Shown here: piece after piece, positions 1 through 64,000 of the stretch
Layout: each line of letters starts with the position of its first letter
How positions within the stretch are numbered: the first letter of the stretch is position 1
Source: a virus
Virus record (IMG/VR): IMGVR_UViG_3300046821_000134
Coordinates: 1-64,000 of that record
Direction: 5' to 3' (one strand)
Length of the DNA: 64,000 bases
Translations under genes and position numbers: made by a program
The notes under the pieces: generated by a model
Told to the model about the DNA's origin: nothing
What the model saw: the letters and a program-made list of their open reading frames with translations, nothing else
The model's database searches: none

Positions 1-508
1 CGCTGCGTATAGCGTCGAAACTCCCCTCGACCCAACAGCGCAGAAACTGATCTCCGCAATCGGTTTTTAGCGAAAACTTAATCGCCGCAACGGGAGCTAT
101 CGAGCCGTCCCTTGACTGCGCCTCAGCAAGCTGCTTTGTCATGCGTGAAACAAGCCTGAACACGTCAGTCAAACTATCGCAGCCGATTCCGTTAGCCATC
201 TCCAAGAAGTGCTCTCGCCGATTTCTCTCTGCAAGAAGAGCTTCTTGAGTATCAGCAAGTTTCTTGCGCGTGGCGGCGAGTTCAGCCTCTGCAGCAATTA
301 TCTGCGGCCGATACTCTTCCTTTGCAGCCTCGTAGCCGCTCATAAAAGGTGAAGCAAGCTGCTCTTGCGCCTCTTCCAGATCAGCGATCAGGTCACGAAT
401 AATGTGTTTTGGCTTGCGCTCTACTGACCAATCAATCGGATGTCCATGTTCTATGGCGCGCTCGGCTGCGTCTTTCCACGCTTCGAGTAGTTCAGGTGTT
501 GTTTTCAT
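1..508 (-). CDS. Hypothetical coiled-coil protein, 3' end off the window
   Basis: An open frame of 169 codons runs from ATG at 508 to the left edge without a stop, beginning MKTTPELLEAWKDA. Residues about 45-110 are rich in Ala, Glu, Gln and Lys and read as a coiled coil. I do not recognise the family. It is the last visible gene of a tightly packed minus-strand operon. Base composition here looks more GC-rich than genes beyond about 1.2 kb. Confidence 0.7.
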   Translation of the reverse strand, partial: MKTTPELLEAWKDAAERAIEHGHPIDWSVERKPKHIIRDLIADLEEAQEQLASPFMSGYEAAKEEYRPQIIAAEAELAATRKKLADTQEALLAERNRREHFLEMANGIGCDSLTDVFRLVSRMTKQLAEAQSRDGSIAPVAAIKFSLKTDCGDQFLRCWVEGSFDAIRS

Positions 509-509
509 T

Positions 510-671
510 TCAGGCTCCTGTTGCGGCGTGAATGAACGGCTTGATTACGCCCCACAGCCAAGGAACTCCAACTGCGAGTCCCCAGCCGACTACTACTCCG
601 AATATAACAAGCACGACAAGCATTGTCGCTGCGGTGTCTGCGTCAATAAACCCTTTTTGATCGTGTTTCAT
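510..671 (-). CDS. Small single-span membrane protein
   Basis: Encodes 53 residues starting MKHDQKGFIDAD. One hydrophobic segment (about residues 15-38, rich in Val, Gly, Leu and Trp) should span the membrane. I chose ATG at 671 because a purine-rich GGGAGAAGAG site lies just upstream and because it overlaps the stop of the preceding gene as ATGA. A longer frame from 710 would run inside that neighbour. Function unknown. Confidence 0.65.
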   Translation of the reverse strand: MKHDQKGFIDADTAATMLVVLVIFGVVVGWGLAVGVPWLWGVIKPFIHAATGA

Positions 672-841
672 TTCTCTTCTCCCTTCTGCTGCCTCAGCAG
701 CTCCTCGCATTTCTGAGCGGCAAACATTCCAAGTTGTTTTACTACGGCGTACTGGCTCTCAAGTAGCTGAACTCTCTGTCGGAGAAATTCAATCTCTTTG
801 TTCGCTTTTGCAAGTGCGGACTTGTGGCGCGCTGAACTCAT
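668..841 (-). CDS. Small coiled-coil protein (57 aa)
   Basis: A 57-codon gene starting MSSARHKSALAKANKE. Its heptad-like Leu, Ile and Val spacing and high charge suggest a short coiled coil. It overlaps the gene before it and the gene after it by ATGA junctions (838-841 and 668-671), the usual sign of translational coupling in this operon. No family recognised. Confidence 0.6.
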   Translation of the reverse strand: MSSARHKSALAKANKEIEFLRQRVQLLESQYAVVKQLGMFAAQKCEELLRQQKGEEK

Positions 842-1179
842 TTCGCTTCTCCCTCGTCCAGAGCAAGTGCAGCTGCAGCGCGAACAATTGCACGGCGAGT
901 GGCTGCGAACGGATCACCATCAGCGGGCTGTTCTTCCTCGGCAATATTCCGCATGCAGTCGAAAGCCACCGCATAGGGGAAGGTAGTCAGGCACCCGTGC
1001 ATTTCCACATCGAGCCCTAGCTTCACAGCTAACCGCAGCGCATCGCCGTCGTCTTTAAGCGGATTCCAATAGATAGGCTGCCCGTCGATGTCTCGGCGTA
1101 CAACTTTTCCGTCATAAAAAGTTTCGATTTTGAACCCAGCAGCCTTCGCAGCAAGTTCCAACAGTTCACGGTCATTCAT
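838..1179 (-). CDS. Conserved phage protein of unknown function (113 aa)
   Basis: The 113-residue product begins MNDRELLELAAKAAG and contains a WNPLKDDGDALRLAVKL stretch. From memory this resembles small proteins common in proteobacterial phages and prophages that have no assigned function. The start at 1179 overlaps the upstream stop (ATGA). The gene shares the richer GC of the left edge, so it may have arrived by exchange with another phage. Confidence 0.7.
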   Translation of the reverse strand: MNDRELLELAAKAAGFKIETFYDGKVVRRDIDGQPIYWNPLKDDGDALRLAVKLGLDVEMHGCLTTFPYAVAFDCMRNIAEEEQPADGDPFAATRRAIVRAAAALALDEGEAK

Positions 1180-1454
1180 CTCATTCCCCTCTCAACAATA
1201 ACATCCCAATTACGTTCAACAAGTTCTTCAATGATGTTAGTGTAGGATACATTCCCTTGCTTGTCAACACATTTTACGAACAAATGATCGAAACATTCTG
1301 TGACATCTGTTTCCCCAATCACCACTTGCTCTACATCAAATACGGCATCCCCTCGCTTTGTAGGATCATGCCCGTCTCCTGCTATGAATGTGCCGTACAG
1401 ATAGATGTCTGTGTCTCCGTACATCACTTTCACCTCAATTGGCTTCAGGATCAT
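1176..1454 (-). CDS. Hypothetical protein (92 aa)
   Basis: Encodes 92 residues beginning MILKPIEVKVMYGD. I placed the start at ATG 1454 because GGAG lies about 8 nt upstream; the slightly longer TTG-initiated version would place that site inside the gene. Acidic, with no membrane segment and no motif I can name. Coupled by ATGA to the next gene. Confidence 0.65.
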   Translation of the reverse strand: MILKPIEVKVMYGDTDIYLYGTFIAGDGHDPTKRGDAVFDVEQVVIGETDVTECFDHLFVKCVDKQGNVSYTNIIEELVERNWDVIVERGMR

Positions 1455-1484
1455 TATTGTCTCCAAAAATTTGAAATCTGGTTT

Positions 1485-2201
1485 TTATTTGACACTATCG
1501 CTTTGTTTTGTGAACTTTACGCCGCCTGAAATCATATCAAACTCTTGCTGAGTGATGCTACTAAAAGCCTTCACTGCTACAGGGTCTGTAAAGCGATTCC
1601 CATCTAGGAGGCTAATCAATGACACTTTGTTGACCTCAAATTGTGCCAAGATTTGAGGCCCATATACATCGCTGGCAAACCTGTCTCCAATCTGGTAGGT
1701 AACTTCTTTTTCTTCGTAGGGGAGGATGATACAGTAGATAGACTCTTTCATGTTGTAAGCCATAGTTCCACTCCTTGTTTTAATATTGAAACCCCCGTCC
1801 GGATGCTTTCCTACAATCTTACCACGAGCGCCATAGAGGAACAGGACAACATCCCCAACCTTAATCTCTGTCCACTCCTCAACAATAATCTTCCGCTCAG
1901 GGCGTGTTCCCTTGATGGGCTTAGGGCGAGGCTTACGTGGAGTGAATGCAGAACCGCCTTTGGAGAGGGGGCGGAGGTTGGATAGAGCTACATCAATAAT
2001 CACCCCATCGTTAGTTTCTGCTATCACAACTTTATCAACACCCCCGCTGTTGTCAGCCAGTGTGTCTTGGATATGCCATGCCAAGTCTTCATGTACCTTT
2101 TTTCCGTGAACTTTCCAATCAATAAACCCATACATCACATCCTCTTTCAGCGCCCCTGCTCGTTGTGCTTCTTCAACATCTTGAATTGTGGCATTTCTCA
2201 T
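1485..2201 (-). CDS. Hypothetical protein (238 aa)
   Basis: A soluble 238-residue protein starting MRNATIQDVEEAQRAG. A basic Pro/Arg/Lys linker lies at about residues 87-105. It is followed by two short segments with a V-GDVV-F-YG-GKIVG pattern that could be small SH3-like barrels. It is the first gene after the promoter at 2234-2262, with AAGGAGAATAAAC just before the ATG. No family recognised. Confidence 0.75.
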   Translation of the reverse strand: MRNATIQDVEEAQRAGALKEDVMYGFIDWKVHGKKVHEDLAWHIQDTLADNSGGVDKVVIAETNDGVIIDVALSNLRPLSKGGSAFTPRKPRPKPIKGTRPERKIIVEEWTEIKVGDVVLFLYGARGKIVGKHPDGGFNIKTRSGTMAYNMKESIYCIILPYEEKEVTYQIGDRFASDVYGPQILAQFEVNKVSLISLLDGNRFTDPVAVKAFSSITQQEFDMISGGVKFTKQSDSVK

Positions 2202-2233
2202 GTTTATTCTCCTTGTGGCTAATGTGTGAATGT

Positions 2234-2256
2234 AATATAGCCCTCTTTCGAGGGCT
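2234..2256 (-). terminator. Hairpin after thyX, overlapping the promoter
   Basis: AGCCCTC-GAAA-GAGGGCT on the minus strand, nine bases after the thyX stop, followed by TATATT rather than a pure T run. It may be a weak terminator for thyX transcripts. The same bases form the spacer of the next promoter. Confidence 0.5.
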
Positions 2257-2262
2257 TGTCAA
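2234..2262 (-). promoter_or_regulatory. Sigma70 promoter with a hairpin as spacer
   Basis: On the minus strand TTGACA (2257-2262), 17 nt, TATATT (2234-2239). The spacer is almost entirely an inverted repeat (stem GCCCTC/GAGGGC, loop GAAA). It lies between thyX and the 238-residue gene and should drive the left-hand genes. Confidence 0.75.
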
Positions 2263-2265
2263 GAG

Positions 2266-2940
2266 TTATTTCAATGGGAAGGCTTTGTTAATCTGCTCTG
2301 CAATAAGAGTAGCAAGGATGACATGCTCCTTCTGCGTAACACCTGCTTCCATTCTTACTTCAAGATAATGAAGCCAGCTACGAATTGTCCCATTCACATA
2401 CAGACGAGACATAGTGAGCCCTTCTGGGAGAATTACACGAGCCACTTCCTTAGCTATCCCTGCTTTGATAGCCCACTTGTATCTCTCCTTCACAAGAGAC
2501 AAAATTTCTTCTTGAATACTCTTCCACTCAGCGTTGATAAAACGTTCTTCTTCGTTGTCAGGTTTGTCCAAGTCAATCTCTAAGCTATTCTGACGATTCT
2601 TCGTATCTTGGATACGACATTCACGAATACAGAAGGAATTCTCTAACGCAGAAACATCTTGATACCTTTGACTAAACTCTTGAAAGCTGAAGGAACGATG
2701 TCGCAAGAGCTGGCGGGCAATATCTCTTGGAGCTTCCACTTCAACAACCGCATTCGCCATCTCCAGCGGACTCCAGTGCTTATACTTGACGAGATAACTC
2801 AGGAGCTTGTCTGCTGTATCCATGTTCAATTGATTAGACGGATTGCTCACTCTTGCGCAATAGGCTACAAGTTCTTTAGCATCATCAATCCCCTCTACAA
2901 CAGGAGTTGTCACTGCAATTAGTTTTGCTTTAAATGTCAC
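2266..2940 (-). CDS. thyX: Flavin-dependent thymidylate synthase ThyX
   Basis: Makes dTMP from dUMP using methylene-tetrahydrofolate and reduced FAD, replacing ThyA without needing dihydrofolate reductase. The 224-residue length is normal. The ThyX signature is present as RHRSFSFQEFSQRY (about residues 80-93; RHR, seven residues, then Ser), which binds FAD and dUMP. The C-terminal half keeps R-LPEGL-----VNGTIRSWLHYLEVR, typical of the tetramer interface. It lies in the nucleotide-synthesis side of the early region with the ribonucleotide reductase. Confidence 0.95.
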   Translation of the reverse strand: MTFKAKLIAVTTPVVEGIDDAKELVAYCARVSNPSNQLNMDTADKLLSYLVKYKHWSPLEMANAVVEVEAPRDIARQLLRHRSFSFQEFSQRYQDVSALENSFCIRECRIQDTKNRQNSLEIDLDKPDNEEERFINAEWKSIQEEILSLVKERYKWAIKAGIAKEVARVILPEGLTMSRLYVNGTIRSWLHYLEVRMEAGVTQKEHVILATLIAEQINKAFPLK

Positions 2941-2942
2941 GT

Positions 2943-3236
2943 CTAATCCTTTCCTTTATCCAATACATCAACATCTGATGCCAACACCGAGAACATATTA
3001 ACCACCTTCTTCTCATAGTGCTTCCCAGAGCTGCGCTCAATAGGCAGCAAATCCAACACTACACTCTTTGTGTAAGCTAGCTTGCTTCTGCCTATAATCT
3101 GACATGGCACCATGACAATATCCCCTATCTCCATCTCAGCCCCCGTATCCGTCCCATTGAGGGGATAACTTACTAATCTTCCCTGTGCCCAATACACCCC
3201 ATTCACTGTAAGGTTTTGGCACTCTCTTCTGTGCAT
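2943..3236 (-). CDS. Hypothetical protein, possibly the second half of a frameshifted gene
   Basis: The open frame gives up to 97 residues starting MHRRECQNLTVNGVYW. No convincing ribosome site precedes ATG 3236. The frame overlaps another one (3136-3318) by about 100 nt, and the two would join by a +1 shift near 3225 into a more natural product (…VISDTIQNAQK then …CQNLTVNGVYWAQGR). Either two overlapping genes exist, or one gene is broken by a real or sequencing frameshift. Function unknown. Confidence 0.5.
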   Translation of the reverse strand: MHRRECQNLTVNGVYWAQGRLVSYPLNGTDTGAEMEIGDIVMVPCQIIGRSKLAYTKSVVLDLLPIERSSGKHYEKKVVNMFSVLASDVDVLDKGKD

Positions 3237-3318
3237 TCTGTATTGTATCAGAGATTACATACACAAATTCAACAGTGTATGGAACGTGATCTGAGCAGCG
3301 GAACTCAAATAGGAACAT
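3136..3318 (-). CDS. Small hypothetical protein overlapping two neighbours
   Basis: ATG 3318 (MFLFEFRCSDHVPYT) lies just inside the end of the upstream gene, suggesting coupling. It gives 60 residues. The N-terminal 35 residues look like real protein; the tail past about 3225 looks less so, while the alternative frame looks better there. See the 2943-3236 entry for the frameshift reading. Confidence 0.4.
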   Translation of the reverse strand: MFLFEFRCSDHVPYTVEFVYVISDTIQNAQKRVPKPYSEWGVLGTGKISKLSPQWDGYGG

Positions 3319-3682
3319 TGTAGCTCTCATTCATTGTGTTCCAAGCAGCACACAACATACGTTCAATCCTATCAAACTCTGGTGCGTCTGTAAGCTGCTC
3401 TGGAGAAATTCCAGCTTGTACACGGGGCCAAAGATCACCAACAATCTGCCCACCCAACTCCACTTCACAATGAATAGCATCCACAGCGTGTGGAAATACA
3501 AGGCGCATATTGCTAAACCTTACCCAAAAAAGAGGCGGCTTATCGTTACACGTACAATCATAGTTGCTATACTTTGGTATACGGCAAACGTAGTATTTGT
3601 ATTTGTAGTCTAGCGCAAGGGGATCATTATACACCTTCCACCCCTGCCCTACAAGAATGTCTTTCAATTGGTCGAATCTCAT
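3305..3682 (-). CDS. Hypothetical protein (125 aa)
   Basis: Encodes 125 soluble residues starting MRFDQLKDILVGQGWK, with AGGAGAGAAAG directly upstream. A C-x-C pair lies near residue 43. The fold pattern (short helix, then a strand-rich body) cannot be assigned to a family from sequence alone. It is the first of a close series of small genes upstream of thyX. Confidence 0.7.
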   Translation of the reverse strand: MRFDQLKDILVGQGWKVYNDPLALDYKYKYYVCRIPKYSNYDCTCNDKPPLFWVRFSNMRLVFPHAVDAIHCEVELGGQIVGDLWPRVQAGISPEQLTDAPEFDRIERMLCAAWNTMNESYNVPI

Positions 3683-3691
3683 CTTTCTCTC

Positions 3692-3925
3692 CTAAAACAG
3701 CCAATAAGCAATCTTGTTCGTAATCGTCTTTGCTACATTTGCACCAAACACTTTACGAATCAGTTTGTACAGCTTGCCCCCTTTAGAAGCATTCTGCCTT
3801 CCCTCAAACGATGCCATTTGCCAAGCATCCTTCGATGCACGATAGCAAGTAGCCTTGAGAAAAGGAGTGGGGCAGTCGCCAAGCATGTTGCTTCCTTTTG
3901 TTTTCCACCATTCATTGTATTTCAT
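3692..3925 (-). CDS. Hypothetical basic protein (77 aa)
   Basis: A basic 77-residue product starting MKYNEWWKTKGSN, with AGGAAAG upstream. The C-terminal half is Lys/Ala-rich and amphipathic. It overlaps the preceding gene by 4 nt (ATGA). No family recognised. Confidence 0.6.
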   Translation of the reverse strand: MKYNEWWKTKGSNMLGDCPTPFLKATCYRASKDAWQMASFEGRQNASKGGKLYKLIRKVFGANVAKTITNKIAYWLF

Positions 3926-4272
3926 GGTTTCTTTCCTTTCTTTGGTAGTACAACACGCTCCACTTTGTCGTCAATGTAATGGAGGCGAGCTTCCTCGATA
4001 AAAAGGCTAGCCGCCATCTCGGAAAGAGGGATGCCTGCATATTGTGGCACATCCTTCCCATCCTCTATGCTTAAATAAGAGTACCACCGCTCTCCGCAAC
4101 ACTCACACCAATCCTCCCCTGATTCCTCTAAAATTGAGGCAGACCTTGCAATAGCGTCTTCTGCATTTTCGCCTTGTATAAATACAAGGTGTGCAACATT
4201 GTCATCGACAATAAAATAGCCACCACTATTGTTTTGATGGAAACAGAACCATTTCAAGTTGTTTTTGCTCAC
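3922..4272 (-). CDS. Conserved phage protein with Cys cluster (116 aa)
   Basis: GTG start at 4272 behind AGGAGG. The N-terminus WFCFHQNNSGGYFI and the cluster WCECCGERWYSYL (about residues 55-68) match, from memory, a widespread phage family of unknown function (DUF7296-like). The paired cysteines could bind a metal. No enzymatic motif is visible. Confidence 0.75.
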   Translation of the reverse strand: MSKNNLKWFCFHQNNSGGYFIVDDNVAHLVFIQGENAEDAIARSASILEESGEDWCECCGERWYSYLSIEDGKDVPQYAGIPLSEMAASLFIEEARLHYIDDKVERVVLPKKGKKP

Positions 4273-4281
4273 AATTTCCTC

Positions 4282-4467
4282 CTATTTCTCAACAATAAAA
4301 CAACGAACACATGACTGCCCTTGCCCTGCAAAAGCTGTCAACACATCCTTGATGATGAATTCATTCGTTAGATGGTCTTCAGCATCATATTCTACAAGGC
4401 TTGTTGCTGGCCTACCATTCTTTTTCTTCTTATCCTTGTATTGCACCACCACTTGTTTTGTAATCAT
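4282..4467 (-). CDS. Small hypothetical protein (61 aa)
   Basis: A 61-residue product starting MITKQVVVQYKDKKKK, with AAAGGAGGAAT directly before the ATG. Lys-rich at the start, with two Cys near the C-terminus. No family recognised. Confidence 0.6.
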   Translation of the reverse strand: MITKQVVVQYKDKKKKNGRPATSLVEYDAEDHLTNEFIIKDVLTAFAGQGQSCVRCFIVEK

Positions 4468-4476
4468 ATTCCTCCT

Positions 4477-4932
4477 TTAGAAGCTCATCCCAAAGCCAAC
4501 AGAAACAAACCCACTGCTCTTGCCCACTGTAGGTACTACAATCACCTCTACGTGATGTGTCTTAGTGGCCTGCCAGAGAATGCTTCCAGCCCCAAGCAAC
4601 GGAGCCTTAGTGGGCATCTCCTTGCTGTTATATCCACTCACTAACCCAACCAAAGCCCCTGCAGAGACGTTCCCGATCTTCAATGGACGAGCTGTATAGC
4701 CCGCAAACGTTGATTGCTTGAAGTGGCTGTTCTTCATTGTGCCAAATGTGAGGCCATTGTCAAGAACAATCTTCACACAATTCGTCTCGGTGTTCCAATC
4801 ATGCCCATAGCGATTTTTCTCTTGGAAATGCTTCACTGTAGGGAAATATGTTACATCACCAAGGGTGATGTTTTCTGCAGCGAACGTCAGTGAACTACAG
4901 AGAACAAGCATGGAAGCGATAAGTGTTTTCAT
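4477..4932 (-). CDS. Secreted or periplasmic protein (151 aa)
   Basis: Has a clear signal peptide: a short basic start, a hydrophobic core (LIASMLVLCSSLTFA) and a probable cleavage after Ala at about residue 18. The mature part is about 130 residues and Gly-rich at its end (VSVGFGMSF), a pattern that could be a small beta structure. It has its own promoter (4964-4991), so it may be expressed early. Role unknown; an envelope-modifying protein is one guess. Confidence 0.7.
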   Translation of the reverse strand: MKTLIASMLVLCSSLTFAAENITLGDVTYFPTVKHFQEKNRYGHDWNTETNCVKIVLDNGLTFGTMKNSHFKQSTFAGYTARPLKIGNVSAGALVGLVSGYNSKEMPTKAPLLGAGSILWQATKTHHVEVIVVPTVGKSSGFVSVGFGMSF

Positions 4933-4963
4933 GGAAGGCTCCTTAGAAAGAGTGTGTAATGTG

Positions 4964-4991
4964 ATTATACATACAATTCCTAAGGAGTCAA
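4964..4991 (-). promoter_or_regulatory. Sigma70 promoter
   Basis: Minus strand TTGACT (4986-4991), 16 nt, TATAAT (4964-4969), reading toward the secreted protein at 4477-4932. Confidence 0.8.
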
Positions 4992-5022
4992 GAAATACCT
5001 CAGAAATTTCAATTCAGCTTCT

Positions 5023-5889
5023 CTACAAATCAACAATCACAAAATTGGGATTAAAGTTTTCATATCCCACAGGATAGCACACCACCCTTGTCTTGTCAAT
5101 CTCGTAATCGCTAACATTGTGTGTATGCCCATGCACCCACAGAGGTAGATTATCCCTGTCAAACATCAATTCTGTTAGGTCTGACCAATAGTAGGCGCTG
5201 GAGGAGCTTGCCCTATAATGCTGCGAAATACTATTATAGCACGGAGCATGATGTGTTACAACCACGCATTTCTTATCTGCGGAGTTATCCAGCACATGCT
5301 TGATGTAATCCCGGCTACGTTGATGCTCTCGTAGCCACACGTTAGGCGTCAGCTTCTTGATGTACTGAAAATCATTCATTGCACGCGTGCTATCCATAAT
5401 AGCGAATGGGCTGTGCTTGTTCATGTCTGTCCACAGCGTAGCTCCTATGAAGCGTAAGCCTTCCAGATCAACGAAAGAGTTCTCAAGGATGTGCAGGTTG
5501 TACAGCCCTTGTTCCTGCTTCAAGCGTTCAGCCTTGGCGTGCCATGTGCCATAGAGGGTGTGCCATGACTCGTGATTTCCGATTACCACAACAGCGTGCT
5601 TGAACAAAGAGCAAACGTGCGTAATCCAAGAGCAGCTGTGAAAGCCAAACATCTTGTGCTCTGTCCAGAGGTCTCCTGCAAGAATAAGGATTCCTTCTGG
5701 ATCAGGCGGGGGAATGGACTTGAACATCCCTTGCAAGAATAGAGCATTGATGGCTCTCTGATGCCATACCCCTTCCTCCTTAGCTAGCTTGACAGCATTG
5801 CGAGTGGAAGGACGAGTGTATGTCCCTCCAAAGACGTGATGCACGATGGAATCAAGGTGTAGGTCAGAGGTGATGTATAGGCGTGGCAT
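5023..5889 (-). CDS. Calcineurin-like metallophosphoesterase
   Basis: A 288-residue two-metal phosphoesterase. The family motifs appear in order: SDLHLD near residue 8 (D-x-H), LAGDLW near 70 (G-D), IGNHESW near 100 (G-N-H-E), VTHHAPC near 215 and HGHTHN near 255. Phage members hydrolyse nucleotide or nucleic-acid phosphates; the substrate cannot be read from sequence. It has its own promoter (5920-5948) just after the reductase terminator. Confidence 0.9.
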   Translation of the reverse strand: MPRLYITSDLHLDSIVHHVFGGTYTRPSTRNAVKLAKEEGVWHQRAINALFLQGMFKSIPPPDPEGILILAGDLWTEHKMFGFHSCSWITHVCSLFKHAVVVIGNHESWHTLYGTWHAKAERLKQEQGLYNLHILENSFVDLEGLRFIGATLWTDMNKHSPFAIMDSTRAMNDFQYIKKLTPNVWLREHQRSRDYIKHVLDNSADKKCVVVTHHAPCYNSISQHYRASSSSAYYWSDLTELMFDRDNLPLWVHGHTHNVSDYEIDKTRVVCYPVGYENFNPNFVIVDL

Positions 5890-5919
5890 TAGGCTTCCTT
5901 TGTTGAGGACATGCTGCGG

Positions 5920-5948
5920 AGTGTATATGAGGAAATTGTGTGTGTCAA
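5920..5948 (-). promoter_or_regulatory. Sigma70 promoter
   Basis: Minus strand TTGACA (5943-5948), 17 nt, TACACT (5920-5925), directed at the metallophosphoesterase. Confidence 0.7.
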
Positions 5949-5970
5949 GTGGAATGTTGATGCAAGAGGG

Positions 5971-5996
5971 AAAAGCCCCGCCTAACGGCGGGGCTT
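5971..5996 (-). terminator. Intrinsic terminator after ribonucleotide reductase
   Basis: Stem AAGCCCCGCC/GGCGGGGCTT with a 4-nt loop, then TTTT on the minus strand, 14 nt after the reductase stop. Confidence 0.9.
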
Positions 5997-6009
5997 GGGT
6001 TAAATTATA

Positions 6010-7592
6010 TCATCCACACTTACTGGTGCCACAATTGGTGCATTTCTGGCAGCCTTCCTCGTACACCACCTTTCCCCCGCACTCTGAGCATGCAATACCT
6101 TTGGCTACCTCCCCGTTCTTGATGAACGTGCTCAAGTACTTACGAATAGCAAACAAGAAGCTACCAATGAACACATCTTCCACTTGCTCAAGGGTGGACA
6201 CTACGCTTGTCACCTTCACACCGTGCCGTAGGTTAAGGCTAATTGCTCTAGCAATCTTGCTTGGGTTATTGTCCCCAACAACTTTCTGCTCAATCTCCTG
6301 CACAAACTTCTCAGGAACTCCTTTTGTACGTGCCAGATTGAACAACAAGTCTACTGCGTTTTGTGTTGTCACCCCCTTCTCTGAGTGATTGGTGTGTACA
6401 AACAAGGCCACGGGTTTGCTGTTATCTTCCGTTAAGATGGCTGTAACGTACCACTTCTTACCTTCTGCTTTCAATCGCTTTACGACAGCAGGAAGGCTAT
6501 CAGGGAGCTTTACATCATCAAGGATAATTTCCTCATCTTCTTGTTGATCGTCCTTTGCCGATAGAACACTTGCCATAGTACCAGACCGATAAGTAGTGAA
6601 TCCCTTGATGAAGCCGGTGTTGTAGACATCAAGATACAAGTCCTTGAACTGTTCATAGCCATACTCATACGGCAGATTCACAGTTTTGCTACAAGCGGAG
6701 TCGGTGTATTTAGCAAACACCTTCAGGCTTTCAACGTGGTCAGAAACACCTAGTTGCGTTGTGGTTGCTGCCCACTCAGCACTTGCATCCCATTCTCCAC
6801 GCTCCTTCAGCCAGCGTACAGCGTAGTCCTCGCAAGGAACTTCTTTTAGTAGTCCTCGGTTCTTGTCTATCTTGTACGTCACACCATTAAATACACCCTT
6901 CAGGATTGGTTCATCCCCTTCCTTCGTCTCCTTGAAGATTTCTGTCTCATACCACTGCCCCTCAAACCAACGAGGACATGCGTGAGCAATCTCCTCCGGC
7001 ATCACTGGAACAATAACTGTACGGATGTATTCCGGCATGAAGACAGGTTCAATACCTCCAGACACAATGTTTGCAAGGATACTTGTATTTCCAGTTGGTT
7101 GCTGAGACAGCAAGCTTGAGTTACGGATGCCCGTTGTACGCAGCTTCTGCATGTAGTCCTCATTCAGTCCGAGATTCTGGATGAATGGGGCTTTAGCGTG
7201 TTCTTCAGGGTTACAATACTTGAACATCCCTTTCTCAATAGCCAAGTCAATAGATGCTTCGTAGGCTGCAATAGCGTAAGCCTTGGAAACTTCCTCACAC
7301 AGCCGGTTAGCCTCTTTAGAACCAAAGCGCACCTTGAGCATGAACAGGGCACTACCAACGCCCATCAAGCCAACTCCTACACGACGCTTATTGCGCATTG
7401 AATCAATGTACTGAGGCAGCGGGGCATTTGAGTATTCATTCACATTATCCAAGAACCTTACCATGTACTTCGTGTGCTTCTTGATGCCTTCGATATCGAA
7501 CTTACGAACGCCATTTTCCTCTGTCACAAATTGTGTGAGGTTGATACTACCCAAGCAGCATATACCGCCCGGGGCTAAAACCTGCTCTCCAC
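6010..7592 (-). CDS. nrdJ: Class II ribonucleotide reductase, exon 2
   Basis: Second exon of the B12-dependent ribonucleotide reductase. After intron removal it begins with the last two bases of the catalytic Cys codon and continues GEQVLAPGGICCLGSINL, the class II active-site region. The C-terminus carries a Cys-rich tail (CSECGG then CQKCTNCGTSKCG) of the kind that shuttles electrons to the active site in NrdJ-type enzymes. Joining 8813-7868 to 7592-6010 gives 2529 nt, an exact 842-codon frame. No small radical subunit gene is in the window, as expected for class II. The frame can be read as a separate protein up to 7758, but that part is intron. Confidence 0.92.
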
Positions 7593-7867
7593 CGCTTATG
7601 TTACGGATACATCGTTTCCATGTACCCTCTGCATGTCCCCATGCAGGCCAGACTATATCACAACCCGCGAGGGGTTTCTCCCATTTCGAGGTCACTTGGC
7701 CCCTACGGCTTTCGCCTAGTCGTTGCACGTTCTCCACTGCCATTACTTTCGCATACAAACGGTACTCGTGTTTGTGGAGCTTCGCTCAGGATTGACTGTT
7801 CTAGTCTTCCCCTGAATTAGAGAGATTGTTCAAAAGCAATCGCTTGCTTAGGCCGCTAGTTTTGTTA
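7593..7867 (-). ncRNA. Group I self-splicing intron in the ribonucleotide reductase gene
   Basis: 275 nt without its own ORF. The group I core is visible on the minus strand: AATCCTGAGC (P3/P4 region, about 7761-7770), ACGACTA (near 7698) and GATATAGTC (near 7647). The last two form the P7 guanosine site. The 5' splice follows a U and the intron ends in G, as group I chemistry needs. Splicing there restores Asn-Pro-Cys-Gly-Glu, the class II active-site motif, with the Cys codon split T|GT. Confidence 0.93.
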
Positions 7868-8813
7868 ACGGGTTTGTGGACTTTATATTTTCTTGGTACT
7901 TTGCAGGATTGTAGTAATTCGCCCGATCAAGGAACAACACTCCCGGTTCTGCACGATTGTATGTGGATTCCATCACAAGGTTCCACAGTTGAAGAACAGA
8001 AATTGTGTCATACACAACAACAGGATATCCTTTAGCTTTCCAATCCTTGATATTGCCATTCCATTTTGCTTTATACGACGGGTGCTCAGTATCCGGGAAC
8101 ACCAAATCCCATTTATCTAAGTCTGCAAACTTTACAGGGTCTTCTTTGAGTTTGTTCAATCGCTCCATAAACTCATCGGAGAAATTCACAGAGATGTTAA
8201 ACTTAGTTAGGCGCCCGTGTTGTTGCTTTGCAGTGATGAATTCTATGACATCCGGGTGCCAATCATCCAAGCAGCCCATCATGGCACCTTTGCGAATCTT
8301 ACCCTTGGCCTTGCTATTGCTCTTCGTTTTACCAGAGCCTGATGTGACAATCTCAGATGACTTATCAAATAACTCCATAAACTTCACAGCCCCCGGGGTA
8401 TCTACGCCGATCCCCTTGATATAAGCACCACGTGGGCGAATGTAAGAGAAGTTCTCGCCGTAGCCTCCTTCCGACGCCAGTGTTTTTGCCTGCCAGTCCA
8501 GCCGCTGCATAATGCCCTGCAGGGAGTCAATGTCGTCGACTGTGTCTGGTCCAACAAAACAGTTTGCAAGTGTTGTATTCTTGAAATCAGTGCCTGCGTT
8601 GCTATAGATACGCCCGCCTGTGGTAGATTTAAAATCTGCAAGCATGTCTCCAAACTTCTCAGTCCATTCTTGAACTTTCTCTGGTGTTTTCTCCACACTT
8701 GCAAGTGCTCTTGCTACACGAGACAGTGTATCATCGATAGTGACATCTTCATGAAACTTATACGTACTCTCCCAAACGTCTTTAGAAAAACTATCCTGAA
8801 ATTTTGTCATCAT
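7868..8813 (-). CDS. nrdJ: Class II ribonucleotide reductase, exon 1
   Basis: N-terminal 315 codons plus one base of the reductase that makes deoxynucleotides from ribonucleotides with adenosylcobalamin. The conserved early Cys lies in TLANCFVGP (redox partner), followed by GGYGENFSYIRPRGA and the GCLDDWHPDVIEFI segment found in NrdJ/NrdA barrels. It ends KSTNP, one residue before the catalytic Cys (residue 316). I chose ATG 8813 (MMTKFQDSF) because AAAAGGGA precedes it; an ATG at 8843 is in frame but overlaps the upstream gene more. The frame runs unspliced to a stop in the intron at 7848. Confidence 0.92.
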
Positions 8814-8967
8814 TTCCCTTTTCTTGTTGTTGTAGGCCATCAATCAGCCCTTGTTGATAAATACGCTGCGAGACTTTGTACAAAGCTGTATCGAAGCTAT
8901 ACCTGACGTTCGATGTAGCAGCCATTTCCTCCGCAAACATCTTACGAATTTCATTCAAATCAATCAT
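8791..8967 (-). CDS. Small hypothetical protein (58 aa) before the reductase
   Basis: ATG 8967 follows GGAGGGGAG. The product starts MIDLNEIRKMFAEEMA, is helical by composition and ends inside the first codons of the reductase. It is coupled on both sides. No family recognised. Confidence 0.6.
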   Translation of the reverse strand: MIDLNEIRKMFAEEMAATSNVRYSFDTALYKVSQRIYQQGLIDGLQQQEKGNDDKISG

Positions 8968-9152
8968 CTCCCCTCCAATATCCTTAGCATCACTTCCGCT
9001 CTACCCTCTTTCAGTTTATCCCTTCCATTATCACAAACATGGAACGAAAGTTCCCCGCTTCTAGCAACCCTCTCAGCAAACGTCTCTGGATACAGCAAAT
9101 TGATGTTGAGAAGATTGATTGGATCAAGCCGCAGCAAATATGGGTTGAACAT
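8964..9152 (-). CDS. Small hypothetical protein (62 aa)
   Basis: Starts MFNPYLLRLDPINLLN behind AAAGGAGAGAT, and its TGA overlaps the next ATG. It is the first gene after the promoter at 9182-9210. Function unknown. Confidence 0.65.
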   Translation of the reverse strand: MFNPYLLRLDPINLLNINLLYPETFAERVARSGELSFHVCDNGRDKLKEGRAEVMLRILEGR

Positions 9153-9181
9153 ATCTCTCCTTTTCTATTCGTTAGATATCT

Positions 9182-9210
9182 ATTATACCACACGATTAGC
9201 GCATTATCAA
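9182..9210 (-). promoter_or_regulatory. Sigma70 promoter for the reductase operon
   Basis: Minus strand TTGATA (9205-9210), 17 nt, TATAAT (9182-9187). It should drive two small genes and the ribonucleotide reductase down to the terminator at 5971-5996. Confidence 0.75.
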
Positions 9211-9229
9211 TTGCGGAATCCCCTAATTG

Positions 9230-9625
9230 CTATTCGTTAATCACAAGCTCGAAATTCTCGTTGAAATCGACAAGGAGTATATTCAAATTGTGACGCTTTG
9301 CATAGTTAATCTCGTAGGCCACCCCTTTAGACTTCTCCCATCCTGCCAGCTTCAGCACATATAGGGTGTGGCTATTATCAAGGAAAGCGTCACAGCTTCG
9401 CATCCAATTGCTCCAATCATCTGCCACTGTGGGGTCCATGTGATCCTCAAGGGCAGCCCCATGTGTGATTGGAGAATACACAGCAGACTCCACTTGAAAG
9501 AGCTGTGCAGCCGCAGCATCTACAAGAGCACGTCGACGCTGACGCAGAGCATAACGCTCTTTGTAGGAAAGACCTTCATCAATCCCTGTTGAATAGGGAC
9601 ATGCTAAATATGCAAGGTTTCTCAT
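9230..9625 (-). CDS. DUF1937-type protein (nucleoside deoxyribosyltransferase-like fold)
   Basis: 131 residues. The N-terminal LAYLACPYS, then SPITHG near residue 52 and the GWEKSKGVAYEINYA segment near residue 95, are the pattern of DUF1937, related to nucleoside 2-deoxyribosyltransferases. The acidic and Asn positions between them are consistent with a nucleotide pocket. A role in nucleotide handling is inferred from fold and neighbours only. GGAGAG precedes ATG 9625. Confidence 0.8.
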   Translation of the reverse strand: MRNLAYLACPYSTGIDEGLSYKERYALRQRRRALVDAAAAQLFQVESAVYSPITHGAALEDHMDPTVADDWSNWMRSCDAFLDNSHTLYVLKLAGWEKSKGVAYEINYAKRHNLNILLVDFNENFELVINE

Positions 9626-9984
9626 TTTACTCTCCGAATGTCAACAGACTCAGAATAATATCCGTTACTTGTGCCATACCAACGGATATCAACATACCCC
9701 TTGATTGTAGCAAGTTTATAGAATGTCCATGTCTCAGAGTCCCCGTGAGGCTTCTCGTTCTCGTTAGTCACCTCTTCTGCTAACAGAATAGGGCTTCCAA
9801 CAAGATCATTCAAATCTCCACAGATATCTTCAATAGATACATACTCACAACAATCCTGCCTGTGGAACATTTCATATTGTTCCAAGCTCTCTGCTGTAAA
9901 TACGATGTAGTCCTCCCCGTTACGATCTTCTCTCACTACACTAAGGAACGTCTTACCAAGAAATTCTTCAATTGATACCATCAT
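9622..9984 (-). CDS. Conserved phage protein, DUF7448-like (120 aa)
   Basis: Carries HRQDCCEYVSIEDICGDL and TWTFYKLATIKGYVDIRW with SNGYYSE at the end, a pattern I recall from a common phage family of unknown function (DUF7448-like). The paired Cys and acidic residues may hold a metal. It overlaps both neighbours by 4 nt. Confidence 0.8.
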   Translation of the reverse strand: MMVSIEEFLGKTFLSVVREDRNGEDYIVFTAESLEQYEMFHRQDCCEYVSIEDICGDLNDLVGSPILLAEEVTNENEKPHGDSETWTFYKLATIKGYVDIRWYGTSNGYYSESVDIRRVK

Positions 9985-10283
9985 TGCCCCCCAAGTTCTT
10001 CATACGTGGATACGTCGCCATTCTCTTCCTTCTTCTCGTCTTCGTATCCTGCAGCAGCACGACGATACAGCTCCATCTTAACACAATCCAGCACGCCTAC
10101 AAGCATGTTAATCTTGCGGTAGGAGACGCCATTGCGTAGATGTGCCCCGAGAAGGGACGTGATGACGTAGTTGAGGTCACCAGCTTCCCCTTCTGTTCCT
10201 ACAGAATACAAATGGAGAGTGGTACGCAAGTTGCGTAGGCTGTCTTCAAGGTTGTTACGTTGTTCTTGCTTGATGTATGGCAT
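9981..10283 (-). CDS. Conserved phage protein starting MPYIKQEQR (100 aa)
   Basis: The N-terminus MPYIKQEQRNNLEDSL and the GEAGDLNYVITSLL block match, from memory, a conserved phage family (DUF6899-like) without known function. Mostly helical, with a charged C-terminus. Coupled to the following gene. Confidence 0.75.
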   Translation of the reverse strand: MPYIKQEQRNNLEDSLRNLRTTLHLYSVGTEGEAGDLNYVITSLLGAHLRNGVSYRKINMLVGVLDCVKMELYRRAAAGYEDEKKEENGDVSTYEELGGQ

Positions 10284-10287
10284 ATTA

Positions 10288-11010
10288 TTATCCTCTCTTC
10301 ATCTTTTCAATCTGAAGCTCACGTTGAGCAAAGAAGATAATCTTTTCAAGATCGTACACACTATCTTCGTACCCCTTCTTAGCTTTACCTTTCTTTGCTG
10401 CACAGATGCGCCAGATAGCCTTGAAAATATTTCCTTCACTGAACGACATATCCAAGGCTTCAATTACATCCTGACACTCTACAGTATATGGATCGCCAGC
10501 AGAGACAGGGTTTGATACATCCACTTTGTAGTAGCTTGATGACCCTCCTGTATATTCTGGAACAGGCTCCTCAACCACCTCTGGCACTGGTTTATGAGCC
10601 ATGTTTTTATCATACTCCCCATTATCTACGCTATCCCAGAAGGCGTAGCCATGCCTTGTTCCGTCCCATGTAAACGCATCTACCAAGTATTCTGCATCGC
10701 TGAAGTTGATACCCCTATGCTTCTCCGTATCAAGAATCACATTACGCAAGGCAGAGAGAGCCCCCTCATTAAGAACGTCCTTGTAGGCATTCCACAGCTC
10801 AGGGGCGATGTCTTCTGGAGAGGTGGGTTTTGTGGCCTCTTTCACGACACGATAAGCAACTATGTCTCCCCCAAGATTAATGTGATCCCATCGAAGGTCT
10901 CCTGCAATTCCTAAACCGGGACTCCCCGTTCGTGTTTCATATTCAACTCCAGTTTGTTTAGGAACAGGGCATTCCCCGCCTTCCCATTTGATCCATTCAC
11001 TCTTTTCCAT
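10288..11010 (-). CDS. DUF3310-domain protein (SaV-like / T7 gp1.7-like)
   Basis: 240 residues from ATG 11010, which has AAAGGAG nearby. The C-terminal 70 residues (GDPYTVECQDVIEALDM … AIWRICAAKKGKAKKGYED … DLEKIIFFAQREL) are the DUF3310 domain seen in T7 gp1.7, a nucleotide kinase-related protein. The first 150 residues are unassigned and may be a separate module. A Pro/Glu linker (about residues 145-160) separates the two parts. Confidence 0.75.
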   Translation of the reverse strand: MEKSEWIKWEGGECPVPKQTGVEYETRTGSPGLGIAGDLRWDHINLGGDIVAYRVVKEATKPTSPEDIAPELWNAYKDVLNEGALSALRNVILDTEKHRGINFSDAEYLVDAFTWDGTRHGYAFWDSVDNGEYDKNMAHKPVPEVVEEPVPEYTGGSSSYYKVDVSNPVSAGDPYTVECQDVIEALDMSFSEGNIFKAIWRICAAKKGKAKKGYEDSVYDLEKIIFFAQRELQIEKMKRG

Positions 11011-11089
11011 GTTTCTTCTCCTTTCGTGCTGCAACCTTGGCAGCCATTTCATTGAGCCTGAGAGCAATACGCTCCCTGTTAATATTCAT
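10997..11089 (-). CDS. Possible 30-residue basic peptide
   Basis: ATG 11089 is preceded by ACAGGATGCA and gives MNINRERIALRLNEMA, ending Lys/Glu-rich. It overlaps the start of the next gene. A longer frame exists (to 11200) but collides with the gene at 11115-11291. Weakly supported. Confidence 0.35.
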   Translation of the reverse strand: MNINRERIALRLNEMAAKVAARKEKKHGKE

Positions 11090-11114
11090 TGCATCCTGTG
11101 TAGGAGTGTAATCG

Positions 11115-11291
11115 TTAAGGAAGTGTTTCCATATAAGCCAGCACTTGTTGTAAGTGCTGCTCTGTAAGGACATCATAGGATAAGTAGCACCAACAGTCAA
11201 GCTCCAGAGAGATATAAATCTCTCCGATGCAGGTGTTGGAGTCAGCCGCCACTATCTCTATGTAATCTTGATTAGGGATGAATTGGAGCAT
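11115..11291 (-). CDS. Small hypothetical protein (58 aa)
   Basis: Starts MLQFIPNQDYIEIVAAD behind GAGGAGAATAGC, two bases after the upstream stop. Acidic with aromatic residues, and no motif I can name. Confidence 0.6.
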   Translation of the reverse strand: MLQFIPNQDYIEIVAADSNTCIGEIYISLELDCWCYLSYDVLTEQHLQQVLAYMETLP

Positions 11292-11292
11292 G

Positions 11293-11466
11293 CTATTCTC
11301 CTCGCACAATTTCCAAAAACTGTCCGGGCTTTAAGGTGAATACAGATTGCCAATTATGAACACTTCCGTGTTCAGCGTATACGAAGAATACTCCTGCTTC
11401 AAAGCGAATCCCGGCACAGATTATATCTGTTACGACGATTCCGTTTTCGGTTATTTGGTAGTGCAT
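11293..11466 (-). CDS. Small hypothetical protein (57 aa)
   Basis: Starts MHYQITENGIVVTDII one base after the primase-helicase stop. Strand-rich by composition. Its coding end supplies the ribosome site of the next gene. Confidence 0.6.
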   Translation of the reverse strand: MHYQITENGIVVTDIICAGIRFEAGVFFVYAEHGSVHNWQSVFTLKPGQFLEIVRGE

Positions 11467-11467
11467 G

Positions 11468-13207
11468 TTAGAACCCTTTATTGTTATTACTCATCCAATC
11501 ATCAAAATCATGAAGTCGGTGTGTAAGGTTATCGTAGAATAAACAGCCAGCAGGGCCAGTTTGTCCAGACCACCGGCATTTCAACAATAAAAGGTATGTT
11601 GTATTACGAACAATAGGGTCTTCATTAGCCTTATCTCGTCCAGCTACTAAAATCCAAGCAGCAGACTTCGAAAGAGTAGATGAGCCATGCAGGCCAGACT
11701 CGTTCCCTAGCGCGCCAGCACTCCCATCTTTCTCTCCTGTCCCGGTTTTACGCTGGTGAGATACGTTAATGATGCAGCAATCGTAACGATTTACAATACT
11801 CTTTTGCCATTTCATCAAAACAGCCTGTTCGTCTGTAGTTAGCCCATCAAACATGTCGGAGATAGTATCAACAACGACCACCTTACACCCACAAGCAATT
11901 ACCAGTTGCTCAATAGCTGACTTAAGGCTCTCTACGTCCCCGTCCCGGTCATCCACCACCATCCACCTATCTGTTCCATCCTCATTGAAGAATAGTTCCT
12001 TCTGTAACTCTACCGTTCGTTCAGATCGAAGAACAGTTAACTTGTCTGCTTGAGATAGATTTCCAAGTTTAATCTCAATATGACGGGATAACATAAGCTC
12101 TCCATATTGGCCTTTGTTCTGCTCCATGCTCACAACACCCATCTTATATGGAGAGCTGAATATCCAGTCATAGATGCACTCATTAACAATTGTACTCTTG
12201 GACTGCCCTGTAAAAGCACTTATCACGCCTACAGTGCCTAATGGAATTCCGTCGGCGGTCATCTGGTTCAGTGTCTTCATGAACGAAGGTAGGCGCAACT
12301 TTGGTCGCAGAGCTTCCTCAATAACCGCGTCGTATAGCTCCCCACTGCCTACAATTCCAGTAGGAAGATGTGGGCGGGCTTTCCAGAAATCATCAATAAA
12401 TTCGTGCTCTTTGCCAAGACGGATGTACTCATCAGCATCCTTATATCTCATCTTCATGATGTGCCCCTTACCTGCAGGCAGTACGTTACAAATGTCTTCA
12501 TTGGCCTTCTTTCCAGTCTCATCATTATCCATACATACAATGATCTTTGAAAACTGAGAGAAGAAATCATATTGAGCTTGAACTTGTTTGAACGCACCAT
12601 TTTCGCCAGTAGTGGGGCAAACTACAGCTACTGTCTCATACTCCTCCTTTCCACGTGCCCTTTGGTTATCAAGAAGCATTTGGTAAGCCGCTCGTTGTTT
12701 TATCTCTCCGCCTACAATAAGAACTGTACGAGAGTGACTACTGAAACGAAACTGCCCAATAAGGTCGCACTCTTTCCCTACAACACCTATCGGATGCTTG
12801 AAGTCTTTTGGGAACACCCTGGTCTTATATCCTACCAGCTTACCTCTAATTGTAGTCGGTACAAACTCCTTAATCGGCTCTCCTGTTTCTTCACTGTATT
12901 GATACCTAACACCAAAAAAGACATTTATATCCTTACGAATTCCTCTAAAGCCTTTTCCATCCGTGCCTGTATAGCTTTTAATATCTTCGTTCTGTTCCTC
13001 TGTAATTGGATCGCGTGTTGCCACTTCAACCTCCTTTTCTAATTTATTATCTCCGTTCTCGGCAAGCCACTGTTCAGACGGAATAGTGTACCCGCAAGAG
13101 AAACAGTATTTGGAGTTATCCTCATATACTACAAGATTGTCACCGCTCCTGTCTGCCCCCTTCCCTCTACACTTAGGGCATACCTCTTTCCTTATGAACT
13201 GTCCCAT
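11468..13207 (-). CDS. T7 gp4-like DNA primase-helicase
   Basis: A 579-residue bifunctional replication protein. The N-terminus has a zinc ribbon (CPKC near residue 10, CFSC near residue 35) for primase template recognition. A TOPRIM domain follows (LIVGGEIKQRAAYQ near 165, IVCMDNDETGKKA near 220). The C-terminal RecA-like helicase has a Walker A variant AFTGQSKST (near 330) and Walker B VVVVDTISDM (near 445). It should unwind the fork and prime synthesis for the family A polymerase at 19262. Length agrees with T7 gp4 (566). Confidence 0.93.
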   Translation of the reverse strand: MGQFIRKEVCPKCRGKGADRSGDNLVVYEDNSKYCFSCGYTIPSEQWLAENGDNKLEKEVEVATRDPITEEQNEDIKSYTGTDGKGFRGIRKDINVFFGVRYQYSEETGEPIKEFVPTTIRGKLVGYKTRVFPKDFKHPIGVVGKECDLIGQFRFSSHSRTVLIVGGEIKQRAAYQMLLDNQRARGKEEYETVAVVCPTTGENGAFKQVQAQYDFFSQFSKIIVCMDNDETGKKANEDICNVLPAGKGHIMKMRYKDADEYIRLGKEHEFIDDFWKARPHLPTGIVGSGELYDAVIEEALRPKLRLPSFMKTLNQMTADGIPLGTVGVISAFTGQSKSTIVNECIYDWIFSSPYKMGVVSMEQNKGQYGELMLSRHIEIKLGNLSQADKLTVLRSERTVELQKELFFNEDGTDRWMVVDDRDGDVESLKSAIEQLVIACGCKVVVVDTISDMFDGLTTDEQAVLMKWQKSIVNRYDCCIINVSHQRKTGTGEKDGSAGALGNESGLHGSSTLSKSAAWILVAGRDKANEDPIVRNTTYLLLLKCRWSGQTGPAGCLFYDNLTHRLHDFDDWMSNNNKGF

Positions 13208-13209
13208 AA

Positions 13210-13578
13210 TTATGAAGTTCCTCTACTCATAAACTTCAGCGCCTGCCTCAGCGAATGGATCATCTCGTCTTTCTTCTCAATAGTATCTGCAGCCTCCTTC
13301 ACAAAATGAAACATCGCCGCATCAAGGTTAATTGCCTTGAATTCATTAGCCCTTGCAATATCTAATGCCGCTGCTCTGTCACACCAGAAAGCCTTATACT
13401 TATCAGTAATAACAAGGTAATCCCCAAGAATATCATGAAGATTGTCGCCGAATCCCGGATTCCCTTTAACGTGCATGGGCAGTATTCCGTGGGATGATGC
13501 AATCTCCCAGAATAAGTTCTTAATACTGGGCTTAGAGCAGTATTTAGATGTTTTAATCATAATGTATGGCTTACTCAT
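13210..13578 (-). CDS. Hypothetical protein (122 aa)
   Basis: ATG 13578 (MSKPYIMIKTSKYCSKP) overlaps the upstream TGA. The C-terminal third (AADTIEKKDEMIHSLRQAL) is a likely amphipathic helix or coiled coil. It lies just upstream of primase-helicase in the operon, so it may be a replication accessory protein; that is inference from position only. Confidence 0.65.
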   Translation of the reverse strand: MSKPYIMIKTSKYCSKPSIKNLFWEIASSHGILPMHVKGNPGFGDNLHDILGDYLVITDKYKAFWCDRAAALDIARANEFKAINLDAAMFHFVKEAADTIEKKDEMIHSLRQALKFMSRGTS

Positions 13579-13736
13579 CAACCCCACTCACTTTCCATCT
13601 GGGCTTCCGCACTAACCCCTTCCTCCCAAGCATCCTTGTACAGATTCTTAAGCCTGAACATAATATCTCGTTGCCTCTGTGTCTGTGCAAGAGATAGACA
13701 TTCTTGCCAATAGTCCTCAAATGATTGTCCCATCAT
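13578..13736 (-). CDS. Small hypothetical protein (52 aa)
   Basis: Starts MMGQSFEDYWQECLSLA behind AAGGAGCA. Acidic and helical, joined to both neighbours by overlapping stop and start codons. Confidence 0.6.
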   Translation of the reverse strand: MMGQSFEDYWQECLSLAQTQRQRDIMFRLKNLYKDAWEEGVSAEAQMESEWG

Positions 13737-14095
13737 TGCTCCTTTTTCATTGAACGAATAGCTTCTCGTAGGTTATTAGCAACAACTCCAAATTGTCCGT
13801 CTGGCAGAACACATTCAAGAGTAGTCTTTCCACTACTCATCTTTCCAATCCAACAAGGGTGTTCTTGCAGAAAATCCAAAGCACTCCTAAGCCTTCCTGC
13901 CTCTAAAGTGAATTGCTGTAGCAAAGCTGTTTGCATTTCATACTTAGATTCAAGCATTTCAATTCTTCTAGCGGCCTCCTCCAACAAATCAGCCAGCCTA
14001 TCAGGCTTATTCTCCTGTACAGATTTCCGTGTAGGAATCTGCCTACGAATATAGGCTCGCACTCTGAGACGTTCCACTAAGGATTGTTCTTCCAT
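13733..14095 (-). CDS. Hypothetical coiled-coil protein (120 aa)
   Basis: ATG 14095 follows GAGGAGACTTAAC and gives MEEQSLVERLRVRAYI. Residues about 30-75 form a long charged helix; the C-terminal half has C-W and Gly positions. Such proteins are frequent next to phage replication genes, but the function is unknown. Confidence 0.65.
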   Translation of the reverse strand: MEEQSLVERLRVRAYIRRQIPTRKSVQENKPDRLADLLEEAARRIEMLESKYEMQTALLQQFTLEAGRLRSALDFLQEHPCWIGKMSSGKTTLECVLPDGQFGVVANNLREAIRSMKKEQ

Positions 14096-14096
14096 G

Positions 14097-14279
14097 TTAA
14101 GTCTCCTCTTCGTCAATAGGTAAGGGTAGGTCTTCCCACACAATACTATCATACTCCAGCCCATTAGACGCAGCATCACTTGATCCTGTAAACAAAATCT
14201 CTGCCCCGTTTTCCTGTATTAAGCGAATAATAGACTCCTGAGCTGGCCTAAAATGATCCCCTACAACAAGAACTCTCAT
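14097..14279 (-). CDS. Small hypothetical protein, Rossmann-like start (60 aa)
   Basis: ATG 14279 behind AAAGGAGAAA. MRVLVVGDHFRPAQES looks like the first strand and loop of a nucleotide-binding fold, but 60 residues is too short for a whole domain. Ends in acidic DEEET. Confidence 0.6.
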   Translation of the reverse strand: MRVLVVGDHFRPAQESIIRLIQENGAEILFTGSSDAASNGLEYDSIVWEDLPLPIDEEET

Positions 14280-14289
14280 ATTTTCTCCT

Positions 14290-14568
14290 TTAAGTGGTCT
14301 TTTTAAATTGACGTAAGAGGAGAGTGGTAACCGCTTCTGTGAAATCAGCTTCTGTCGTCGGCAAGGGGGATTCCTCGATATTACACAGTGCCCACCTGTC
14401 AAAATCTTCGTAAGTGTCCCCGCACTGTAGCATTCCACGATTGTTGATACGCCACACCCTTCCTTGCCCCTTAAGATAAAACCAGTCGTGTTGCCGTCTT
14501 CCTCCGAAGTGTGGGCGGAGGTTGTTTTTCTTGCACCAGTGTTTCCATTGTTTAGGCAGTTTAATCAT
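14290..14568 (-). CDS. Hypothetical protein (92 aa)
   Basis: Basic N-terminus (MIKLPKQWKHWCKKNN) with GRRQHDWFYLKGQGRVWRI, a strand-rich pattern. It overlaps the end of the hydrolase gene by 4 nt. No family recognised. Confidence 0.65.
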   Translation of the reverse strand: MIKLPKQWKHWCKKNNLRPHFGGRRQHDWFYLKGQGRVWRINNRGMLQCGDTYEDFDRWALCNIEESPLPTTEADFTEAVTTLLLRQFKKTT

Positions 14569-15038
14569 CGCTTCTCCCTTAAAAATTTATGGTTCCCTAT
14601 CACCGTCTCCACCATGAATGCCTTCATCCAAACTGTCTTCACTTTTACGTTGGTGTAATGTGTGATTCCCTTTAGAAAATCCTGTCTGTTTCCGTTGTAC
14701 TCATCTCGTAGCAGACGTACAGCTATTTCCTTCTGTTTGGCGTGGTATTTCCATTGGTAATTACGCGTGTAAAAGGAGAACTGGTAGGGATGTGCCACAA
14801 CGCTACAAACGTCGCTACTTCCTTGGCGCAATCTGTTCAGGATTACGTGTCCGACGGCCTCTTGTCCCTTCGTTGGTTCTCCCCTTGCTTCAGCCCATAT
14901 GGCCCCTGCGAGGCATTCAATCTCTGAGCTGGCTATCACTCTACCTCCATGTCCCTTTGGTCGCTCTGGAGAGCCTATAAAGGGTGGGTAGAGGGATAGC
15001 CAGAGAATACATCCTAAGACAACCAATCGCAAGCACAT
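14565..15038 (-). CDS. Secreted cell-wall hydrolase (SleB / Hydrolase_2 family)
   Basis: 157 residues with a hydrophobic signal segment at residues 2-20. The body has the SleB-type block CLAGAIWAEARGEPTKGQEA followed by VGHVILNRL, where the Glu in AEARGE is the likely catalytic acid of this lytic transglycosylase-like family. It sits in the early operon, far from the endolysin and spanins. It may act in envelope remodelling or superinfection effects rather than in final lysis, which is inference. ATG versus upstream start not certain. Confidence 0.85.
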   Translation of the reverse strand: MCLRLVVLGCILWLSLYPPFIGSPERPKGHGGRVIASSEIECLAGAIWAEARGEPTKGQEAVGHVILNRLRQGSSDVCSVVAHPYQFSFYTRNYQWKYHAKQKEIAVRLLRDEYNGNRQDFLKGITHYTNVKVKTVWMKAFMVETVIGNHKFLREKR

Positions 15039-15190
15039 TCCTCCTCGTCATCGTATCGTCGTCGTGGAGAGACGTAGAAGCTGACGTCTGTCTCCTCGAA
15101 GCCTTCGGTGCAATGATAGCACACAACAACATTGTCCTCAAGCTCATCGAGCGAAAGAGGGGCACGGCAGCATGTACAGGATTTTTGCAT
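15014..15190 (-). CDS. Zinc-ribbon-like small protein (58 aa)
   Basis: ATG 15190 overlaps the previous TGA. Two Cys pairs (CTCC near residue 5, CYHC near 25) could bind zinc, followed by an acidic tail ending CACDWLS. Coupled to the hydrolase gene, which starts inside its end. Confidence 0.6.
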   Translation of the reverse strand: MQKSCTCCRAPLSLDELEDNVVVCYHCTEGFEETDVSFYVSPRRRYDDEEECACDWLS

Positions 15191-15627
15191 CAGACTGCCT
15201 TTTTCTTGGGGATGAGGAGTTGTGCTATAGCGTAATCTTCGGAAGGGAACCCTACTTCTTCCAACCAACTGTTCAGAGCCTTCTTGGCCTCTTTCTTTGT
15301 TTTAGCTACGAACGTATTTCCCCCGTACCCTCCGCCAATTATATCTCCGCAGGGTTGCATAGCATGCCAGTGCCAAACACAATACCGTACATCATGGCTA
15401 CATACAATCTCATAATCTTCTTGTTTGTTAGAAGCCCTTGTGTACGAGTCAGCTGCCCACTCAGTGCTACACAGATAATCAATCAACTTCTGTGCATCCT
15501 TCTTCTTGTAGAATACAGCATAGCCATCTTTGTCCTCCTTATCCTGATGGATGTAAGAGGGGTCAATGCACAGGGAGCCTTCTGGATACTCTGCACATGG
15601 CTTAAGGAACACTTGATACGTTTTCAT
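15190..15627 (-). CDS. Hypothetical protein (145 aa)
   Basis: Soluble 145-residue product starting MKTYQVFLKPCAEYPEG. A His/Trp-rich stretch (YCVWHWHAMQPCGD) lies near residue 90. I do not recognise the family. Tightly coupled to its neighbours. Confidence 0.65.
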   Translation of the reverse strand: MKTYQVFLKPCAEYPEGSLCIDPSYIHQDKEDKDGYAVFYKKKDAQKLIDYLCSTEWAADSYTRASNKQEDYEIVCSHDVRYCVWHWHAMQPCGDIIGGGYGGNTFVAKTKKEAKKALNSWLEEVGFPSEDYAIAQLLIPKKKAV

Positions 15628-15914
15628 TTGGGTTCTCCTTTATTCAGATATTGCCTCAAAGCATCACAAGCTTCTGTCAAGTAGTGCTCACGTTCGTCGT
15701 CCATAAAGATTCCATCACCTTTTGGACTAGCTTGATACACAGTGTAGCCTCCAGCATCAGGGCTGTCAACATAGAACCTTCCGTGCCGTAGCCGGAAGTA
15801 GCCTACTTGCCCTTCTCCGATGTAGGCATCGTATTGCTCGGGGCATGCGTAGCATGTTAGTACGAGGGTGAACTCCCCTATCTTGATGCAAGGCGCTTCG
15901 TATTCTTCAGACAT
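15624..15914 (-). CDS. Hypothetical protein (96 aa), first gene of the left early operon
   Basis: Starts MSEEYEAPCIKIGEFTL behind AGAAAGGG. Acidic, with alternating hydrophobic residues that suggest a beta fold. It is the first gene downstream of the promoter at 15948-15976. Confidence 0.65.
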   Translation of the reverse strand: MSEEYEAPCIKIGEFTLVLTCYACPEQYDAYIGEGQVGYFRLRHGRFYVDSPDAGGYTVYQASPKGDGIFMDDEREHYLTEACDALRQYLNKGEPK

Positions 15915-15947
15915 TGTTATCCCTTTCTCTTTTAGTACAGTACATCC

Positions 15948-15976
15948 ATTCTATAACACGTATTCCAGTTTGTCAA
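15948..15976 (-). promoter_or_regulatory. Left early promoter (sigma70)
   Basis: Minus strand TTGACA (15971-15976), 17 nt, TAGAAT (15948-15953). It drives the left-hand operon and is divergent to the RNA promoter at 16017. Confidence 0.85.
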
Positions 15977-16016
15977 TCTCTTTGTAACTATTTCTGTGGT
16001 TTACTTTGATAGCCTA

Positions 16017-16044
16017 TTGACTTCTTGTGTTTTAGGGGTATAAT
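16017..16044 (+). promoter_or_regulatory. Sigma70 promoter of the 16 kb non-coding RNA
   Basis: TTGACT (16017-16022), 16 nt, TATAAT (16039-16044). Transcription should begin near 16051. No credible gene follows for 500 nt. Confidence 0.85.
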
Positions 16045-16050
16045 AGAGGT

Positions 16051-16427
16051 ATGGAGTGGAAGATGCCTTGTAGGCATTCCCCTTCTTCTTGATGTGTGTG
16101 TCGGATTGCTTACGCTTCGCACATCTCGTAGCCGTAAAGGAAACCTACATAGCGGCAAGGCTGGGTATCGGGATAAGTGGCTGAGTTTTCGGTGATGACT
16201 TTTTGTTAGTCTGATCTTCACAGTATATCGTGGGCTACGTCCTCTGCAATGAGCCTGTAGGAAGTGGATTGAGAGTTCCATAAACATTGCGGATTGTTGT
16301 TGATAGGTCTCAGCCTTGATATGACCACATTCTGGCTCCGGGGATGATACGGAAAAGGAAATGCAAAGACACTGCTCCTGCCCTCTGCCTATACGGCTTT
16401 GGGTAGGGGCATCTTTGCATTTCTTTC
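16051..16427 (+). ncRNA. Stand-alone structured RNA, about 380 nt, family unknown
   Basis: A promoter, about 300 nt without a credible ORF, then a long terminator-like hairpin. Internal pairings I can see: ATGCC/GGCAT near 16070, GATGTG/CACATC (about 16092-16127), GACT/AGTC near 16200, GGCT/AGCC near 16230-16255, and a long-range stem GGCTGAG (16179-16185) with CTCAGCC (16309-16315) enclosing a multibranch domain. It does not show RNase P, tmRNA or riboswitch signatures that I know. The short antisense frame at 15988-16287 has no start or codon support. Confidence 0.7.
16358..16427 (+). terminator. Long compound hairpin ending the 16 kb RNA
   Basis: GAAATGCAAAGA (16358-16369) pairs with TCTTTGCATTTC (16412-16423). 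Inside it CTCCTGCCC pairs with GGGTAGGGG around a GCC/GGC tip. Only TTTC-type U richness follows, so it may end transcription or protect the 3' end. Confidence 0.65.
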
Positions 16428-16509
16428 ACCAAAGATGATATGTAAAGTAATGATTATAAAGAACTATTAAGTATACTTAATAAGTAAACAATAAAGAGTT
16501 TCTTAAAGG

Positions 16510-16537
16510 TTGACAAACAAGAAAAAGAAGATAGAAT
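16510..16537 (+). promoter_or_regulatory. Right early promoter (sigma70)
   Basis: TTGACA (16510-16515), 16 nt, TAGAAT (16532-16537). It drives the plus-strand replication operon beginning at 16571. Confidence 0.8.
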
Positions 16538-16570
16538 GGGTACATGCCTTAACGAAGAAGGGATTTCCCA

Positions 16571-16798
16571 ATGACCCTCCAACAACACCAAGCCTTACGT
16601 GCCTCTCTCCAGCAGAGAGGGTTTTCCTCATTACAATCCTATCGTGACAGCTTGTGTGCTCAGTACGGGCTGTCTGAAGACACAGCAGCATTCTATTTTA
16701 GTTGTTGCACAACGCCAGATGATGTGCTAACATGGATACATGAGATTATGATTCAGCACATGATTAACTGGAAAGTAAAGGAGAAGAATAATGGCTAA
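16571..16798 (+). CDS. Hypothetical protein (75 aa), first gene of the right early operon
   Basis: Starts MTLQQHQALRASLQQRG behind GAAGAAGGG. Mostly helical with C-C near residue 45. Its stop overlaps the next start. Being first in the operon it may be regulatory, but no DNA-binding motif is evident. Confidence 0.65.
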   Translation: MTLQQHQALRASLQQRGFSSLQSYRDSLCAQYGLSEDTAAFYFSCCTTPDDVLTWIHEIMIQHMINWKVKEKNNG

Positions 16799-17381
16799 AT
16801 TCAAGGTCGGTGATAAGGTGAGGTGTGTTGAGGCAGAAGACTGCGACTACGAGATTGTCGAAGGAGAGGTTTACACTGTCACCGACACGCATGAAAAAGG
16901 CGTTGAAATTGGAGGAGAGTTTAAACGTTTGGGGTGTTTCTTCAAGCCAAATCGCTTCGAGCTTGTAGAAGAAGCCCCTGTCGATGCCAAGCCGCCAACA
17001 TTTGATCTTCGGAACACAAAGATCGATGTGAAAGCCTATTCTAAGAAGCACGGGATTACGCTGGAAAAGGCGCACGAAGAGATTCAAAGTTGGTTGCTTG
17101 AGAATGGTGCTAGCTGGGACGTGTACCCAGAGCATGGCATCCGTAATGACGAAGCTGAAGCCCTGTTTGTTAATAGATTTCTACATCTTAGTTATTACTA
17201 TGAAGTTGATCTTAACTTCTATGCAATGTACACAGAAAAAGAAATCACCCTCTCTCGCCAAGTGGTGCTCACCCCGTCTTATGTTGAAGAAGAGCTTGTA
17301 GAGTTTTGCGGGAAGATGTATAATAAGCGAGAGTTCTTGTCTGCTATTGCTAATGTGAAGGAGAAAACAAATGAGTGTTAA
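16791..17381 (+). CDS. Hypothetical protein with an SH3-like N-terminus (196 aa)
   Basis: The first 60 residues (KFKVGDKVRCVE … GEVYTVTDTHEKGVEIGG) have the spacing of a small SH3/KOW-like barrel. The remaining 130 residues are mixed helix and strand with no known motif. It overlaps both neighbours. Function unknown. Confidence 0.65.
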   Translation: MAKFKVGDKVRCVEAEDCDYEIVEGEVYTVTDTHEKGVEIGGEFKRLGCFFKPNRFELVEEAPVDAKPPTFDLRNTKIDVKAYSKKHGITLEKAHEEIQSWLLENGASWDVYPEHGIRNDEAEALFVNRFLHLSYYYEVDLNFYAMYTEKEITLSRQVVLTPSYVEEELVEFCGKMYNKREFLSAIANVKEKTNEC

Positions 17382-17982
17382 CAAACAGAAGAAACTTGCT
17401 GACAAGATTCTTGATAAATTGTTTCTTATTGACCCCTACTCAATTGTAGCAGGCGGGGCACCCCGTGATTGGCATTTTGGAGAGATGGCTACCGATATCG
17501 ATGTGTTTTTCTGTGTTGGAAGAACCGCCACCCGCGGTACAGTAGAACAGATGTTATCTTGCTTCCTCCCCGAGCCAGATAGTTTTGTAAGTGAGGATGA
17601 TCTCCCGGTCTCGTACGAGAAAAACAGCGCGCTACGTTGCGTCAGGAGCTATACTGTTGAGGAAACAAGTGTTCAGTTGATTGAGCTGCACACCCCCTCT
17701 TTTGATATTGTTGGCACATTCCCAGTAAATATGTCTAAGGTTTGGTACAAAAATGGAAGAATAACTCTTGAAAGAGATTTTATGATCGGAGAGAAAACAA
17801 AGCTCCTGTATCTTACAAATCCTTTGTATGCAAAGGCGGATAAGTATGTGAAGAAAATTACTGAGAAGTTTGTAGTAGGCAAGGGGTATAGCTGGTGTCA
17901 AACCAGAGAGTTTGCTGAAGAGCGCCTGATCAAAGAAGCGCTAGGCTATAACATTACTGGTAACGAAGGAGAAAACAAATGA
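17371..17982 (+). CDS. Nucleotidyltransferase (Pol beta superfamily)
   Basis: 203 residues. SIVAGGAPRDWHFGEMATDIDVFF near residues 24-47 is the superfamily signature: a GG helix start followed by D-x-D metal ligands. Later hydrophobic strand IELHTPSFDIVG may supply the third carboxylate. Phage members add nucleotides to unknown acceptors; tRNA repair, antibiotic-type modification and defence counter-action are all possible. ATG 17371 lies inside the end of the upstream gene. Confidence 0.85.
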   Translation: MSVNKQKKLADKILDKLFLIDPYSIVAGGAPRDWHFGEMATDIDVFFCVGRTATRGTVEQMLSCFLPEPDSFVSEDDLPVSYEKNSALRCVRSYTVEETSVQLIELHTPSFDIVGTFPVNMSKVWYKNGRITLERDFMIGEKTKLLYLTNPLYAKADKYVKKITEKFVVGKGYSWCQTREFAEERLIKEALGYNITGNEGENK

Positions 17983-18356
17983 ATGAAACACTGCAAAAAA
18001 CGCTTGCCGTAATGATTGAGAAGGCCATCTCTGGGATTGACACAGCCACAAATTTCCTTGCTGCTGAGATTCCTGATGTGATTCATCAGTTGTTGATGTG
18101 GAATCTGACATATAGTTTTTTAAAAGCATCCCTCTGTTTTGCGATTGTTGTCGCTATTGTGTATTTTGCCTACCATGGCGAGAAGAAACTACACGCCGAG
18201 GGGGATCATGTATCAAAAGGATATCCTACATTTGTTGCAGCAGTTCTTATTGCAGGGCCTTTTTGTGGGTTGTGTTCTTCAGTTACAGAAGCATTGAAGA
18301 TTTGGATTGCCCCTAAAGTGTGGTTGATTGAATATGCAGTAGAGTTGGTGAAGTGA
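17979..18356 (+). CDS. Membrane protein with two helices (125 aa)
   Basis: Hydrophobic segments at about residues 45-65 (SFLKASLCFAIVVAIVYFA) and 80-105 should cross the inner membrane. Preceded by GGAGAAAAC and overlapping the nucleotidyltransferase stop. Role unknown; early phage membrane proteins often act on host entry or exclusion. Confidence 0.65.
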   Translation: MNETLQKTLAVMIEKAISGIDTATNFLAAEIPDVIHQLLMWNLTYSFLKASLCFAIVVAIVYFAYHGEKKLHAEGDHVSKGYPTFVAAVLIAGPFCGLCSSVTEALKIWIAPKVWLIEYAVELVK

Positions 18357-18357
18357 T

Positions 18358-18588
18358 ATGGAATACAGACTCCCTAACTGGGACACTACGTTTGATGTCA
18401 ACGACTTCTACGCAGCATGGGATGCCTTGAGTGTTCCATTTGAGAAAATGGGATTCAAACTGGTTTCTTACAGCCCGGGGCTTTGTTTCTCTTATGGACA
18501 GTATGGGAGAACGTTTGAGATTCCTGCTTGTGTGGCGGCTATTATTGTAGAAAGATTACAGGGTGTTGTGGATGTGAAGGAGGGGTGA
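18358..18588 (+). CDS. Hypothetical protein (76 aa)
   Basis: Starts MEYRLPNWDTTFDVNDF one base after the previous stop; its TGA overlaps the next ATG. No motif. The following homing endonuclease gene is joined exactly at this stop, which may mark an insertion point. Confidence 0.6.
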   Translation: MEYRLPNWDTTFDVNDFYAAWDALSVPFEKMGFKLVSYSPGLCFSYGQYGRTFEIPACVAAIIVERLQGVVDVKEG

Positions 18589-19262
18589 TGGCAAAAGACT
18601 CTGGATTGCGTAAAGGCGACAGATTTGGAAGACTTGTGGTTGATTCATGGGTGAAAGAGAAGCAAGGATGGAGGTGCTTCTGTGATTGCGGTAGTGTTGT
18701 TTTTAAACCAGCCAGCCACCTAAAATGTGGGAGTGTCCTATCTTGTGGATGCTATCGCAAGGAGTGTGATACCTTTAATGGCGGAACAATGTCTTACGAG
18801 TTCTCCTCCTTTATAGCAATGCACTCCAGAGCTGGCGATAAGCTCCAAGAAGGAAGGGTTAAGAGACAATACTACGACCAAGGAATAAGAGTTTGTGAAA
18901 GGTGGAGTTACTCCCTTGAAGGCTTTCAGAATTTTATTACTGATCTTGGAGAAAGACCGGAAGACTACACACTGGAAAGGAAAAATACAAATCTTGGTTA
19001 CTGCCCTGAAAATTGTTGTTGGGAAACTAAAACAAACCAAGCATTTAACAGAACAAAATTCAGGAACAACAAGTCTGGAGTAACAGGTGTATCGTTCGAC
19101 AAGAGTAAAGATAAATGGGTTGCATATATCCATAAGAATAAGGTAAAGTATCTACTCGGGTGTTTCAATTCTTTTGAGGATGCAGTTTCAGCCAGAAAAT
19201 CTGCAGAACTTGAAATTTATCCTGAGAAGATTCAGGACTATATTAGCACACAGGGGGAATAA
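18588..19262 (+). CDS. Freestanding homing endonuclease, HNH plus AP2-like domain
   Basis: 224 residues from ATG 18588 behind AAGGAGGGG. The N-terminal GDRFGRLVV and CDCGSVV…SCGC zinc motif lead into an HNH-type region (TLERKNTNLGYCPENCCW near residue 120-140). An AP2-like DNA-binding tail follows (NKSGVTGVSFDKSKDKWVAY). This combination is typical of mobile nucleases. It lies immediately upstream of DNA polymerase, a usual target of such elements; the stop TAATG overlaps the polymerase start. Confidence 0.88.
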   Translation: MAKDSGLRKGDRFGRLVVDSWVKEKQGWRCFCDCGSVVFKPASHLKCGSVLSCGCYRKECDTFNGGTMSYEFSSFIAMHSRAGDKLQEGRVKRQYYDQGIRVCERWSYSLEGFQNFITDLGERPEDYTLERKNTNLGYCPENCCWETKTNQAFNRTKFRNNKSGVTGVSFDKSKDKWVAYIHKNKVKYLLGCFNSFEDAVSARKSAELEIYPEKIQDYISTQGE

Positions 19263-21367
19263 TGGAAGGCTACGTGTTCGATCTAGAGGGGGACAATCTG
19301 TACTTGGGTTGTAAGAAGATTTGGTATGGGAATTTCAAATCATTAGACGGCACACGTTCCCTTTCAGTTCATCCGTTCCAAGAAGGAAACGAAGAAGCAC
19401 AAGGTAAGATTTTGGAGTGGATTCATAGCTTCTCTGACAAAGCCTTGTGTTGCTCCTTTAATGGTTTATCTTACGACCACTTTGTCTTGTGGAGACTTCT
19501 GGGCCTTAAACCAACTGTTGGTAAAGGTGGTAAGGATTATTTTGCAGATAAAGAAGTTATATTTTTTGATGCTTTCTACAATGCTCAGTTTCTTAATCCG
19601 AACTTGCCAGAGTTCTCTCTTGCTGCGTTGTCGCGTGGATCAAGTGCAGAGAAGATTGATTATCGTGAAAGGCTTGTTCAAGCAGGAGCAATGATTGGAA
19701 ATGAGGTCAAGGGTTTCGAATTTTCTTTCTACAATCCTTTAATGGATGAATACTGCGACGCAGACGTTGAAGCAACACGCGTACTTGTTTTGAAACAACT
19801 TGCTGAGCTTAAAGAGTTATATGGGGATGTTCGCCCCCCATCGCTGAGAATGGGTACAAAAGCCCAATTCCTCATGAAAGCCCAAGAACACACAGGGCAC
19901 GGCTTTGATGAAAAATTGGCAGCAGAGGTAATGATCAGTTTGAACAAGGACATGGAAGAACTTGAGTCAGAGGTTCTCCCTAAGCTTCCGCCACGCCCTT
20001 TGAAGAAAGGGGAGGAAGCAGAGTACTCAATGCCCGCAAAACCTTACAAGAAGGATGGGTCTTTTAGTAGTCATATGGAGAACTTCATTTCCAAGCACTC
20101 CGGTGTGGTTAAGTCTAAAGACACTGTTGAGTTCTTCGGTAAGGACTATAAGGTTGAGGCAAAGAAGATTTTAGATATAAAGCTTCCAATGGTTATTGGG
20201 GATCAACAGCATTTCAAAGAGTGGCTTCTCAGTCAAGGGTGGGTGCCTACTTTCTATAATTTTCAACGTGGCCCAGATGGTAAGCCTGTTAGGGACGACA
20301 AAGGTAACTACATCGAAACATCTCCGAAGTTGCAGGAACAAGGGGTGATCTGCCCAAATCTTCTTGAATTAGAGGGCGACGTAGTTAAGGAGGTTGTTAA
20401 GTTTTTATCTTTAAGGAATCGCAGGTCTGTGCTGCAAGGTTGGTTGGATAATCCCCGTCTAAAATACGATGGAAGACTGCCAACAGCTTCCTCAAAAATT
20501 GCCAACTCTCACAGGCAATGTCACGCAGTGGTTTGTAATGTTCCTCGTGCTGGGGGTCAGAGTCTGTATGGGGACGAGTTTAGGAGCCTGTTTTGTGCAG
20601 AGGGAGAGAACCTTATCGCTGCTGCTGATGCAAGTGGGCTAGAGCAGCGTGTTGCTGGACACATGACTTTTAAGTATGATGAAGGCAAGTACGCGGAGGA
20701 GTTGCTGAAAGGGGATGTACACTCCAAGGTTGCATTTGCAATGTTTGAAAGAGAACTGGCTGCCTTAGGGTTCTCCCCAGACAAGTTTGACAAAGAGGAC
20801 AGAAGATTTAAGCCATTTAGAAGCAAAGCTAAAACAGCAGGATATGCTATACTGTATGGTTGTTCCCCAGCAAAGCTAGCCAAAACCCTCAACAAACCAG
20901 ATAAGGACGGAAAACGCCTGCACAAAGCATTCTGGGACGCAAATCCCGCAATGGCGCAGTTGGTTGAGAATATTGGAAAGTATTGGGAAACAAAAGGTAA
21001 AAAGACATTTGTGCCTGCTGTGGACGGTAGGTTGCTGAGAACTCGTTCAAAGCATTCTCTTTTAAATAATATCCTACAGAGTTTGGGGGCAATCGTAATG
21101 GACTTAGCTTGTTGTTTCATGGATGCAAAACTTGGTGAAATGTTTATTGATGAACTTGGGAGACCATATTACCTGTACAAAGGCAAACAGGTCAGGCGTG
21201 TCGTCTACTATCACGACGAGTATTCTTTTGAGTGTGCCCCAGAGGTAGCGGAGGAAGTGAAGAAAATGGCAGAAAACAGCATTGCTGAAGCTGGAAGATT
21301 CTTTAAACTAAACGTAGAGTTGGCTGGAGAGGGGAAGGTGGGTAAATCATGGCAAGCGGTGCATTGA
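19262..21367 (+). CDS. Family A DNA polymerase (T7 gp5-like)
   Basis: 701 residues, close to T7 gp5 (704). The N-terminal 3'-5' proofreading exonuclease shows VFDLEGD (D7, E9) and a later DADVEATRVLV motif (near 167). Polymerase motif A is AADASGLEQR (catalytic D456), motif B is FRSKAKTAGYAILYG (R520, K524, Tyr at 528 as in T7), and motif C is YYHDEYSFE (D652). It should copy the phage genome with the primase-helicase. Whether host thioredoxin is used cannot be judged: no clear thioredoxin-binding loop is visible. Confidence 0.95.
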   Translation: MEGYVFDLEGDNLYLGCKKIWYGNFKSLDGTRSLSVHPFQEGNEEAQGKILEWIHSFSDKALCCSFNGLSYDHFVLWRLLGLKPTVGKGGKDYFADKEVIFFDAFYNAQFLNPNLPEFSLAALSRGSSAEKIDYRERLVQAGAMIGNEVKGFEFSFYNPLMDEYCDADVEATRVLVLKQLAELKELYGDVRPPSLRMGTKAQFLMKAQEHTGHGFDEKLAAEVMISLNKDMEELESEVLPKLPPRPLKKGEEAEYSMPAKPYKKDGSFSSHMENFISKHSGVVKSKDTVEFFGKDYKVEAKKILDIKLPMVIGDQQHFKEWLLSQGWVPTFYNFQRGPDGKPVRDDKGNYIETSPKLQEQGVICPNLLELEGDVVKEVVKFLSLRNRRSVLQGWLDNPRLKYDGRLPTASSKIANSHRQCHAVVCNVPRAGGQSLYGDEFRSLFCAEGENLIAAADASGLEQRVAGHMTFKYDEGKYAEELLKGDVHSKVAFAMFERELAALGFSPDKFDKEDRRFKPFRSKAKTAGYAILYGCSPAKLAKTLNKPDKDGKRLHKAFWDANPAMAQLVENIGKYWETKGKKTFVPAVDGRLLRTRSKHSLLNNILQSLGAIVMDLACCFMDAKLGEMFIDELGRPYYLYKGKQVRRVVYYHDEYSFECAPEVAEEVKKMAENSIAEAGRFFKLNVELAGEGKVGKSWQAVH

Positions 21368-21449
21368 TTAATGAAGGGCAATAAAACGATGTTGTCAGCC
21401 AGCACCACAACACAAAATTATCCGCCTGCCCACTGATGAAAGGATAACC

Positions 21450-22130
21450 ATGACCGAAGAACTAACAGAACCCCCAGACATCCCCGCCCACTCAGCAGGA
21501 CAGTCTTTAGACAACTTCCCGCAGCCCTTCCTTGATAGCTTCCATGAGGAAGACTCAATATATCGTGGCCTGTCCATCCGGGAGCAACTAAGGCTTGGGA
21601 AGCTCCGCAGGGGCAACAAGAAACCCCCTGCAGCCATCCTGCAGCGGTTGAAGAAGGCTACAGACGTCGACTACGGCAGAATCCTTGCCCATTGCACCAA
21701 GGCAATCCTCATGGCTTTTGAACGCAGCGATGTGTATAGGATAGATCGTATCAACATCTACATTAGAGTGTATTTCAAGTACCGCCTGCTGTTCAACAAG
21801 GGATGGCCCAAGGGGCGTGTTGTGTCAGCAGATGATTGGAGTGTTACAATTCAATATAAGGCTGATGGGATTGTTGACTACCTGCACAAGATTGGAAAAT
21901 CCTATTACGATTCAAAATCTCTTAGGAAGGCTGTGCATGCAATCCGCAGGGAATCAGATCATCTTGATTGGCTGGAAGACTTCTCGATTGACTTGTGTTA
22001 CACTGAGGGCGTTAATGATGTTGTAACACGCTGGAAGCGTGAAGACGGGCGCAAAGGGAATGCAAAGAATTTCACTAAGAATGTTGACAAGATAGTGAAA
22101 AAAGAGGATAATGCTGTTTTGGAGATATAG
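21450..22130 (+). CDS. Hypothetical replication-region protein (226 aa)
   Basis: Starts MTEELTEPPDIPAHSAG with AAAGGATAACC before the ATG. The body is Lys/Arg-rich and helical with a strongly basic C-terminus (WKREDGRKGNAKNFTKN). The position between polymerase and SSB-like genes suggests a DNA-linked role, but no motif supports one. Confidence 0.7.
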   Translation: MTEELTEPPDIPAHSAGQSLDNFPQPFLDSFHEEDSIYRGLSIREQLRLGKLRRGNKKPPAAILQRLKKATDVDYGRILAHCTKAILMAFERSDVYRIDRINIYIRVYFKYRLLFNKGWPKGRVVSADDWSVTIQYKADGIVDYLHKIGKSYYDSKSLRKAVHAIRRESDHLDWLEDFSIDLCYTEGVNDVVTRWKREDGRKGNAKNFTKNVDKIVKKEDNAVLEI

Positions 22131-22230
22131 GGTAGCACAATACCCTACAACAGAAGCAAGTGCATTGTGCAAGTTAATCTGGTGATGCGGCACCTTATCC
22201 GCTTAATTTCAACTTAGAAGGAGAAACATT

Positions 22231-23232
22231 ATGGCATTTGATACTTATGGTGAAAAGCAAAACGATAACACTTCTGCGACCAAAATTGATTGGGATGCTC
22301 TGCAGATGTACACTGTGACAACAGCAAATCTACAGCAACGAGAAACCCTTGTAGGGTATATCGCCGGTATTGTAGATTTGGGCACACAAGCCTTGGAGGA
22401 TGCAGAAGTACAGTTTGATGGTTCTCCTGAGAAAGAAGCAGAAATCATTGCAGATAAGCCCAACACATATTTCAAGGATGGGATTGATCCTGTTTCCAAG
22501 AAACCTGTGCGGCTCAAATGTTGGCCTCAAGACCCTGCACAGTGTGTAACACTGGCGATTGATTTCCCAGATGTCATGTTGGACAAGGGGCAGTTCTTCG
22601 GAGATGAAGATGCTGAACCTAAGCCTCTTCGTTTGTGGCTTGGCGGTCAGTTCTACCTGAAGGATGTAGGTATGGTGGTAGGTCGTCCTATTCCACTTAA
22701 GTTTGGCAACATTGCTCCGAAAGGTAGTAAGGCTGTGTGGAGCTTTAAGCCTAATCACACACTCTACAAAATGGCTGTGGGTGCTAAACTGGTGGAAGCA
22801 GGTAAGCCGTTTATGCCGAAGGATATCGACAGTTTGATTGGAGTTGCTCTCCAGTTTGAAGCCCAAGTGTTCTTCAAGGAGAATAAAGGTAAGCAGTATT
22901 ACAATGAGTATGTAGCATACAAGACTGGCCTTGGTCGTGGTCAAGTGGCTCCTACCCCTGTTACTCCTGCGTTTATGATTCAGATGAACAAGACTAACGT
23001 GAAGGAAGCTGTTGCAGAGCTTCGCTCTCATGTTATCAATACAGTGAAGCGAGCAAGCAACTATCCGGGGTCTGTGTTGGAGAAGGAGCTGAATGAGCTT
23101 CGTCCTCCGAAGCAAGAAGATAATCCACAAGAGCAGGGTGAAGCTCCGAAGGCTGAGACTAAGAAGGTTGTTGCTCCAAAGAAAGTGGTAGCTCCTGTGG
23201 TAGATGATTTCGATGACCAAACTCCGTTTTAA
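22231..23232 (+). CDS. Single-stranded DNA-binding-like protein (333 aa)
   Basis: Long central strand-rich region (about residues 90-240) compatible with an OB fold, a Lys/Pro/Ala-rich flexible linker (about 285-320) and an acidic tip ending VDDFDDQTPF. That tip is the hallmark of SSB proteins that recruit partners (T7 gp2.5 and bacterial SSB). Strong AAGGAG site and terminator directly after the stop suggest high expression. The call rests on architecture and context, not on a matched fold. Confidence 0.7.
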   Translation: MAFDTYGEKQNDNTSATKIDWDALQMYTVTTANLQQRETLVGYIAGIVDLGTQALEDAEVQFDGSPEKEAEIIADKPNTYFKDGIDPVSKKPVRLKCWPQDPAQCVTLAIDFPDVMLDKGQFFGDEDAEPKPLRLWLGGQFYLKDVGMVVGRPIPLKFGNIAPKGSKAVWSFKPNHTLYKMAVGAKLVEAGKPFMPKDIDSLIGVALQFEAQVFFKENKGKQYYNEYVAYKTGLGRGQVAPTPVTPAFMIQMNKTNVKEAVAELRSHVINTVKRASNYPGSVLEKELNELRPPKQEDNPQEQGEAPKAETKKVVAPKKVVAPVVDDFDDQTPF

Positions 23233-23244
23233 GTAATTAACAAC

Positions 23245-23272
23245 GCCCTCCCCGGAAGGGGAGGGCTCTTTA
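23245..23272 (+). terminator. Intrinsic terminator after the SSB-like gene
   Basis: GCCCTCCCC-GGAA-GGGGAGGGC followed by TCTTTAT. It would let the SSB-like gene be expressed above the genes after it. Confidence 0.9.
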
Positions 23273-23285
23273 TCAGGAATCACCA

Positions 23286-23780
23286 ATGAAGAAATGTAAG
23301 CAATGTGGAGCACTACTCCCTTTATCAGAGTACTATGACACAAAGGCAGGGAAGTTCAGTAAGTGCAAAGAGTGTGTTAGAGAAAATGTTAAGAAAAACA
23401 GGGCAGATAAAGAAGAGTACTACAAAGCTTATGATAGAAATCGCCCTGACAAAGAAGAACGTAATAAAGCCACATTAGATCGACAAAAGACTCCAGAAGG
23501 AAAACAGGCACACAATAAGCGGAATAAAGAGTGGGCGGACAGGAATACTAAACAACGGGCAGCAAATTATGCCGTATCTAATGCAGTTCGCGACGGAGTG
23601 CTGAAGAAGCTCCCCTGCTTCGTATGTGGAGATCTAGAGGTTGAAGGGCACCACCCTGATTATGACACACCTCTCGATGTTGTCTGGCTATGTACTGCAC
23701 ACCATAAAGAGATTCACAGGAAATACGATGCAGACAAGGACGCTCGTATTTTGTTCGAGAAGGTAAGAAGGGAGGGATAA
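23286..23780 (+). CDS. Freestanding HNH endonuclease (164 aa)
   Basis: N-terminal zinc-finger-like MKKCKQCGALLPLSEYY and CKECV, a Lys-rich linker, then an HNH core: CFVCGDLEVEGHHPDYD … CTAHHKEIHRKYD (about residues 110-150). Two CxxC-type pairs bind structural zinc and the HH and H supply the active site. It lies right after the terminator, between SSB-like and exonuclease genes, as expected for an intronless homing element. Confidence 0.9.
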   Translation: MKKCKQCGALLPLSEYYDTKAGKFSKCKECVRENVKKNRADKEEYYKAYDRNRPDKEERNKATLDRQKTPEGKQAHNKRNKEWADRNTKQRAANYAVSNAVRDGVLKKLPCFVCGDLEVEGHHPDYDTPLDVVWLCTAHHKEIHRKYDADKDARILFEKVRREG

Positions 23781-24820
23781 TGCCACAACTTGTATTTGAT
23801 TATGACCCTCTACTGTATTCCTGCGGTCCTCTGGCAGAAGAGCGTTATGTTCTCGTAGAGAACAAATCAACAAAGGAGCAGTGGAAAGTAAAGAGCCGTA
23901 CTGAGTGGTACGGACACTGGAAGAAGAAACAAGGAGGAATGCTCGCAGAGATTAACAAGGGTGCTCTGAGCCCTCTTGACCCTGAGGGTGACTTCACCTA
24001 CACAGATGTGCAGGAGCCTACAAAATTCAAATGGGCAACAAACGGGGTAGATGCCTATATTGAGCGTATCTGTGCTCACCTTGGCTCGGCGGACTATTAC
24101 GGATACATTGGCAAGGGGAAAGTGTTTAGGCATGATATTGCTACATTGCATCCTTACAAGCATGGGCGAGATGATGCTATCAAACCATTGTTCATCAACG
24201 AGCTTCGGGAGTATCTGTTAAAGCGCCACAACGCAGAGTTGGCGTCTAAGTTGGAGTCGGACGACAGGGTTGTGATGGACTCACATATCGCTTTCAAGGA
24301 ATGGAAACAAGGGAAGAGAGAACCCTTAATTGTTGTAGGCGTTGACAAGGATTACAGATGCGGCCCAATCCACTTGTACAATCCCAACGAAGATACGCTT
24401 GATACAATTGATGGGTTTGGTAAGTTATGGGTGCAGACAAACGTATCAGCCTCGGGTGTTCAAACTCGCCAAGTGAAAGGTGAAGGACGTATCTGGCTGG
24501 TGCATCAAGTCCTCAGCTCTGATGATGCTGACACGTACTACGCTAACTCTGGATGCCTTGAGAAGAAGTGGGGAGAGATGTCATCGTATAAACTGCTGTG
24601 CGAGTGCAAGAACGATAAGGAGGCGTTTGAGGCACTAAAGCAAGGCTATGTTCATCTGTACCCAGAGCCTAAGCAATTCACAAACTGGAGAGAGGATACC
24701 TTTGAGATTGATTGGTTATACTGCGCCAATGAGAACTTCCAGCTGGCAAGAATGCGTCGTTTTGAAGAGGATGAGTTTCACTTAAGTGCTGTACTTGACA
24801 AACTCGGAATAACATACTAA
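23780..24820 (+). CDS. PIN/FEN-type 5'-3' exonuclease (T7 gp6-like)
   Basis: 346 residues. Opens LVFDYDPLLYSCG with the first metal-binding Asp, continues GKGKVFRHDIATLHPYKHGR near residue 114 (the Arg/Lys arch of flap nucleases), and has VVGVDKDYRCGPIH near residue 185 (D-x-D). This matches phage 5'-3' exonucleases that remove RNA primers and degrade host DNA. It fits beside polymerase and SSB-like genes. Confidence 0.82.
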   Translation: MPQLVFDYDPLLYSCGPLAEERYVLVENKSTKEQWKVKSRTEWYGHWKKKQGGMLAEINKGALSPLDPEGDFTYTDVQEPTKFKWATNGVDAYIERICAHLGSADYYGYIGKGKVFRHDIATLHPYKHGRDDAIKPLFINELREYLLKRHNAELASKLESDDRVVMDSHIAFKEWKQGKREPLIVVGVDKDYRCGPIHLYNPNEDTLDTIDGFGKLWVQTNVSASGVQTRQVKGEGRIWLVHQVLSSDDADTYYANSGCLEKKWGEMSSYKLLCECKNDKEAFEALKQGYVHLYPEPKQFTNWREDTFEIDWLYCANENFQLARMRRFEEDEFHLSAVLDKLGITY

Positions 24821-24830
24821 GGAGAAACAA

Positions 24831-25118
24831 ATGGAAAAACTAACACTCGTAATTGGTGCTTTGTTAGGCGCTGTCGCTCTCGGAGCGTTGTATGCTTTCA
24901 CAGGGACTCTTCTTTGGTGGTGGTTTATTTACCCGCTCATCGGAATCGGAGCTCCGTCTCTTGTTACAATGTATGGGCTGTTCATGTTTGTTAGCCTATT
25001 CAACGGGAGTACTCCTGATAACAAAGAGGGCACAGATATAAAATCCAAGGTAGTATACTCTGTAGTTAAACCCTGTATTCTTCTCTTATTTGGCTTCATT
25101 CTGAGAGGGTTTGTGTGA
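24831..25118 (+). CDS. Membrane protein (95 aa)
   Basis: Three hydrophobic stretches (about residues 5-25, 28-55 and 78-95) with AAGGAGAAAC before the ATG. Likely inner membrane. No motif indicates holin or transporter identity. Confidence 0.65.
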   Translation: MEKLTLVIGALLGAVALGALYAFTGTLLWWWFIYPLIGIGAPSLVTMYGLFMFVSLFNGSTPDNKEGTDIKSKVVYSVVKPCILLLFGFILRGFV

Positions 25119-25133
25119 GCAACAAGGACATCT

Positions 25134-25694
25134 ATGAGTAAACTGAAAGAGATGTTGGAGTGTGTTCCTTCTGTATGGAAAACTGAAGCAGCCTTCTGGG
25201 CATGGGTAAAGGGAGGCATTAGGAAATCCCTGTGGAACAGACACCCGGTAAAAATTTCCTTCACACGAGAACGGAGATTGAAAATCCCCAATCCTAATCC
25301 AAGGGGAAAGGCAAAGGAAGTGTGGGGTGGTAGGTGCGAGATATGTGGAGATCTTTTTGTTGAATCGCAGCTTCAATGTGACCACAAGAGCGAAGAAACT
25401 GCACACTTGACAAAGCAAGAACACTTGCAGGGATGCTTCGAGAAGCTGTGTATTATCGTACCAGACGATTTACGATGGGTTTGTAAGGGATGCCACTCTA
25501 TTCACAGCTACTCGCAGAAATCTGGATTATCTTTTGAACAAGCAGCCCTTGAAAAGCAAGTGATATCCTTCAAGAAGAATTCAGCTACCAAGCAAAAGGA
25601 AATATTGACAGAACTTGGAATTGAGGGTATAATGCTTACAACATCTGAGAAGCGAGCAAATGCTTATCGTGAGCATCTTAACCGTGCAATTTGA
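25134..25694 (+). CDS. HNH endonuclease (186 aa)
   Basis: A zinc-binding HNH core: CEICGDLF (near residue 62), then QLQCDHKSEE with the catalytic His (near 78), and WVCKGCHSIHSYS (near 121). The helical C-terminus may bind DNA. It could be another homing nuclease or a phage resolvase-like HNH; its lone position between small genes favours homing. Confidence 0.82.
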   Translation: MSKLKEMLECVPSVWKTEAAFWAWVKGGIRKSLWNRHPVKISFTRERRLKIPNPNPRGKAKEVWGGRCEICGDLFVESQLQCDHKSEETAHLTKQEHLQGCFEKLCIIVPDDLRWVCKGCHSIHSYSQKSGLSFEQAALEKQVISFKKNSATKQKEILTELGIEGIMLTTSEKRANAYREHLNRAI

Positions 25695-25706
25695 AAGGAG
25701 CCGCCA

Positions 25707-26672
25707 TTGAATAATTGGAAAGAACAAGCCCTGCAGCTATTCATGGCAGGCACGTCTAAACGGGAGATATCCCGTAAGCTGGATGTCCCTTATTCCAGCT
25801 TGTGGGAGTGGCTCGATAAGAATGTTGAAGGGAAGGAGGCTGTTATTGATGACTCGGCGCATGACTTGTTTGTAAGTGATGCTAAAATCAAACCTGTAAT
25901 CACTGATCCGACAAAGCAGGGGCCAACCATCATCTTTCTTCCAGATGCTCAAGTGAAGCCCGGTGTTGATCTGACATACCTACGATGCCAAGGTGAGTAC
26001 ATTGCGCACAAGAAGCCAGACGTGATTGTATGTGCAGGAGACTTTGCTGACATGGAGAGTTTGTCAAGCTACGACAAAGGGAAGAAGAGTGCTGAAGGGA
26101 AACGTGTAGCCAAGGACATTGAGGCTGCTATTGCAGGGATGAATGCACTTCTTAGTCCTGTCCGTAAGGCACAAGCACAAGACTCGGAATGGAAGCCTCG
26201 CATGGTGCTCACATTAGGGAACCACGAGGAAAGAGTACATCGTCATATAGAAGCTAATCCAGAGCTTCATGGGTTCCTTTCTTACGATAGCCTACGATAC
26301 AAGGAGTTTGGTTGGGAGGTGTATGACTATCTCGTTCCTGTCGTAATCGGTGGGGTTATGTTTATTCATTACTACCCAAACCCATTTACAGGAAAACCCC
26401 TTGGAGGGTCTGCTGCTAACATTCTTCAGAAGGTGGGGGCTTCAGTTGTGCAAGGGCATAAACAAACGCTTGACGTAGCCACAAGAACGTTGCATAATGG
26501 AGTACAGCAATGGAGCATTGTAGCAGGAGCTTCGTATGATTTTGATGAAGATTACAAAGGCTTCACTGGTAACAAGCATCACCGAGGAATTGTTGTAATG
26601 CACAATGTCGAGAATGGAGGATTTGACCCCTTATTCATCAACATTGAATATCTTAAAAAACGCTTTGCTTAA
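25707..26672 (+). CDS. Metallophosphoesterase with N-terminal HTH (321 aa)
   Basis: TTG start behind AAAGGAG. Residues 1-40 (ALQLFMAGTSKREISRKL then SSLWEWL) form a resolvase-like helix-turn-helix. The rest is a calcineurin-like phosphoesterase: LPDAQVKPG near 77 (altered D-x-H), CAGDFADM near 110, LGNHEERVHRH near 170, FIHYYP near 220 and VQGHKQ near 250. A DNA-recognition domain on such an enzyme suggests action on DNA ends or branched DNA. The exact substrate is unknown. Confidence 0.82.
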   Translation: MNNWKEQALQLFMAGTSKREISRKLDVPYSSLWEWLDKNVEGKEAVIDDSAHDLFVSDAKIKPVITDPTKQGPTIIFLPDAQVKPGVDLTYLRCQGEYIAHKKPDVIVCAGDFADMESLSSYDKGKKSAEGKRVAKDIEAAIAGMNALLSPVRKAQAQDSEWKPRMVLTLGNHEERVHRHIEANPELHGFLSYDSLRYKEFGWEVYDYLVPVVIGGVMFIHYYPNPFTGKPLGGSAANILQKVGASVVQGHKQTLDVATRTLHNGVQQWSIVAGASYDFDEDYKGFTGNKHHRGIVVMHNVENGGFDPLFINIEYLKKRFA

Positions 26673-26683
26673 AGGAGAAACAA

Positions 26684-26860
26684 ATGTATAAATTTTGGGC
26701 AATTGAAGTGAAGGATGTTGACGGTGTATATGCTCCGTCTGTTGTTGTAGCAAGCCGTGACGAAGCACGACGCACACAGCGGGCCTACAAGCTGCTTGGT
26801 CAAATCACTGCTCCAAGCCGTATTCGTCGTTATGAGCGTAATGACAATACGCGCGGATAA
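26684..26860 (+). CDS. Small hypothetical protein (58 aa)
   Basis: ATG 26684 behind AAAGGAGAAAC; starts MYKFWAIEVKDVDGVYA and ends Arg-rich. Followed at once by a terminator. Function unknown. Confidence 0.7.
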   Translation: MYKFWAIEVKDVDGVYAPSVVVASRDEARRTQRAYKLLGQITAPSRIRRYERNDNTRG

Positions 26861-26869
26861 TGAACAACT

Positions 26870-26893
26870 CCCCTCCTTAACGGAGGGGCTTTT
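26870..26893 (+). terminator. Intrinsic terminator
   Basis: CCCCTCC-TTAAC-GGAGGGG followed by CTTTT, ten bases after the small gene at 26684-26860. Confidence 0.9.
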
Positions 26894-26907
26894 AGCATAG
26901 GGACAAA

Positions 26908-27183
26908 ATGATAGCTGAAGACGTATTGCCAGCTCTCGGAATACACATTGCTCTGCAGAACACTCCTAAGAGTTGTGCTTTCCTAAGAGAGAAAAGACTT
27001 CCTGCTTTAGTGGATGAAACAGAAGGAAATAGGGTTGTGTGGGATAAAGGGTTTCTACAGATTGGAGAGAAGCAATATTCGTATCAGCAATTCCATATTC
27101 TTGATGAGGGTGACCCTGTATTCTTCAATTACATTCGAGATTTGATTACAGCACACAGACAACAACCGCACTTTGGATTTTAA
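26908..27183 (+). CDS. Hypothetical protein (91 aa)
   Basis: Starts MIAEDVLPALGIHIALQ with only a weak TAGGGA site. Soluble, no motif. It lies directly after the terminator, so its expression depends on read-through or on a promoter I cannot identify. Confidence 0.6.
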   Translation: MIAEDVLPALGIHIALQNTPKSCAFLREKRLPALVDETEGNRVVWDKGFLQIGEKQYSYQQFHILDEGDPVFFNYIRDLITAHRQQPHFGF

Positions 27184-27194
27184 TAGGAGGAACG

Positions 27195-27692
27195 ATGGAC
27201 TTAAACGCACGATTTGTAGAGGTGGTGGAATTCAACACAATGGCTGGATTTCTCACGGACGTTAGCAGCGAAAGCCTCTTGGCCCAAGCACGTAACGTAA
27301 GGGAGGAAGCCAATGAGCTGTTCGATGCAATCAACAACAATGAGCCTCCAGAGAATGTTCTGAAGGAGCTGTGTGACACCCTTGTAACGTCCTTTGGCAT
27401 GCTGGCAGCTCTGACGAAGAAAGGGTTTGATACAGATAAGGCATTCAAGTTGGTTAATGAGAACAACATGTCAAAGTTTTGTGATACGCCAATGAATGCT
27501 TATTACACGTCAGCAGGTTACAACGCCACAGAAGGGGTAAATACAGCAGTGAAGCCATTGGTTGGAGGGCTGTATGGTGTATTCGATGAGAATGGAAAGC
27601 TACGAAAACCTATTGGATATGAGCCTGTAGACAAGAAAGAGTTGTGTAAGTGCTGCCCGCCTAAAGATGGAATTTGCTGCAAGGAGGAATAA
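27195..27692 (+). CDS. MazG / PRA-PH-like nucleotide pyrophosphohydrolase (165 aa)
   Basis: Helical all-alpha NTP-PPase pattern: REEANELFDAI (E-E-x-x-E near residue 36) and KELCDTLVTSFGML (E-x-x-D near residue 60) supply magnesium ligands, followed by AFKLVNENNMSKF. Phage MazG-like enzymes hydrolyse NTP or alarmone-type nucleotides. A Cys-rich tail (CKCCPPKDGICC) is unusual and may bind metal. GGAGG precedes the ATG. Confidence 0.82.
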   Translation: MDLNARFVEVVEFNTMAGFLTDVSSESLLAQARNVREEANELFDAINNNEPPENVLKELCDTLVTSFGMLAALTKKGFDTDKAFKLVNENNMSKFCDTPMNAYYTSAGYNATEGVNTAVKPLVGGLYGVFDENGKLRKPIGYEPVDKKELCKCCPPKDGICCKEE

Positions 27693-27693
27693 C

Positions 27694-27966
27694 ATGAAAT
27701 ACTACAAACTTTGTGGAAACTCTCTCGATTCTATTTATGCCCTTGATCGAGAGAATAATGTTTGCAGCGTTATTGAGTTCTGGAAGAACAACGGGACAGT
27801 GACAACAGTGAACATGGCCCTCTTCTCTGCCGCATTAGCAAGCTACGATGTACAAGCTGCAGGGGAGATTGAAACATACGAGAAGATTTACAAATCCGAA
27901 TGGGAGTTCTTCAAGCGTACAGCACGAGACTTCCTGAAGATCATGGGAGAAGTGGATGCGGAATAA
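27694..27966 (+). CDS. Hypothetical protein (90 aa)
   Basis: ATG 27694 follows AAGGAGGAATAAC. Starts MKYYKLCGNSLDSIYAL. Soluble. No family recognised. Overlaps the next start. Confidence 0.6.
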   Translation: MKYYKLCGNSLDSIYALDRENNVCSVIEFWKNNGTVTTVNMALFSAALASYDVQAAGEIETYEKIYKSEWEFFKRTARDFLKIMGEVDAE

Positions 27967-28486
27967 GGGTGTTGTACGCGTCTCTACGCGTGATTTGAAG
28001 CGGGTTGATAAGCTGGCCCACCTGAGTGAGTTTGAATTGATTTCTCCTGCGAACCAAGGGCTTGTAGAGGCATTCCTGTTCGTGATGGGCATTGATGTAG
28101 ACCGTGTTGTACACATTCAGGCATGTAACCATCGTGACCTGTCCAATAAAACTGGAATCGGCTATAGCTTTGTTGGGCATGAACGTACAGACAGACTGTG
28201 GCTGTCTCGAACACAATCAACACTGGAGGCGCGTATCGAGGCTGCACGAGACCCCGATCTGCAAGGGGATATGATTTACATGAGCACAGAAGGGATTCCT
28301 TGGAACAAATTCCGAGAGATGTGCGACAAGGCACGAGGGCAAGAAGGGACAACTAAGAATGTTGCCCCAATGGAGCCTGTAGAAGATTTTGCAGAGAGTC
28401 TGCAAATGATGAAGCTGCTACGAGATATTCAGATTGAAATTCGTGGTGGAATCAATACAATCGAAGAAGACATGTTGTTTGTCTAA
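27956..28486 (+). CDS. Hypothetical protein (176 aa)
   Basis: Starts MRNKGVVRVSTRDLKRV, ten bases before the upstream stop. Middle part FLFVMGIDVDRVVHIQACNHRDLSN reads as a globular fold. No motif allows naming. Confidence 0.6.
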   Translation: MRNKGVVRVSTRDLKRVDKLAHLSEFELISPANQGLVEAFLFVMGIDVDRVVHIQACNHRDLSNKTGIGYSFVGHERTDRLWLSRTQSTLEARIEAARDPDLQGDMIYMSTEGIPWNKFREMCDKARGQEGTTKNVAPMEPVEDFAESLQMMKLLRDIQIEIRGGINTIEEDMLFV

Positions 28487-28507
28487 ACATTAATTTAAGG
28501 AGAATCT

Positions 28508-28753
28508 ATGACTGTAAATATTACATCACAACAGCGCGACCTTTTGGCTGGCTACACAAAGGAAGCCTACGGCCTGTATACAGAGATTGAAGCTGCTAAC
28601 GAGAACATCAAGGATATTGTAGACGCTGCAGCAGAAGCCACAGGCTTGGATAAGGCTGTTGTGAAGAAGCATTTCGCCACACAATACAAGGATGATCTGG
28701 AGAAGCAAGAAGAACTTGTTGCCAAGCTGCGCTTCTTGAAGGGAGATGAATAA
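28508..28753 (+). CDS. Small helical protein (81 aa)
   Basis: Strong TTAAGGAGAATCT site. The product (MTVNITSQQRDLLAGYT…) is acidic, with DIVDAAAEATGLDKAVVKKH resembling a helical bundle. Similar short helical proteins occur near late-early borders in phages; function unknown. Confidence 0.65.
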   Translation: MTVNITSQQRDLLAGYTKEAYGLYTEIEAANENIKDIVDAAAEATGLDKAVVKKHFATQYKDDLEKQEELVAKLRFLKGDE

Positions 28754-28908
28754 TGGATGAAGAAGTGATCCCCTCCTCTGATACGATCCCCATTCCTGTT
28801 GACCTTGTGCAAGCAATTGCTAACGTGCTTGGATCAGTACCGAGCAGTGTAGGTGCCGAGGTGTTCTTAGCTCTTCGAAACTACCTGCAGAGTATTAAAC
28901 GAGTATAA
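28753..28908 (+). CDS. Small hypothetical protein (51 aa), last gene of the right early operon
   Basis: ATG 28753 overlaps the previous TAA. Starts MDEEVIPSSDTIPIPVD. Ends just before the bidirectional terminator. Confidence 0.65.
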   Translation: MDEEVIPSSDTIPIPVDLVQAIANVLGSVPSSVGAEVFLALRNYLQSIKRV

Positions 28909-28913
28909 CAACA

Positions 28914-28940
28914 AAAGCCCTCCCTTGCGGGAGGGCTTAT
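28914..28940. terminator. Bidirectional terminator between converging operons
   Basis: AAGCCCTCCC-TTGC-GGGAGGGCTT, flanked by AAAA on the left and TTATT on the right. It stops early plus-strand and late minus-strand transcripts. Confidence 0.92.
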
Positions 28941-28942
28941 TG

Positions 28943-30604
28943 CTATTGTAGAACACCTTTAGTTTTTAGCTCATTCTGCAGGTGGCCGAATGATTGATAC
29001 AACGTTCTTAGTAGACCAAACAGTGTAGCATTATCATTCGGCCAACCTGACAAACTTGCATCGTAGCTTCCACCAGCAGCTGTGTTTGTTGCGGTTCCCC
29101 ATGAAGAATACCCAGAGCCAAACGTTATCTTCTGCCCGTACGCCAGCTTAATAGCTACGCCAGAATTAAAGGTAGCGCTATCAAAGTCAATGCCTATTGA
29201 AGTTTCTCCCACACTTCGTATAATAGCTGTGTCACCTGCTCCTGCCGCTGGAGTGCCTTGGTAATAAAGCACGCTATCAACAATCTTCGTTGAAGAATGC
29301 ACTTCCATGATTCTCCTGATACGAACACTCGTACCACAACTAATATAGAAGATTCTTCCCCACTCTGCATCTGCCGCTGCTTCGTTCTTCACTACCGCAA
29401 AGTGGATAGCATTACGGTTGTAGTAGATGTCATTGCCGTAACCTTCACAACCCATCTCCAAACCAATCTGTCCAACAGTTGGGTTAGGATTAGCGTCCGA
29501 GATAACAGCCCAAGATGCCCATGTAGCGGCTGTAGAGTGGTTATAAGCATGGTAGGCCAAGCCTACGTTCTGTGGACCCGCTGCAAGCGGACCTGTACCG
29601 TCTGTGTAGAGCGGTGTGTAGTTGTGCAACAGACACAGAACATTATACTCGGTTGTTTGACTGTTCACGCCCGTAGTTGTGCTAAACACTACGTTCTGGC
29701 CGACAGTGCTCTTCCCGCCTGCAGTGGATTCGGTACTCTTGTGCACCTGCATCGTCGCATAATCAGATGGTGCGGATATTGGTTTGGATATCATAAACCT
29801 GCCATCTGGAGGCACTGTTAAGAATCCAATACCGCTCCCTAGATCACCAAACTTAGGAATGTTCCCCGGAGCCACCTCTGTCGATGTAGGCACAGACAAC
29901 ACACTTCCTGCAGCGTAGTAGGGATATTCACTCTCGTTAGACCAAGTTACCTTGACGTTAGTGAACGAGATAGACCAAGCCCCAAGATTATCTGCAAGGA
30001 CATACCCAAATGTTATTCCCGTTTTAGTGGAATCAAAGTATGTGTTAGTATCCGCTACGTTGCCTGTGTCAAGCATCAGGTAATACTGGTTATCAGATGA
30101 GCTATACTTCCAAATAGCGTAACGAAGTTCTCTGTTCCCTGTTTGATTTACAATAGACTCCACCAGCACCCTATAAGTGGTTCCATCAGTTAGCAGGGTA
30201 TCCTGAGGGAGGGTAGTTGTTTTCCATACAAAATTATCTCTTGGTGGAATACCATTTTGCCAAGACTCTAGGGTAGATGTCGGGAAATGGTCGATGCCTA
30301 GAGCGGTGAATTTACCAAACACAAACCCTTGACCACGAACAGCAATCCCATCTAGTGCCGGATCAGAGCGTAGCACCACTGCTGTGTGTGATGTAGGACA
30401 GTTTGCAAAGTAGTTGGTAGGGAGCATGTCGAACATAATCGACAACGTTCCTGTGCCTGTGTTATACCCCCCAGCGTCAACAGCGTTGAAATTAACTCTC
30501 TGATTAGGGGTGGAGTTGTTCAAGCTAAAATTTGCTATCGTGGTTGTAACAGGGGTTGATGTAGTAAGCCCCTCAATCATTGAAACTGGTACTTTTGTTG
30601 TCAT
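28943..30604 (-). CDS. Tail fibre or receptor-binding protein (553 aa)
   Basis: Last gene of the tail module. Long Thr/Ser/Gly/Asn-rich beta sequence without Cys-rich domains, typical of a trimeric fibre. A lectin-like jelly roll is possible in the middle (VLRSDPALDGIAVRGQG … SISFTNVKVTWSN). The C-terminal 40 residues are helical (LFGLLRTLYQSFGHLQNEL) and could trimerise or chaperone. The call rests mainly on its place after gpJ and on composition. Confidence 0.7.
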   Translation of the reverse strand: MTTKVPVSMIEGLTTSTPVTTTIANFSLNNSTPNQRVNFNAVDAGGYNTGTGTLSIMFDMLPTNYFANCPTSHTAVVLRSDPALDGIAVRGQGFVFGKFTALGIDHFPTSTLESWQNGIPPRDNFVWKTTTLPQDTLLTDGTTYRVLVESIVNQTGNRELRYAIWKYSSSDNQYYLMLDTGNVADTNTYFDSTKTGITFGYVLADNLGAWSISFTNVKVTWSNESEYPYYAAGSVLSVPTSTEVAPGNIPKFGDLGSGIGFLTVPPDGRFMISKPISAPSDYATMQVHKSTESTAGGKSTVGQNVVFSTTTGVNSQTTEYNVLCLLHNYTPLYTDGTGPLAAGPQNVGLAYHAYNHSTAATWASWAVISDANPNPTVGQIGLEMGCEGYGNDIYYNRNAIHFAVVKNEAAADAEWGRIFYISCGTSVRIRRIMEVHSSTKIVDSVLYYQGTPAAGAGDTAIIRSVGETSIGIDFDSATFNSGVAIKLAYGQKITFGSGYSSWGTATNTAAGGSYDASLSGWPNDNATLFGLLRTLYQSFGHLQNELKTKGVLQ

Positions 30605-30607
30605 TGG

Positions 30608-31084
30608 TTATCCTCTCACACGAAGCCTAACTCCTACTGGAGGAGGACTTGCGAACGTTATTTGCTTCAGGGTATTGTTATAAGTGAAATCTACAGTAGC
30701 AGCTTGCCCCACACCGCCGAGATTGACATCCAATGCGTCTATATCATTTGTTGTGACATTAGTGAGTTGATAGGTGGAGGCAGACGTTGTTGTAAGGTTG
30801 TCTGTCCCCACTTCAAACGTTGTATTGACGTTAGCTACAAAGGTGTTTGTTGAAGTGTTGAAGGTTCCAATAACAATGTCATCTGCGCCGTCGTAGTAGC
30901 ACAACTGATTCTCGTTGGTTCCAGTACCTGTCTTCACCCACAGCATGTGCTGTAGAACATAAGACGGTCTTGCTGTGGAGCTGTGAGAGCTGTGCAAGGC
31001 ATTACGCCATGTATTCAAATCAGCAGCAAGCCCAACTCCGTCTTTTACGTTCGGATCAATCGTTCCAAAATCAAACTGTGACAT
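30608..31084 (-). CDS. Tail tip accessory protein A (158 aa), paralogue of 31085-31630
   Basis: Shares with its neighbour the pattern L…W…A.HS.HSS…RPSYV…M.W…YDGADDI (here at residues 25-80), so the two arose by duplication. The rest is strand-rich (TVDFTYNNTLKQITFASPPP). Probably a virion adaptor between tail tip and fibre. GGGGAATC lies upstream. Confidence 0.65.
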   Translation of the reverse strand: MSQFDFGTIDPNVKDGVGLAADLNTWRNALHSSHSSTARPSYVLQHMLWVKTGTGTNENQLCYYDGADDIVIGTFNTSTNTFVANVNTTFEVGTDNLTTTSASTYQLTNVTTNDIDALDVNLGGVGQAATVDFTYNNTLKQITFASPPPVGVRLRVRG

Positions 31085-31630
31085 TTAGATTCCCCTCGCA
31101 TGCCAATCAATACTGAAGGGCAAATAAATAGTTCCAGCCACAGTGATTGTGAATCCGGTTTGGCTGTACGCAGTAACTCCGTAGAAGATGTCTGGATTCA
31201 GACCGCCGAGATACGACAACGTGAACAAGATGCCCGTAGTTGAGTAACTTCCGTAAGGGAACGTCACAGTGACGGTGTGGCCGTTTCCAGCAGGAATAGC
31301 CGCACGACCAAACTGTTCTGTCAAACCGCTCGGATGTACAATCCTGCCGGGAACTGCCCCCTCGTAAACGCTACTCCCCGGGTATGCCTTATTATTCACT
31401 GTATCAACCTGTGCTTCAAGGATGTCTTGAGCCCCGTCGTATCTATACACCTTCCAGATGGGACCGCTTGTATCTATCCATTGCATCCCTGCTGTAACAT
31501 AGGATGGTCTGCTCCCCAAGGCACTACTGTGCCCTGAGTGAACAGCTTCCTGCCAATTAACCAAAAGGGTGCTAAGTTGCGTCCCTGATGTTGTACTTGG
31601 GGGTAGCGTCCCCAAACTTGCTTGACTCAT
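31085..31630 (-). CDS. Tail tip accessory protein B (181 aa), paralogue of 30608-31084
   Basis: N-terminal 80 residues repeat the HSGHSS…RPSYVTAGMQW…YDGAQDI pattern of the next gene. The C-terminal 80 residues (TVTFPYGSYSTTGILFTLSY … FSIDWHARGI) look like a fibre-end domain that closes with a W-ARG motif common to phage tail proteins. Its start overlaps the gpJ stop. Confidence 0.65.
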   Translation of the reverse strand: MSQASLGTLPPSTTSGTQLSTLLVNWQEAVHSGHSSALGSRPSYVTAGMQWIDTSGPIWKVYRYDGAQDILEAQVDTVNNKAYPGSSVYEGAVPGRIVHPSGLTEQFGRAAIPAGNGHTVTVTFPYGSYSTTGILFTLSYLGGLNPDIFYGVTAYSQTGFTITVAGTIYLPFSIDWHARGI

Positions 31631-34600
31631 TACTCATACCCCCAAGCCGGTTTACCCGGTATATATTTAGTTCCGCCCGGCCCGTAAGAATAGCCGTACC
31701 CTTTTGCAATCCAATCAAATGTGCGCTGTACAGGTGTCCCAGAAGAATTCTTGAATATAATTGTAAACCCATTCAAGTCTTTATCCAGCACTTCGTAATA
31801 GTCACCCGTGCTCATATTCTGCGCAATAATTGCCACAGCAGGCTGCCTATAGAAACTACGAGCATACTCAATGACTGCAGTTCCTGTTAGGGAGTTAGTG
31901 ACAATATCCTCACTCCCCTCGACCCTGTTTCTTCCCTCGACAACGATAGACAGAGAAGAAACTACTGGAGTTACTCCAGCCCTTAGGCTTTTCAACACAA
32001 TCTTGAACTCAGCGTACTGAAGAGTGGCCTCCGTAGAAGACAAAGGAATCCACTCAGACCAAGGGTCTTCTGTTTTATTCCGCCACCTATAATATACAAT
32101 GGCGCTCCAATCAGCCGCTACCGCCCCGCCTATGTTAGCCACGTCGGACAGGTTGTCCCATTTTCCAATGTAGTTTAGGAAGTTTGACCCCTCTGCAACC
32201 ATGTTGGCAGTAAGTCGCACAGTGTTTGTCTCGGTAAGCCCTAGAGGGGTTAGATAATAAGTGCCCTCTGATAACTCCCCTATGCCTATGTTCAAAGGGA
32301 CGGCATCTGCCAACGGCGTCCAATCTGCCATAACCCCGGCTGCAATGAACAGCGTACCTCCGCCTACATTAACATGGTCCTTCGCACCAGAGTAGTATGG
32401 GTGCTCAGGAACAGCTCTTATTAGTGAATAATCATCTGATCCGTCTAGACTGTTAATTATCGCTGTGGCATTAACTGACTCAAGACCTGCTTTAGATACA
32501 GCCTTAATAAGATACGTCCCTCTACGGCACGTCAGATTAATGTGGTTGGTTGGATATGCAATCTTGTCAGCAACGACAACAGCACTTCCCCAATCAACAC
32601 TGCTTGACTCTGTGGTTGAGTGCTTGATTACAAAGTGACTGATATTCTTACTTGATGTGACGTTAGGCACTTCCCATGAGAAATACGCAGAGGCTCCTTG
32701 AATGCTAATCAAGAAGTTACTCACGTCAGGAGGAATGCCCGGATTACCAGTTATCGTTGCTGTAGCATAAGCCTTGTTGCTGTATATTCCATACTGGCTT
32801 ACATGCTGCACACTCACTTCAATATCGCCAACCTTCGCTAGATGAATATCCTTGAATGCATCCGTAAATGATCCAGCATCCTGCCATTGCTCTCCAGCAT
32901 ACCTCCACCACAGCACAGAGTGACTGAATGAAGAAAACGTAGGGCGTGTGAAGCTCACAAGGGCTGTGTAGCGAATGTTTCCAAGCTCGTCTAGGTAGGA
33001 CGCATCCGTTACAACAAGTCTCGCCGGAGAGGGTGTATACCACCTGTAAGGGGTGGAGATAGGGCGCTCAATAAATGCAGCATCTTCGTCTACAGCAGCG
33101 TACTTGGACTCATTATATTCAAGCCCTGTAATCTCGTACTGATTCACTTCCTTCTCAGAGATGGACACAACACGGAACAACTGAGATTGAATCGTATTCG
33201 ATTCCAGCATCCACATTGCCATTCTGGCAGGAGCTTGGCTGAGTGCTGTAACAAGATTAATGACAGTGAATGTGCTGCTAAGAACGTATGCACCAATGAC
33301 ATCACCAGAGGAGTCAACAATGGCCAAGTATTGTAGCCCCACATCTTTTTCCCCATCGCCTATTGCATTTAGTACAGGGGTGGATGTGAAGATAACTTCC
33401 CTCGTCTCCATCGTCCCGTTAGGCAGCAGAACACTGAGTGTGTAGGTGTCTCCAATATTCACTTCAATCGCACTATCAATTGTGACAGAGCTTGTTGTAG
33501 CAGACAGAATACGCCCGCCCCAACGCTTCCCTACACGATTTGAATCATGCACCTTGATAACACTGCCCGGAACCAATCCACTACCAGCCCCTTCAAGCCC
33601 TGTCGTGAAAGACACAAGCTCTGTGAGAGCACATGACGACAAAAGGATGTTCCTGCCAAAGCGTACGGCTTGTCCTCTTGACGAGCACCCAACAGCTATA
33701 GCAGATGTTTGCTTCACACCATACTTGACAATGTAGTCGGGCAGAGTGACGTACTCTGTCTTCTCTGTGAAGCGATCTTCTGCATCCACGTAAGTGATTA
33801 AGGCTGTTGTGTAACGCGTGTTCTTGCTTGATCCCTGATAGATGAATTCCCCATCAACAACGTTAGCGTTTGTGAATATCCAAGCAGGATCATCAGGCAT
33901 GTCTGCTGAAATAGCCAGAGCGCCATTCACCCAGTAAATCATCCCGTTGAAGATGGAAGCCATATCAGACAGCACTTTGTACGCGTCTTCTTTCCCTTGC
34001 ATGTACAGCGAGCACGTATAGCGAGGCTCAAATCCACCATATCCATTTGGAACAGGCTCATCACAATACTGAGCAATGCGGTAGAAGGAAACTAAATCAA
34101 CTTGCTCAATTGGAACGTACTTACCAAGCCCGTATCGGGCGTTAGTGATTAGATCAAGCAAACACCACACAGGGTTATCCGTGTAAGAGGTCTTGAACGT
34201 ATCAAAGTCCCACGTTCCACTGTAGATTCTTGACACTGCATCGTAGTTGACAGGGACCTTTACAATCCGCCCCTTAACATCGTATGCTCGCGCAGGAATC
34301 CCGTCGTACTGAGAGGAATCCACTGACATTGCAATATAGGCTGAATACGGATAGGACAGCTTCTGGTCAATAATCTCGGTGAATGTCTCCCACTGGATGT
34401 CGTTCTGGAGATATGTAGTTGTGCTGTCGTCTGTAATACGCCTAACCCTAACCTCATACTGCCCCGGCCCACTCAAAGGGAGAACGTATTCACGTACATA
34501 CTTGCTTGTACATTTTCCGTAGATACGATCTGTCAAGCTGTTGTCCCACATCTCCAGTCTGTCCAACTCAAAGCGGGGGGCGCGTGTGTTGATAGTGGAG

Positions 34601-35433
34601 ACGTATGCAATACGATAATCGTAGAGCGTCCAATTGGTATTGGTGTAGAAGAACAAGCGCTCTTCTGGAGCTTTGTAATAGCTGTTACCAGATTGATAAG
34701 GACCACTTCCCATCAATACTGTCGTGAGCTTGGCACGCCCCTCCATTACATGGCTTAGAACATGCTCAAAGTTATTTGCCCCCTTGATGGACCTTTCGAT
34801 GATGAACGTAACACGCTGCAAATCAGGGCTAGGAGTTCCTTGCCACCAGACGCTTAGGCCGACTTTGTAGCCAGCATGCAGCATAGACACGTTGTAGTCA
34901 TTGCTTTGTGTGAAATACGTGCTACCTTCACCAATCTTAATCTTGGAAAGAATCTGTGGGATAAATCCGCCACCGTCCTTCTGAATATCAATCCCCACTT
35001 CTACGTGTGTAGCTTCAGAGCTTCCTGTGTCTTGATGAATTACCTGAAGAGCTGGGATACCAAGGCTAACACGTACAGCGTTAAGGTTGGTTCCTTCCAG
35101 AGAGCGTACAATCGGAGTTGGCTTCGTGATCTTTACACCAACAGCCTTCTCTGACTCGGCAGCTTCAAACCCTGCTACAAACGTCTGGTCTACAGTGCCA
35201 TTACGTCCTTGCACAGCAAACCCGTCAACATTCATGCTCCCATCTGGGTTTTGTATCGGCGTGTCAGCAATGTAGATGGATTGGAGATTATTCACAAGCC
35301 CCTCCACCGGGCCTTCTGATATTAGATCAATAATCTTCAGGAATTGTTTTGATGTTAGTGTATCAGGAGCTTCTGTGGCTTTCTGACCTTCATCGTCATC
35401 TCCGCCACCACTACCCTTATATTTCAATAGCAT
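31630..35433 (-). CDS. Tail tip / host specificity protein J-like (1267 aa)
   Basis: The central tail hub. The N-terminal SKQFLKIIDLISEGPVEGLV is the gpJ signature, followed by TFVAGFEAAESEKAVGVKIT and long strand-rich hub domains. Fibronectin-III-like stretches occupy roughly residues 800-1010 (NPGIPPDVSNFLISIQ…). The C-terminal end FDWIAKGYGY is the usual receptor-contact tail. Length (1267) is near lambda gpJ (1132). Confidence 0.92.
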   Translation of the reverse strand: MLLKYKGSGGGDDDEGQKATEAPDTLTSKQFLKIIDLISEGPVEGLVNNLQSIYIADTPIQNPDGSMNVDGFAVQGRNGTVDQTFVAGFEAAESEKAVGVKITKPTPIVRSLEGTNLNAVRVSLGIPALQVIHQDTGSSEATHVEVGIDIQKDGGGFIPQILSKIKIGEGSTYFTQSNDYNVSMLHAGYKVGLSVWWQGTPSPDLQRVTFIIERSIKGANNFEHVLSHVMEGRAKLTTVLMGSGPYQSGNSYYKAPEERLFFYTNTNWTLYDYRIAYVSTINTRAPRFELDRLEMWDNSLTDRIYGKCTSKYVREYVLPLSGPGQYEVRVRRITDDSTTTYLQNDIQWETFTEIIDQKLSYPYSAYIAMSVDSSQYDGIPARAYDVKGRIVKVPVNYDAVSRIYSGTWDFDTFKTSYTDNPVWCLLDLITNARYGLGKYVPIEQVDLVSFYRIAQYCDEPVPNGYGGFEPRYTCSLYMQGKEDAYKVLSDMASIFNGMIYWVNGALAISADMPDDPAWIFTNANVVDGEFIYQGSSKNTRYTTALITYVDAEDRFTEKTEYVTLPDYIVKYGVKQTSAIAVGCSSRGQAVRFGRNILLSSCALTELVSFTTGLEGAGSGLVPGSVIKVHDSNRVGKRWGGRILSATTSSVTIDSAIEVNIGDTYTLSVLLPNGTMETREVIFTSTPVLNAIGDGEKDVGLQYLAIVDSSGDVIGAYVLSSTFTVINLVTALSQAPARMAMWMLESNTIQSQLFRVVSISEKEVNQYEITGLEYNESKYAAVDEDAAFIERPISTPYRWYTPSPARLVVTDASYLDELGNIRYTALVSFTRPTFSSFSHSVLWWRYAGEQWQDAGSFTDAFKDIHLAKVGDIEVSVQHVSQYGIYSNKAYATATITGNPGIPPDVSNFLISIQGASAYFSWEVPNVTSSKNISHFVIKHSTTESSSVDWGSAVVVADKIAYPTNHINLTCRRGTYLIKAVSKAGLESVNATAIINSLDGSDDYSLIRAVPEHPYYSGAKDHVNVGGGTLFIAAGVMADWTPLADAVPLNIGIGELSEGTYYLTPLGLTETNTVRLTANMVAEGSNFLNYIGKWDNLSDVANIGGAVAADWSAIVYYRWRNKTEDPWSEWIPLSSTEATLQYAEFKIVLKSLRAGVTPVVSSLSIVVEGRNRVEGSEDIVTNSLTGTAVIEYARSFYRQPAVAIIAQNMSTGDYYEVLDKDLNGFTIIFKNSSGTPVQRTFDWIAKGYGYSYGPGGTKYIPGKPAWGYE

Positions 35434-35975
35434 TATAGCTCCCTTGTACTAATACCTGCACTCACCACCTGACTCCCAACTAAACGTCTTCCGTATAACA
35501 ATGGACGAGGATTCCCTTGCCCTGTTGTATTGAGAGTTCCTCCAAACAGGTAGGATGTTTTTCTAGCGTCATTGGCTTGCTCTGTTGCTGAAGGATTAAC
35601 TCCAAACATTATCCCGATCACACCACCGACAATGAGGCCGACCCCGAGCTGAACGGCGGTTGGTTGTTGATACACGACACCAATTATTGTGATAATTACG
35701 CCTGCTACAATCCTTGCGTAGTTACCGCTGCCCTCAAACTTAGGAAGAAACCTGATGCACTTACCTGCTGCGTTTATGTGATTCTTGATGTCTTCTTCAC
35801 ACGCTGTGTAATCATTAACAAGAATGCGCCAGTTATGCTGTTGAAAGTCTTTACGGAATCCTTTGAAGCAAGCACACAGCATTGCCACAGCATGTGCAGG
35901 ACTCTTCGCTGCCATCTTGTGCGTCTTGCCATATTTCTTGCCTAAAAAACCTCCAAGTTTGATGGTTGTAAGCAT
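35433..35975 (-). CDS. Tail assembly protein I-like (180 aa)
   Basis: Begins TIKLGGFLGKKYGKTHKMAA and has two hydrophobic stretches (about residues 88-125, YARIVAGVIITIIGVVYQQ and GVGLIVGGVIGIMFG). The C-terminus GNPRPLLYGRRLVGSQVVSAG is the conserved gpI ending. It acts in tail tip assembly, directly before J, as in lambda. Confidence 0.88.
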   Translation of the reverse strand: MLTTIKLGGFLGKKYGKTHKMAAKSPAHAVAMLCACFKGFRKDFQQHNWRILVNDYTACEEDIKNHINAAGKCIRFLPKFEGSGNYARIVAGVIITIIGVVYQQPTAVQLGVGLIVGGVIGIMFGVNPSATEQANDARKTSYLFGGTLNTTGQGNPRPLLYGRRLVGSQVVSAGISTREL

Positions 35976-36688
35976 TCTTTATTCCTCAAAACATATACAG
36001 TGTTGTCTTTCCACATGCCCGCATAGATGTCGATGCTTGACAGCCTGTTGTAGCAGTGATGCAGGATACGGCTATTGCCAATGAATATAGCAAGATGGTT
36101 AAGGCGTGTGCTTCCGCTTTGCATCACAAGGATGTCCCCGGGCTGCATATCCTTCTTAGGCACACAGAAGAAGCCAGACTTCTCCCATGTGTTGCTTGTA
36201 ATCAAGTCAGCCTCTTTCCACCACTTGTCCCATCTGTATTCATCTTGTATCTCAAATCCGTAGGCAAGGTGATAATAATCTTTGACAAGGCCAAAGCAAT
36301 CGTTTGTGCCTGCTACGTATGCCCTGCCAAGCAGCCTTGGAATCTCATGTGACGGGGCGATACACTTAAAGGATTGAGACGACAAATGATACAAAATGTA
36401 TGGCGTATCTGTTTGGTTACATGCTCGCACATCAGCAGGGGTGAAGCTCATCTCGTGATTCACATGGGAATGAAATACGGCAATGATTGTCCCTTGCGCT
36501 TCTGCTTTCTCTACGTCTTCTTGGCTAATCTCAAAATCAAAAGCCTTGCCTGCAACATTCTTGCACGGGATGTACTTTGTTTTAGTCTTGAGCTTAACAA
36601 CAAGCCCACACACTTCCCTGTGCGGTGAGTCATGAGCTTGTTTGATGAACTCTTCTTTGTGCTTATCAACGATTGTTTGGATGTTCAT
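35942..36688 (-). CDS. Tail tip peptidase K-like: JAMM plus NlpC/P60 (248 aa)
   Basis: The N-terminal JAMM protease domain shows VFHSHVN (zinc His-x-His) with downstream S-FTPADVRAC, and HREVCGLVV near residue 20. The C-terminal NlpC/P60 domain starts YVAGTNDCFGLVKDYY, where Cys is the catalytic residue, and keeps a later GDILVMQ…NHLAIFIG His. The pair is as in lambda gpK, used to open peptidoglycan for the tail. Confidence 0.92.
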   Translation of the reverse strand: MNIQTIVDKHKEEFIKQAHDSPHREVCGLVVKLKTKTKYIPCKNVAGKAFDFEISQEDVEKAEAQGTIIAVFHSHVNHEMSFTPADVRACNQTDTPYILYHLSSQSFKCIAPSHEIPRLLGRAYVAGTNDCFGLVKDYYHLAYGFEIQDEYRWDKWWKEADLITSNTWEKSGFFCVPKKDMQPGDILVMQSGSTRLNHLAIFIGNSRILHHCYNRLSSIDIYAGMWKDNTVYVLRNKECLQPSNLEVF

Positions 36689-36696
36689 ATCAGAGC

Positions 36697-37401
36697 CTAT
36701 CGAATGATGCCGACAGCAGGGAATACGCCAATGGGGAGCACGCCTTGTTGTCCGTAACGAAGCTGGCAGCCTACTAATGTTTTACTGCACCGATCTGTTG
36801 CAAGAGATCCTGTTGGATCATTGTTGATGTCCGCCACAGGCCCTCCTGTGTATCCACATCCATCCCCCCTGTACTCCCACACACAATGTGAAGCAGAACA
36901 AGGGAGAGCAGGAAGCGTTACGCCTGTTAAATCCCAAGGGACACACAGCTCAAACTCTACAACAGCTTTGCTCTCAAGGCTCTTACGATCAATAAACCAC
37001 ACCTCATCAGAGAATGTGGCTTCATCGTCAGCATCTGGGTTGATGCCCCCATAATTATCTGGATCAAGGAACTTTGCAAATGTACGCTGTCGTGTAATCT
37101 TAGCCCCTACAAGATCATCCATATCTTGTAGCATTGCTGAGATGAGTCCTGTAACATTGGACACTCTAAGCGTAGGCCGGGGAGTTTGTTTGTTCCCGCT
37201 CATCTCGAAGCCTGTAGCTTCAATTGGCATAGGGAGGTATTCAATCCCCTTCCACCACACAGATTGCTGGCCTGTGATGTACATATTATGGAAATAGAAT
37301 AACTGAGAGACACCGATAACAGTGAGGTCAAGAACGTATAAATCAACCACACCGGATGTTGTCAGCTTCTGAGACTCCTGTGCGATTTTAGGATTCATCA
37401 T
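36697..37401 (-). CDS. Minor tail protein L-like (234 aa)
   Basis: Strand-rich beginning with DLYVLDLTVIGVSQLFYFHN and a Cys-rich end: LPCSASHCVWEYRGDGCGYTG near residue 165 with later CSKTLVGCQLRYG. The cysteines match the iron-sulfur-binding end of lambda gpL. Position between M and K also matches lambda. Confidence 0.88.
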   Translation of the reverse strand: MMNPKIAQESQKLTTSGVVDLYVLDLTVIGVSQLFYFHNMYITGQQSVWWKGIEYLPMPIEATGFEMSGNKQTPRPTLRVSNVTGLISAMLQDMDDLVGAKITRQRTFAKFLDPDNYGGINPDADDEATFSDEVWFIDRKSLESKAVVEFELCVPWDLTGVTLPALPCSASHCVWEYRGDGCGYTGGPVADINNDPTGSLATDRCSKTLVGCQLRYGQQGVLPIGVFPAVGIIR

Positions 37402-37739
37402 TCAAACACCTCCTCAAATGTTACAGATAATTCTTCGTACCCCGGGTTAGCAATTGTTCTCGTCATCTGCCCATCTTTAACAATGAACAACCCTGTGGCG
37501 CCAACAGGAGGAGTCCATGTGAATGTGGCATAGCTTCCTGTTGCCTTAAGAAATGTGACAAGCTCTGTCATTTCTGCCGGGGAGTATTTGAATGTCAAGG
37601 GCCATACACGCTGCGTAGAATTGATTCCGTTAGCAGAGCGTTGCTCATAGCCATCCCCGAATTTTGTACGGAGAACATTCTGAATTGTTTGTTCTTGTGC
37701 TCCGTATTCTGGTTTAAACTTAGTTGGTAGAGTAGCCAT
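37398..37739 (-). CDS. Minor tail protein M-like (113 aa)
   Basis: Contains LRTKFGDGYEQR near residue 30 and a strand pattern to GYEELSVTFEEVFE, the gpM family. It is the first gene after promoter 37761-37789. Confidence 0.88.
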   Translation of the reverse strand: MATLPTKFKPEYGAQEQTIQNVLRTKFGDGYEQRSANGINSTQRVWPLTFKYSPAEMTELVTFLKATGSYATFTWTPPVGATGLFIVKDGQMTRTIANPGYEELSVTFEEVFE

Positions 37740-37760
37740 AAAACACCTTTCTTTACTAAC

Positions 37761-37789
37761 ATTATATCATACAAAGAGGGGAAAGTCAA
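37761..37789 (-). promoter_or_regulatory. Sigma70 promoter for the tail tip genes
   Basis: Minus strand TTGACT (37784-37789), 17 nt, TATAAT (37761-37766). It starts transcription of M, L, K, I and J, just after the tape measure gene. Confidence 0.85.
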
Positions 37790-37818
37790 TGTATCCCATG
37801 ACAATCCCCTCCCTTTAT

Positions 37819-40800
37819 TTATGCAGCTTTGGCAAGCATCCCGCCCGGGCGTTTCTCTTCAGCAATCTTCCTGACAATCATGGTGTTAATCATGTTGGCA
37901 AATTGCTTACCCTCAGTCCCATCAGAAGACGTTGAGGTTGTTGCAGAGTCTCCTACGATGTTAATAGTCGTATTCACTTGCACACCTCCACTGCTTTGCC
38001 CTGACACATTCACTCCTAAGTCACCTTGACGTGTTCTTGTCAAAGGCATTACAGCCTCTCCGGCACGATTAGAACGTTCTTCTCCCATCACACCGAGAGA
38101 AGAGAACCCGCCTCCAGAGGCAAACTGGAATGCTGTGGGCTTGCTGTAGATGCCGTTTGTGAAGGAACCTCCTTGGGCGAACTGAGATGCACCAGAGAAG
38201 GCGTTTCCTTGCGCAGATTGCACAGGGCCTACAAAGTCAGCACTCCCGGGAGTCCCAACGCTGCTCCCCATCCCCACCATAGCCTGTACAGCCTTGAGCA
38301 ACAGCAGCTTAGTGGTCATCTGCACAATTATCTTGAGCATTGACTTCCCAAACTCCTGCGCATCCATCTTCCCTGTCATGAAGAAATCAGACAGAGTGTT
38401 CTCCATCAAGGAGAAGCCAGAGGAGAAGGCGCCTGCGGACACATCTTGAGCTTTGCCTATTGACGTATAGAAGCTCTCCCATCCCTTTTGGATATCAGGC
38501 TTGATGGGGGCATTCTGTACAATCTTTGTCTGCTCAACACCAAACTGCTTAAGCATCTCGATTCTCTTTTCATACAGAGCAATCTCTTTTTCATGATTAA
38601 CGGTGCTATCCCCTCTGAGCACAGCAATCTTACCCTCTGCCTCTGCTACTTTTTCGGCAACCTCTGCACTCAGCTTCATAAGATCGTTGTGCCGCTTCTT
38701 GGCTTCAGAGTCCATGTTGGTTGCATCAGCGTCTTGGTGATACTCCCTCCTTAGAAGGGCCGATGCAGAGGTTTGTTGTGCAGCAAGCTCTATATTGTCA
38801 TTAGCAACTTTCTGACTATTAGCTTCTGCAGCCGCCAGCTTCTCTGAAGCATTCTTACGCTCAAGGGCAGCAATGGCCCATTCAGCGGCCATCTTCGTTC
38901 CGTAGTCTGTTGCCTTGTTGGATGCTTCCTGAGCTTCAGCCAGCTTCTTCTGCGTCTCTGTCATCCGGGAAGATTCAAGCCCGTTGGCAGCTATGACCTG
39001 AGTATTCCTGTCTATAGCATCGGCAGCTACATTGGCAGCATCTCCAATGTCAAGCCATCCTTGAGCTTCTTTAGTAGAGTCTTGAAGCCCCTTGCGCTTT
39101 GGTTCCTCAGCAACAATCAATTTAAGCCATTTAAGCTCTTCTTGAAGAACTGCAATGTTTGTGTCTTTCTTAGGATTAGCAAGCGCTTTCTCTACGGCAA
39201 GAAGACGCTTACCCTTCTCTGTCATCTTGTCGTACTCAGCCCCCTTTGTTGTATATCCTTCGATGTCTAGCAGGATGGCTTCATACTCAGCTTCAAGAGT
39301 GTTCTGACGTGTCACACCACCAGAGAGCTTTTTAGGCTCATTCTGCTCGTTGAGCTTCTTGATGCGGTCTTCAATACTCTTAATCGTCTCAAGAGTGGCT
39401 TTAGTCTGAGGTTGTGTCTTCAGGAAAGACATATCAGCAGAGAGCTTGTTTATTTCTGTCTGACGCTTCTTAATCTCGTCATAGCCCTCGGCCTGCTTTG
39501 TAATAGCCTTGACTTTCTCTTCCTGAATTTTATTAGAGGCAGAGGCTTTTTCAGCACTACGTTGAGCTTCCGATAACGTGATGATCTTAAGCGCAGATGC
39601 TATTTCTGCATCATAGCTTTTTAGGCGCTCTTGAGTACGCCGCTTTGTTTCTTCGTTAGCGGAAATGAGCTTCTTTTCTTCCGTTTGCCTATTTACAAGA
39701 AGGGTGTTATATTTTTCTGTAGCGGCAGAAAGAGCGTCTTGGTGATCAGTCCCTCCGCTAAGGCTATCCTTAACACTCTGCCAGAAGTTACCGAAAGAGG
39801 CCTTGGTATCAGCCCAACCGCGTGACATTAGACCCTGCCCTGCGACGATTCTGTTGGTCATAGAATCATGGGCATCAGCAAGCAGGGTCTCTGCCATTGC
39901 TGTAGCTTCGTACTCTTTCCCTTGCTTCTTAAGTTCTGCAAGGTTTTCTCTTTGAGTCGTTGTAAGAAATCTGTATTTGGTATCAAGCCTATCAAGAGCC
40001 TCAACGGGAGATTCTGCCAAAGAGGCATACTCCTCTACAACCTTGTCTATGTCTTGGCCTGTAGCTGCAGCAAACTTAGCAGAAGATGTAGCAATACGCT
40101 CTACGTTTTGTCCTGCAATCTTTGCAGAAGACGCAATTGCAAGCATAGCCTCCGAGGCAAGATCAGACCTGCCAGAAGCCTCTCCAGCAGCCTTAGACAT
40201 TGCGTTGAAAGAGTCAGTTGATAACCCAACGTAATTATTAGTTAAGATCAGGGCTTTCTGGATTTCCTCTTGAGCTGTTGCAGCCTTGTAGAAAGCAAAG
40301 GCTGTTGCGCCAACTGCTATAGCCAGCAACGTCCAAGGATTCAGCAAAGCACTGAGCAACGTAGAGCCAAGAGCCTTAGCTGCCCCTCCTACAGACCCAA
40401 ACACATCCCGCAACTGTCCGCCCTGCTGGAGCATAATCAGGAACGGATTCTGTCCGCCAGCAAGCTGTGTTGCAATGTCAGTGAGCTGTGCAGGCACTGT
40501 GTTCATGGCAGCACGATATGCCTTGGTGGACATTGTGCCTTGCTGTAGTGTTTTATCAACTCCTCGAAGGCTGGCTAAAAGAGGTGCGGCTTGGGCAGTT
40601 ACTCCCTCTCTTGCTGCTTTATATTCAAGCCACCCTATCTTTCCGCTCTCAGCGTAGATTACTTCACGTTTCAGCTCTTTTAGGACGTTCTGTTGTGAGC
40701 GGGTAAGGGCGTCTGAATCACTCCCACTGCCCCCACTCTTTCCGCCTCCACTGCTAGCAGACACTGTAGCATTTCCTGCAGAGCGCCCTACAGAAGACAA

Positions 40801-41187
40801 TACCCCGGCAGAGCCCTTCATCTCATTCAGGAGGTCACGCGTTACTGCTAGCTGTGCATTGAATGCTGCCATCCCTGCCACAGAGCTATTCAGTTTATCT
40901 ACGGCTGTAGCAAGGGCTGAGAATGATGTAGAAACGCCCTTATAGGATTGCCCTAAATTAGAGATTCCCTTAGTATTCGTCTTGATGTCACGAATAGCCC
41001 CTGACAGGCTCTTTACGCCAGATGTGGCTGCATCAAGGGTGATAGCTGCGAAGTCTTCCAAGGCTTGCTTGGCAGCGTTAATAGCTGGAGCCCCTTCTTG
41101 GGCTGTCTTGGAGAATTTCCCGAGGGCATTAGCAGCAGGAATTATCCCTTTTGCTTTCACCTCAACTGAGATAGATTTGATATCCAT
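37819..41187 (-). CDS. Tape measure protein (1122 aa)
   Basis: Sets tail length. N-terminal coiled regions are followed by the family block NPFLIMLQQGGQLRDVFG (about residue 245) and a hydrophobic span NPWTLLAIAVGATAFAFYKA (about 284-303). Long coiled coils lie in 450-900 (repeated Ala/Glu/Lys), and the C-terminal end is Gly/Ser-rich. 1122 residues predict a tail of about 165 nm at 0.15 nm per residue. GAGGGA lies before the ATG. An intrinsic terminator precedes the gene. Confidence 0.93.
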   Translation of the reverse strand: MDIKSISVEVKAKGIIPAANALGKFSKTAQEGAPAINAAKQALEDFAAITLDAATSGVKSLSGAIRDIKTNTKGISNLGQSYKGVSTSFSALATAVDKLNSSVAGMAAFNAQLAVTRDLLNEMKGSAGVLSSVGRSAGNATVSASSGGGKSGGSGSDSDALTRSQQNVLKELKREVIYAESGKIGWLEYKAAREGVTAQAAPLLASLRGVDKTLQQGTMSTKAYRAAMNTVPAQLTDIATQLAGGQNPFLIMLQQGGQLRDVFGSVGGAAKALGSTLLSALLNPWTLLAIAVGATAFAFYKAATAQEEIQKALILTNNYVGLSTDSFNAMSKAAGEASGRSDLASEAMLAIASSAKIAGQNVERIATSSAKFAAATGQDIDKVVEEYASLAESPVEALDRLDTKYRFLTTTQRENLAELKKQGKEYEATAMAETLLADAHDSMTNRIVAGQGLMSRGWADTKASFGNFWQSVKDSLSGGTDHQDALSAATEKYNTLLVNRQTEEKKLISANEETKRRTQERLKSYDAEIASALKIITLSEAQRSAEKASASNKIQEEKVKAITKQAEGYDEIKKRQTEINKLSADMSFLKTQPQTKATLETIKSIEDRIKKLNEQNEPKKLSGGVTRQNTLEAEYEAILLDIEGYTTKGAEYDKMTEKGKRLLAVEKALANPKKDTNIAVLQEELKWLKLIVAEEPKRKGLQDSTKEAQGWLDIGDAANVAADAIDRNTQVIAANGLESSRMTETQKKLAEAQEASNKATDYGTKMAAEWAIAALERKNASEKLAAAEANSQKVANDNIELAAQQTSASALLRREYHQDADATNMDSEAKKRHNDLMKLSAEVAEKVAEAEGKIAVLRGDSTVNHEKEIALYEKRIEMLKQFGVEQTKIVQNAPIKPDIQKGWESFYTSIGKAQDVSAGAFSSGFSLMENTLSDFFMTGKMDAQEFGKSMLKIIVQMTTKLLLLKAVQAMVGMGSSVGTPGSADFVGPVQSAQGNAFSGASQFAQGGSFTNGIYSKPTAFQFASGGGFSSLGVMGEERSNRAGEAVMPLTRTRQGDLGVNVSGQSSGGVQVNTTINIVGDSATTSTSSDGTEGKQFANMINTMIVRKIAEEKRPGGMLAKAA

Positions 41188-41200
41188 GCTTCCCTCACAT

Positions 41201-41230
41201 AAAAATAAAAGCTACGCCCGAAGGCGTAGC
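41201..41230 (-). terminator. Intrinsic terminator upstream of the tape measure gene
   Basis: GCTACGCC-TTCG-GGCGTAGC then TTTTATTTTT on the minus strand, ending 14 nt before the tape measure start. It lies inside the tail operon and should lower transcription into the tape measure. Confidence 0.93.
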
Positions 41231-41233
41231 ATG

Positions 41234-41641
41234 TCAGCGTCTTGCTGATTTAGGAGCCTTACTTCCTGTATTAACAGGGTGAAGTTTTCTCCAAGCATCA
41301 AGATAAATTTCATCACAACTTGTGAAAACTTGTAGTTCCACTGTGTTCAAATGTTTTCCAAGACAAGCACAATATCCACTCATGTCTTGCCACGTCAAAG
41401 GAAGCGGGCTTCCTGACATTGAATCAAACCCCCTGCGCCTGCTTAATTCCAGAAACTCATTCCAATAGTATTTCAGGCTAATAGGAACGGATGCCTTTCT
41501 ATATGCAATCAACTCTGGAACGATCTTCTCTTGCTTCTCAAGGGCAAGCATGTGTGTGTATTCATTAACACCACTCTTGCCCTTTGGAAGCATCATTGTG
41601 AAGAAAGAATCTGCATAACTCAGGAGGCTTGACAGTTTTTT
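41234..41641 (-). CDS. Tail assembly chaperone T extension (GT by -1 frameshift)
   Basis: No independent start is needed: the -1 frame after the slippery site reads LSSLLSYADSFFTMML and continues to 41234, adding about 135 residues to the G protein. The total GT product is 270 residues. The extension is helical with Trp/Cys positions and ends Lys/Ala/Arg-rich. It binds the tape measure and recruits tube subunits in lambda-like phages. Confidence 0.87.
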   Translation of the reverse strand, partial: KKLSSLLSYADSFFTMMLPKGKSGVNEYTHMLALEKQEKIVPELIAYRKASVPISLKYYWNEFLELSRRRGFDSMSGSPLPLTWQDMSGYCACLGKHLNTVELQVFTSCDEIYLDAWRKLHPVNTGSKAPKSARR

Positions 41642-42045
41642 TCCAGCATCGTATCAACGTCCATCACTGCTGCAGCCACTTGCCCTGCCAGCCATTCATG
41701 CTTGATGAACAAATCATATGCTTTGTCTTGGGAGAACTTAACGTCCTTGCCACCAACCTTGACGCCTTCCCATCCTTCACAGCACATGGAAAGCATCTTG
41801 GCAGTATTCTTACGCTTCTCTTCTTCGTCGGGGGTGGTGTCTTCCTTCTTACATTTCTCAAGGTATGCGTTGAACACAGCAATACCCTTCTTGAATGCTT
41901 CAGAGCCAACCCCCTTCACCTTAATCTTCATATCTGAGGGGTCACCAGCTTTAGTGCCTTTAGCCTTATTGTCAGCCGGGTAAACAATAACAATGTCCAT
42001 CCCGTCTTCTACGGCCTTCTGAAAATCAAATTCGTCCAATTCCAT
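41620..42045 (-). CDS. Tail assembly chaperone G-like (141 aa)
   Basis: ATG 42045 (MELDEFDFQKAVEDGMD) has AAAGGATAATAAG upstream; a longer frame to 42093 overlaps the terminator. The helical and acidic body is typical. The end VDTMLEKNCQAS contains the slippery site that makes G and GT. It lies between the tail tube and tape measure genes, as in lambda. Confidence 0.88.
   Translation of the reverse strand: MELDEFDFQKAVEDGMDIVIVYPADNKAKGTKAGDPSDMKIKVKGVGSEAFKKGIAVFNAYLEKCKKEDTTPDEEEKRKNTAKMLSMCCEGWEGVKVGGKDVKFSQDKAYDLFIKHEWLAGQVAAAVMDVDTMLEKNCQAS
41635..41641 (-). promoter_or_regulatory. Programmed -1 frameshift site A AAA AAC
   Basis: The codons GAA AAA AAC near the end of G contain the heptamer A AAA AAC. 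A -1 slip gives AAA AAA then the T frame. Zero-frame translation stops four codons later at TGA 41620-41622. Confidence 0.9.
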
Positions 42046-42063
42046 CTTATTATCCTTTATGTT

Positions 42064-42106
42064 AAAAAGCAGGCGTGTGAAGCCTTTGCGCAAACCTCAC
42101 ACGCCC
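42064..42106 (-). terminator. Hairpin terminator after the tail tube gene
   Basis: GGCGTGTGA pairs with TCACACGCC around a 17-nt loop, followed by TGCTTTTTAAC on the minus strand. It lies between major tail protein and chaperone G. Confidence 0.8.
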
Positions 42107-42130
42107 TTAGAAGGAGAAAGCTATTTACAA

Positions 42131-43345
42131 TTAAGCAATCTCTTGGATGATGATAGAAGAATCATCATATGCAGTACCCGTAGCACCTTCGCGGTACAGA
42201 GCGTTAAAGCTGATTTCTTGAGTAAGACCGCCAGTGCTACCATCGTTAGGTGTTGCAGAACCGAGCTTCACACGACCCATCTTAAACACGATGTCCTTGC
42301 CGCCATCGCCCTTCATCCAGAATGCCAGAGTGATTTCATCTTCATCACGGAACTTCTCGAAGAGGGCGTCATTCTCGAAGTAGGCGGTAACAGTGCCAGA
42401 CACTTCAATACGACCTTGGAAGATAGCTGCCGAAGGACGCGTGCCATCAGGCTGCAAGTTACCAACAACAGATGATGCTTCCAGATTACCTTGTACTTCA
42501 AAGTCAAGACCTGTAACCAGAACAGCCGGGGCACCGTCCATCATCAGGAATGCCTTATTGCCAGCCATAACGCTTGAAGCATACGCAGCTTGCGGAGCTG
42601 TGAAGTAGCGTACTGCGGCTGTCTTCATGTCCTTAGCTTGCACGTCAAAATCTACAGTGCCCATTGCATCAGGCTGCAGAGAGAACGATGCAGAGCCAAA
42701 CTTACAGCCAGTAGCCAGTCGGCTAACACCAATGTCAGCGTAGAACTGCTCAACCGTGTAGCTATCATCTGTGCGGTTAGCCACTTCAGCAGGAACACCG
42801 AGCTTCTTACCAGCAACAGTGATAACAACGGAATCGCCAGCAGCCTTGGTAACGAGCGTCACGCCACTCAGCACCATCTTGCCAGCCGTGAGAGACATAA
42901 TCATTGCACGACCATTGTTAGCCGTTGCAGGGGCTGTGAATCCAGTGATATCTACGACATCACCAATCTTGTAGCCACCTGTAATGAACCCGTTGCCAGA
43001 GTCGTTCAGGGAGTTATCTACAGCGCTCGAAGCCACGGTAATCTTAGTGCTTGTAGCACCAGTGACAAACACGCCACGAAGCAAACATTCGTACATTGGA
43101 GTGTGACTGCCTGTGGCGATTTCATCAGCCAGCGTACCAGAAACAACGTCCGTACCACTACGAGATTCACCAACCTGAGCATGTGAGTTAATACGATCAG
43201 ACGAGAACGATTCACGAGAAAGAGCAAGGTCAAGATTAACCCGAGGGATGTAACGAGCTGAAGTGGAGCCTGCTGCTGGAGCTGTCCCCCACACCGTTTC
43301 CTTATGTATAACAACTACTTTGTTAATTCCTGATGCGAAGGCCAT
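42131..43345 (-). CDS. Major tail tube protein (404 aa)
   Basis: The N-terminal KETVWGTAPAAGS and ARYIPRVNLDLALSRE lead, followed by a repeated strand pattern with GTLADEIATGSHTPMYE, fit the tail tube family of lambda-like phages. An internal segment (about residues 100-190, Gly/Ala/Thr/Val-rich) looks like an inserted decoration domain. Its position before G/GT and its hairpin terminator agree with an abundant subunit. Confidence 0.85.
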   Translation of the reverse strand: MAFASGINKVVVIHKETVWGTAPAAGSTSARYIPRVNLDLALSRESFSSDRINSHAQVGESRSGTDVVSGTLADEIATGSHTPMYECLLRGVFVTGATSTKITVASSAVDNSLNDSGNGFITGGYKIGDVVDITGFTAPATANNGRAMIMSLTAGKMVLSGVTLVTKAAGDSVVITVAGKKLGVPAEVANRTDDSYTVEQFYADIGVSRLATGCKFGSASFSLQPDAMGTVDFDVQAKDMKTAAVRYFTAPQAAYASSVMAGNKAFLMMDGAPAVLVTGLDFEVQGNLEASSVVGNLQPDGTRPSAAIFQGRIEVSGTVTAYFENDALFEKFRDEDEITLAFWMKGDGGKDIVFKMGRVKLGSATPNDGSTGGLTQEISFNALYREGATGTAYDDSSIIIQEIA

Positions 43346-43359
43346 TTAAGTTCCTTTAT

Positions 43360-43767
43360 TCAATATGTTTCACAACGATATGTCGTTTCAACGACAACAT
43401 ACACAAACTTTCCATCTTGATAGACGGGAGACTGACTTGGCGTATTTTCTATATTGATGAACACACCACTTTCTTCAATCGTCAGGCCGCGAGGAAACAG
43501 CTCTACAAGCTGTGCAGCCAACGTTTCAACTGCAAATGGCCCATCTATTTCTGTAGGGACGTATGCCTGTAACCTTAGCAATCCCCTGTAGCGCCTATGC
43601 TCAACACCCAGCGAGGGGTTTCCTGTAGGGCTTGGGAAGACAACCACTCTGATGTGCTTGTCTTCAAAGTCTCCCCCAACGTTCTCCCAAGCTACAGGAA
43701 TACTGTTAGTGGTGGCCCAAGCCATCACCCTTTCTTCTAACGCGTTTCTAATTTTGATTTGTGACAT
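43360..43767 (-). CDS. Tail terminator / neck protein (135 aa)
   Basis: Starts MSQIKIRNALEERVMAW and has YRGLLRLQAYVPTEIDGPF and LVELFPRGLTIEESGV, the pattern of small tail-terminator (gpU-like) proteins. It should cap the tail tube; the position before the tube gene agrees. Confidence 0.78.
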   Translation of the reverse strand: MSQIKIRNALEERVMAWATTNSIPVAWENVGGDFEDKHIRVVVFPSPTGNPSLGVEHRRYRGLLRLQAYVPTEIDGPFAVETLAAQLVELFPRGLTIEESGVFINIENTPSQSPVYQDGKFVYVVVETTYRCETY

Positions 43768-43775
43768 AGCCCTCC

Positions 43776-44183
43776 TTACAATTCAGCAGCAAGAGCCTTG
43801 GCTATTGGAGCGTAGGCAGGGGTTCTCTGCCACCCCTTGTATTCAATATCTGCGATGTATGATGTACTGTTCGTCATCGTCACAGCTTGATTAACCAAGA
43901 AGTAGTCATCGGGGATTTGAGCATCAATACGTTTAAACGTTTGTGCTGTGTCTTCGTTACCAGCAATCTCCCCCACTTGAGGCATAGGGCCAATCCTGAA
44001 GTTCTTCAGGAAATGCCCTTGTGAATATCCGCCCATATTGAATGAGGGAGAAGGCGAGAGAGCTACAATACGCTTGTAAAGGATTCTTGCTTTCTGAGCC
44101 ACTTCAGCAGATAGATGTTCTTGGCCTTCAGAGCAGAATGCACTAATCTCATTAGCCCAATCTTGAATTTCATTCTTAGCCAT
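43776..44183 (-). CDS. Head-tail connector / tail completion protein (135 aa), HK97 gp10 or lambda Z-like
   Basis: Basic helical start followed by KRIVALSPSPSFNMGGYSQGHF and a final IEYKGWQRTPAYAPI, common to the gp10/Z group. It lies two genes before the tail terminator, where such proteins act. Confidence 0.72.
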   Translation of the reverse strand: MAKNEIQDWANEISAFCSEGQEHLSAEVAQKARILYKRIVALSPSPSFNMGGYSQGHFLKNFRIGPMPQVGEIAGNEDTAQTFKRIDAQIPDDYFLVNQAVTMTNSTSYIADIEYKGWQRTPAYAPIAKALAAEL

Positions 44184-44184
44184 A

Positions 44185-44568
44185 TTATTTCCTCATCAAT
44201 AGGAAATAACAGATTGGGGCTTCTCCTGAGGGGTTATTGTCACGCTTACCAATGATCTTCCAGCGAGCACCAGAGGCGTCTTCTACGAAGTCCTTGTCAG
44301 GCGTAGGATGTCTTGGGAATAAGCTGGAAGGCTCAAGGTAGAGAATCTTATCTCCACGTAGGATGAGGGTGCCATCGAATGTAGCTTCAGACCATTTCTC
44401 TTGGTGATCCATCCAAGCCCCACGGCCTGCAATCTTCGTCTCTGTGTTCGTAGTGGATACTCCGGGAACGTAGGTTCCCTTAGTGACGAACACAACAGAG
44501 AGTGGGCCGCCTGCTATGTTCATAATCTGCGCTGTAGCTTGCTTGAGTTGCTGTGTGAGATAGTTCAT
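44185..44568 (-). CDS. Head closure / stopper protein (127 aa)
   Basis: MNYLTQQLKQATAQIMN then strand-rich VVFVTKGTYVPGVSTTN and KILYLEPSSLFPRHPTPDKD. This is the beta-barrel-like head closure group (SPP1 gp16 / lambda FII-like) by position and pattern. It is directly behind the connector adaptor gene. Confidence 0.68.
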   Translation of the reverse strand: MNYLTQQLKQATAQIMNIAGGPLSVVFVTKGTYVPGVSTTNTETKIAGRGAWMDHQEKWSEATFDGTLILRGDKILYLEPSSLFPRHPTPDKDFVEDASGARWKIIGKRDNNPSGEAPICYFLLMRK

Positions 44569-44988
44569 TTAGAAATTCTCCCAAGGAACCCATTTTCCTT
44601 CTACATATCCATAAGGGTTTGTAGGAACACGATGCAGAACAGTGTCATCAAGGATATTAGCTTCGTAGTCATCTTTGTAGACTCCGCATGCGTAAATCCT
44701 GACGGCGTTTAGGGCGCTTGTGGGACTGTTGATGGTGTATTGCAAATACCTCATGTACTGTTCGAAGACACCAGAAGAAAGGGCCTGTATCCGGTCTAAG
44801 CGTACATCGCCACGCATACTGAGCGTAGCTAAAATATAGTGTGCGCATTGACGGGTGGCTTTTTCCTCGTTGTTATCAAACTGCTCCAATGTGTCGCTAA
44901 TCTGTTGGTCGCTCAAAACGGGTAGATCGGAAATATCGCCAATGGTGAGCCTGATACGCCCTACCGGGTCTGTTAGGTCAATTGCCAT
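44569..44988 (-). CDS. Head-tail adaptor (HK97 gp6 / SPP1 gp15-like, 139 aa)
   Basis: Starts MAIDLTDPVGRIRLTIGD and has SDQQISDTLEQFD and YILATLSMRGDVRLDRI: helical adaptor of the portal ring. The last codon context overlaps the homing endonuclease gene, whose frame ends inside its start. Confidence 0.82.
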   Translation of the reverse strand: MAIDLTDPVGRIRLTIGDISDLPVLSDQQISDTLEQFDNNEEKATRQCAHYILATLSMRGDVRLDRIQALSSGVFEQYMRYLQYTINSPTSALNAVRIYACGVYKDDYEANILDDTVLHRVPTNPYGYVEGKWVPWENF

Positions 44989-46340
44989 TCAGGATTCTCC
45001 TTTAGGATGCTTTCTATAAATTCTTTAACTTGCTCAAAAGGAGCGTCCGTGGATTCTCGTTTGAATCCATCTATATCACATCCCAAACGGGACGTTTGTG
45101 GAAACTGTTTCTTCACGGCATTCTCTAACGCCAAAGCGGAGGAGCCTATTGGGAAATCCCATGTGTGTTGTTGTGTAATGACGAAGGCTGATTTTGAGAG
45201 ACTTCTGATGTGTTGACGCAACCTCTGTTCTGCGTTATTACTAATTCCGTAACCAGTGAAGCTACCAAAAGAAGACTCGCAGCACAGTAAATACAAGATT
45301 GCTTTATCGCCTGTCTGAAACCCGTATGATGCACAACAAGGACACCCTGCTCCAGCCATGTGGTGGGTAGGAGTTTGTTTAAAAAAGTTATTACACTTTG
45401 TGCAGTATATCTCAACAGGTAGGTTTGCCCGCTCATAGACTACTCGCTCATACGAATAAACGCCGCCGTGCACAGCTACGGCCCTTCCCACAAAGGCATC
45501 CCGACCAATTATCTTCTTGTTTGCGCAAGACTCGCTGCCACATTTCCAACAGCCTCTCCCTCGGAGCATCCCCTTGACTGTGCTTAAAAAGTCTCCGTGA
45601 TGCAGGCAAGTAACTCTTATTTTAGACCTTGCGTTTACGTAGCCACTAAAGTCATAGGAGTACTTGTCGCCGTGTACTCTAAGTAGTCCCTGCAATGCTT
45701 CATCTTTACTCTTAGTAATTGACTCAAAAAATGGCTTTGTGTTACATTTTCTGCACCCTTGACCATTCAAATGATTATTAGCTATTATTTCAAACACCCT
45801 TCCGCACTTCCTGCAGACAACAGGGATGAGGGTTTTTTGGTTAACGTATTTAGTAACCAATGAGTAGTCGTACTGTTCGCCATGGACGGCTTTTGCCTTT
45901 TCAACAAGATCTTCAATAGTGTGTCGTGTTTTTTCAACAGTCTTTTCAATACCACACTTTTTACACCCCCGGCCTGACAAGTGAGAATAAGGTATTTGCT
46001 CCCAAACACCGTGCTTCTTGCAGATAATCCTTACTTTGTTGCTTGATCCTGTATACACAACCTCAGAGTAGTCGTAGGTGGCTCCATGTACTTCTACTGC
46101 ACTGCGAATAAAATCTTCTCTAGAGAACCTTGTTTTGTGTGAAATTGCTTCTCTTCCACAAAGCGCACACTTTTGCCCGGCCAAATGTTTTGTAGGGGAC
46201 ATCCAAAACGGGCCGTGGTGTTTGCAAATAATCTTCACCTTCTCAAGTGCCCCGCCGTATTCAGTCTCCGAGTAATCGTATTTATCTCCGTGAACACTTA
46301 CTGCTTGTTCTATAAATTGTTCAGTTGTCTTTTTTAACAC
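44973..46340 (-). CDS. Freestanding endonuclease: five zinc-finger repeats plus GIY-YIG-like domain
   Basis: GTG start 46340 behind AAGAGGAG. Five repeats of about 55 residues follow, each beginning VHG(D/A/E)xYxY and holding a C-x2-C or C-x2-H pair and a closing CxxC (DUF723-like fingers; starts near residues 13, 68, 122, 182 and 251). The C-terminus (AILYLLCCESSFGSFTGYGIS … RLRQHIRSL) reads as a GIY-YIG nuclease. It has its own promoter and lies between capsid and connector genes. Confidence 0.85.
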   Translation of the reverse strand: MLKKTTEQFIEQAVSVHGDKYDYSETEYGGALEKVKIICKHHGPFWMSPTKHLAGQKCALCGREAISHKTRFSREDFIRSAVEVHGATYDYSEVVYTGSSNKVRIICKKHGVWEQIPYSHLSGRGCKKCGIEKTVEKTRHTIEDLVEKAKAVHGEQYDYSLVTKYVNQKTLIPVVCRKCGRVFEIIANNHLNGQGCRKCNTKPFFESITKSKDEALQGLLRVHGDKYSYDFSGYVNARSKIRVTCLHHGDFLSTVKGMLRGRGCWKCGSESCANKKIIGRDAFVGRAVAVHGGVYSYERVVYERANLPVEIYCTKCNNFFKQTPTHHMAGAGCPCCASYGFQTGDKAILYLLCCESSFGSFTGYGISNNAEQRLRQHIRSLSKSAFVITQQHTWDFPIGSSALALENAVKKQFPQTSRLGCDIDGFKRESTDAPFEQVKEFIESILKENPEWQLT

Positions 46341-46372
46341 GGTTCTCCTCTTTATCAAATGCTCTGGAGAGC

Positions 46373-46401
46373 ATTATACGCCCTCCAGAACACTTTGTAA
46401 A
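46373..46401 (-). promoter_or_regulatory. Sigma70-type promoter of the endonuclease gene
   Basis: Minus strand TTTACA (46396-46401), 17 nt, TATAAT (46373-46378). A CTGGAG/CTCCAG inverted repeat overlaps the spacer and start region and may also end capsid transcripts. Confidence 0.65.
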
Positions 46402-46419
46402 GCTACCTCAACTAAGAGA

Positions 46420-47430
46420 TTACGCCGTAGTGCACTTCACAACCATCGCCGGACGGCACAAGGCATTCAGGAAATTAGACTCAGATTCCAGAATGATCTT
46501 GTCGTCACGCTCACCTTGATACTCAAACGCGTAAGCAGGTTCTCCGGTTGTGCCCGCCAGCGAGAACTTGTTCGCACTTGCAAAATAAGTCTTGAAGGCA
46601 TCGGTGCCAACCGGAACCATGACGGCTTCGTTAGCCGGAATGAAAGCGTTACCTGCATAGTTGCCGCGAACTTCTACAAACAGAACGCCTGCATGGAAGA
46701 ACTCGCGGTACATCGTGGTGTTGCCACCAAGACGCTGACGCAGGGGTTCTTGCGTGCTGGTATAATATGTATAAGCGGTTTTAACGTTAGCGTGAGAAAT
46801 CAAGCTGAAGAAGAAGCCGCTGGAACAGTAGCAAACAATGCCTGATACATTTTGACCAGAGGCGTTATCTTGAATGTGGGCAATACCCTCTTCCACCTTG
46901 GATACAATGTCTGTGGTGTTCGTTCCGAAAGTAAAATTAACACTCTTCTGCGATACACCAAACTCGGTGAAGTAGTTCATCGAGACGGTACCATTCGGAG
47001 CATACACATCACCAGAAGTCAGAGCTTTCCAGCGTGCATGTTCCAGCGTCCACGCATGATTCTGACGAATGCGAGCAAGGCGACGAGCACGAACGAGAGC
47101 GAGCTGCTCTTCATCCGATGCCGTACCATATGCGCGCTTACCCTTGATGTCGCTAGGTGTAATGTAATCGTCATACGGAAAATGCGGTACACTCCACGCA
47201 CGAATCAAGGAACCTTGCTCCTTGTTCGCATCGGCACGCTCTCCGCGCACCTTGTCTACAATGATAGCGCCATCTTTAGTGGTCTGTTCAAACTGAACGG
47301 TGTAAGTTTCAATACCTTCTTCTTGGAAGAGGCCATCAGCAGCCAAACGTCCCCATTGATTCGGGACAAGAACAAGCTCCTCCGTCCAATCAGAAACCTC
47401 GAAATTCTTGCCAAAAGTACGAGTCAACAT
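46420..47430 (-). CDS. Major capsid protein, lambda gpE-like (336 aa)
   Basis: Length and pattern fit the gpE family of HK97-fold capsids: a long N-terminal arm (MLTRTFGKNFEVSDWTEELV), then RARRLARIRQNHAWTLEHAR (spine helix) and VEVRGNYAGNAFIPANEAV in the second half. It follows the decoration protein gene, as in lambda. GAAAGAATAAAT precedes the ATG, a weaker site than usual here. Confidence 0.9.
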   Translation of the reverse strand: MLTRTFGKNFEVSDWTEELVLVPNQWGRLAADGLFQEEGIETYTVQFEQTTKDGAIIVDKVRGERADANKEQGSLIRAWSVPHFPYDDYITPSDIKGKRAYGTASDEEQLALVRARRLARIRQNHAWTLEHARWKALTSGDVYAPNGTVSMNYFTEFGVSQKSVNFTFGTNTTDIVSKVEEGIAHIQDNASGQNVSGIVCYCSSGFFFSLISHANVKTAYTYYTSTQEPLRQRLGGNTTMYREFFHAGVLFVEVRGNYAGNAFIPANEAVMVPVGTDAFKTYFASANKFSLAGTTGEPAYAFEYQGERDDKIILESESNFLNALCRPAMVVKCTTA

Positions 47431-47453
47431 ATTTATTCTTTCCTTAATCTATA

Positions 47454-47873
47454 TTAGAGAGCGGTAACAGTGACGATACCCTTGGCAGCCAGCGCGTCAT
47501 ACACAGCCAGTTTTTCAGCATTCGTGTCGGTGCCAGCACCAAACGTCAGCTTGCCAACAACAACCTTTGCAGGGCCACGAGCCAGCATCAGAACCTTGGT
47601 GTCCGTAGTAGCAGCAACTGCCAGAACCGGAGTCAGTTCGTCCTTACCCAAGAACACGCCTGCAGCTTCCAAGCCTGCACCAGATGCAAGCGATGCGTCC
47701 TGAATAAGATACTTGCCAGTGGCAGTGACCTTAGCCAGAACAGCGCCTGCCGTCAGCGTGGTAGCACCAGCCAGATTAACAGTAACTACTTCACGAGTGA
47801 TGCCGCTGGACGGATCATATTCTTCTTTAACAACGTCGCTCAGAGTAAGCGTGCGAGTGTCGATAACAGCCAT
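47454..47873 (-). CDS. Head decoration protein D-like (139 aa)
   Basis: Gly/Ala/Thr/Val-rich small beta protein with TREVVTVNLAGATTLTAGAV near residue 26 and VLMLARGPAKVVVGKL near residue 90, typical of lambda gpD-type decoration that trimers on the capsid surface. Located between scaffold and capsid genes. Confidence 0.87.
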   Translation of the reverse strand: MAVIDTRTLTLSDVVKEEYDPSSGITREVVTVNLAGATTLTAGAVLAKVTATGKYLIQDASLASGAGLEAAGVFLGKDELTPVLAVAATTDTKVLMLARGPAKVVVGKLTFGAGTDTNAEKLAVYDALAAKGIVTVTAL

Positions 47874-47909
47874 TTGTATTTCCTTTCTAAAATTGCGATA
47901 GTCTCAAGA

Positions 47910-48470
47910 TTACTTCTTGAGAGATTGCTTGATGATTTTCATCGTAAGGTTTTCTTCAGGGGCTTTATCAGCATCACCCGACACACCAACTTCTTTGAAC
48001 ATTGCGCTCTCTGCTTCCTTGGCAAAGGATGCCTTGAATCCAGATACGACAACGTCAAATGACTCACGCGGCAATTCACCGATAGCGGTAAAGGTAGTTT
48101 CGAAACCGGGATTATCCTTACCGATAACGTCCGCCAGCATCTCACGACGCTCGTTGAGTTCCTTCAGCTTGGCTTGCTCTTGGAGAGCGGCAGCTTCAGC
48201 TTCAGCCTTAGCAGCGAGGTCGGCATAGCCTTCCAGCTTGCTGTTCAGAGATGCCAGCAGGGCATCCTTTTCTGTTACTACACTGTTGAGCTGTTCCACT
48301 TGGGAAACCAGCTCAGCGAGTTGTTCTTGAAGGGGCTGCATCGCTGCAAGCTCCAACAGTTCTTCTTGTACTTCCTGTACAGCCTCAGCTACAACAGGAG
48401 CGTCCGCTACATTGATAGTGACATTGGTAGCTGATACGCCCTTGAGTGCCTTTTTCAGTGCATCAAGCAT
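47910..48470 (-). CDS. Scaffold protein (186 aa)
   Basis: Starts MLDALKKALKGVSATNV and has a long coiled coil (about residues 35-110, Glu/Leu/Ala repeats) and a basic end ENLTMKIIKQSLKK that should bind capsid. Overlaps the protease end by 8 nt. In lambda the same function is the C-terminal product of the protease gene; here it is a separate frame. Confidence 0.82.
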   Translation of the reverse strand: MLDALKKALKGVSATNVTINVADAPVVAEAVQEVQEELLELAAMQPLQEQLAELVSQVEQLNSVVTEKDALLASLNSKLEGYADLAAKAEAEAAALQEQAKLKELNERREMLADVIGKDNPGFETTFTAIGELPRESFDVVVSGFKASFAKEAESAMFKEVGVSGDADKAPEENLTMKIIKQSLKK

Positions 48471-49302
48471 TGTTACTCCTTACATAGTCAAGAAATTCCC
48501 TTGGAGTCATAACCTTGTTTACAAGGCCAATCTCCAAAGCCTTTTCTGCGTGGAACGACTGAGCATCCAACGCTAAAATCGTTTCCACAGACAATCCTGT
48601 ATACATGGAAACATGCTCGGCAAACTGCATACCAAGACGGGATACGTCTTCTTGCACCTTAGCCAAAAACTTTTCTGAGAAGCTGCCATCTTCGTTGAAA
48701 GGAGACTTACCTGCCAGCGATGTAATCACCACCCGCTTGTACCCTTCCTTATCAAGAGCTTTGGAATCATCAAGTAGCGCAACAATACAGCCTACTGAGC
48801 CTGTAGTGCCGTCAGGAGAAGAAACAACTTCATCCATCATGCAAGCCCAAGCATACGCTGCAGAACAGGCCATCTCATCTACATATGCAACGAGCTTTAC
48901 GCCAGCTTCGTCTGCCATGCGCCTCACTTCATTAGCAGAAGTGAAACAGGCTTGTGCTGCACCGCCGGGGCTGCTGAACGAGAACACAATCTGTTTAGCA
49001 CCAGCATCAATTGCTTCGCCAACTTGTTCAATCAGCTCTGTGTAAGCCACGCCAACCTTGCCACACGCTGTGTATATTGGCTTGTACGAAAGGGCGCCTT
49101 CTACGTTGATGAAAGCTACCCCGTTAAGCACTTCCATATCTTCTTTGTCTGGCTTGTTCTCATCGTCTTCTACATCACGCATGAACGAAGGATCAGCCGT
49201 TCTATTCACAAGGTACTGTGCGATAGGGGCCAATGCTTCTGCTGTAATGAGTTGAGGATGAGCCAAGATTTGTTCAGTTAGCCTGAATAGTCTATGACTC
49301 AT
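48463..49302 (-). CDS. Prohead protease, S49 family (279 aa)
   Basis: SppA/lambda gpC-like. Catalytic Ser is in DEMACSAAYAWACM (about residue 148), after SFSSPGGAAQ (oxyanion Gly). The catalytic Lys of the family is probably in ITSLAGKSPFNE (about residue 198). It matures the head by cutting the scaffold. AGGAAAGGG precedes the ATG. Confidence 0.9.
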   Translation of the reverse strand: MSHRLFRLTEQILAHPQLITAEALAPIAQYLVNRTADPSFMRDVEDDENKPDKEDMEVLNGVAFINVEGALSYKPIYTACGKVGVAYTELIEQVGEAIDAGAKQIVFSFSSPGGAAQACFTSANEVRRMADEAGVKLVAYVDEMACSAAYAWACMMDEVVSSPDGTTGSVGCIVALLDDSKALDKEGYKRVVITSLAGKSPFNEDGSFSEKFLAKVQEDVSRLGMQFAEHVSMYTGLSVETILALDAQSFHAEKALEIGLVNKVMTPREFLDYVRSNNA

Positions 49303-49314
49303 TTATTCCCTTTC

Positions 49315-50802
49315 CTATGCTGCATTATCTGCGTTATTTGTAGAAGAGTCGCCAGAACCGCCAACGGCTTTTCCTGTACCGCCCGGCAAACCTTCCACAA
49401 GTCCATCGCCTGAGCGAGACGTAGCCTGCGGCATATACTTTTCTCTTGGCTCAATGTCCTCTGCCAATGTGTCAATGCCGATGTGCTCACGAATCTTGTT
49501 GAGGAATCTACGATCCATCTCGACAGCACCCACAGCAGATACACGCTGAATCAGCTTACCGAATTCATCAGCGGACATCTCAGAGACAACTCCCGGAACA
49601 GCCTTGCAATATTCCTTGTCATCCCATCCGTTGAATCTGTACAGATCAGGGATGAGTTGTTGGTTAATCACTTCAGACAGTTCCCGCAGCTTGTACGAGA
49701 CAGAAGCCTCCACCATGCCAAGTTTGCCATCTGCAAGGCTGAATGATCCTTGGCCGTTGTTACCAAGCTGGAGCATGTCGGCAAACATGCTGATAAGCAT
49801 TTGAGTCTGTAATTGCTGGATGATTGCTTGCGTATCGAAGGCTCTTGCGCCAGAAGAACTAAGCAGCTCGGCTGAGTAGTGCTCCTTGCCTTGGCCGTTA
49901 TCCCCTTGCGTTGTGCTTGGGAGAAGCAAGCCTTGCTGCTCACCTGTGCTAACGTTACGAAGAACGCGCTTTAGCTCTTCAAAGGAAGCCTTCTGTTCAG
50001 CAGAGGCGTTAGGGCTGAATACGTCTGCAGGGGCCTTCATTACAAGGATGCCTGCTAGGTCACGTGTCACCCCAATTGCTTGCGCTTCTTCCACAGCCCG
50101 CTTATAGCGGAATGGGACGTAAGCACTTTTAAGGATTGGCGTACCTTCTGGGTTATCGTTTTTAGGGCTGCTACGGAACAACATAAACTTCTCACGAGGA
50201 ATTTCAATCGTAGAAGCTATTGCATTGCTGAACCGATCTGCGTATACTATGTTCTTGAGTGATTGTTCTACCCCAAGTAGCTCTCGTCCATCGTCAGAGA
50301 ACAACCAGCCGGAGATTGTAGATTGACTACGCACAGCCAACTTAGAAATGCCTACAAGACCATCACTGTGCTTGCTGTTCTTCTTTGTTCTACGTTTGAA
50401 CACTTTCTCTACAACGCAGAAGCCGTAATCAAGATAGGAGAGGGCGCTTTGAACAAAGCTAAACCACGTTTGGTCATCCATGTCATCAAGGCAAGATTGG
50501 ATGAACTTGGCACGTTCCTTCTGTGTAGCAGAAGCGCCTACGGGTGGCTCGATTGTCCATTCAGGGCGGGCCATGAGCATCTTGTACATCTCAAGAGCTG
50601 CTGAGATAACTGGCTCTGAAAGCATTTCATCGATTGTCTCGATGCGCTTAGGCATGCGAAAGCGTTTGTCACGCTCCTCAAGAATCTGTTTTGCTGTGAA
50701 TTTGAGGCCAGTGTAACCTGCCTCTGAGAAACCTGCGATGCGAGGAACGCCGGGGGCTCCCTCATCTGGCTGTAGGAGGGATTCTTTGAGTTTTCTTGCC
50801 AC
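49315..50802 (-). CDS. Portal protein (495 aa)
   Basis: GTG start behind GAGGAGG. KRIETIDEMLSEPVISAALE, then WTIEPPV…, LDYGFCVVEKVF and IPREKFMLFRSSPKNDNPEG, are the pattern of DUF935 (Mu gp29-like) portals. The C-terminal 40 residues are Gly/Ser/Asn-rich and flexible. Ring of 12 at the head vertex; it contacts terminase and connector. Confidence 0.88.
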   Translation of the reverse strand: MARKLKESLLQPDEGAPGVPRIAGFSEAGYTGLKFTAKQILEERDKRFRMPKRIETIDEMLSEPVISAALEMYKMLMARPEWTIEPPVGASATQKERAKFIQSCLDDMDDQTWFSFVQSALSYLDYGFCVVEKVFKRRTKKNSKHSDGLVGISKLAVRSQSTISGWLFSDDGRELLGVEQSLKNIVYADRFSNAIASTIEIPREKFMLFRSSPKNDNPEGTPILKSAYVPFRYKRAVEEAQAIGVTRDLAGILVMKAPADVFSPNASAEQKASFEELKRVLRNVSTGEQQGLLLPSTTQGDNGQGKEHYSAELLSSSGARAFDTQAIIQQLQTQMLISMFADMLQLGNNGQGSFSLADGKLGMVEASVSYKLRELSEVINQQLIPDLYRFNGWDDKEYCKAVPGVVSEMSADEFGKLIQRVSAVGAVEMDRRFLNKIREHIGIDTLAEDIEPREKYMPQATSRSGDGLVEGLPGGTGKAVGGSGDSSTNNADNAA

Positions 50803-50851
50803 CTATACCTCCTCGTTAAATTTAATGAGCATTCCTAATTCCTATACTAAT

Positions 50852-50880
50852 ATTATAACATAAGAACCTTGTTTTGTCAA
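50852..50880 (-). promoter_or_regulatory. Perfect consensus sigma70 promoter for head genes
   Basis: Minus strand TTGACA (50875-50880), 17 nt, TATAAT (50852-50857). It starts transcription of portal, protease, scaffold, decoration and capsid genes. Confidence 0.92.
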
Positions 50881-50927
50881 TGTTTTACAGCAAATATATT
50901 GACATATAAAGGCTCTTATGCTATTGG

Positions 50928-53462
50928 TTAAGACGGGATAGGCCCTTCTCTTGTTAAAGAGATGCCTGAGAGGGATACGTTAGGAGAGGATTGATACGCT
51001 TTAGCGAGAATCTTCAAGGCGCTTGATGTAGCATCAACCTCGTCATCGTGAATCTTTCGCATAGACTCAGGGGTGCCTTTGAACATCTCAAGCGTTTCAA
51101 GCCACTCATCATTCCATGCCCCGACCACGATCTTCACTTTACCTGCTTCTGCAAGCTGGCAGAATGGGAGGAACCTTTGTAGCTTACCGCTCCAGCCACT
51201 CATCTTATCAACTTTGACGATAAGCCCTTCCTCAGAGAGAACTGTTACCATGTGGTTTGCCACGTATTTACCTGCTGCACCAGCGTCCTGTGGTACAACA
51301 ATAGGAACGTGTAACCCATCTCTAGTTGCCTGAGTGATGATGCGCTCAAGCACTGCATGAGGCTTCGCATGGAACTTGACCATATCAATCACGTAATACG
51401 TCCCAAACCTGTCACGCCCCATTAGCATTCCAACCGTGGCATCAGGATTACGATTAACCTCAGACTTCTCTGTTGCTGCCAAGTCGTAGGCTCTAACAAG
51501 GTCGGTATCCACCGGTACCTGATCCATTGTTATCAGATCGCACCAAGACCGGTTAAACATGTTCTGTCCAACATCGATATTAAGCCATGAGCCATGCAGG
51601 TATTTCAGTTGGTTGCGCTTAGGCTGTGCAAGGAGGCTTGGAAGGTAGGTGTTGTTGCGTGGAGGGAGTAGGTAGGGGTTGTCGTAGACCGTAGAAGGGA
51701 TAAATCTGAATGACTTAGCAATAAAGAGCTTACCTTTTGGCACGTCGCGTATCTGTGCTGCAGTAAGCCCCTTCCCTCTAATCATGCCGCGTGGGGCGCC
51801 ATGAATCTCAAAACACTCCTCTTCTGAGTCTGCCCACAAAACCTTGCCATCAAGAACAACCATCCAGCGAACCTTGTCTTCTGTTCCCGGCTTTGGCACG
51901 CCATCTTCGTCTAGGCAGTAATCTACCCACTCCCTTAGAAAGCTATTATGATTTGGGTTAGCTGTTAGGATAACTTGTTCTTTGTATTTTGAGTGGGCAC
52001 TACGAACCCGAGACAACAAGAATAAAATTACATCCAAAGACCAATCATCGCCGGCTTCGTCCACGCATAAACGGCTAGCTTGGAGGCCCTGGAGGCTACC
52101 AAGCACACTTGCATCTGGGATACCAAGGAACTGTATCTCGGCCTGAGATGGGAACGTCCAGATCAGTCCAGTCTTATTAAAGTCACCGCCAAAAGGTTGG
52201 TAGAATTGTTTAGATTCATTCACAATGCCACCGGGGCGTGTAAGCTCAGGTCTTGATTTACGCGCAATCACGATGCGCTCATTTGGATCATCCAAGTATG
52301 CCAACATCTTCATCAAAATTGTTGACGTATTGTGTGTCACAATGTAGTTTGTTGTAATATACAGCTTTTCGTCTCCTGATATACTAATACAAGACGCTTC
52401 TCCTTTTCCTATTGGCTCTATGCACTCAACGCGTAACCCCACGTGTTTGGATATTGTTCTGTCTTTTTTCGCAGGAAGTCTGAAAAGACTCCCTTGGTTC
52501 ATTCCCCTCACATACAGTTTATAAACAATGGAGCAAATATGCTTTACACCATCTTTGACGTAACTTCCCTGCTTGGTGGAGAGCTTTGCAGTGTACCCAA
52601 GTGAGTGAAGGATTTCCTTAACCTGATGAGCCATTCGTTCGGAGGTTGTGTCATAATATACGTTACCTCTTTTACATACATAGCCGTCTGTATCAAACAA
52701 CCCCTGTAGTAAGTCAAAACGATTCTTGATAGAGCCTAACATATATTCTTCAGGAATGAATTTGGTCTGAGAAAGGGTTCCTCTCAGGCCAAGGCGTTCC
52801 ATTTCAGAAAATGTGCCAAGAAGAGTTTTTGTAACAGATGTTGGTCTGCCCTCATTAAGAGTAAAGGCGCCGGGAGTAATCCCTTCCCGCTTTAGTTCTT
52901 CCCACACAAATTCACTACTGTTAGTTACAGCCGGGCTTCCTGTTTTTGGTATATGGCCGTCACCTAGTATAACCCCCATCGCATAAGGGGAGATAACGTG
53001 TTCTTTGTGTTCGGAATGTTGTACTGGCTTTATAAGAGGTATGATCGGAAGTCTTTTACGAATTCCTTTTGTCCCTTCGTATTTAGAGGTTACTTTCAAC
53101 ATTTCAAGCGTATTTGTAATCTTACTGTTAACTTGCCCGTCACCTGCCTCATGCCATTTCCATAGATGTTCTCCACAACAGTCTATGATTCTTCCATCTT
53201 GAAAACGAACACGGTATAAGTCAACAACCCCCTGAGGAAATACGCCGGTAACAGTCTCAACCGTGTTATCAGGAGTAATTACTTTGTCGCCAACCTTAAT
53301 ATCTTCAATATTTACGAACCCGTTTACAGTTAAAACTTTCTCTCCATGTCGAAGAGCTTTCCCGCCGCCAGCACCACCACCCACAAGGATAATGTCTTCT
53401 TGTGCTTCTAGCATCATTCTTTGCTTTACTGACGCCGGGCCGAACACCTTATTCTCAGCCAT
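50928..53462 (-). CDS. terL: Terminase large subunit with an in-frame intein (844 codons)
   Basis: DNA packaging motor. The precursor is 844 residues from ATG 53462 (GGAGGAAGGGTG before it, overlapping the upstream TGA); removing the 343-residue intein leaves about 501, a usual TerL length. Walker A GGGAGGGK is followed by Thr-Ser only after the intein, Walker B is ASRLCVDEAGDDW, and the nuclease domain includes RAYDLAATEKSE (first Asp), VVPQDAGAAGKYV and HDDEVDATSSAL (last acidic group). Confidence 0.93.
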   Translation of the reverse strand: MAENKVFGPASVKQRMMLEAQEDIILVGGGAGGGKALRHGEKVLTVNGFVNIEDIKVGDKVITPDNTVETVTGVFPQGVVDLYRVRFQDGRIIDCCGEHLWKWHEAGDGQVNSKITNTLEMLKVTSKYEGTKGIRKRLPIIPLIKPVQHSEHKEHVISPYAMGVILGDGHIPKTGSPAVTNSSEFVWEELKREGITPGAFTLNEGRPTSVTKTLLGTFSEMERLGLRGTLSQTKFIPEEYMLGSIKNRFDLLQGLFDTDGYVCKRGNVYYDTTSERMAHQVKEILHSLGYTAKLSTKQGSYVKDGVKHICSIVYKLYVRGMNQGSLFRLPAKKDRTISKHVGLRVECIEPIGKGEASCISISGDEKLYITTNYIVTHNTSTILMKMLAYLDDPNERIVIARKSRPELTRPGGIVNESKQFYQPFGGDFNKTGLIWTFPSQAEIQFLGIPDASVLGSLQGLQASRLCVDEAGDDWSLDVILFLLSRVRSAHSKYKEQVILTANPNHNSFLREWVDYCLDEDGVPKPGTEDKVRWMVVLDGKVLWADSEEECFEIHGAPRGMIRGKGLTAAQIRDVPKGKLFIAKSFRFIPSTVYDNPYLLPPRNNTYLPSLLAQPKRNQLKYLHGSWLNIDVGQNMFNRSWCDLITMDQVPVDTDLVRAYDLAATEKSEVNRNPDATVGMLMGRDRFGTYYVIDMVKFHAKPHAVLERIITQATRDGLHVPIVVPQDAGAAGKYVANHMVTVLSEEGLIVKVDKMSGWSGKLQRFLPFCQLAEAGKVKIVVGAWNDEWLETLEMFKGTPESMRKIHDDEVDATSSALKILAKAYQSSPNVSLSGISLTREGPIPS
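52329..53357 (-). mobile_element. Class 3 (WCT) intein with LAGLIDADG endonuclease
   Basis: 343 residues beginning Ala-Leu-Arg-His and ending VTHN before Thr+1. There is no Cys/Ser at position 1. Instead the class 3 set is seen: Trp in CGEHLWKWHE (block B), Cys in ASCISISGDE (block F) and Thr in IVTHN (block G). The homing nuclease has two dodecapeptide motifs, AMGVILGDGHI and LLQGLFDTDGYV. It is inserted between Lys and Thr of terminase Walker A. Confidence 0.9.
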
Positions 53463-53698
53463 CACCCTTCCTCCAAATCAAACTTAAAATACATCCCCTT
53501 ATTGCTACTATTCACAGCAATGATGGGCAACTTCCTCGCATTGGCAATCAATGCCAATAGCTCAATAAATTCCTTAGAACTCTTCCCCACAACATCTACG
53601 CAATCCAATGAGAGAGAATCTAGCTCGCCGTCCTCATCAAGATAGGCCCAACGCAGGGAGTATTTCCCACGATAAGAAACTACACGAATGTTCTTCAC
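53462..53698 (-). CDS. Hypothetical protein (78 aa) before terminase
   Basis: GTG start 53698, with AAAGGA 8 nt upstream; stop overlaps the terminase start. Product begins KNIRVVSYRGKYSLRWA and is a mix of strands and helix. It follows directly after the terminator of the 54 kb RNA. No family recognised. Confidence 0.65.
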   Translation of the reverse strand: MKNIRVVSYRGKYSLRWAYLDEDGELDSLSLDCVDVVGKSSKEFIELLALIANARKLPIIAVNSSNKGMYFKFDLEEG

Positions 53699-53725
53699 TT
53701 ACATTTCCTTTACGAATAAATGGAA

Positions 53726-53759
53726 CAAAAATAACGCCCAAAGGATTTCTCCTTGGGCG
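53726..53759 (-). terminator. Intrinsic terminator of the 54 kb RNA
   Basis: Stem CGCCCAAGGA/TCCTTTGGGCG with a GAAA tetraloop and one bulged T, followed by TTATTTTTG on the minus strand. Confidence 0.92.
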
Positions 53760-54294
53760 CATTGAAACACTATATCGGAAAGGATAAGTGAGAGGAGAAA
53801 CTTAGAGATTATCTGTCCCAACGCATCTCACGCCGGGAGGGTGTTTGCTTCAACACCTAAGCTCCACTGTAAGCAACAGCAGAGGAATACGCGTAACTCT
53901 TTAGGAGAAGGGTTTTACGCATTGGTTGTGGGTGACCGACTCGTCAGCGGGGTGCTTCCCCAGACAGGCGTATAGTCGATTAGCTCAGTCTCGCATACAC
54001 GCAGTGCGAAACATAGTTACAGCGTCCTGTAACGATCCTCTTTTACCCACAAGGAAGTAGTCTATCCGAGGATGTCTTAACACTTGTGGGCTAGGACTTC
54101 CTGTTCTGACTGCTTCCTTGTAGGTGCTGGTTACTAATCCAGCGATAGGCTTTCGGGCTACCAGCTCCACTGTCCCGCCTGTGTCTTATTACGCATTTCA
54201 GGTCTTTGCGTACAACATCCCCGGAGGTCAAAGGAGGTAACAAATCCCTCCGGGGAACACATCACAATGTGTCTTTTCTCATCTCTCACTGTAT
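53727..54294 (-). ncRNA. Large structured non-coding RNA, about 570 nt, family unknown
   Basis: Perfect promoter, no credible ORF and a strong terminator. The 5' end GTGAGAG-AT-GAGAAA (54289-54275) pairs with TTTCTC-CTCTCAC (53800-53788), 13 bp closing the whole molecule. Inside are hairpins ACACAT/ATGTGT, CCCCGGAGG/CCTCCGGGG, TACGCA/TGCGTA, GCTGG/CCAGC, CCCACAAG/CTTGTGGG, GTTACAG/CTGTAAC, TCGCA/TGCGA and GGTGTT/AACACC. Size and ornate plan recall ROOL or GOLLD phage RNAs, but I cannot match a consensus. No tRNA T-loop is present. The 61-codon frame at 53985-54170 is within it and looks fortuitous. Confidence 0.85.
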
Positions 54295-54300
54295 ATAGAC

Positions 54301-54329
54301 ATTATATACCCGGGATGTGTCTTTGTCAA
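54301..54329 (-). promoter_or_regulatory. Perfect consensus sigma70 promoter of the 54 kb RNA
   Basis: Minus strand TTGACA (54324-54329), 17 nt, TATAAT (54301-54306). Start expected near 54294. Confidence 0.93.
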
Positions 54330-54337
54330 GCTATTTA

Positions 54338-54739
54338 TTAAACATTTTTCAGATGGTCAATGTCCAACACACCATCTCCTGTGGTAGCATCTTCTCCGTC
54401 AATGTTTTGAATAACACTTGGAGAGAATGTTACACGAGGCTTCCCATCTTCCTCTTCTGGAGTTATTGTCTTCATGCCAATACGGACAAGCTGTTTCTCT
54501 TGCAGTTCTGCTCTGACATTGGCAATACTAGCTGCAAGGTTATTCTTTGCACTCCTATCAATATTCTCTGACTGCAACGTAAGCACCTTAGTAATCAAAT
54601 CAGCCTTTATCTTGATATCAGCCTCAGGGTCTTGCAGGATTGCAATAGCAGCATTATAGGCCATCTTGGAGAGCTTATCAAGGTTCTTGATCAGCTTTTT
54701 CTGCTCTGCTGTGATGGCTTTTGCGTCAATTTCCTTCAT
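54338..54739 (-). CDS. Terminase small subunit candidate (133 aa)
   Basis: Helical acidic protein starting MKEIDAKAITAEQKKLI with a long helical core and an acidic C-terminus (GEDATTGDGVLDIDHL). There is no obvious helix-turn-helix, so the identity rests on place, size and fold pattern. It lies upstream of TerL, separated by the large RNA. GGAAGG precedes the ATG. Confidence 0.65.
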   Translation of the reverse strand: MKEIDAKAITAEQKKLIKNLDKLSKMAYNAAIAILQDPEADIKIKADLITKVLTLQSENIDRSAKNNLAASIANVRAELQEKQLVRIGMKTITPEEEDGKPRVTFSPSVIQNIDGEDATTGDGVLDIDHLKNV

Positions 54740-55265
54740 TGTGTTCCTTCCTAAATCTTACAATATCTTCTGCGTAGCTCTTGCACGCATCTAGACGTGA
54801 TTTCATTTCGTCTGCGTCTCTGTACGTGGCAACAAGTGACTCTGTAAATTCTCCAGATAGCTTGCATACCCCTGAGGTGGCGTTGGGGATGCTTGCAGCA
54901 GGATCGCTGGAGGCTGTGGTGGCAGCACTACTGTTGCTGGAACAGGAAGAGGACTTGACATACAGCCCATCGTACTTAGCACGCAGCTTATTGATACTAT
55001 CTTGAGCACCACGGAGTTTTTCATTCGCTGATAGATACTTGGATTCAATCTCAGAAACTCTTTGTGCGCCTTCTCTTTCTGCTTTTGTTGCCTCCGAATT
55101 TGCCGCTGCAATCTCAGATATCTGCTTGTTCCGCTCTTCGACATACGTTTTCTCCATTCTTGTGATAATCACGTCATACTTGTTTGCCTGCCACTTCCAT
55201 ACAGCAGCTCCCGCTACGAGAGCACTGGCAATGGCAATTATAATGTACAACTGAGGGAATGTCAT
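54726..55265 (-). CDS. Rz-like i-spanin (179 aa)
   Basis: N-terminal membrane anchor (LYIIIAIASALVAGAAVWKW, about residues 6-25) then a long periplasmic coiled coil (residues 40-105) and a Ser/Ala-rich linker. It links to Rz1 to fuse inner and outer membranes in the last step of lysis. It overlaps terS start and holds Rz1 in another frame. Confidence 0.85.
   Translation of the reverse strand: MTFPQLYIIIAIASALVAGAAVWKWQANKYDVIITRMEKTYVEERNKQISEIAAANSEATKAEREGAQRVSEIESKYLSANEKLRGAQDSINKLRAKYDGLYVKSSSCSSNSSAATTASSDPAASIPNATSGVCKLSGEFTESLVATYRDADEMKSRLDACKSYAEDIVRFRKEHNEGN
54803..55024 (-). CDS. Rz1-like o-spanin lipoprotein nested in Rz (73 aa)
   Basis: Starts at ATG 55024 (MKNSVVLKIVSISCVLS) and reads in a different frame within Rz. 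The signal ends STMGC, an imperfect lipobox with lipid-bearing Cys near residue 20. The mature part is Pro-rich (PLPVPATVVLPPQPPA), as in Rz1 proteins. A longer frame to 55144 is not needed. Confidence 0.85.
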   Translation of the reverse strand: MKNSVVLKIVSISCVLSTMGCMSSPLPVPATVVLPPQPPAILLQASPTPPQGYASYLENLQSHLLPRTETQTK

Positions 55266-55624
55266 TACTTGTTCCTTGTTAGCTTGATCCCAAAGTTACC
55301 TCGCTCACGCCATCCCATGTAGAACTTACACCAGCCGATGTACGAGATAAACGGGTAGTTTTTATTGTTATAAATTGAGTGATGATTCAGTCTATTCCAT
55401 CCACCTTTCGGACTGAACACATCAAAAGGGTAATCTCCTGTTGTGAGGAAAGGACGAGGAACGCCTATAACACTAAAGCACCAATTATGAAATGGATTTC
55501 GCAGCCACCACTTGATAGCCATCCACACAGACTCTTCTTGCTCAGGATTGAATGACTTGTCTCCGTAGATTCCGTCTTCGTCGTTCCCGAACATAGCCCA
55601 AATAAACCATTGAAATTTACTCAA
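55265..55624 (-). CDS. Conserved phage protein in the lysis region (119-121 aa)
   Basis: Trp-rich soluble protein: FQWFIWAMFGNDEDGIYGDK, MAIKWWLRNPFHNWCFSVIG and NYPFISYIGWCKFYMGWRE. It resembles a small phage family without known role (DUF7338-like, from memory). TTG 55624 sits 6 nt after AAGGAGG; ATG 55630 directly abuts that site and is less likely to be used. Confidence 0.7.
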   Translation of the reverse strand: MSKFQWFIWAMFGNDEDGIYGDKSFNPEQEESVWMAIKWWLRNPFHNWCFSVIGVPRPFLTTGDYPFDVFSPKGGWNRLNHHSIYNNKNYPFISYIGWCKFYMGWRERGNFGIKLTRNK

Positions 55625-55654
55625 TCGCATCCTCCTTCAAACATTGTAATAAAA

Positions 55655-56164
55655 TCATCTTGCGTCTTTTTTGTTGTATACATTACAAAGATCTCTTTCA
55701 AGAAGTCTACGCGTGTAAACCCCATAACAATTGTTTGAACGAATTGAGCAATCCTTCCCTGCCACGAACCTGTATTTAATAAGGGCGCTACAAGCAGATG
55801 GATCCTCTTTAGTGATAAGCATAGGTAGCCCGCTGTCAACGATTCTCTTAGGCCCGAGGTTGTACCCTGCTAAGACAGCGAGTATTTTATGTCCGTCCTT
55901 TGCGTTAGGGGGGAGATGCTTAAGACTTTTTTCTGCGTGTTCGATAATTACTGTTTCGTCAAGGGCTGCACACTCTTCTTTTGTGTATGTTTTTCCGACT
56001 ATAGGTTTCGGAAAAGTAACGCCGCTACATACTGTCAAAACCCCTCCTTTGTCGTAGTAAGGCACATACTTAGTGCCCTCTAGTCTTGGAATTTGTGTTG
56101 CAATAACTGTAGCTGCAACTGCGCCAACCAATACCGCAAGCCGTCCTTTTACATGGTTGCTCAT
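55655..56164 (-). CDS. SAR endolysin, T4-lysozyme/P21 R-like (169 aa)
   Basis: N-terminal weakly hydrophobic anchor (LAVLVGAVAATVIATQI, about residues 9-25) with Gly/Ala content typical of signal-anchor-release. Then RLEGTKYVPYYDKGGVLT gives the catalytic Glu and Asp, followed by VCSGVT for the Cys/Thr position. The export by Sec and release suits lysis with a pinholin or holin. Own promoter at 56182. Confidence 0.92.
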   Translation of the reverse strand: MSNHVKGRLAVLVGAVAATVIATQIPRLEGTKYVPYYDKGGVLTVCSGVTFPKPIVGKTYTKEECAALDETVIIEHAEKSLKHLPPNAKDGHKILAVLAGYNLGPKRIVDSGLPMLITKEDPSACSALIKYRFVAGKDCSIRSNNCYGVYTRRLLERDLCNVYNKKDAR

Positions 56165-56181
56165 TAATTACCCCTTCCTTT

Positions 56182-56209
56182 ATTATAGCATATAAACATA
56201 CGAAGTCAA
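56182..56209 (-). promoter_or_regulatory. Sigma70 promoter of the lysis genes
   Basis: Minus strand TTGACT (56204-56209), 16 nt, TATAAT (56182-56187). Precedes the endolysin, Rz/Rz1 and terS. Confidence 0.85.
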
Positions 56210-56234
56210 GCGAGCGTTTGAGTTTCCTTAACGT

Positions 56235-56270
56235 AGAAAAGGCTCCTTAACATTGTCAGTGTTAAGGAGC
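56235..56270 (-). terminator. Intrinsic terminator after the 536-residue virion gene
   Basis: GCTCCTTAACA/TGTTAAGGAGC hairpin with a 7-nt loop, followed by CTTTTCT on the minus strand. Confidence 0.88.
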
Positions 56271-56296
56271 ACATTTGATGTTAATAAAGGTGCATC

Positions 56297-57907
56297 TTAC
56301 ACAAGAGGTATTAGCTCCTGACACAATGTTGATAAATGATTCTGAAGAAGAATAACATCGTAGTTTTTATCAGTGTCCATTGCACAGTAGGTGGTCATTC
56401 TACCTCCTGTAGCAGCAGTGCCTGATTGGATGAAATCTGTTGGGGTGTATGAAGCCATAACCCTGTTCTGCACATCGTACCTGAATATCTGGTTCAATGC
56501 CCCAGATGCGTATATGTTGATGTAGAACATACGCCCTTCATTATCGTTTGGCGCAAGGCTTCCACAAGAACCTGTCGTGAGTGCTACAGAGCCGTCGTAG
56601 ACAATCGCACTTGTCCAAGTACCAGTGATAGACCCCGCTATATCAAATACGTCAATACTGGCAGACGATCCCCGGAAGAAGTGCTGGAAGGAGTGTCGTG
56701 AGTTTCTATCAACATCCGGCTGTATTGCATAAGAACTTGCCCACATACCACCCACGGCGTTAGCTGCACCAGCAGCTGCAAAGTAGGTGGTGCTCCACGA
56801 GTTTGCAGGGATGTTGTTTGTCCCGTTGTTGATCGTAGCGTCCATGTAGTTGTAGGTGTAAACGGTAGTAGTGCCGCTTGTTCTCAACAGTATCAGATTA
56901 GGAAGCTCAATAACATATTTAGCAGAGGATGATGGTGTGGTTGTCCATGCAGTGCCAAGTGTATAGACAGGGCTTGGGCCTGCAGTATGGCTCGCAATCA
57001 CCCTACGTTGTCCTACAGCAGCCGGTGTAACAGTGTCCTGAACAATTCGTATCTGGAAGTTACGATACTCATTTGCAGCTACAACAGCATCCCCGAGGGT
57101 GGCCTGCCCTGTGAGAGTACTTGCTGCTGCTGCGGTAGCAACTAAAGCATAGCGGCTAACATGCCCTGCGTCATACAGGAAAGCCCCCTTAATCATGCCC
57201 TCACCGGGCTTCATGTTGTACGGGGTGTATTGCTCATCAAGAACAAGCACTGCAGAGTCTGTTGCAACAGTTGCCGGGAGTCCTGTTGTGCTAAGGCCCG
57301 TGGAAAGAAAGTTGCTGGCAATCTCCAAAGAGCGCCATATGTTAGCTGCAGTGGTTCCAGCCCCAAGCATAAACACTCTACCAGCTACAATCTCATACCT
57401 TGCACCAGTGGCAGGGGTAAACGAGAAAGGGGAATGAATACGAATAGCAGGGGTTGTTCCTCCTGTGTTACCTGTAATGTATCTCTCTTCTGTTTTACCT
57501 GCAACAGTGTCAATGATTCTGATTTTAAAGCCGTAATCACCTGACCCACCACGATTGGCAAGCATATTCACACCAACTGCGGCAGGAAGGGCTGTGGTGA
57601 GTGTCACCTTGTCCGTTGTAGCCCCTGCTGCGATTGTACCAACAAGTCCAAATGATGGCACAAAATCCATTGCTGCTCCAGCGCCAAAGGTTCCAGCAAG
57701 AGCGGGAGATTGCACATAGTTCCAGCTCTTTGTTACGATGTTAAAACGATTCAGCACTGTTGCAGACACAAGCTGATACACCAGAGGGTGCCTCGAGATG
57801 TCTGAACGTTCATCAGAGCATAAACACATCCCTGCAGCATGTGCGTTGGGGGCAGGGGCTACTTGAACCCATTCGTTTCTGTCCAAGCATTTTTTAAACA
57901 AATTCAA
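56297..57907 (-). CDS. Virion or tail-fibre-like protein (536 aa)
   Basis: TTG start behind GAGGAGAG. Ala/Thr/Gly/Ser-rich beta protein with little charge, typical of phage surface proteins. Repeated motif-like stretches such as GTTTVYTYNYMDA and TGTWTSAIVYDG suggest blade or propeller repeats. No enzymatic residues identified. Its start overlaps the end of the homing nuclease gene. Confidence 0.65.
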   Translation of the reverse strand: MNLFKKCLDRNEWVQVAPAPNAHAAGMCLCSDERSDISRHPLVYQLVSATVLNRFNIVTKSWNYVQSPALAGTFGAGAAMDFVPSFGLVGTIAAGATTDKVTLTTALPAAVGVNMLANRGGSGDYGFKIRIIDTVAGKTEERYITGNTGGTTPAIRIHSPFSFTPATGARYEIVAGRVFMLGAGTTAANIWRSLEIASNFLSTGLSTTGLPATVATDSAVLVLDEQYTPYNMKPGEGMIKGAFLYDAGHVSRYALVATAAAASTLTGQATLGDAVVAANEYRNFQIRIVQDTVTPAAVGQRRVIASHTAGPSPVYTLGTAWTTTPSSSAKYVIELPNLILLRTSGTTTVYTYNYMDATINNGTNNIPANSWSTTYFAAAGAANAVGGMWASSYAIQPDVDRNSRHSFQHFFRGSSASIDVFDIAGSITGTWTSAIVYDGSVALTTGSCGSLAPNDNEGRMFYINIYASGALNQIFRYDVQNRVMASYTPTDFIQSGTAATGGRMTTYCAMDTDKNYDVILLQNHLSTLCQELIPLV

Positions 57908-58607
57908 GGTTACTCTCCTCTAACTTTTCAATGCGTTCAAAAACGTATCCATGAATGGATTTATCAGCCTTTCTGAATGCATAATATATACTCATCAGGT
58001 TTATGTTGAGGCTAATTGCCGCGTGTTTTACAGATTCGTAGAGCGTATTGTTTGTCAAACAAAGAACCTTGCATGTCGACCGGTTAGCTGCCATCTTGGA
58101 TTTACTCTCGTCGGAGTGTTTTTTACCTCTGTTCGCATCCCCTATCCTGCGCTTGTGTTCCTCAGACAACTTTACCCCTGTGTGTACCTCGCTCAACTTC
58201 TTTCTGGTTTCATCGCTGGCCTTTTTGCCTAAGTTTGCTTGCCTAAGCCGCTCTCGTGTCTCGTCGGAGATAACCCGCTCCTTAACGGCCTTACTTATTT
58301 TAGCTTTCGCCTCTTCACTCATTGAAACGCCAAGCCTGCTGCCCGCTACGCTACAAATATTATACTCAGGTTTTAGTGTGTCTATATAGAATTGCTCAAC
58401 TCTTATGAGGTCTTCCTCTTGCACATATTCCAAAACATTAAATACAAAATTTTCTATGCCGTATTTTCTCATGGCACACTGCATGTGAGGGTTACTTCTC
58501 CTCCCGCTAAAGTGATTAGCCATACGTGTTTTTAAATCCTTAGAACTTCCGACATATCTCTTATTGTTGATTAGGTTCACAATCTCGTAAACTCCACAAT
58601 TTCCCAT
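57894..58607 (-). CDS. Freestanding GIY-YIG homing endonuclease with NUMOD3 repeats (237 aa)
   Basis: N-terminal GVYEIVNLINNKRYVGSSKD is the GIY-YIG nuclease (Tyr and Tyr-Val-Gly), with Glu in VEQFYIDTLKP. A chain of NUMOD3 helices follows (SEEAKAKISKAVKER, SDETRERLRQANLGKK, SDETRKKLSEVHTGVK, SEEHKRRIGDANRGKK), DNA contacts as in I-TevI/SegA. The C-terminal part ends with a helix-turn-helix-like block. It sits between two virion genes, overlapping both by a few bases. Confidence 0.92.
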   Translation of the reverse strand: MGNCGVYEIVNLINNKRYVGSSKDLKTRMANHFSGRRSNPHMQCAMRKYGIENFVFNVLEYVQEEDLIRVEQFYIDTLKPEYNICSVAGSRLGVSMSEEAKAKISKAVKERVISDETRERLRQANLGKKASDETRKKLSEVHTGVKLSEEHKRRIGDANRGKKHSDESKSKMAANRSTCKVLCLTNNTLYESVKHAAISLNINLMSIYYAFRKADKSIHGYVFERIEKLEESNLEFV

Positions 58608-58906
58608 TACGAAATCCTCGCTCTACACGTAAGAGCCCACGATGTGCGGTTGATAGGGTTAATCCACATAGAGGCGTCACGCCCTGCAATCTGTCCGATA
58701 TTACCCACTGTGGTGACTGTTGTTACCGTTGTAACAGATGCCAATGTTGGAAGGTTTTCGATAGAGGCAGTGACCCGCTGCCGAGCTGATGTTTTATCGT
58801 ATCCCCTCGGAGACATCAGCAGGGCCACAATTCGCCGCAGAAGGCTCGTCTGCTCTATGGCAGTGTCTTCTGTCGCTATTTCTTCAAACGCGTTTCTCAG
58901 GGTCAT
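58607..58906 (-). CDS. Virion-associated hypothetical protein (99 aa)
   Basis: Helical N-terminal half, a Val-Thr repeat (SVTTVTTVTTVGN at residue 57) and a C-terminus INRTSWALTCRARIS. Some tail and fibre proteins share such endings. GAGGACGG precedes the ATG. Identity uncertain. Confidence 0.6.
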   Translation of the reverse strand: MTLRNAFEEIATEDTAIEQTSLLRRIVALLMSPRGYDKTSARQRVTASIENLPTLASVTTVTTVTTVGNIGQIAGRDASMWINPINRTSWALTCRARIS

Positions 58907-59121
58907 AGTCCGTCCTCAAACCAAAAGGTGAATCCATCATTGGGAAGTCCTGTCTGTATCCATATGTAAGGGGCTGCTGCAACAGGGGCACTAGCTTGCA
59001 CAAACACCTGTTGTGTCCCACCTCCCCCGCCAGCAGGTACCGTAGACGCATCAAGTGTGTCTCCTGCGGGGATTTCTTGCGTTGTCCCGTTGACAACTAC
59101 TAACGGCCTACGTGTAGCCAT
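58903..59121 (-). CDS. Small virion-like protein (72 aa)
   Basis: Start MATRRPLVVVNGTTQEIP and Gly-run linker GAGGGGGTQQ region lead to APYIWIQTGLPNDGFTFWFED, an end found in phage baseplate and fibre accessory proteins. Overlaps its neighbour by 4 nt. Confidence 0.65.
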   Translation of the reverse strand: MATRRPLVVVNGTTQEIPAGDTLDASTVPAGGGGGTQQVFVQASAPVAAAPYIWIQTGLPNDGFTFWFEDGL

Positions 59122-59124
59122 GTC

Positions 59125-59730
59125 TTAAGCCAGAATAACAGGGGGTTGCGACTGGAAGTTCATCGCTGTAGCACTGATGGCAAAGCCTACACGCTGCACT
59201 GAATTACCTGTTGAGCTGGGTGCTGTTGACGTGCAACGACCCGCTGTTGCGCTCAACCACTGAGGGCCGGGAGTGAGGCCAGACAGTTGAGTGTTTGTAC
59301 CTTCAAAATAAACAGTGCCGGATGCAGCAGAGGCAACACCAGCCAGTACAAAACCATGAGCTTCCTTGCCTGCTGTGGTGGCATCTGCCTTACGAATCTT
59401 TGCCACACCACCATCATTCCACACATTGACGAAATCCCCGGCAACGAGGTTCTCCGAGGCTACGATGGATGCTGTATCTGCACCAATACCTACAGGCATG
59501 AACGTCACATCCAGCTTACCTGCAGCGTCAAGCATTGCCAACTTGCCTGCATCGCCAGCCCCTGCGGAGGTGTTCTTTGCGTTAGTGATAGTTGCATCAA
59601 GAACCCCCGATGCGTTCAGGGCAGGAACTTTCTGAGCATCCCCTGCTCCTGCAGATGTTGTAAGAGCGGCTTCCTCAGTAAGAGTGCCTGCGTTGTTCTT
59701 GATAAATTTTGTCGTAGAAGCCGTACCCAT
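59125..59730 (-). CDS. Ala/Gly/Thr-rich virion protein (201 aa)
   Basis: Two tandem segments near residues 23-50 share the (N/T)TSAGAGDA(Q/G)K(V/L)PAL-type pattern, a common fibre repeat. A GDFVNVWNDGGVAKIRKAD segment with strands follows. No charge or Cys clusters. Probably structural. Confidence 0.7.
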   Translation of the reverse strand: MGTASTTKFIKNNAGTLTEEAALTTSAGAGDAQKVPALNASGVLDATITNAKNTSAGAGDAGKLAMLDAAGKLDVTFMPVGIGADTASIVASENLVAGDFVNVWNDGGVAKIRKADATTAGKEAHGFVLAGVASAASGTVYFEGTNTQLSGLTPGPQWLSATAGRCTSTAPSSTGNSVQRVGFAISATAMNFQSQPPVILA

Positions 59731-59739
59731 GATAATCCT

Positions 59740-60234
59740 TTAACTTAAGATAAGCGGTGGTTGTATATTCACTCTGATGCTTGTTGCCGTAAGGGCACAG
59801 CCAATGACAACGAGAAATGCTGGTGCTGCTGGAGGAACTTGCGTCAGAAGCCCGTTTGCCCCTAAGAATACAAGCCCGTCTGGTGTAAAGCTCCAAGAGG
59901 GCTCTGTGATGGTGCCTTGGCGAACAAACTGGATGTTAGCTCCGTTAATGGCTGCGCCTGTTGTCACACCAAGAACTGAATTGGCTTTAGAAAGCGCTGT
60001 ATTATCTGCATAGATTGCACCAGACAACCCTTGTTGGCAAACCACCCTATGTCCACCAATATCTTCAAGGGCTGTTGCGTTTCCTGTGGCCCCTGCTCCG
60101 GGTGGCCCCTGCATAGCTGGCACGCTGAGGATAAGAGGAGCTTGGGTTGATGTGTTTATTGTGATGTTTGGTGCTGCAGGAATCGTTACTTGATATACCC
60201 CTGCATCCACTGGTGTGACGATGTAATCCGCCAT
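59740..60234 (-). CDS. Fibre-like protein with short collagen-type stretch (164 aa)
   Basis: The N-terminal half is beta-rich, with a short GPPGAGATG turn near residue 48 as in phage fibre trimer stems. A C-terminal strand region ends SIRVNIQPPLILS. Coupled to the upstream gene. Confidence 0.65.
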   Translation of the reverse strand: MADYIVTPVDAGVYQVTIPAAPNITINTSTQAPLILSVPAMQGPPGAGATGNATALEDIGGHRVVCQQGLSGAIYADNTALSKANSVLGVTTGAAINGANIQFVRQGTITEPSWSFTPDGLVFLGANGLLTQVPPAAPAFLVVIGCALTATSIRVNIQPPLILS

Positions 60235-60235
60235 G

Positions 60236-60601
60236 TTAAGCCCCGAACGAAACTGTTACAGCCCCGTTAAATACCCGCCATGTGTCCCCATTAGCCCACG
60301 TCACCTTGATTGTGTAGAATCCTGTCTTCCAAACGATAGGGGAGGTGTTCTCGTCTGTGATTTTCACTTCCACCCACCCATCTGCAAGCAACGTAGCTGT
60401 TGCTGTAGGAGAAGCACCCTTAGTAGTGATTAGCACGCTTGCAGTGGGAGACTGTTTATCTGTGATAGAGAATTCAGCGCTACAGCCAGTGAAGTCAACA
60501 GGTGTTCCGGGAGCTGTGCCTGTAAGCATTTGAAACTTGAACGTCCAGCTTTGTCCAGTGTAAATCACCACGTTCTGTGTTGCGGGGGATGGTTCATTCA
60601 T
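60236..60601 (-). CDS. Baseplate-upper/adaptor-like protein (121 aa)
   Basis: TGQSWTFKFQMLTGTAPGTPVDFTG … VWKTGFYTIKVTWANGDTWRVFNGAV is an immunoglobulin-like strand pattern similar to BppU N-domains in siphophage baseplates. It probably joins fibre parts to the tail. Its ATG overlaps the end of the holin-like gene. Confidence 0.65.
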   Translation of the reverse strand: MNEPSPATQNVVIYTGQSWTFKFQMLTGTAPGTPVDFTGCSAEFSITDKQSPTASVLITTKGASPTATATLLADGWVEVKITDENTSPIVWKTGFYTIKVTWANGDTWRVFNGAVTVSFGA

Positions 60602-60929
60602 CTGATAATCCTCTAATCCGTGCTTCAGCTTCCATCAGGGCAATACGCTCAACTTCCTGATTGTGACGTTTTAGCTCTCGCAGGGAAGCTGCGTCTTGTT
60701 TTCGTCTATCTGCTTGCGATTGCTTATCTCGCCAGACGCTCCATACAAAGCCGCCTATCGTAATCAATAAGCCAACAATTGCAACCATCATCTCGGGGGA
60801 GACAAGGGCTATGCCTGCTCCTGTGATGGTTACGCTATTCTCCGCTAATCTTTCTCTGACGTTCATGGCTTTCCTCAAGACATTAAATGGGTTGTGTAAA
60901 AATTGTTCAAGGGCGTTCTTCCCATTCAA
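60594..60929 (-). CDS. Holin candidate (111 aa)
   Basis: A single hydrophobic span (about residues 40-63, GIALVSPEMMVAIVGLLITIGGF plus VW) after a polar start, then a highly charged Lys/Glu/Arg coiled tail. This arrangement fits class II/III holins or T7-like holins, and it is the first gene of the late operon. The endolysin is a SAR type, so a pinholin or canonical holin are both possible. Confidence 0.68.
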   Translation of the reverse strand: MNGKNALEQFLHNPFNVLRKAMNVRERLAENSVTITGAGIALVSPEMMVAIVGLLITIGGFVWSVWRDKQSQADRRKQDAASLRELKRHNQEVERIALMEAEARIRGLSDE

Positions 60930-60992
60930 GTCGGAAGATTCCAGTGGCAGTGCAGTTTCATAGCACTTCCTTAGTATTTGTCTATATGTACT

Positions 60993-61021
60993 ATTATACC
61001 ATGAGAATTGTTGAAAGTCAA
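60993..61021 (-). promoter_or_regulatory. Late operon promoter (sigma70)
   Basis: Minus strand TTGACT (61016-61021), 17 nt, TATAAT (60993-60998). It overlaps closely, back to back, with the plus-strand promoter at 61034-61062. Confidence 0.88.
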
Positions 61022-61033
61022 TAGTGTTTGTTG

Positions 61034-61062
61034 TTGATTTTTGTATGGGTGGATGTTATACT
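61034..61062 (+). promoter_or_regulatory. Right-end promoter (sigma70)
   Basis: TTGATT (61034-61039), 17 nt, TATACT (61057-61062). Transcribes the palm-motif gene after a leader of about 220 nt. Confidence 0.8.
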
Positions 61063-61189
61063 ATAAAAGTAGATACCAAGATTCCGAGAATCTATGCCAG
61101 ATTGTTAGCATGTCTTAAGCATAAAAAAGAGGAGAATATCTCGTCTAAATTCCTCTGTAAGCCTTGGTGGGCAAGGGAAGTGTTCCTTT

Positions 61190-61275
61190 TCACGGTTCAC
61201 TATCCTTGTATAGGGTATAGTAGTGTAGTCTATAAGGTATGGTAGTATCTATAAGTATCTCTATAATAATTAAGA
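61190..61275 (+). repeat. TATAG-rich short repeats in the leader of the palm-motif gene
   Basis: AT-rich tract with repeated TATAG/TATAAG/CTATA units over about 85 nt, directly before the ribosome site. It could be iteron-like or a duplex-unwinding region. Low complexity alone could also explain it. Confidence 0.4.
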
Positions 61276-61288
61276 GAAGGAGAGGGAA

Positions 61289-62590
61289 TTGATTAAAGAT
61301 TTGTTGGCTATGGAGGAGGGTGAAAGACAAGATGTGTCTATGTCTACAACCCACTTCAATCTGCACTACCACAAAGCAAGAGCGTATACGCACATACACA
61401 GCACTCTCTCTTCTTTGTCTGCAGGATGTAATGAATTATGGTGTTTGATAACTAACACAGCCCGAGCGTTGAAGTACGGAGCTAAGGGTATGAAGATACC
61501 AAGACACTTCAGCCCATACAAAGGCAATCCTCGCCAGCTTAGTCATAAAAGAATGGTGTTGCTTTTAGATAAGATGGTGGAGAATGGATACCTTGTCTTC
61601 TATCGTGGTGGGCTGTTGAAGATGAGTGAAGAACAAAGGCTTCTCTCTATCTACATGTTCACGGATAAATACCTATCGCTCTGGCAAGACGTGGACGTAA
61701 GCAAAGAAAAGAATGAATATAACTTCATTCAGGTGAGGGATAGACTTACACAGGAGCACAAGACCACAAAAGGTATTAAAGGTGCAGAGCAGATGCGTAT
61801 GTTTATGGAGCAGTACAACACGCTGCTTGAGAACACCAGTCTAGCTGTGGATGGTAAAGCACTCCCTATTCAACAATACGCAAGAATCTTCACGGACAGT
61901 GTTGACAAAGGGGGTCGCTACTACAACACAACAGGCGGGATTCAAGTTGTGCCAAGCCGATTACGGAGCTACGTGGAGATCAACAAGGAGAGAGTGGTTG
62001 AGCTTGACTTCTGCGCGCTTCATCCTAACATTTTGTATGAACGTGTTGAAAGAGAAACAGGGATTGTGGTTGATATTGATGACCCTTACAGTGTTGACAT
62101 CTCGTCGCTGTTCGCTGAAGACAGTACCATCTGTACAGGAAAACATAACCCGGCCAGAGTGCTCGTCAAACAAGTGTTCCTAAAAGGGCTTAACGCCAAG
62201 GATATACGCAGCGCAGCAGGCTCTGTTACAGAGAGTTGGTACGAGGAGTACAAGAAAGGAAAAGACGGAGCATTCTATGGCCTGTCTCCGCAGGGGACAT
62301 CAGGCACGTTTCCTGCTAAAGCATTGTGCGAACTTGTTGCTAATGCACACCCATTAATCAAAGATGCTTTCTTTTCTGACTGTGGGCTATTGCTTCAAAG
62401 GATAGATAGTGATATAATAACACTTGTGTTGAAAAACTTTATGGACATCGGTGTGTGTGCATTAAGCTGGCACGACAGCGTAGTTGTTCCAGCGAAGTAT
62501 AAAGAAATGTTACACGCACAGATGGTGTTGGCCTACACAACCGTTATTGGAAGTGGTGGTAGGTGCAAGATTGATACGAAGGAGAGCTAA
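61289..62590 (+). CDS. Polymerase-like protein with family A palm motifs (433 aa), no known name
   Basis: TTG start behind AAGGAGAGGG. I see motif A as VVELDFCALHPNILYE (D240), a motif B-like R290…K294…LNA (301-303), and motif C as LSWHDSVVVP (H395, D396). An upstream GGRYYN (208-213) recalls the single-subunit RNA polymerase T-R-G-R-x-Y element. Together they read as a family A-type palm with two metal Asps. No exonuclease motifs and no full fingers domain. It may be a specialised replicase, primase-polymerase or RNA polymerase. A separate T7-like polymerase exists in this genome. Confidence 0.7.
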   Translation: MIKDLLAMEEGERQDVSMSTTHFNLHYHKARAYTHIHSTLSSLSAGCNELWCLITNTARALKYGAKGMKIPRHFSPYKGNPRQLSHKRMVLLLDKMVENGYLVFYRGGLLKMSEEQRLLSIYMFTDKYLSLWQDVDVSKEKNEYNFIQVRDRLTQEHKTTKGIKGAEQMRMFMEQYNTLLENTSLAVDGKALPIQQYARIFTDSVDKGGRYYNTTGGIQVVPSRLRSYVEINKERVVELDFCALHPNILYERVERETGIVVDIDDPYSVDISSLFAEDSTICTGKHNPARVLVKQVFLKGLNAKDIRSAAGSVTESWYEEYKKGKDGAFYGLSPQGTSGTFPAKALCELVANAHPLIKDAFFSDCGLLLQRIDSDIITLVLKNFMDIGVCALSWHDSVVVPAKYKEMLHAQMVLAYTTVIGSGGRCKIDTKES

Positions 62591-62591
62591 G

Positions 62592-62816
62592 ATGGTGTAT
62601 GCCAGAGAAGACGGGTGGACGCTCGTTGCACAATCCCACACTTGGGACGATGGCTTCCGTGAAATTGAGATGAAAGGAAAGGAGCTTCGCATAACAAAGA
62701 TACAAAGTATTGAGGAAGGGGAAATGGAGTTGGATTACCAAGGAAACATTCTCCACATCCCCGTTGAAAAACTAATGTTCGACAACAGGGATTTAGTCAG
62801 CTCAAGTAAATATTAA
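62592..62816 (+). CDS. Hypothetical protein (74 aa)
   Basis: ATG 62592 follows AAGGAGAGCTAAG; starts MVYAREDGWTLVAQSHT. Strand-rich by composition. Cotranscribed with the palm-motif gene, so it might be an accessory protein. No family recognised. Confidence 0.65.
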   Translation: MVYAREDGWTLVAQSHTWDDGFREIEMKGKELRITKIQSIEEGEMELDYQGNILHIPVEKLMFDNRDLVSSSKY

Positions 62817-62956
62817 ACAAACAGCTTTATCCCCGTCTACAATCGATTTAAATCATTTCAAGGTAGGGGTATAGCCACACCTCTAATTAAATCGCTAATT
62901 GCCAATGATTACATGGCTTCTTGCCCTATCCACACACATGAAAGGAACCCTCCTAA

Positions 62957-63274
62957 ATGAAACTTCTGCTTTCTGCTCTAATTTCTCTCTTTTCCCTCTC
63001 TGCCAATGCCCTCACATTCCAAGATGTTGAGATTGGTGATGTGAAGCTGGTGGCCTTCCTTGGTGACACATCTCTGTTCATTTCCAATGAAGAATGTTCC
63101 CTTGCTGATAAGGTTGTTAGTGATGCTTCCCTGTACATCTTCCACAAAGAGCAGCACAAGAAGGGTTGTGTAGTGCTGAAAGAAGATGTCCCCTACGCCG
63201 TGTTCTATGAACAAGAGCAATACTCTGTGTTCAAGATTAACATGGAGATTTTCACACGCTTTGTAGAGCTTTAG
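62957..63274 (+). CDS. Secreted small protein (105 aa)
   Basis: Signal peptide MKLLLSALISLFSLSANA with cleavage near residue 18. The mature part is acidic with two Cys (near residues 50 and 73) that could form a disulfide. AAAGGAACC precedes the ATG. Periplasmic role unknown. Confidence 0.7.
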   Translation: MKLLLSALISLFSLSANALTFQDVEIGDVKLVAFLGDTSLFISNEECSLADKVVSDASLYIFHKEQHKKGCVVLKEDVPYAVFYEQEQYSVFKINMEIFTRFVEL

Positions 63275-63276
63275 GA

Positions 63277-63305
63277 TTGACTTATCAAGCGTTCTGATGT
63301 ATAAT
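63277..63305 (+). promoter_or_regulatory. Sigma70 promoter
   Basis: TTGACT (63277-63282), 17 nt, TATAAT (63300-63305), directly before the membrane protein gene at 63329. Confidence 0.88.
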
Positions 63306-63328
63306 GTTGTTATGGAAGTGAGGAAACT

Positions 63329-63511
63329 ATGAACTATGTAATTAACGCTGTAGAAGGGTTTTTCCTGTTTGTGCTAGTGCTGCTCTCAGGGATTGTGTTT
63401 GCTGTACAGGCAGCGATTGCCATTGTGTTCTACGCCATCTCTGTTGGAATTGCCTATCTGGCGTTTGGTGTAGCGTTTGGTTGTCACAAGCTGAAGAGTT
63501 TGTTTAGCTAA
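63329..63511 (+). CDS. Small membrane protein (60 aa)
   Basis: Almost entirely hydrophobic, with two spans (FFLFVLVLLSGIVFAVQAA and AIVFYAISVGIAYLAFG). GGAAGTGAGG upstream. First gene of a new operon. No recognisable family. Confidence 0.7.
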   Translation: MNYVINAVEGFFLFVLVLLSGIVFAVQAAIAIVFYAISVGIAYLAFGVAFGCHKLKSLFS

Positions 63512-63520
63512 GGAGAATGT

Positions 63521-64000
63521 ATGGAAGACATTTCTAAAGAAATGCCAACAGAAGAGCAGCGTAATGAAGCTGTAGAAGAATTCATCTCTGAGGATGAGCT
63601 TCTAAAGACAGAGAACAAGGAACCCACAATTACAGAGCGTAAGCGTTGGGCTGACATCCAAGAAAAGAAGGAGATGATGAAAGGGGTGAGGGGGCCTCTT
63701 GGATTCTCTGAGATTCAATTCAAGGAACAGAAGGATATGCTCATCCCTTGGCTTGGGCGGGATATCCGTGCAAAGCTGTGTGATAGTGTAGAAGCCAAGA
63801 ATGTGTTACGTGAGTGGTGGGTGAAAGATTGCATCCTTATTGCAGAGCCTGACATCGTGCGTTTCACACATGCCTTGATGCACAGCTTCGCCCGTGGCTA
63901 CTACTACTGTGGAAACTGGCGCAATGAATTGCCGTTCATGCACGGCCCATTGATGTGCTGCACGTTGTTCTCATTCGAGCGTCGTCCTCCTAAGCTCTCC
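63521..64000 (+). CDS. Hypothetical protein, 3' end off the window
   Basis: 160 codons without a stop from ATG 63521 behind AAGGAG. Starts MEDISKEMPTEEQRNEA and is acidic; then a globular part with RFTHALMHSFARGYYYCG and HGPLMCCTLFSF. I do not recognise it. Confidence 0.7.
   Translation, partial: MEDISKEMPTEEQRNEAVEEFISEDELLKTENKEPTITERKRWADIQEKKEMMKGVRGPLGFSEIQFKEQKDMLIPWLGRDIRAKLCDSVEAKNVLREWWVKDCILIAEPDIVRFTHALMHSFARGYYYCGNWRNELPFMHGPLMCCTLFSFERRPPKLS

Follow-up and report, generated by a model that had tools for sequence, protein, structure and literature searches.

ROOL and GOLLD are phage RNAs that occur near tRNA islands and form cages, according to PMC12286853, in which GOLLD is also stated to bind ribosomes in pull-downs. 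The ~800-nt noncoding RNA of ICP1 and the lncRNAs of phage K are large, very abundant transcripts devoid of ORFs, with functions that are unknown (PMC7567579, PMC9241854). OLE RNA carries a CCUCCU mimic of the anti-Shine-Dalgarno (anti-SD) sequence that is required for binding of bS21, which is believed to make the 16S tail available for initiation (PMC12054373). In RNAIII, RsaE and LhrC, UCCC loops pair with the Shine-Dalgarno (SD) sites of proven targets (PMC4132741).

Here, we analyzed a 64,000-nt stretch of DNA (the window) from a freshwater phage whose virus record spans 80,152 bases. It contains a gene for a structured noncoding RNA of about 560 nt (53735–54294, minus strand), delineated by its fold, homologues, a covariance model, lack of an Rfam family and noncoding character. 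Like ROOL, this RNA is a large ornate phage RNA of a type often found near tRNA islands (about 560–660 nt), but its family is much more variable in length, and a conserved anti-SD loop such as that reported below was not found described for ROOL in the passages of PMC12286853 consulted. The ROOL cage is an octamer made solely of RNA, with conserved kissing loops. The ROOL model gave no Rfam match at the locus (E up to 10) or in the homologues (E up to 1). With GOLLD, a phage RNA adjoining or containing tRNAs, the likeness extends to the tRNA association, which is seen in the homologues, although the window itself carries no tRNA. GOLLD is longer and has a conserved 3′ part and a variable 5′ part, whereas in the window family the most broadly retained element is a 5′ hairpin, and a 3′ module is absent from homologues L180 and L090; the GOLLD covariance model matched neither the window nor the homologues. 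OLE is also large and ornate and bears an anti-SD mimic; at the level of sequence, such a mimic is present in the window RNA. OLE differs in being a cellular RNA of Bacillota and in holding its mimic in a paired stem (P6) rather than in an open hairpin loop, and cmscan returned no OLE match. The ICP1 and phage K RNAs belong to different hosts and positions. RNAIII, RsaE and LhrC resemble the window RNA in their pyrimidine loops complementary to SD sequences but are host regulatory RNAs of Gram-positive bacteria that show no homology to it.

An earlier sequence-only reading had been unable to match the RNA to a family, and cmscan against Rfam, with ROOL, GOLLD and OLE included, gave the same outcome: no family reached threshold at the locus, and a permissive search to E 10 yielded chance matches only. 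Matches to ylbH and VrrA, far below threshold and located on the terminator region, were rejected. The ROOL- or GOLLD-like plan proposed in that reading is apt as a gestalt, because units of the homologues carry tRNA genes and ROOL and GOLLD typically lie near tRNA islands, but by the Rfam models the RNA is a member of neither. As far as its sequences tell, the family is new to Rfam and in kind like ROOL and GOLLD, that is, a large tRNA-linked phage RNA.

An RNA gene with its own promoter and terminator signals

The RNA gene, its promoter and its terminator all lie on the minus strand; the strand was absent from the sequence-only reading, which had proposed a full transcription unit with TTGACA-17-TATAAT, a transcript of ~570 nt and a GAAA-loop terminator. 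These elements were borne out. The sigma-70 promoter (54301–54329) consists of TTGACA at 54329–54324, a 17-nt spacer and TATAAT at 54306–54301, with 12 of 12 consensus matches, and sequence inspection places an intrinsic terminator with a GAAA loop and a T tail at 53734–53760. The 5′ end of the RNA at 54294 was deduced from the −10 box. Promoter-like hexamers occur at the equivalent place in L009, L011, L012, L013, L148, L171, L180 and L090. A discrete, independently transcribed unit is a well-supported prediction from these promoter and terminator signals, and we infer that the transcript accumulates to abundance during infection. The promoter had been regarded as one of only two perfect ones, a count that needs correction to three in the window, at 54329 (minus), 50880 (minus) and 25605 (plus). 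The second of these (50880–50852) is situated directly upstream of the portal gene.

The minimum free energy (MFE) of the RNA, −209.7 kcal/mol, compares with −165.1 ± 6.6 kcal/mol in 100 dinucleotide shuffles, none of which was as good (z = −6.7). In the MFE structure, a multi-branched core carries more than eight hairpins, where eight had been described, and is enclosed by a closing stem, P1. This stem joins 54275–54289 (5′ arm) to 53788–53800 (3′ arm) through some 14 pairs that include a small bulge, where 13 bp had been claimed. P1 was seen in the MFE of the window RNA only and was not found in the homologues, so it is without comparative support. A central long helix pairs 54108–54125 (ACAAGGAAG..AGUC) with 54045–54062 (GACUACUUCCUUGUGGGU) in both MFE and alignment. 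From the alignment, we further recognized hairpins with a conserved UUAGUAA loop (54126–54143) and a conserved CGAAAG-type loop (54144–54162), the latter with a covarying stem (alignment columns 161–181) in which three pairs are changed on both sides.

The region had also been read as lacking a credible ORF, and a check for a conserved translated gene found none. The longest ORF on the RNA strand, 61 codons with a GTG start (53985–54170), had no Pfam or PHROGs match and no counterpart among the homologues, and a coding gene was rejected on these grounds.

Genomic neighborhood

On the minus strand, the genes follow in the order Rz-like spanin, terminase small subunit (TerS) candidate, RNA, p78, terminase large subunit (TerL) with intein, portal, protease and major capsid protein (MCP). 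The TerS candidate (54338–54739) was assigned from position and remote homology: the window protein has no PHROGs match, its homologue in L090 matches phrog_641 (terminase small subunit, E = 7e-4), and the predicted fold, a helical one, is a weak match to PaP3 TerS (E = 2.9). We infer that it is the small subunit. The 78-codon p78 gene (53462–53698), between RNA and TerL, is conserved in L009, L011, L012 and L013 and also present in L090 and L180; it matches no family, and its predicted structure (pLDDT 60) was too poor for use. TerL (50928–53465; phrog_979, E = 5e-121) has its intein between the GGGK and T of Walker A. Inteins also occur in TerL of phages TaPaz and HM1, the former annotated as intein-containing, and group I introns lie in or near TerL in L012, L013, L090, L148, L149 and L180. 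Selfish elements have a hot spot in the TerL gene of this clade. Elsewhere in the window, a group I intron (7629–7877, minus, 64 bits) is the sole Rfam match.

A small family of homologous RNAs

The phage is distant from all entries in INPHARED, where the best capsid match (53%) was Limnohabitans phage DC31, followed by Curvibacter phage P26059A, and blastn against the INPHARED phages gave no match for the window RNA or for its homologue L149. In IMG/VR, an MCP scan yielded 80 loci; nhmmer with the window RNA matched L012 (E = 2.4e-6) and L013 (E = 0.0076), both exactly upstream of p78–TerL, and further scans, with TerL, p78 and a motif, brought in L148, L149, L180 and L090. Productive IMG/VR scans were those with the MCP, the TerL alignment and the p78 alignment; single-sequence scans with TerL and TerS gave no matches, nor did a scan of genome contigs for TerL. 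A pattern search of genome contigs produced 26 scattered matches that were poor as hairpins (best E = 0.08) and taken as chance. The gathering of homologues suggested in the sequence-only reading provided six (L011, L012, L013, L148, L149 and L180) and L090 as a probable seventh, all at the same locus between TerS candidate and p78–TerL, with the TerS side of L149 lost at the contig end. Sampling is narrow, because all homologues except L149 (metagenome 3300009085) and L090 (3300044476) come from one metagenome, 3300020045.

The 3′ module (53813–53933, minus) comprises four hairpins, including a CCUUCYCC loop and a GNNAA pentaloop, and is common to L012, L148 and L149. We built a covariance model of it, R3, from these three sequences only, leaving the window out. 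When R3 was run on 339 kb, made up of the window and 16 loci, the top match by a wide margin was 53933–53814 on the minus strand of the window (35.8 bits, E = 3e-8), and a sequence-only profile made without the window ranked the same place first in the 64 kb (E = 6e-5). In the alignment of the four sequences, 86.7% of cells pair and seven pairs are changed on both sides; the covariation score was reached by none of 500 shuffles. The module is weak in L013 and was not found in L011, L180 or L090. Because a window-free model finds the module at this E value, the RNA is a conserved structured one new to Rfam, and very probably the window RNA belongs to a small RNA family absent from that database.

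Family members are modular in architecture and differ greatly in length, from about 280 nt and a tRNA in L180 up to some 800 nt in L148. Such variation would be unusual for a closed symmetric cage, which bears on the idea of a GOLLD/ROOL-like scaffold, that is, an RNA-only self-assembled complex forming a cage or a tRNA or ribosome compartment, whose job depends on quaternary structure, with the anti-SD-like loop as just one contact. Size class, ornate multi-hairpin plan, strong promoter and tRNA-island location in the homologues all agree with a scaffold, as does the depiction, in PMC12286853, of GOLLD and ROOL as cage-forming phage RNAs near tRNA islands. Yet P1 is not conserved and no Rfam match links the RNA to either family, and we consider a scaffold rather unlikely.

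Further variation was observed at this locus. L148 (1774–2570) contains two central-helix copies, one L012-like and one L149-like, and looks like a recombination between RNA types. Just upstream of the terminator before p78, AACAGAAGCCUG..ACAGGACA is conserved in L011, L012, L013, L148, L149, L180 and L090 but was not found in the window. L009 (2441–3260) and L171 (1196–1990) harbor a second, different RNA of about 600–800 nt with a consensus promoter at the same TerS–p78 position. These two are mutually homologous (E = 1.6e-44), and the models showed no homology to the window RNA.

A conserved 5′ hairpin with an anti-SD-like loop

The 5′ hairpin (54218–54256, minus) has a covarying stem of 10 bp and presents the loop GAUUUGUUACCUCCUUUGA. 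Its motif CCUCCUUU (54230–54237) is identical to the 16S rRNA 3′ tail core, which is the anti-SD part of the 16S rRNA 3′ end, a correspondence of only 8 nt of pyrimidines that was noticed after the fact. In beta-proteobacteria, hosts of the nearest cultured relatives, the 16S tail reads ..ACCUCCUUUCU.

Across six distinct sequences of the hairpin, 96.6% of cells are paired. Double-changed cells number 13 versus 5.8 ± 1.5 in shuffles (0 of 500), and the covariation score is 0.68 compared with 0.28 when shuffled and at most 0.19 when slid. Five stem pairs are changed on both sides while CCUCCUUU is invariant in seven of seven members, although this does not amount to seven independent events because the closest homologues share descent. 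Judged from the alignment, the 5′ hairpin with its covarying stem and fixed loop is the strongest constraint in the RNA. The covariation check that had been called for, run with shuffle and slid controls, thus indicates that helices of both the 5′ hairpin and the 3′ module are kept by compensatory change. The probable member L090 (TerL 60% identical; order TerS–RNA–p78–TerL; fold z −8.6) also has CCUCCUUU. Its hairpin, UACAAGUA-CCCCUCCUU-UACUUGUA, occupies the same 5′ position and keeps CCCCUCCUUU at the equivalent place despite a quite different 8-bp stem.

Model R2 scores 53.5–63.9 bits in the seven members, which is consistency rather than independent discovery because R2 was made from them. 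The window was not recovered by a sequence profile of the 5′ module from which it had been left out; homology in this part therefore relies on the hairpin, the alignment and the position, together with linkage to the 3′ module. R2 found no strong match beyond known members in 55 records searched whole and R1 no further 3′ module in 49 records; within this sampling, the RNA is therefore restricted to a small clade.

In the window, the predicted mean unpaired probability of CCUCCUUU is 0.96 versus 0.40 across the RNA; by prediction, the motif is partly paired in L011 (0.35 unpaired) and L013 (0.59). The different RNA of L009 lacks the motif, and that of L171 has it paired in its MFE. A search within the RNAs for a conserved unpaired complement of CCUCCUUU found none, so the partner of the loop is more likely another molecule.

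The locus as a tRNA island

tRNA genes, mostly Thr-UGU and Gly-UCC, are located in the TerS–p78 interval of L011, L012, L013, L148 and L180, and also of L009 and L171; ARAGORN called none in the intervals of the window, L149 and L090. In L180, the 5′ module is joined directly to tRNA-Gly. The gene order of TerS, a noncoding or tRNA segment and TerL marks the normal tRNA-island position of this phage clade.

Could the RNA be a structured leader or spacer of a tRNA operon, acting in processing, transcription through or stability, with the window having lost its tRNAs and kept the leader? In five of seven family members (L011, L012, L013, L148 and L180), tRNAs follow the RNA within one unit, and CCCUCCU in wider relatives is often 45–60 nt upstream of the first tRNA. 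However, the window, L149 and L090 retain an elaborate RNA and terminator without an ARAGORN tRNA, and the structure is still conserved, which makes a mere leader improbable.

The RNA is thus kept without tRNAs. Its position between the terminase genes marks the tRNA island of the clade and not a packaging role, and the island favors the comparison with GOLLD and ROOL over one with a packaging RNA. The sequence-only reading had raised a packaging or virion RNA, which we find unsupported. It would act with the adjoining terminase in the manner of phi29 pRNA, another phage RNA tied to packaging by position, and the place between TerS candidate and TerL is indeed kept in every member that a contig end does not truncate. 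In relatives whose TerL and portal are homologous, however, this place holds tRNAs alone or nothing comparable. TerL itself is an unremarkable member of phrog_979, and cmscan shows no pRNA similarity. phi29 pRNA is smaller than the window RNA and, to our knowledge, confined to phi29-like phages. We regard a packaging function as very improbable.

Cloverleaf-like elements with acceptor stem and T-arm that ARAGORN did not call were noticed in L011 (3306–3375) and L149 (488–562), with similar letters in L012 and L013. Such pieces, in a locus that is a tRNA island in relatives, would fit a decayed tRNA cluster or a neutral noncoding stretch that happens to fold well. Against decay or neutrality stand the fold z of −6.7, pair-preserving double changes well above shuffled and slid controls, the window-free model match at 3e-8 and the retained consensus promoter and terminator, and we give this explanation hardly any credence.

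In the wider clade, CCCTCCT was found 26 times (22 regions) among 73 noncoding regions upstream of TerL, with 5.3 expected and a maximum of 11 in 100 shuffles, and CCCTCCT hairpins number 22 on the transcribed versus 5 on the opposite strand; these counts are indicative but not independent, because the regions are related. In divergent relatives (L092, L097, L098, L115, L139, L143, L156, L158, L159 and L162), a short (C)CCCUCCU hairpin or pyrimidine stretch upstream of TerL precedes the first tRNA of the operon by about 45–60 nt (in L159 also 100 nt).

A possible decoy of the 16S rRNA tail

The best explanation we can offer, put forward tentatively and somewhat short of probable, is that a structured phage RNA in a tRNA island presents a mimic of the 16S tail and thereby shifts translation initiation. 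From the precedents of OLE, the UCCC small RNAs and GOLLD, the likeliest job of the RNA would be that of a 16S-tail decoy altering initiation. With this mimic, the host takeover considered in the sequence-only reading gains a concrete form in a predicted exposed, conserved anti-SD loop.

As a mechanism, an anti-SD decoy acting on initiation via bS21, the 30S subunit or mRNA SD sites is plausible, if far from assured. The RNA would accumulate in the infected cell and expose a loop that imitates the anti-SD tail of 16S rRNA. Held on a stable scaffold, the loop might titrate handlers of the 16S tail, either bS21 or the 30S platform; alternatively, it might base-pair with the SD sites of mRNAs. 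Translation initiation would then shift during infection, while the same operon supplies phage tRNAs in most relatives. The partner might be bS21, the 30S subunit or mRNA leaders; phage-encoded bS21 was found in none of 19 records (the phage and 18 relatives).

A fuller version of the decoy proposal is possible but doubtful: a dedicated RNA in the tRNA island of this freshwater clade would mimic the 16S 3′ tail and capture bS21 or 30S or mask SD sites, reprogramming which mRNAs are translated. At full length it would be large and ornate, and in relatives it would be cut down to a CCCUCCU hairpin at the head of the tRNA operon.

The large RNAs of ICP1 and phage K, like GOLLD and ROOL, have long been puzzling: they are often abundant, and their function is unknown. 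For the new family, comparative evidence points to a definite target, the anti-SD interface, and is open to test by mutation of one loop. The family connects the puzzle of large phage RNAs with the OLE–bS21 result and with phage control of translation initiation. If true, the decoy reading would account for large RNAs sitting among tRNA genes.
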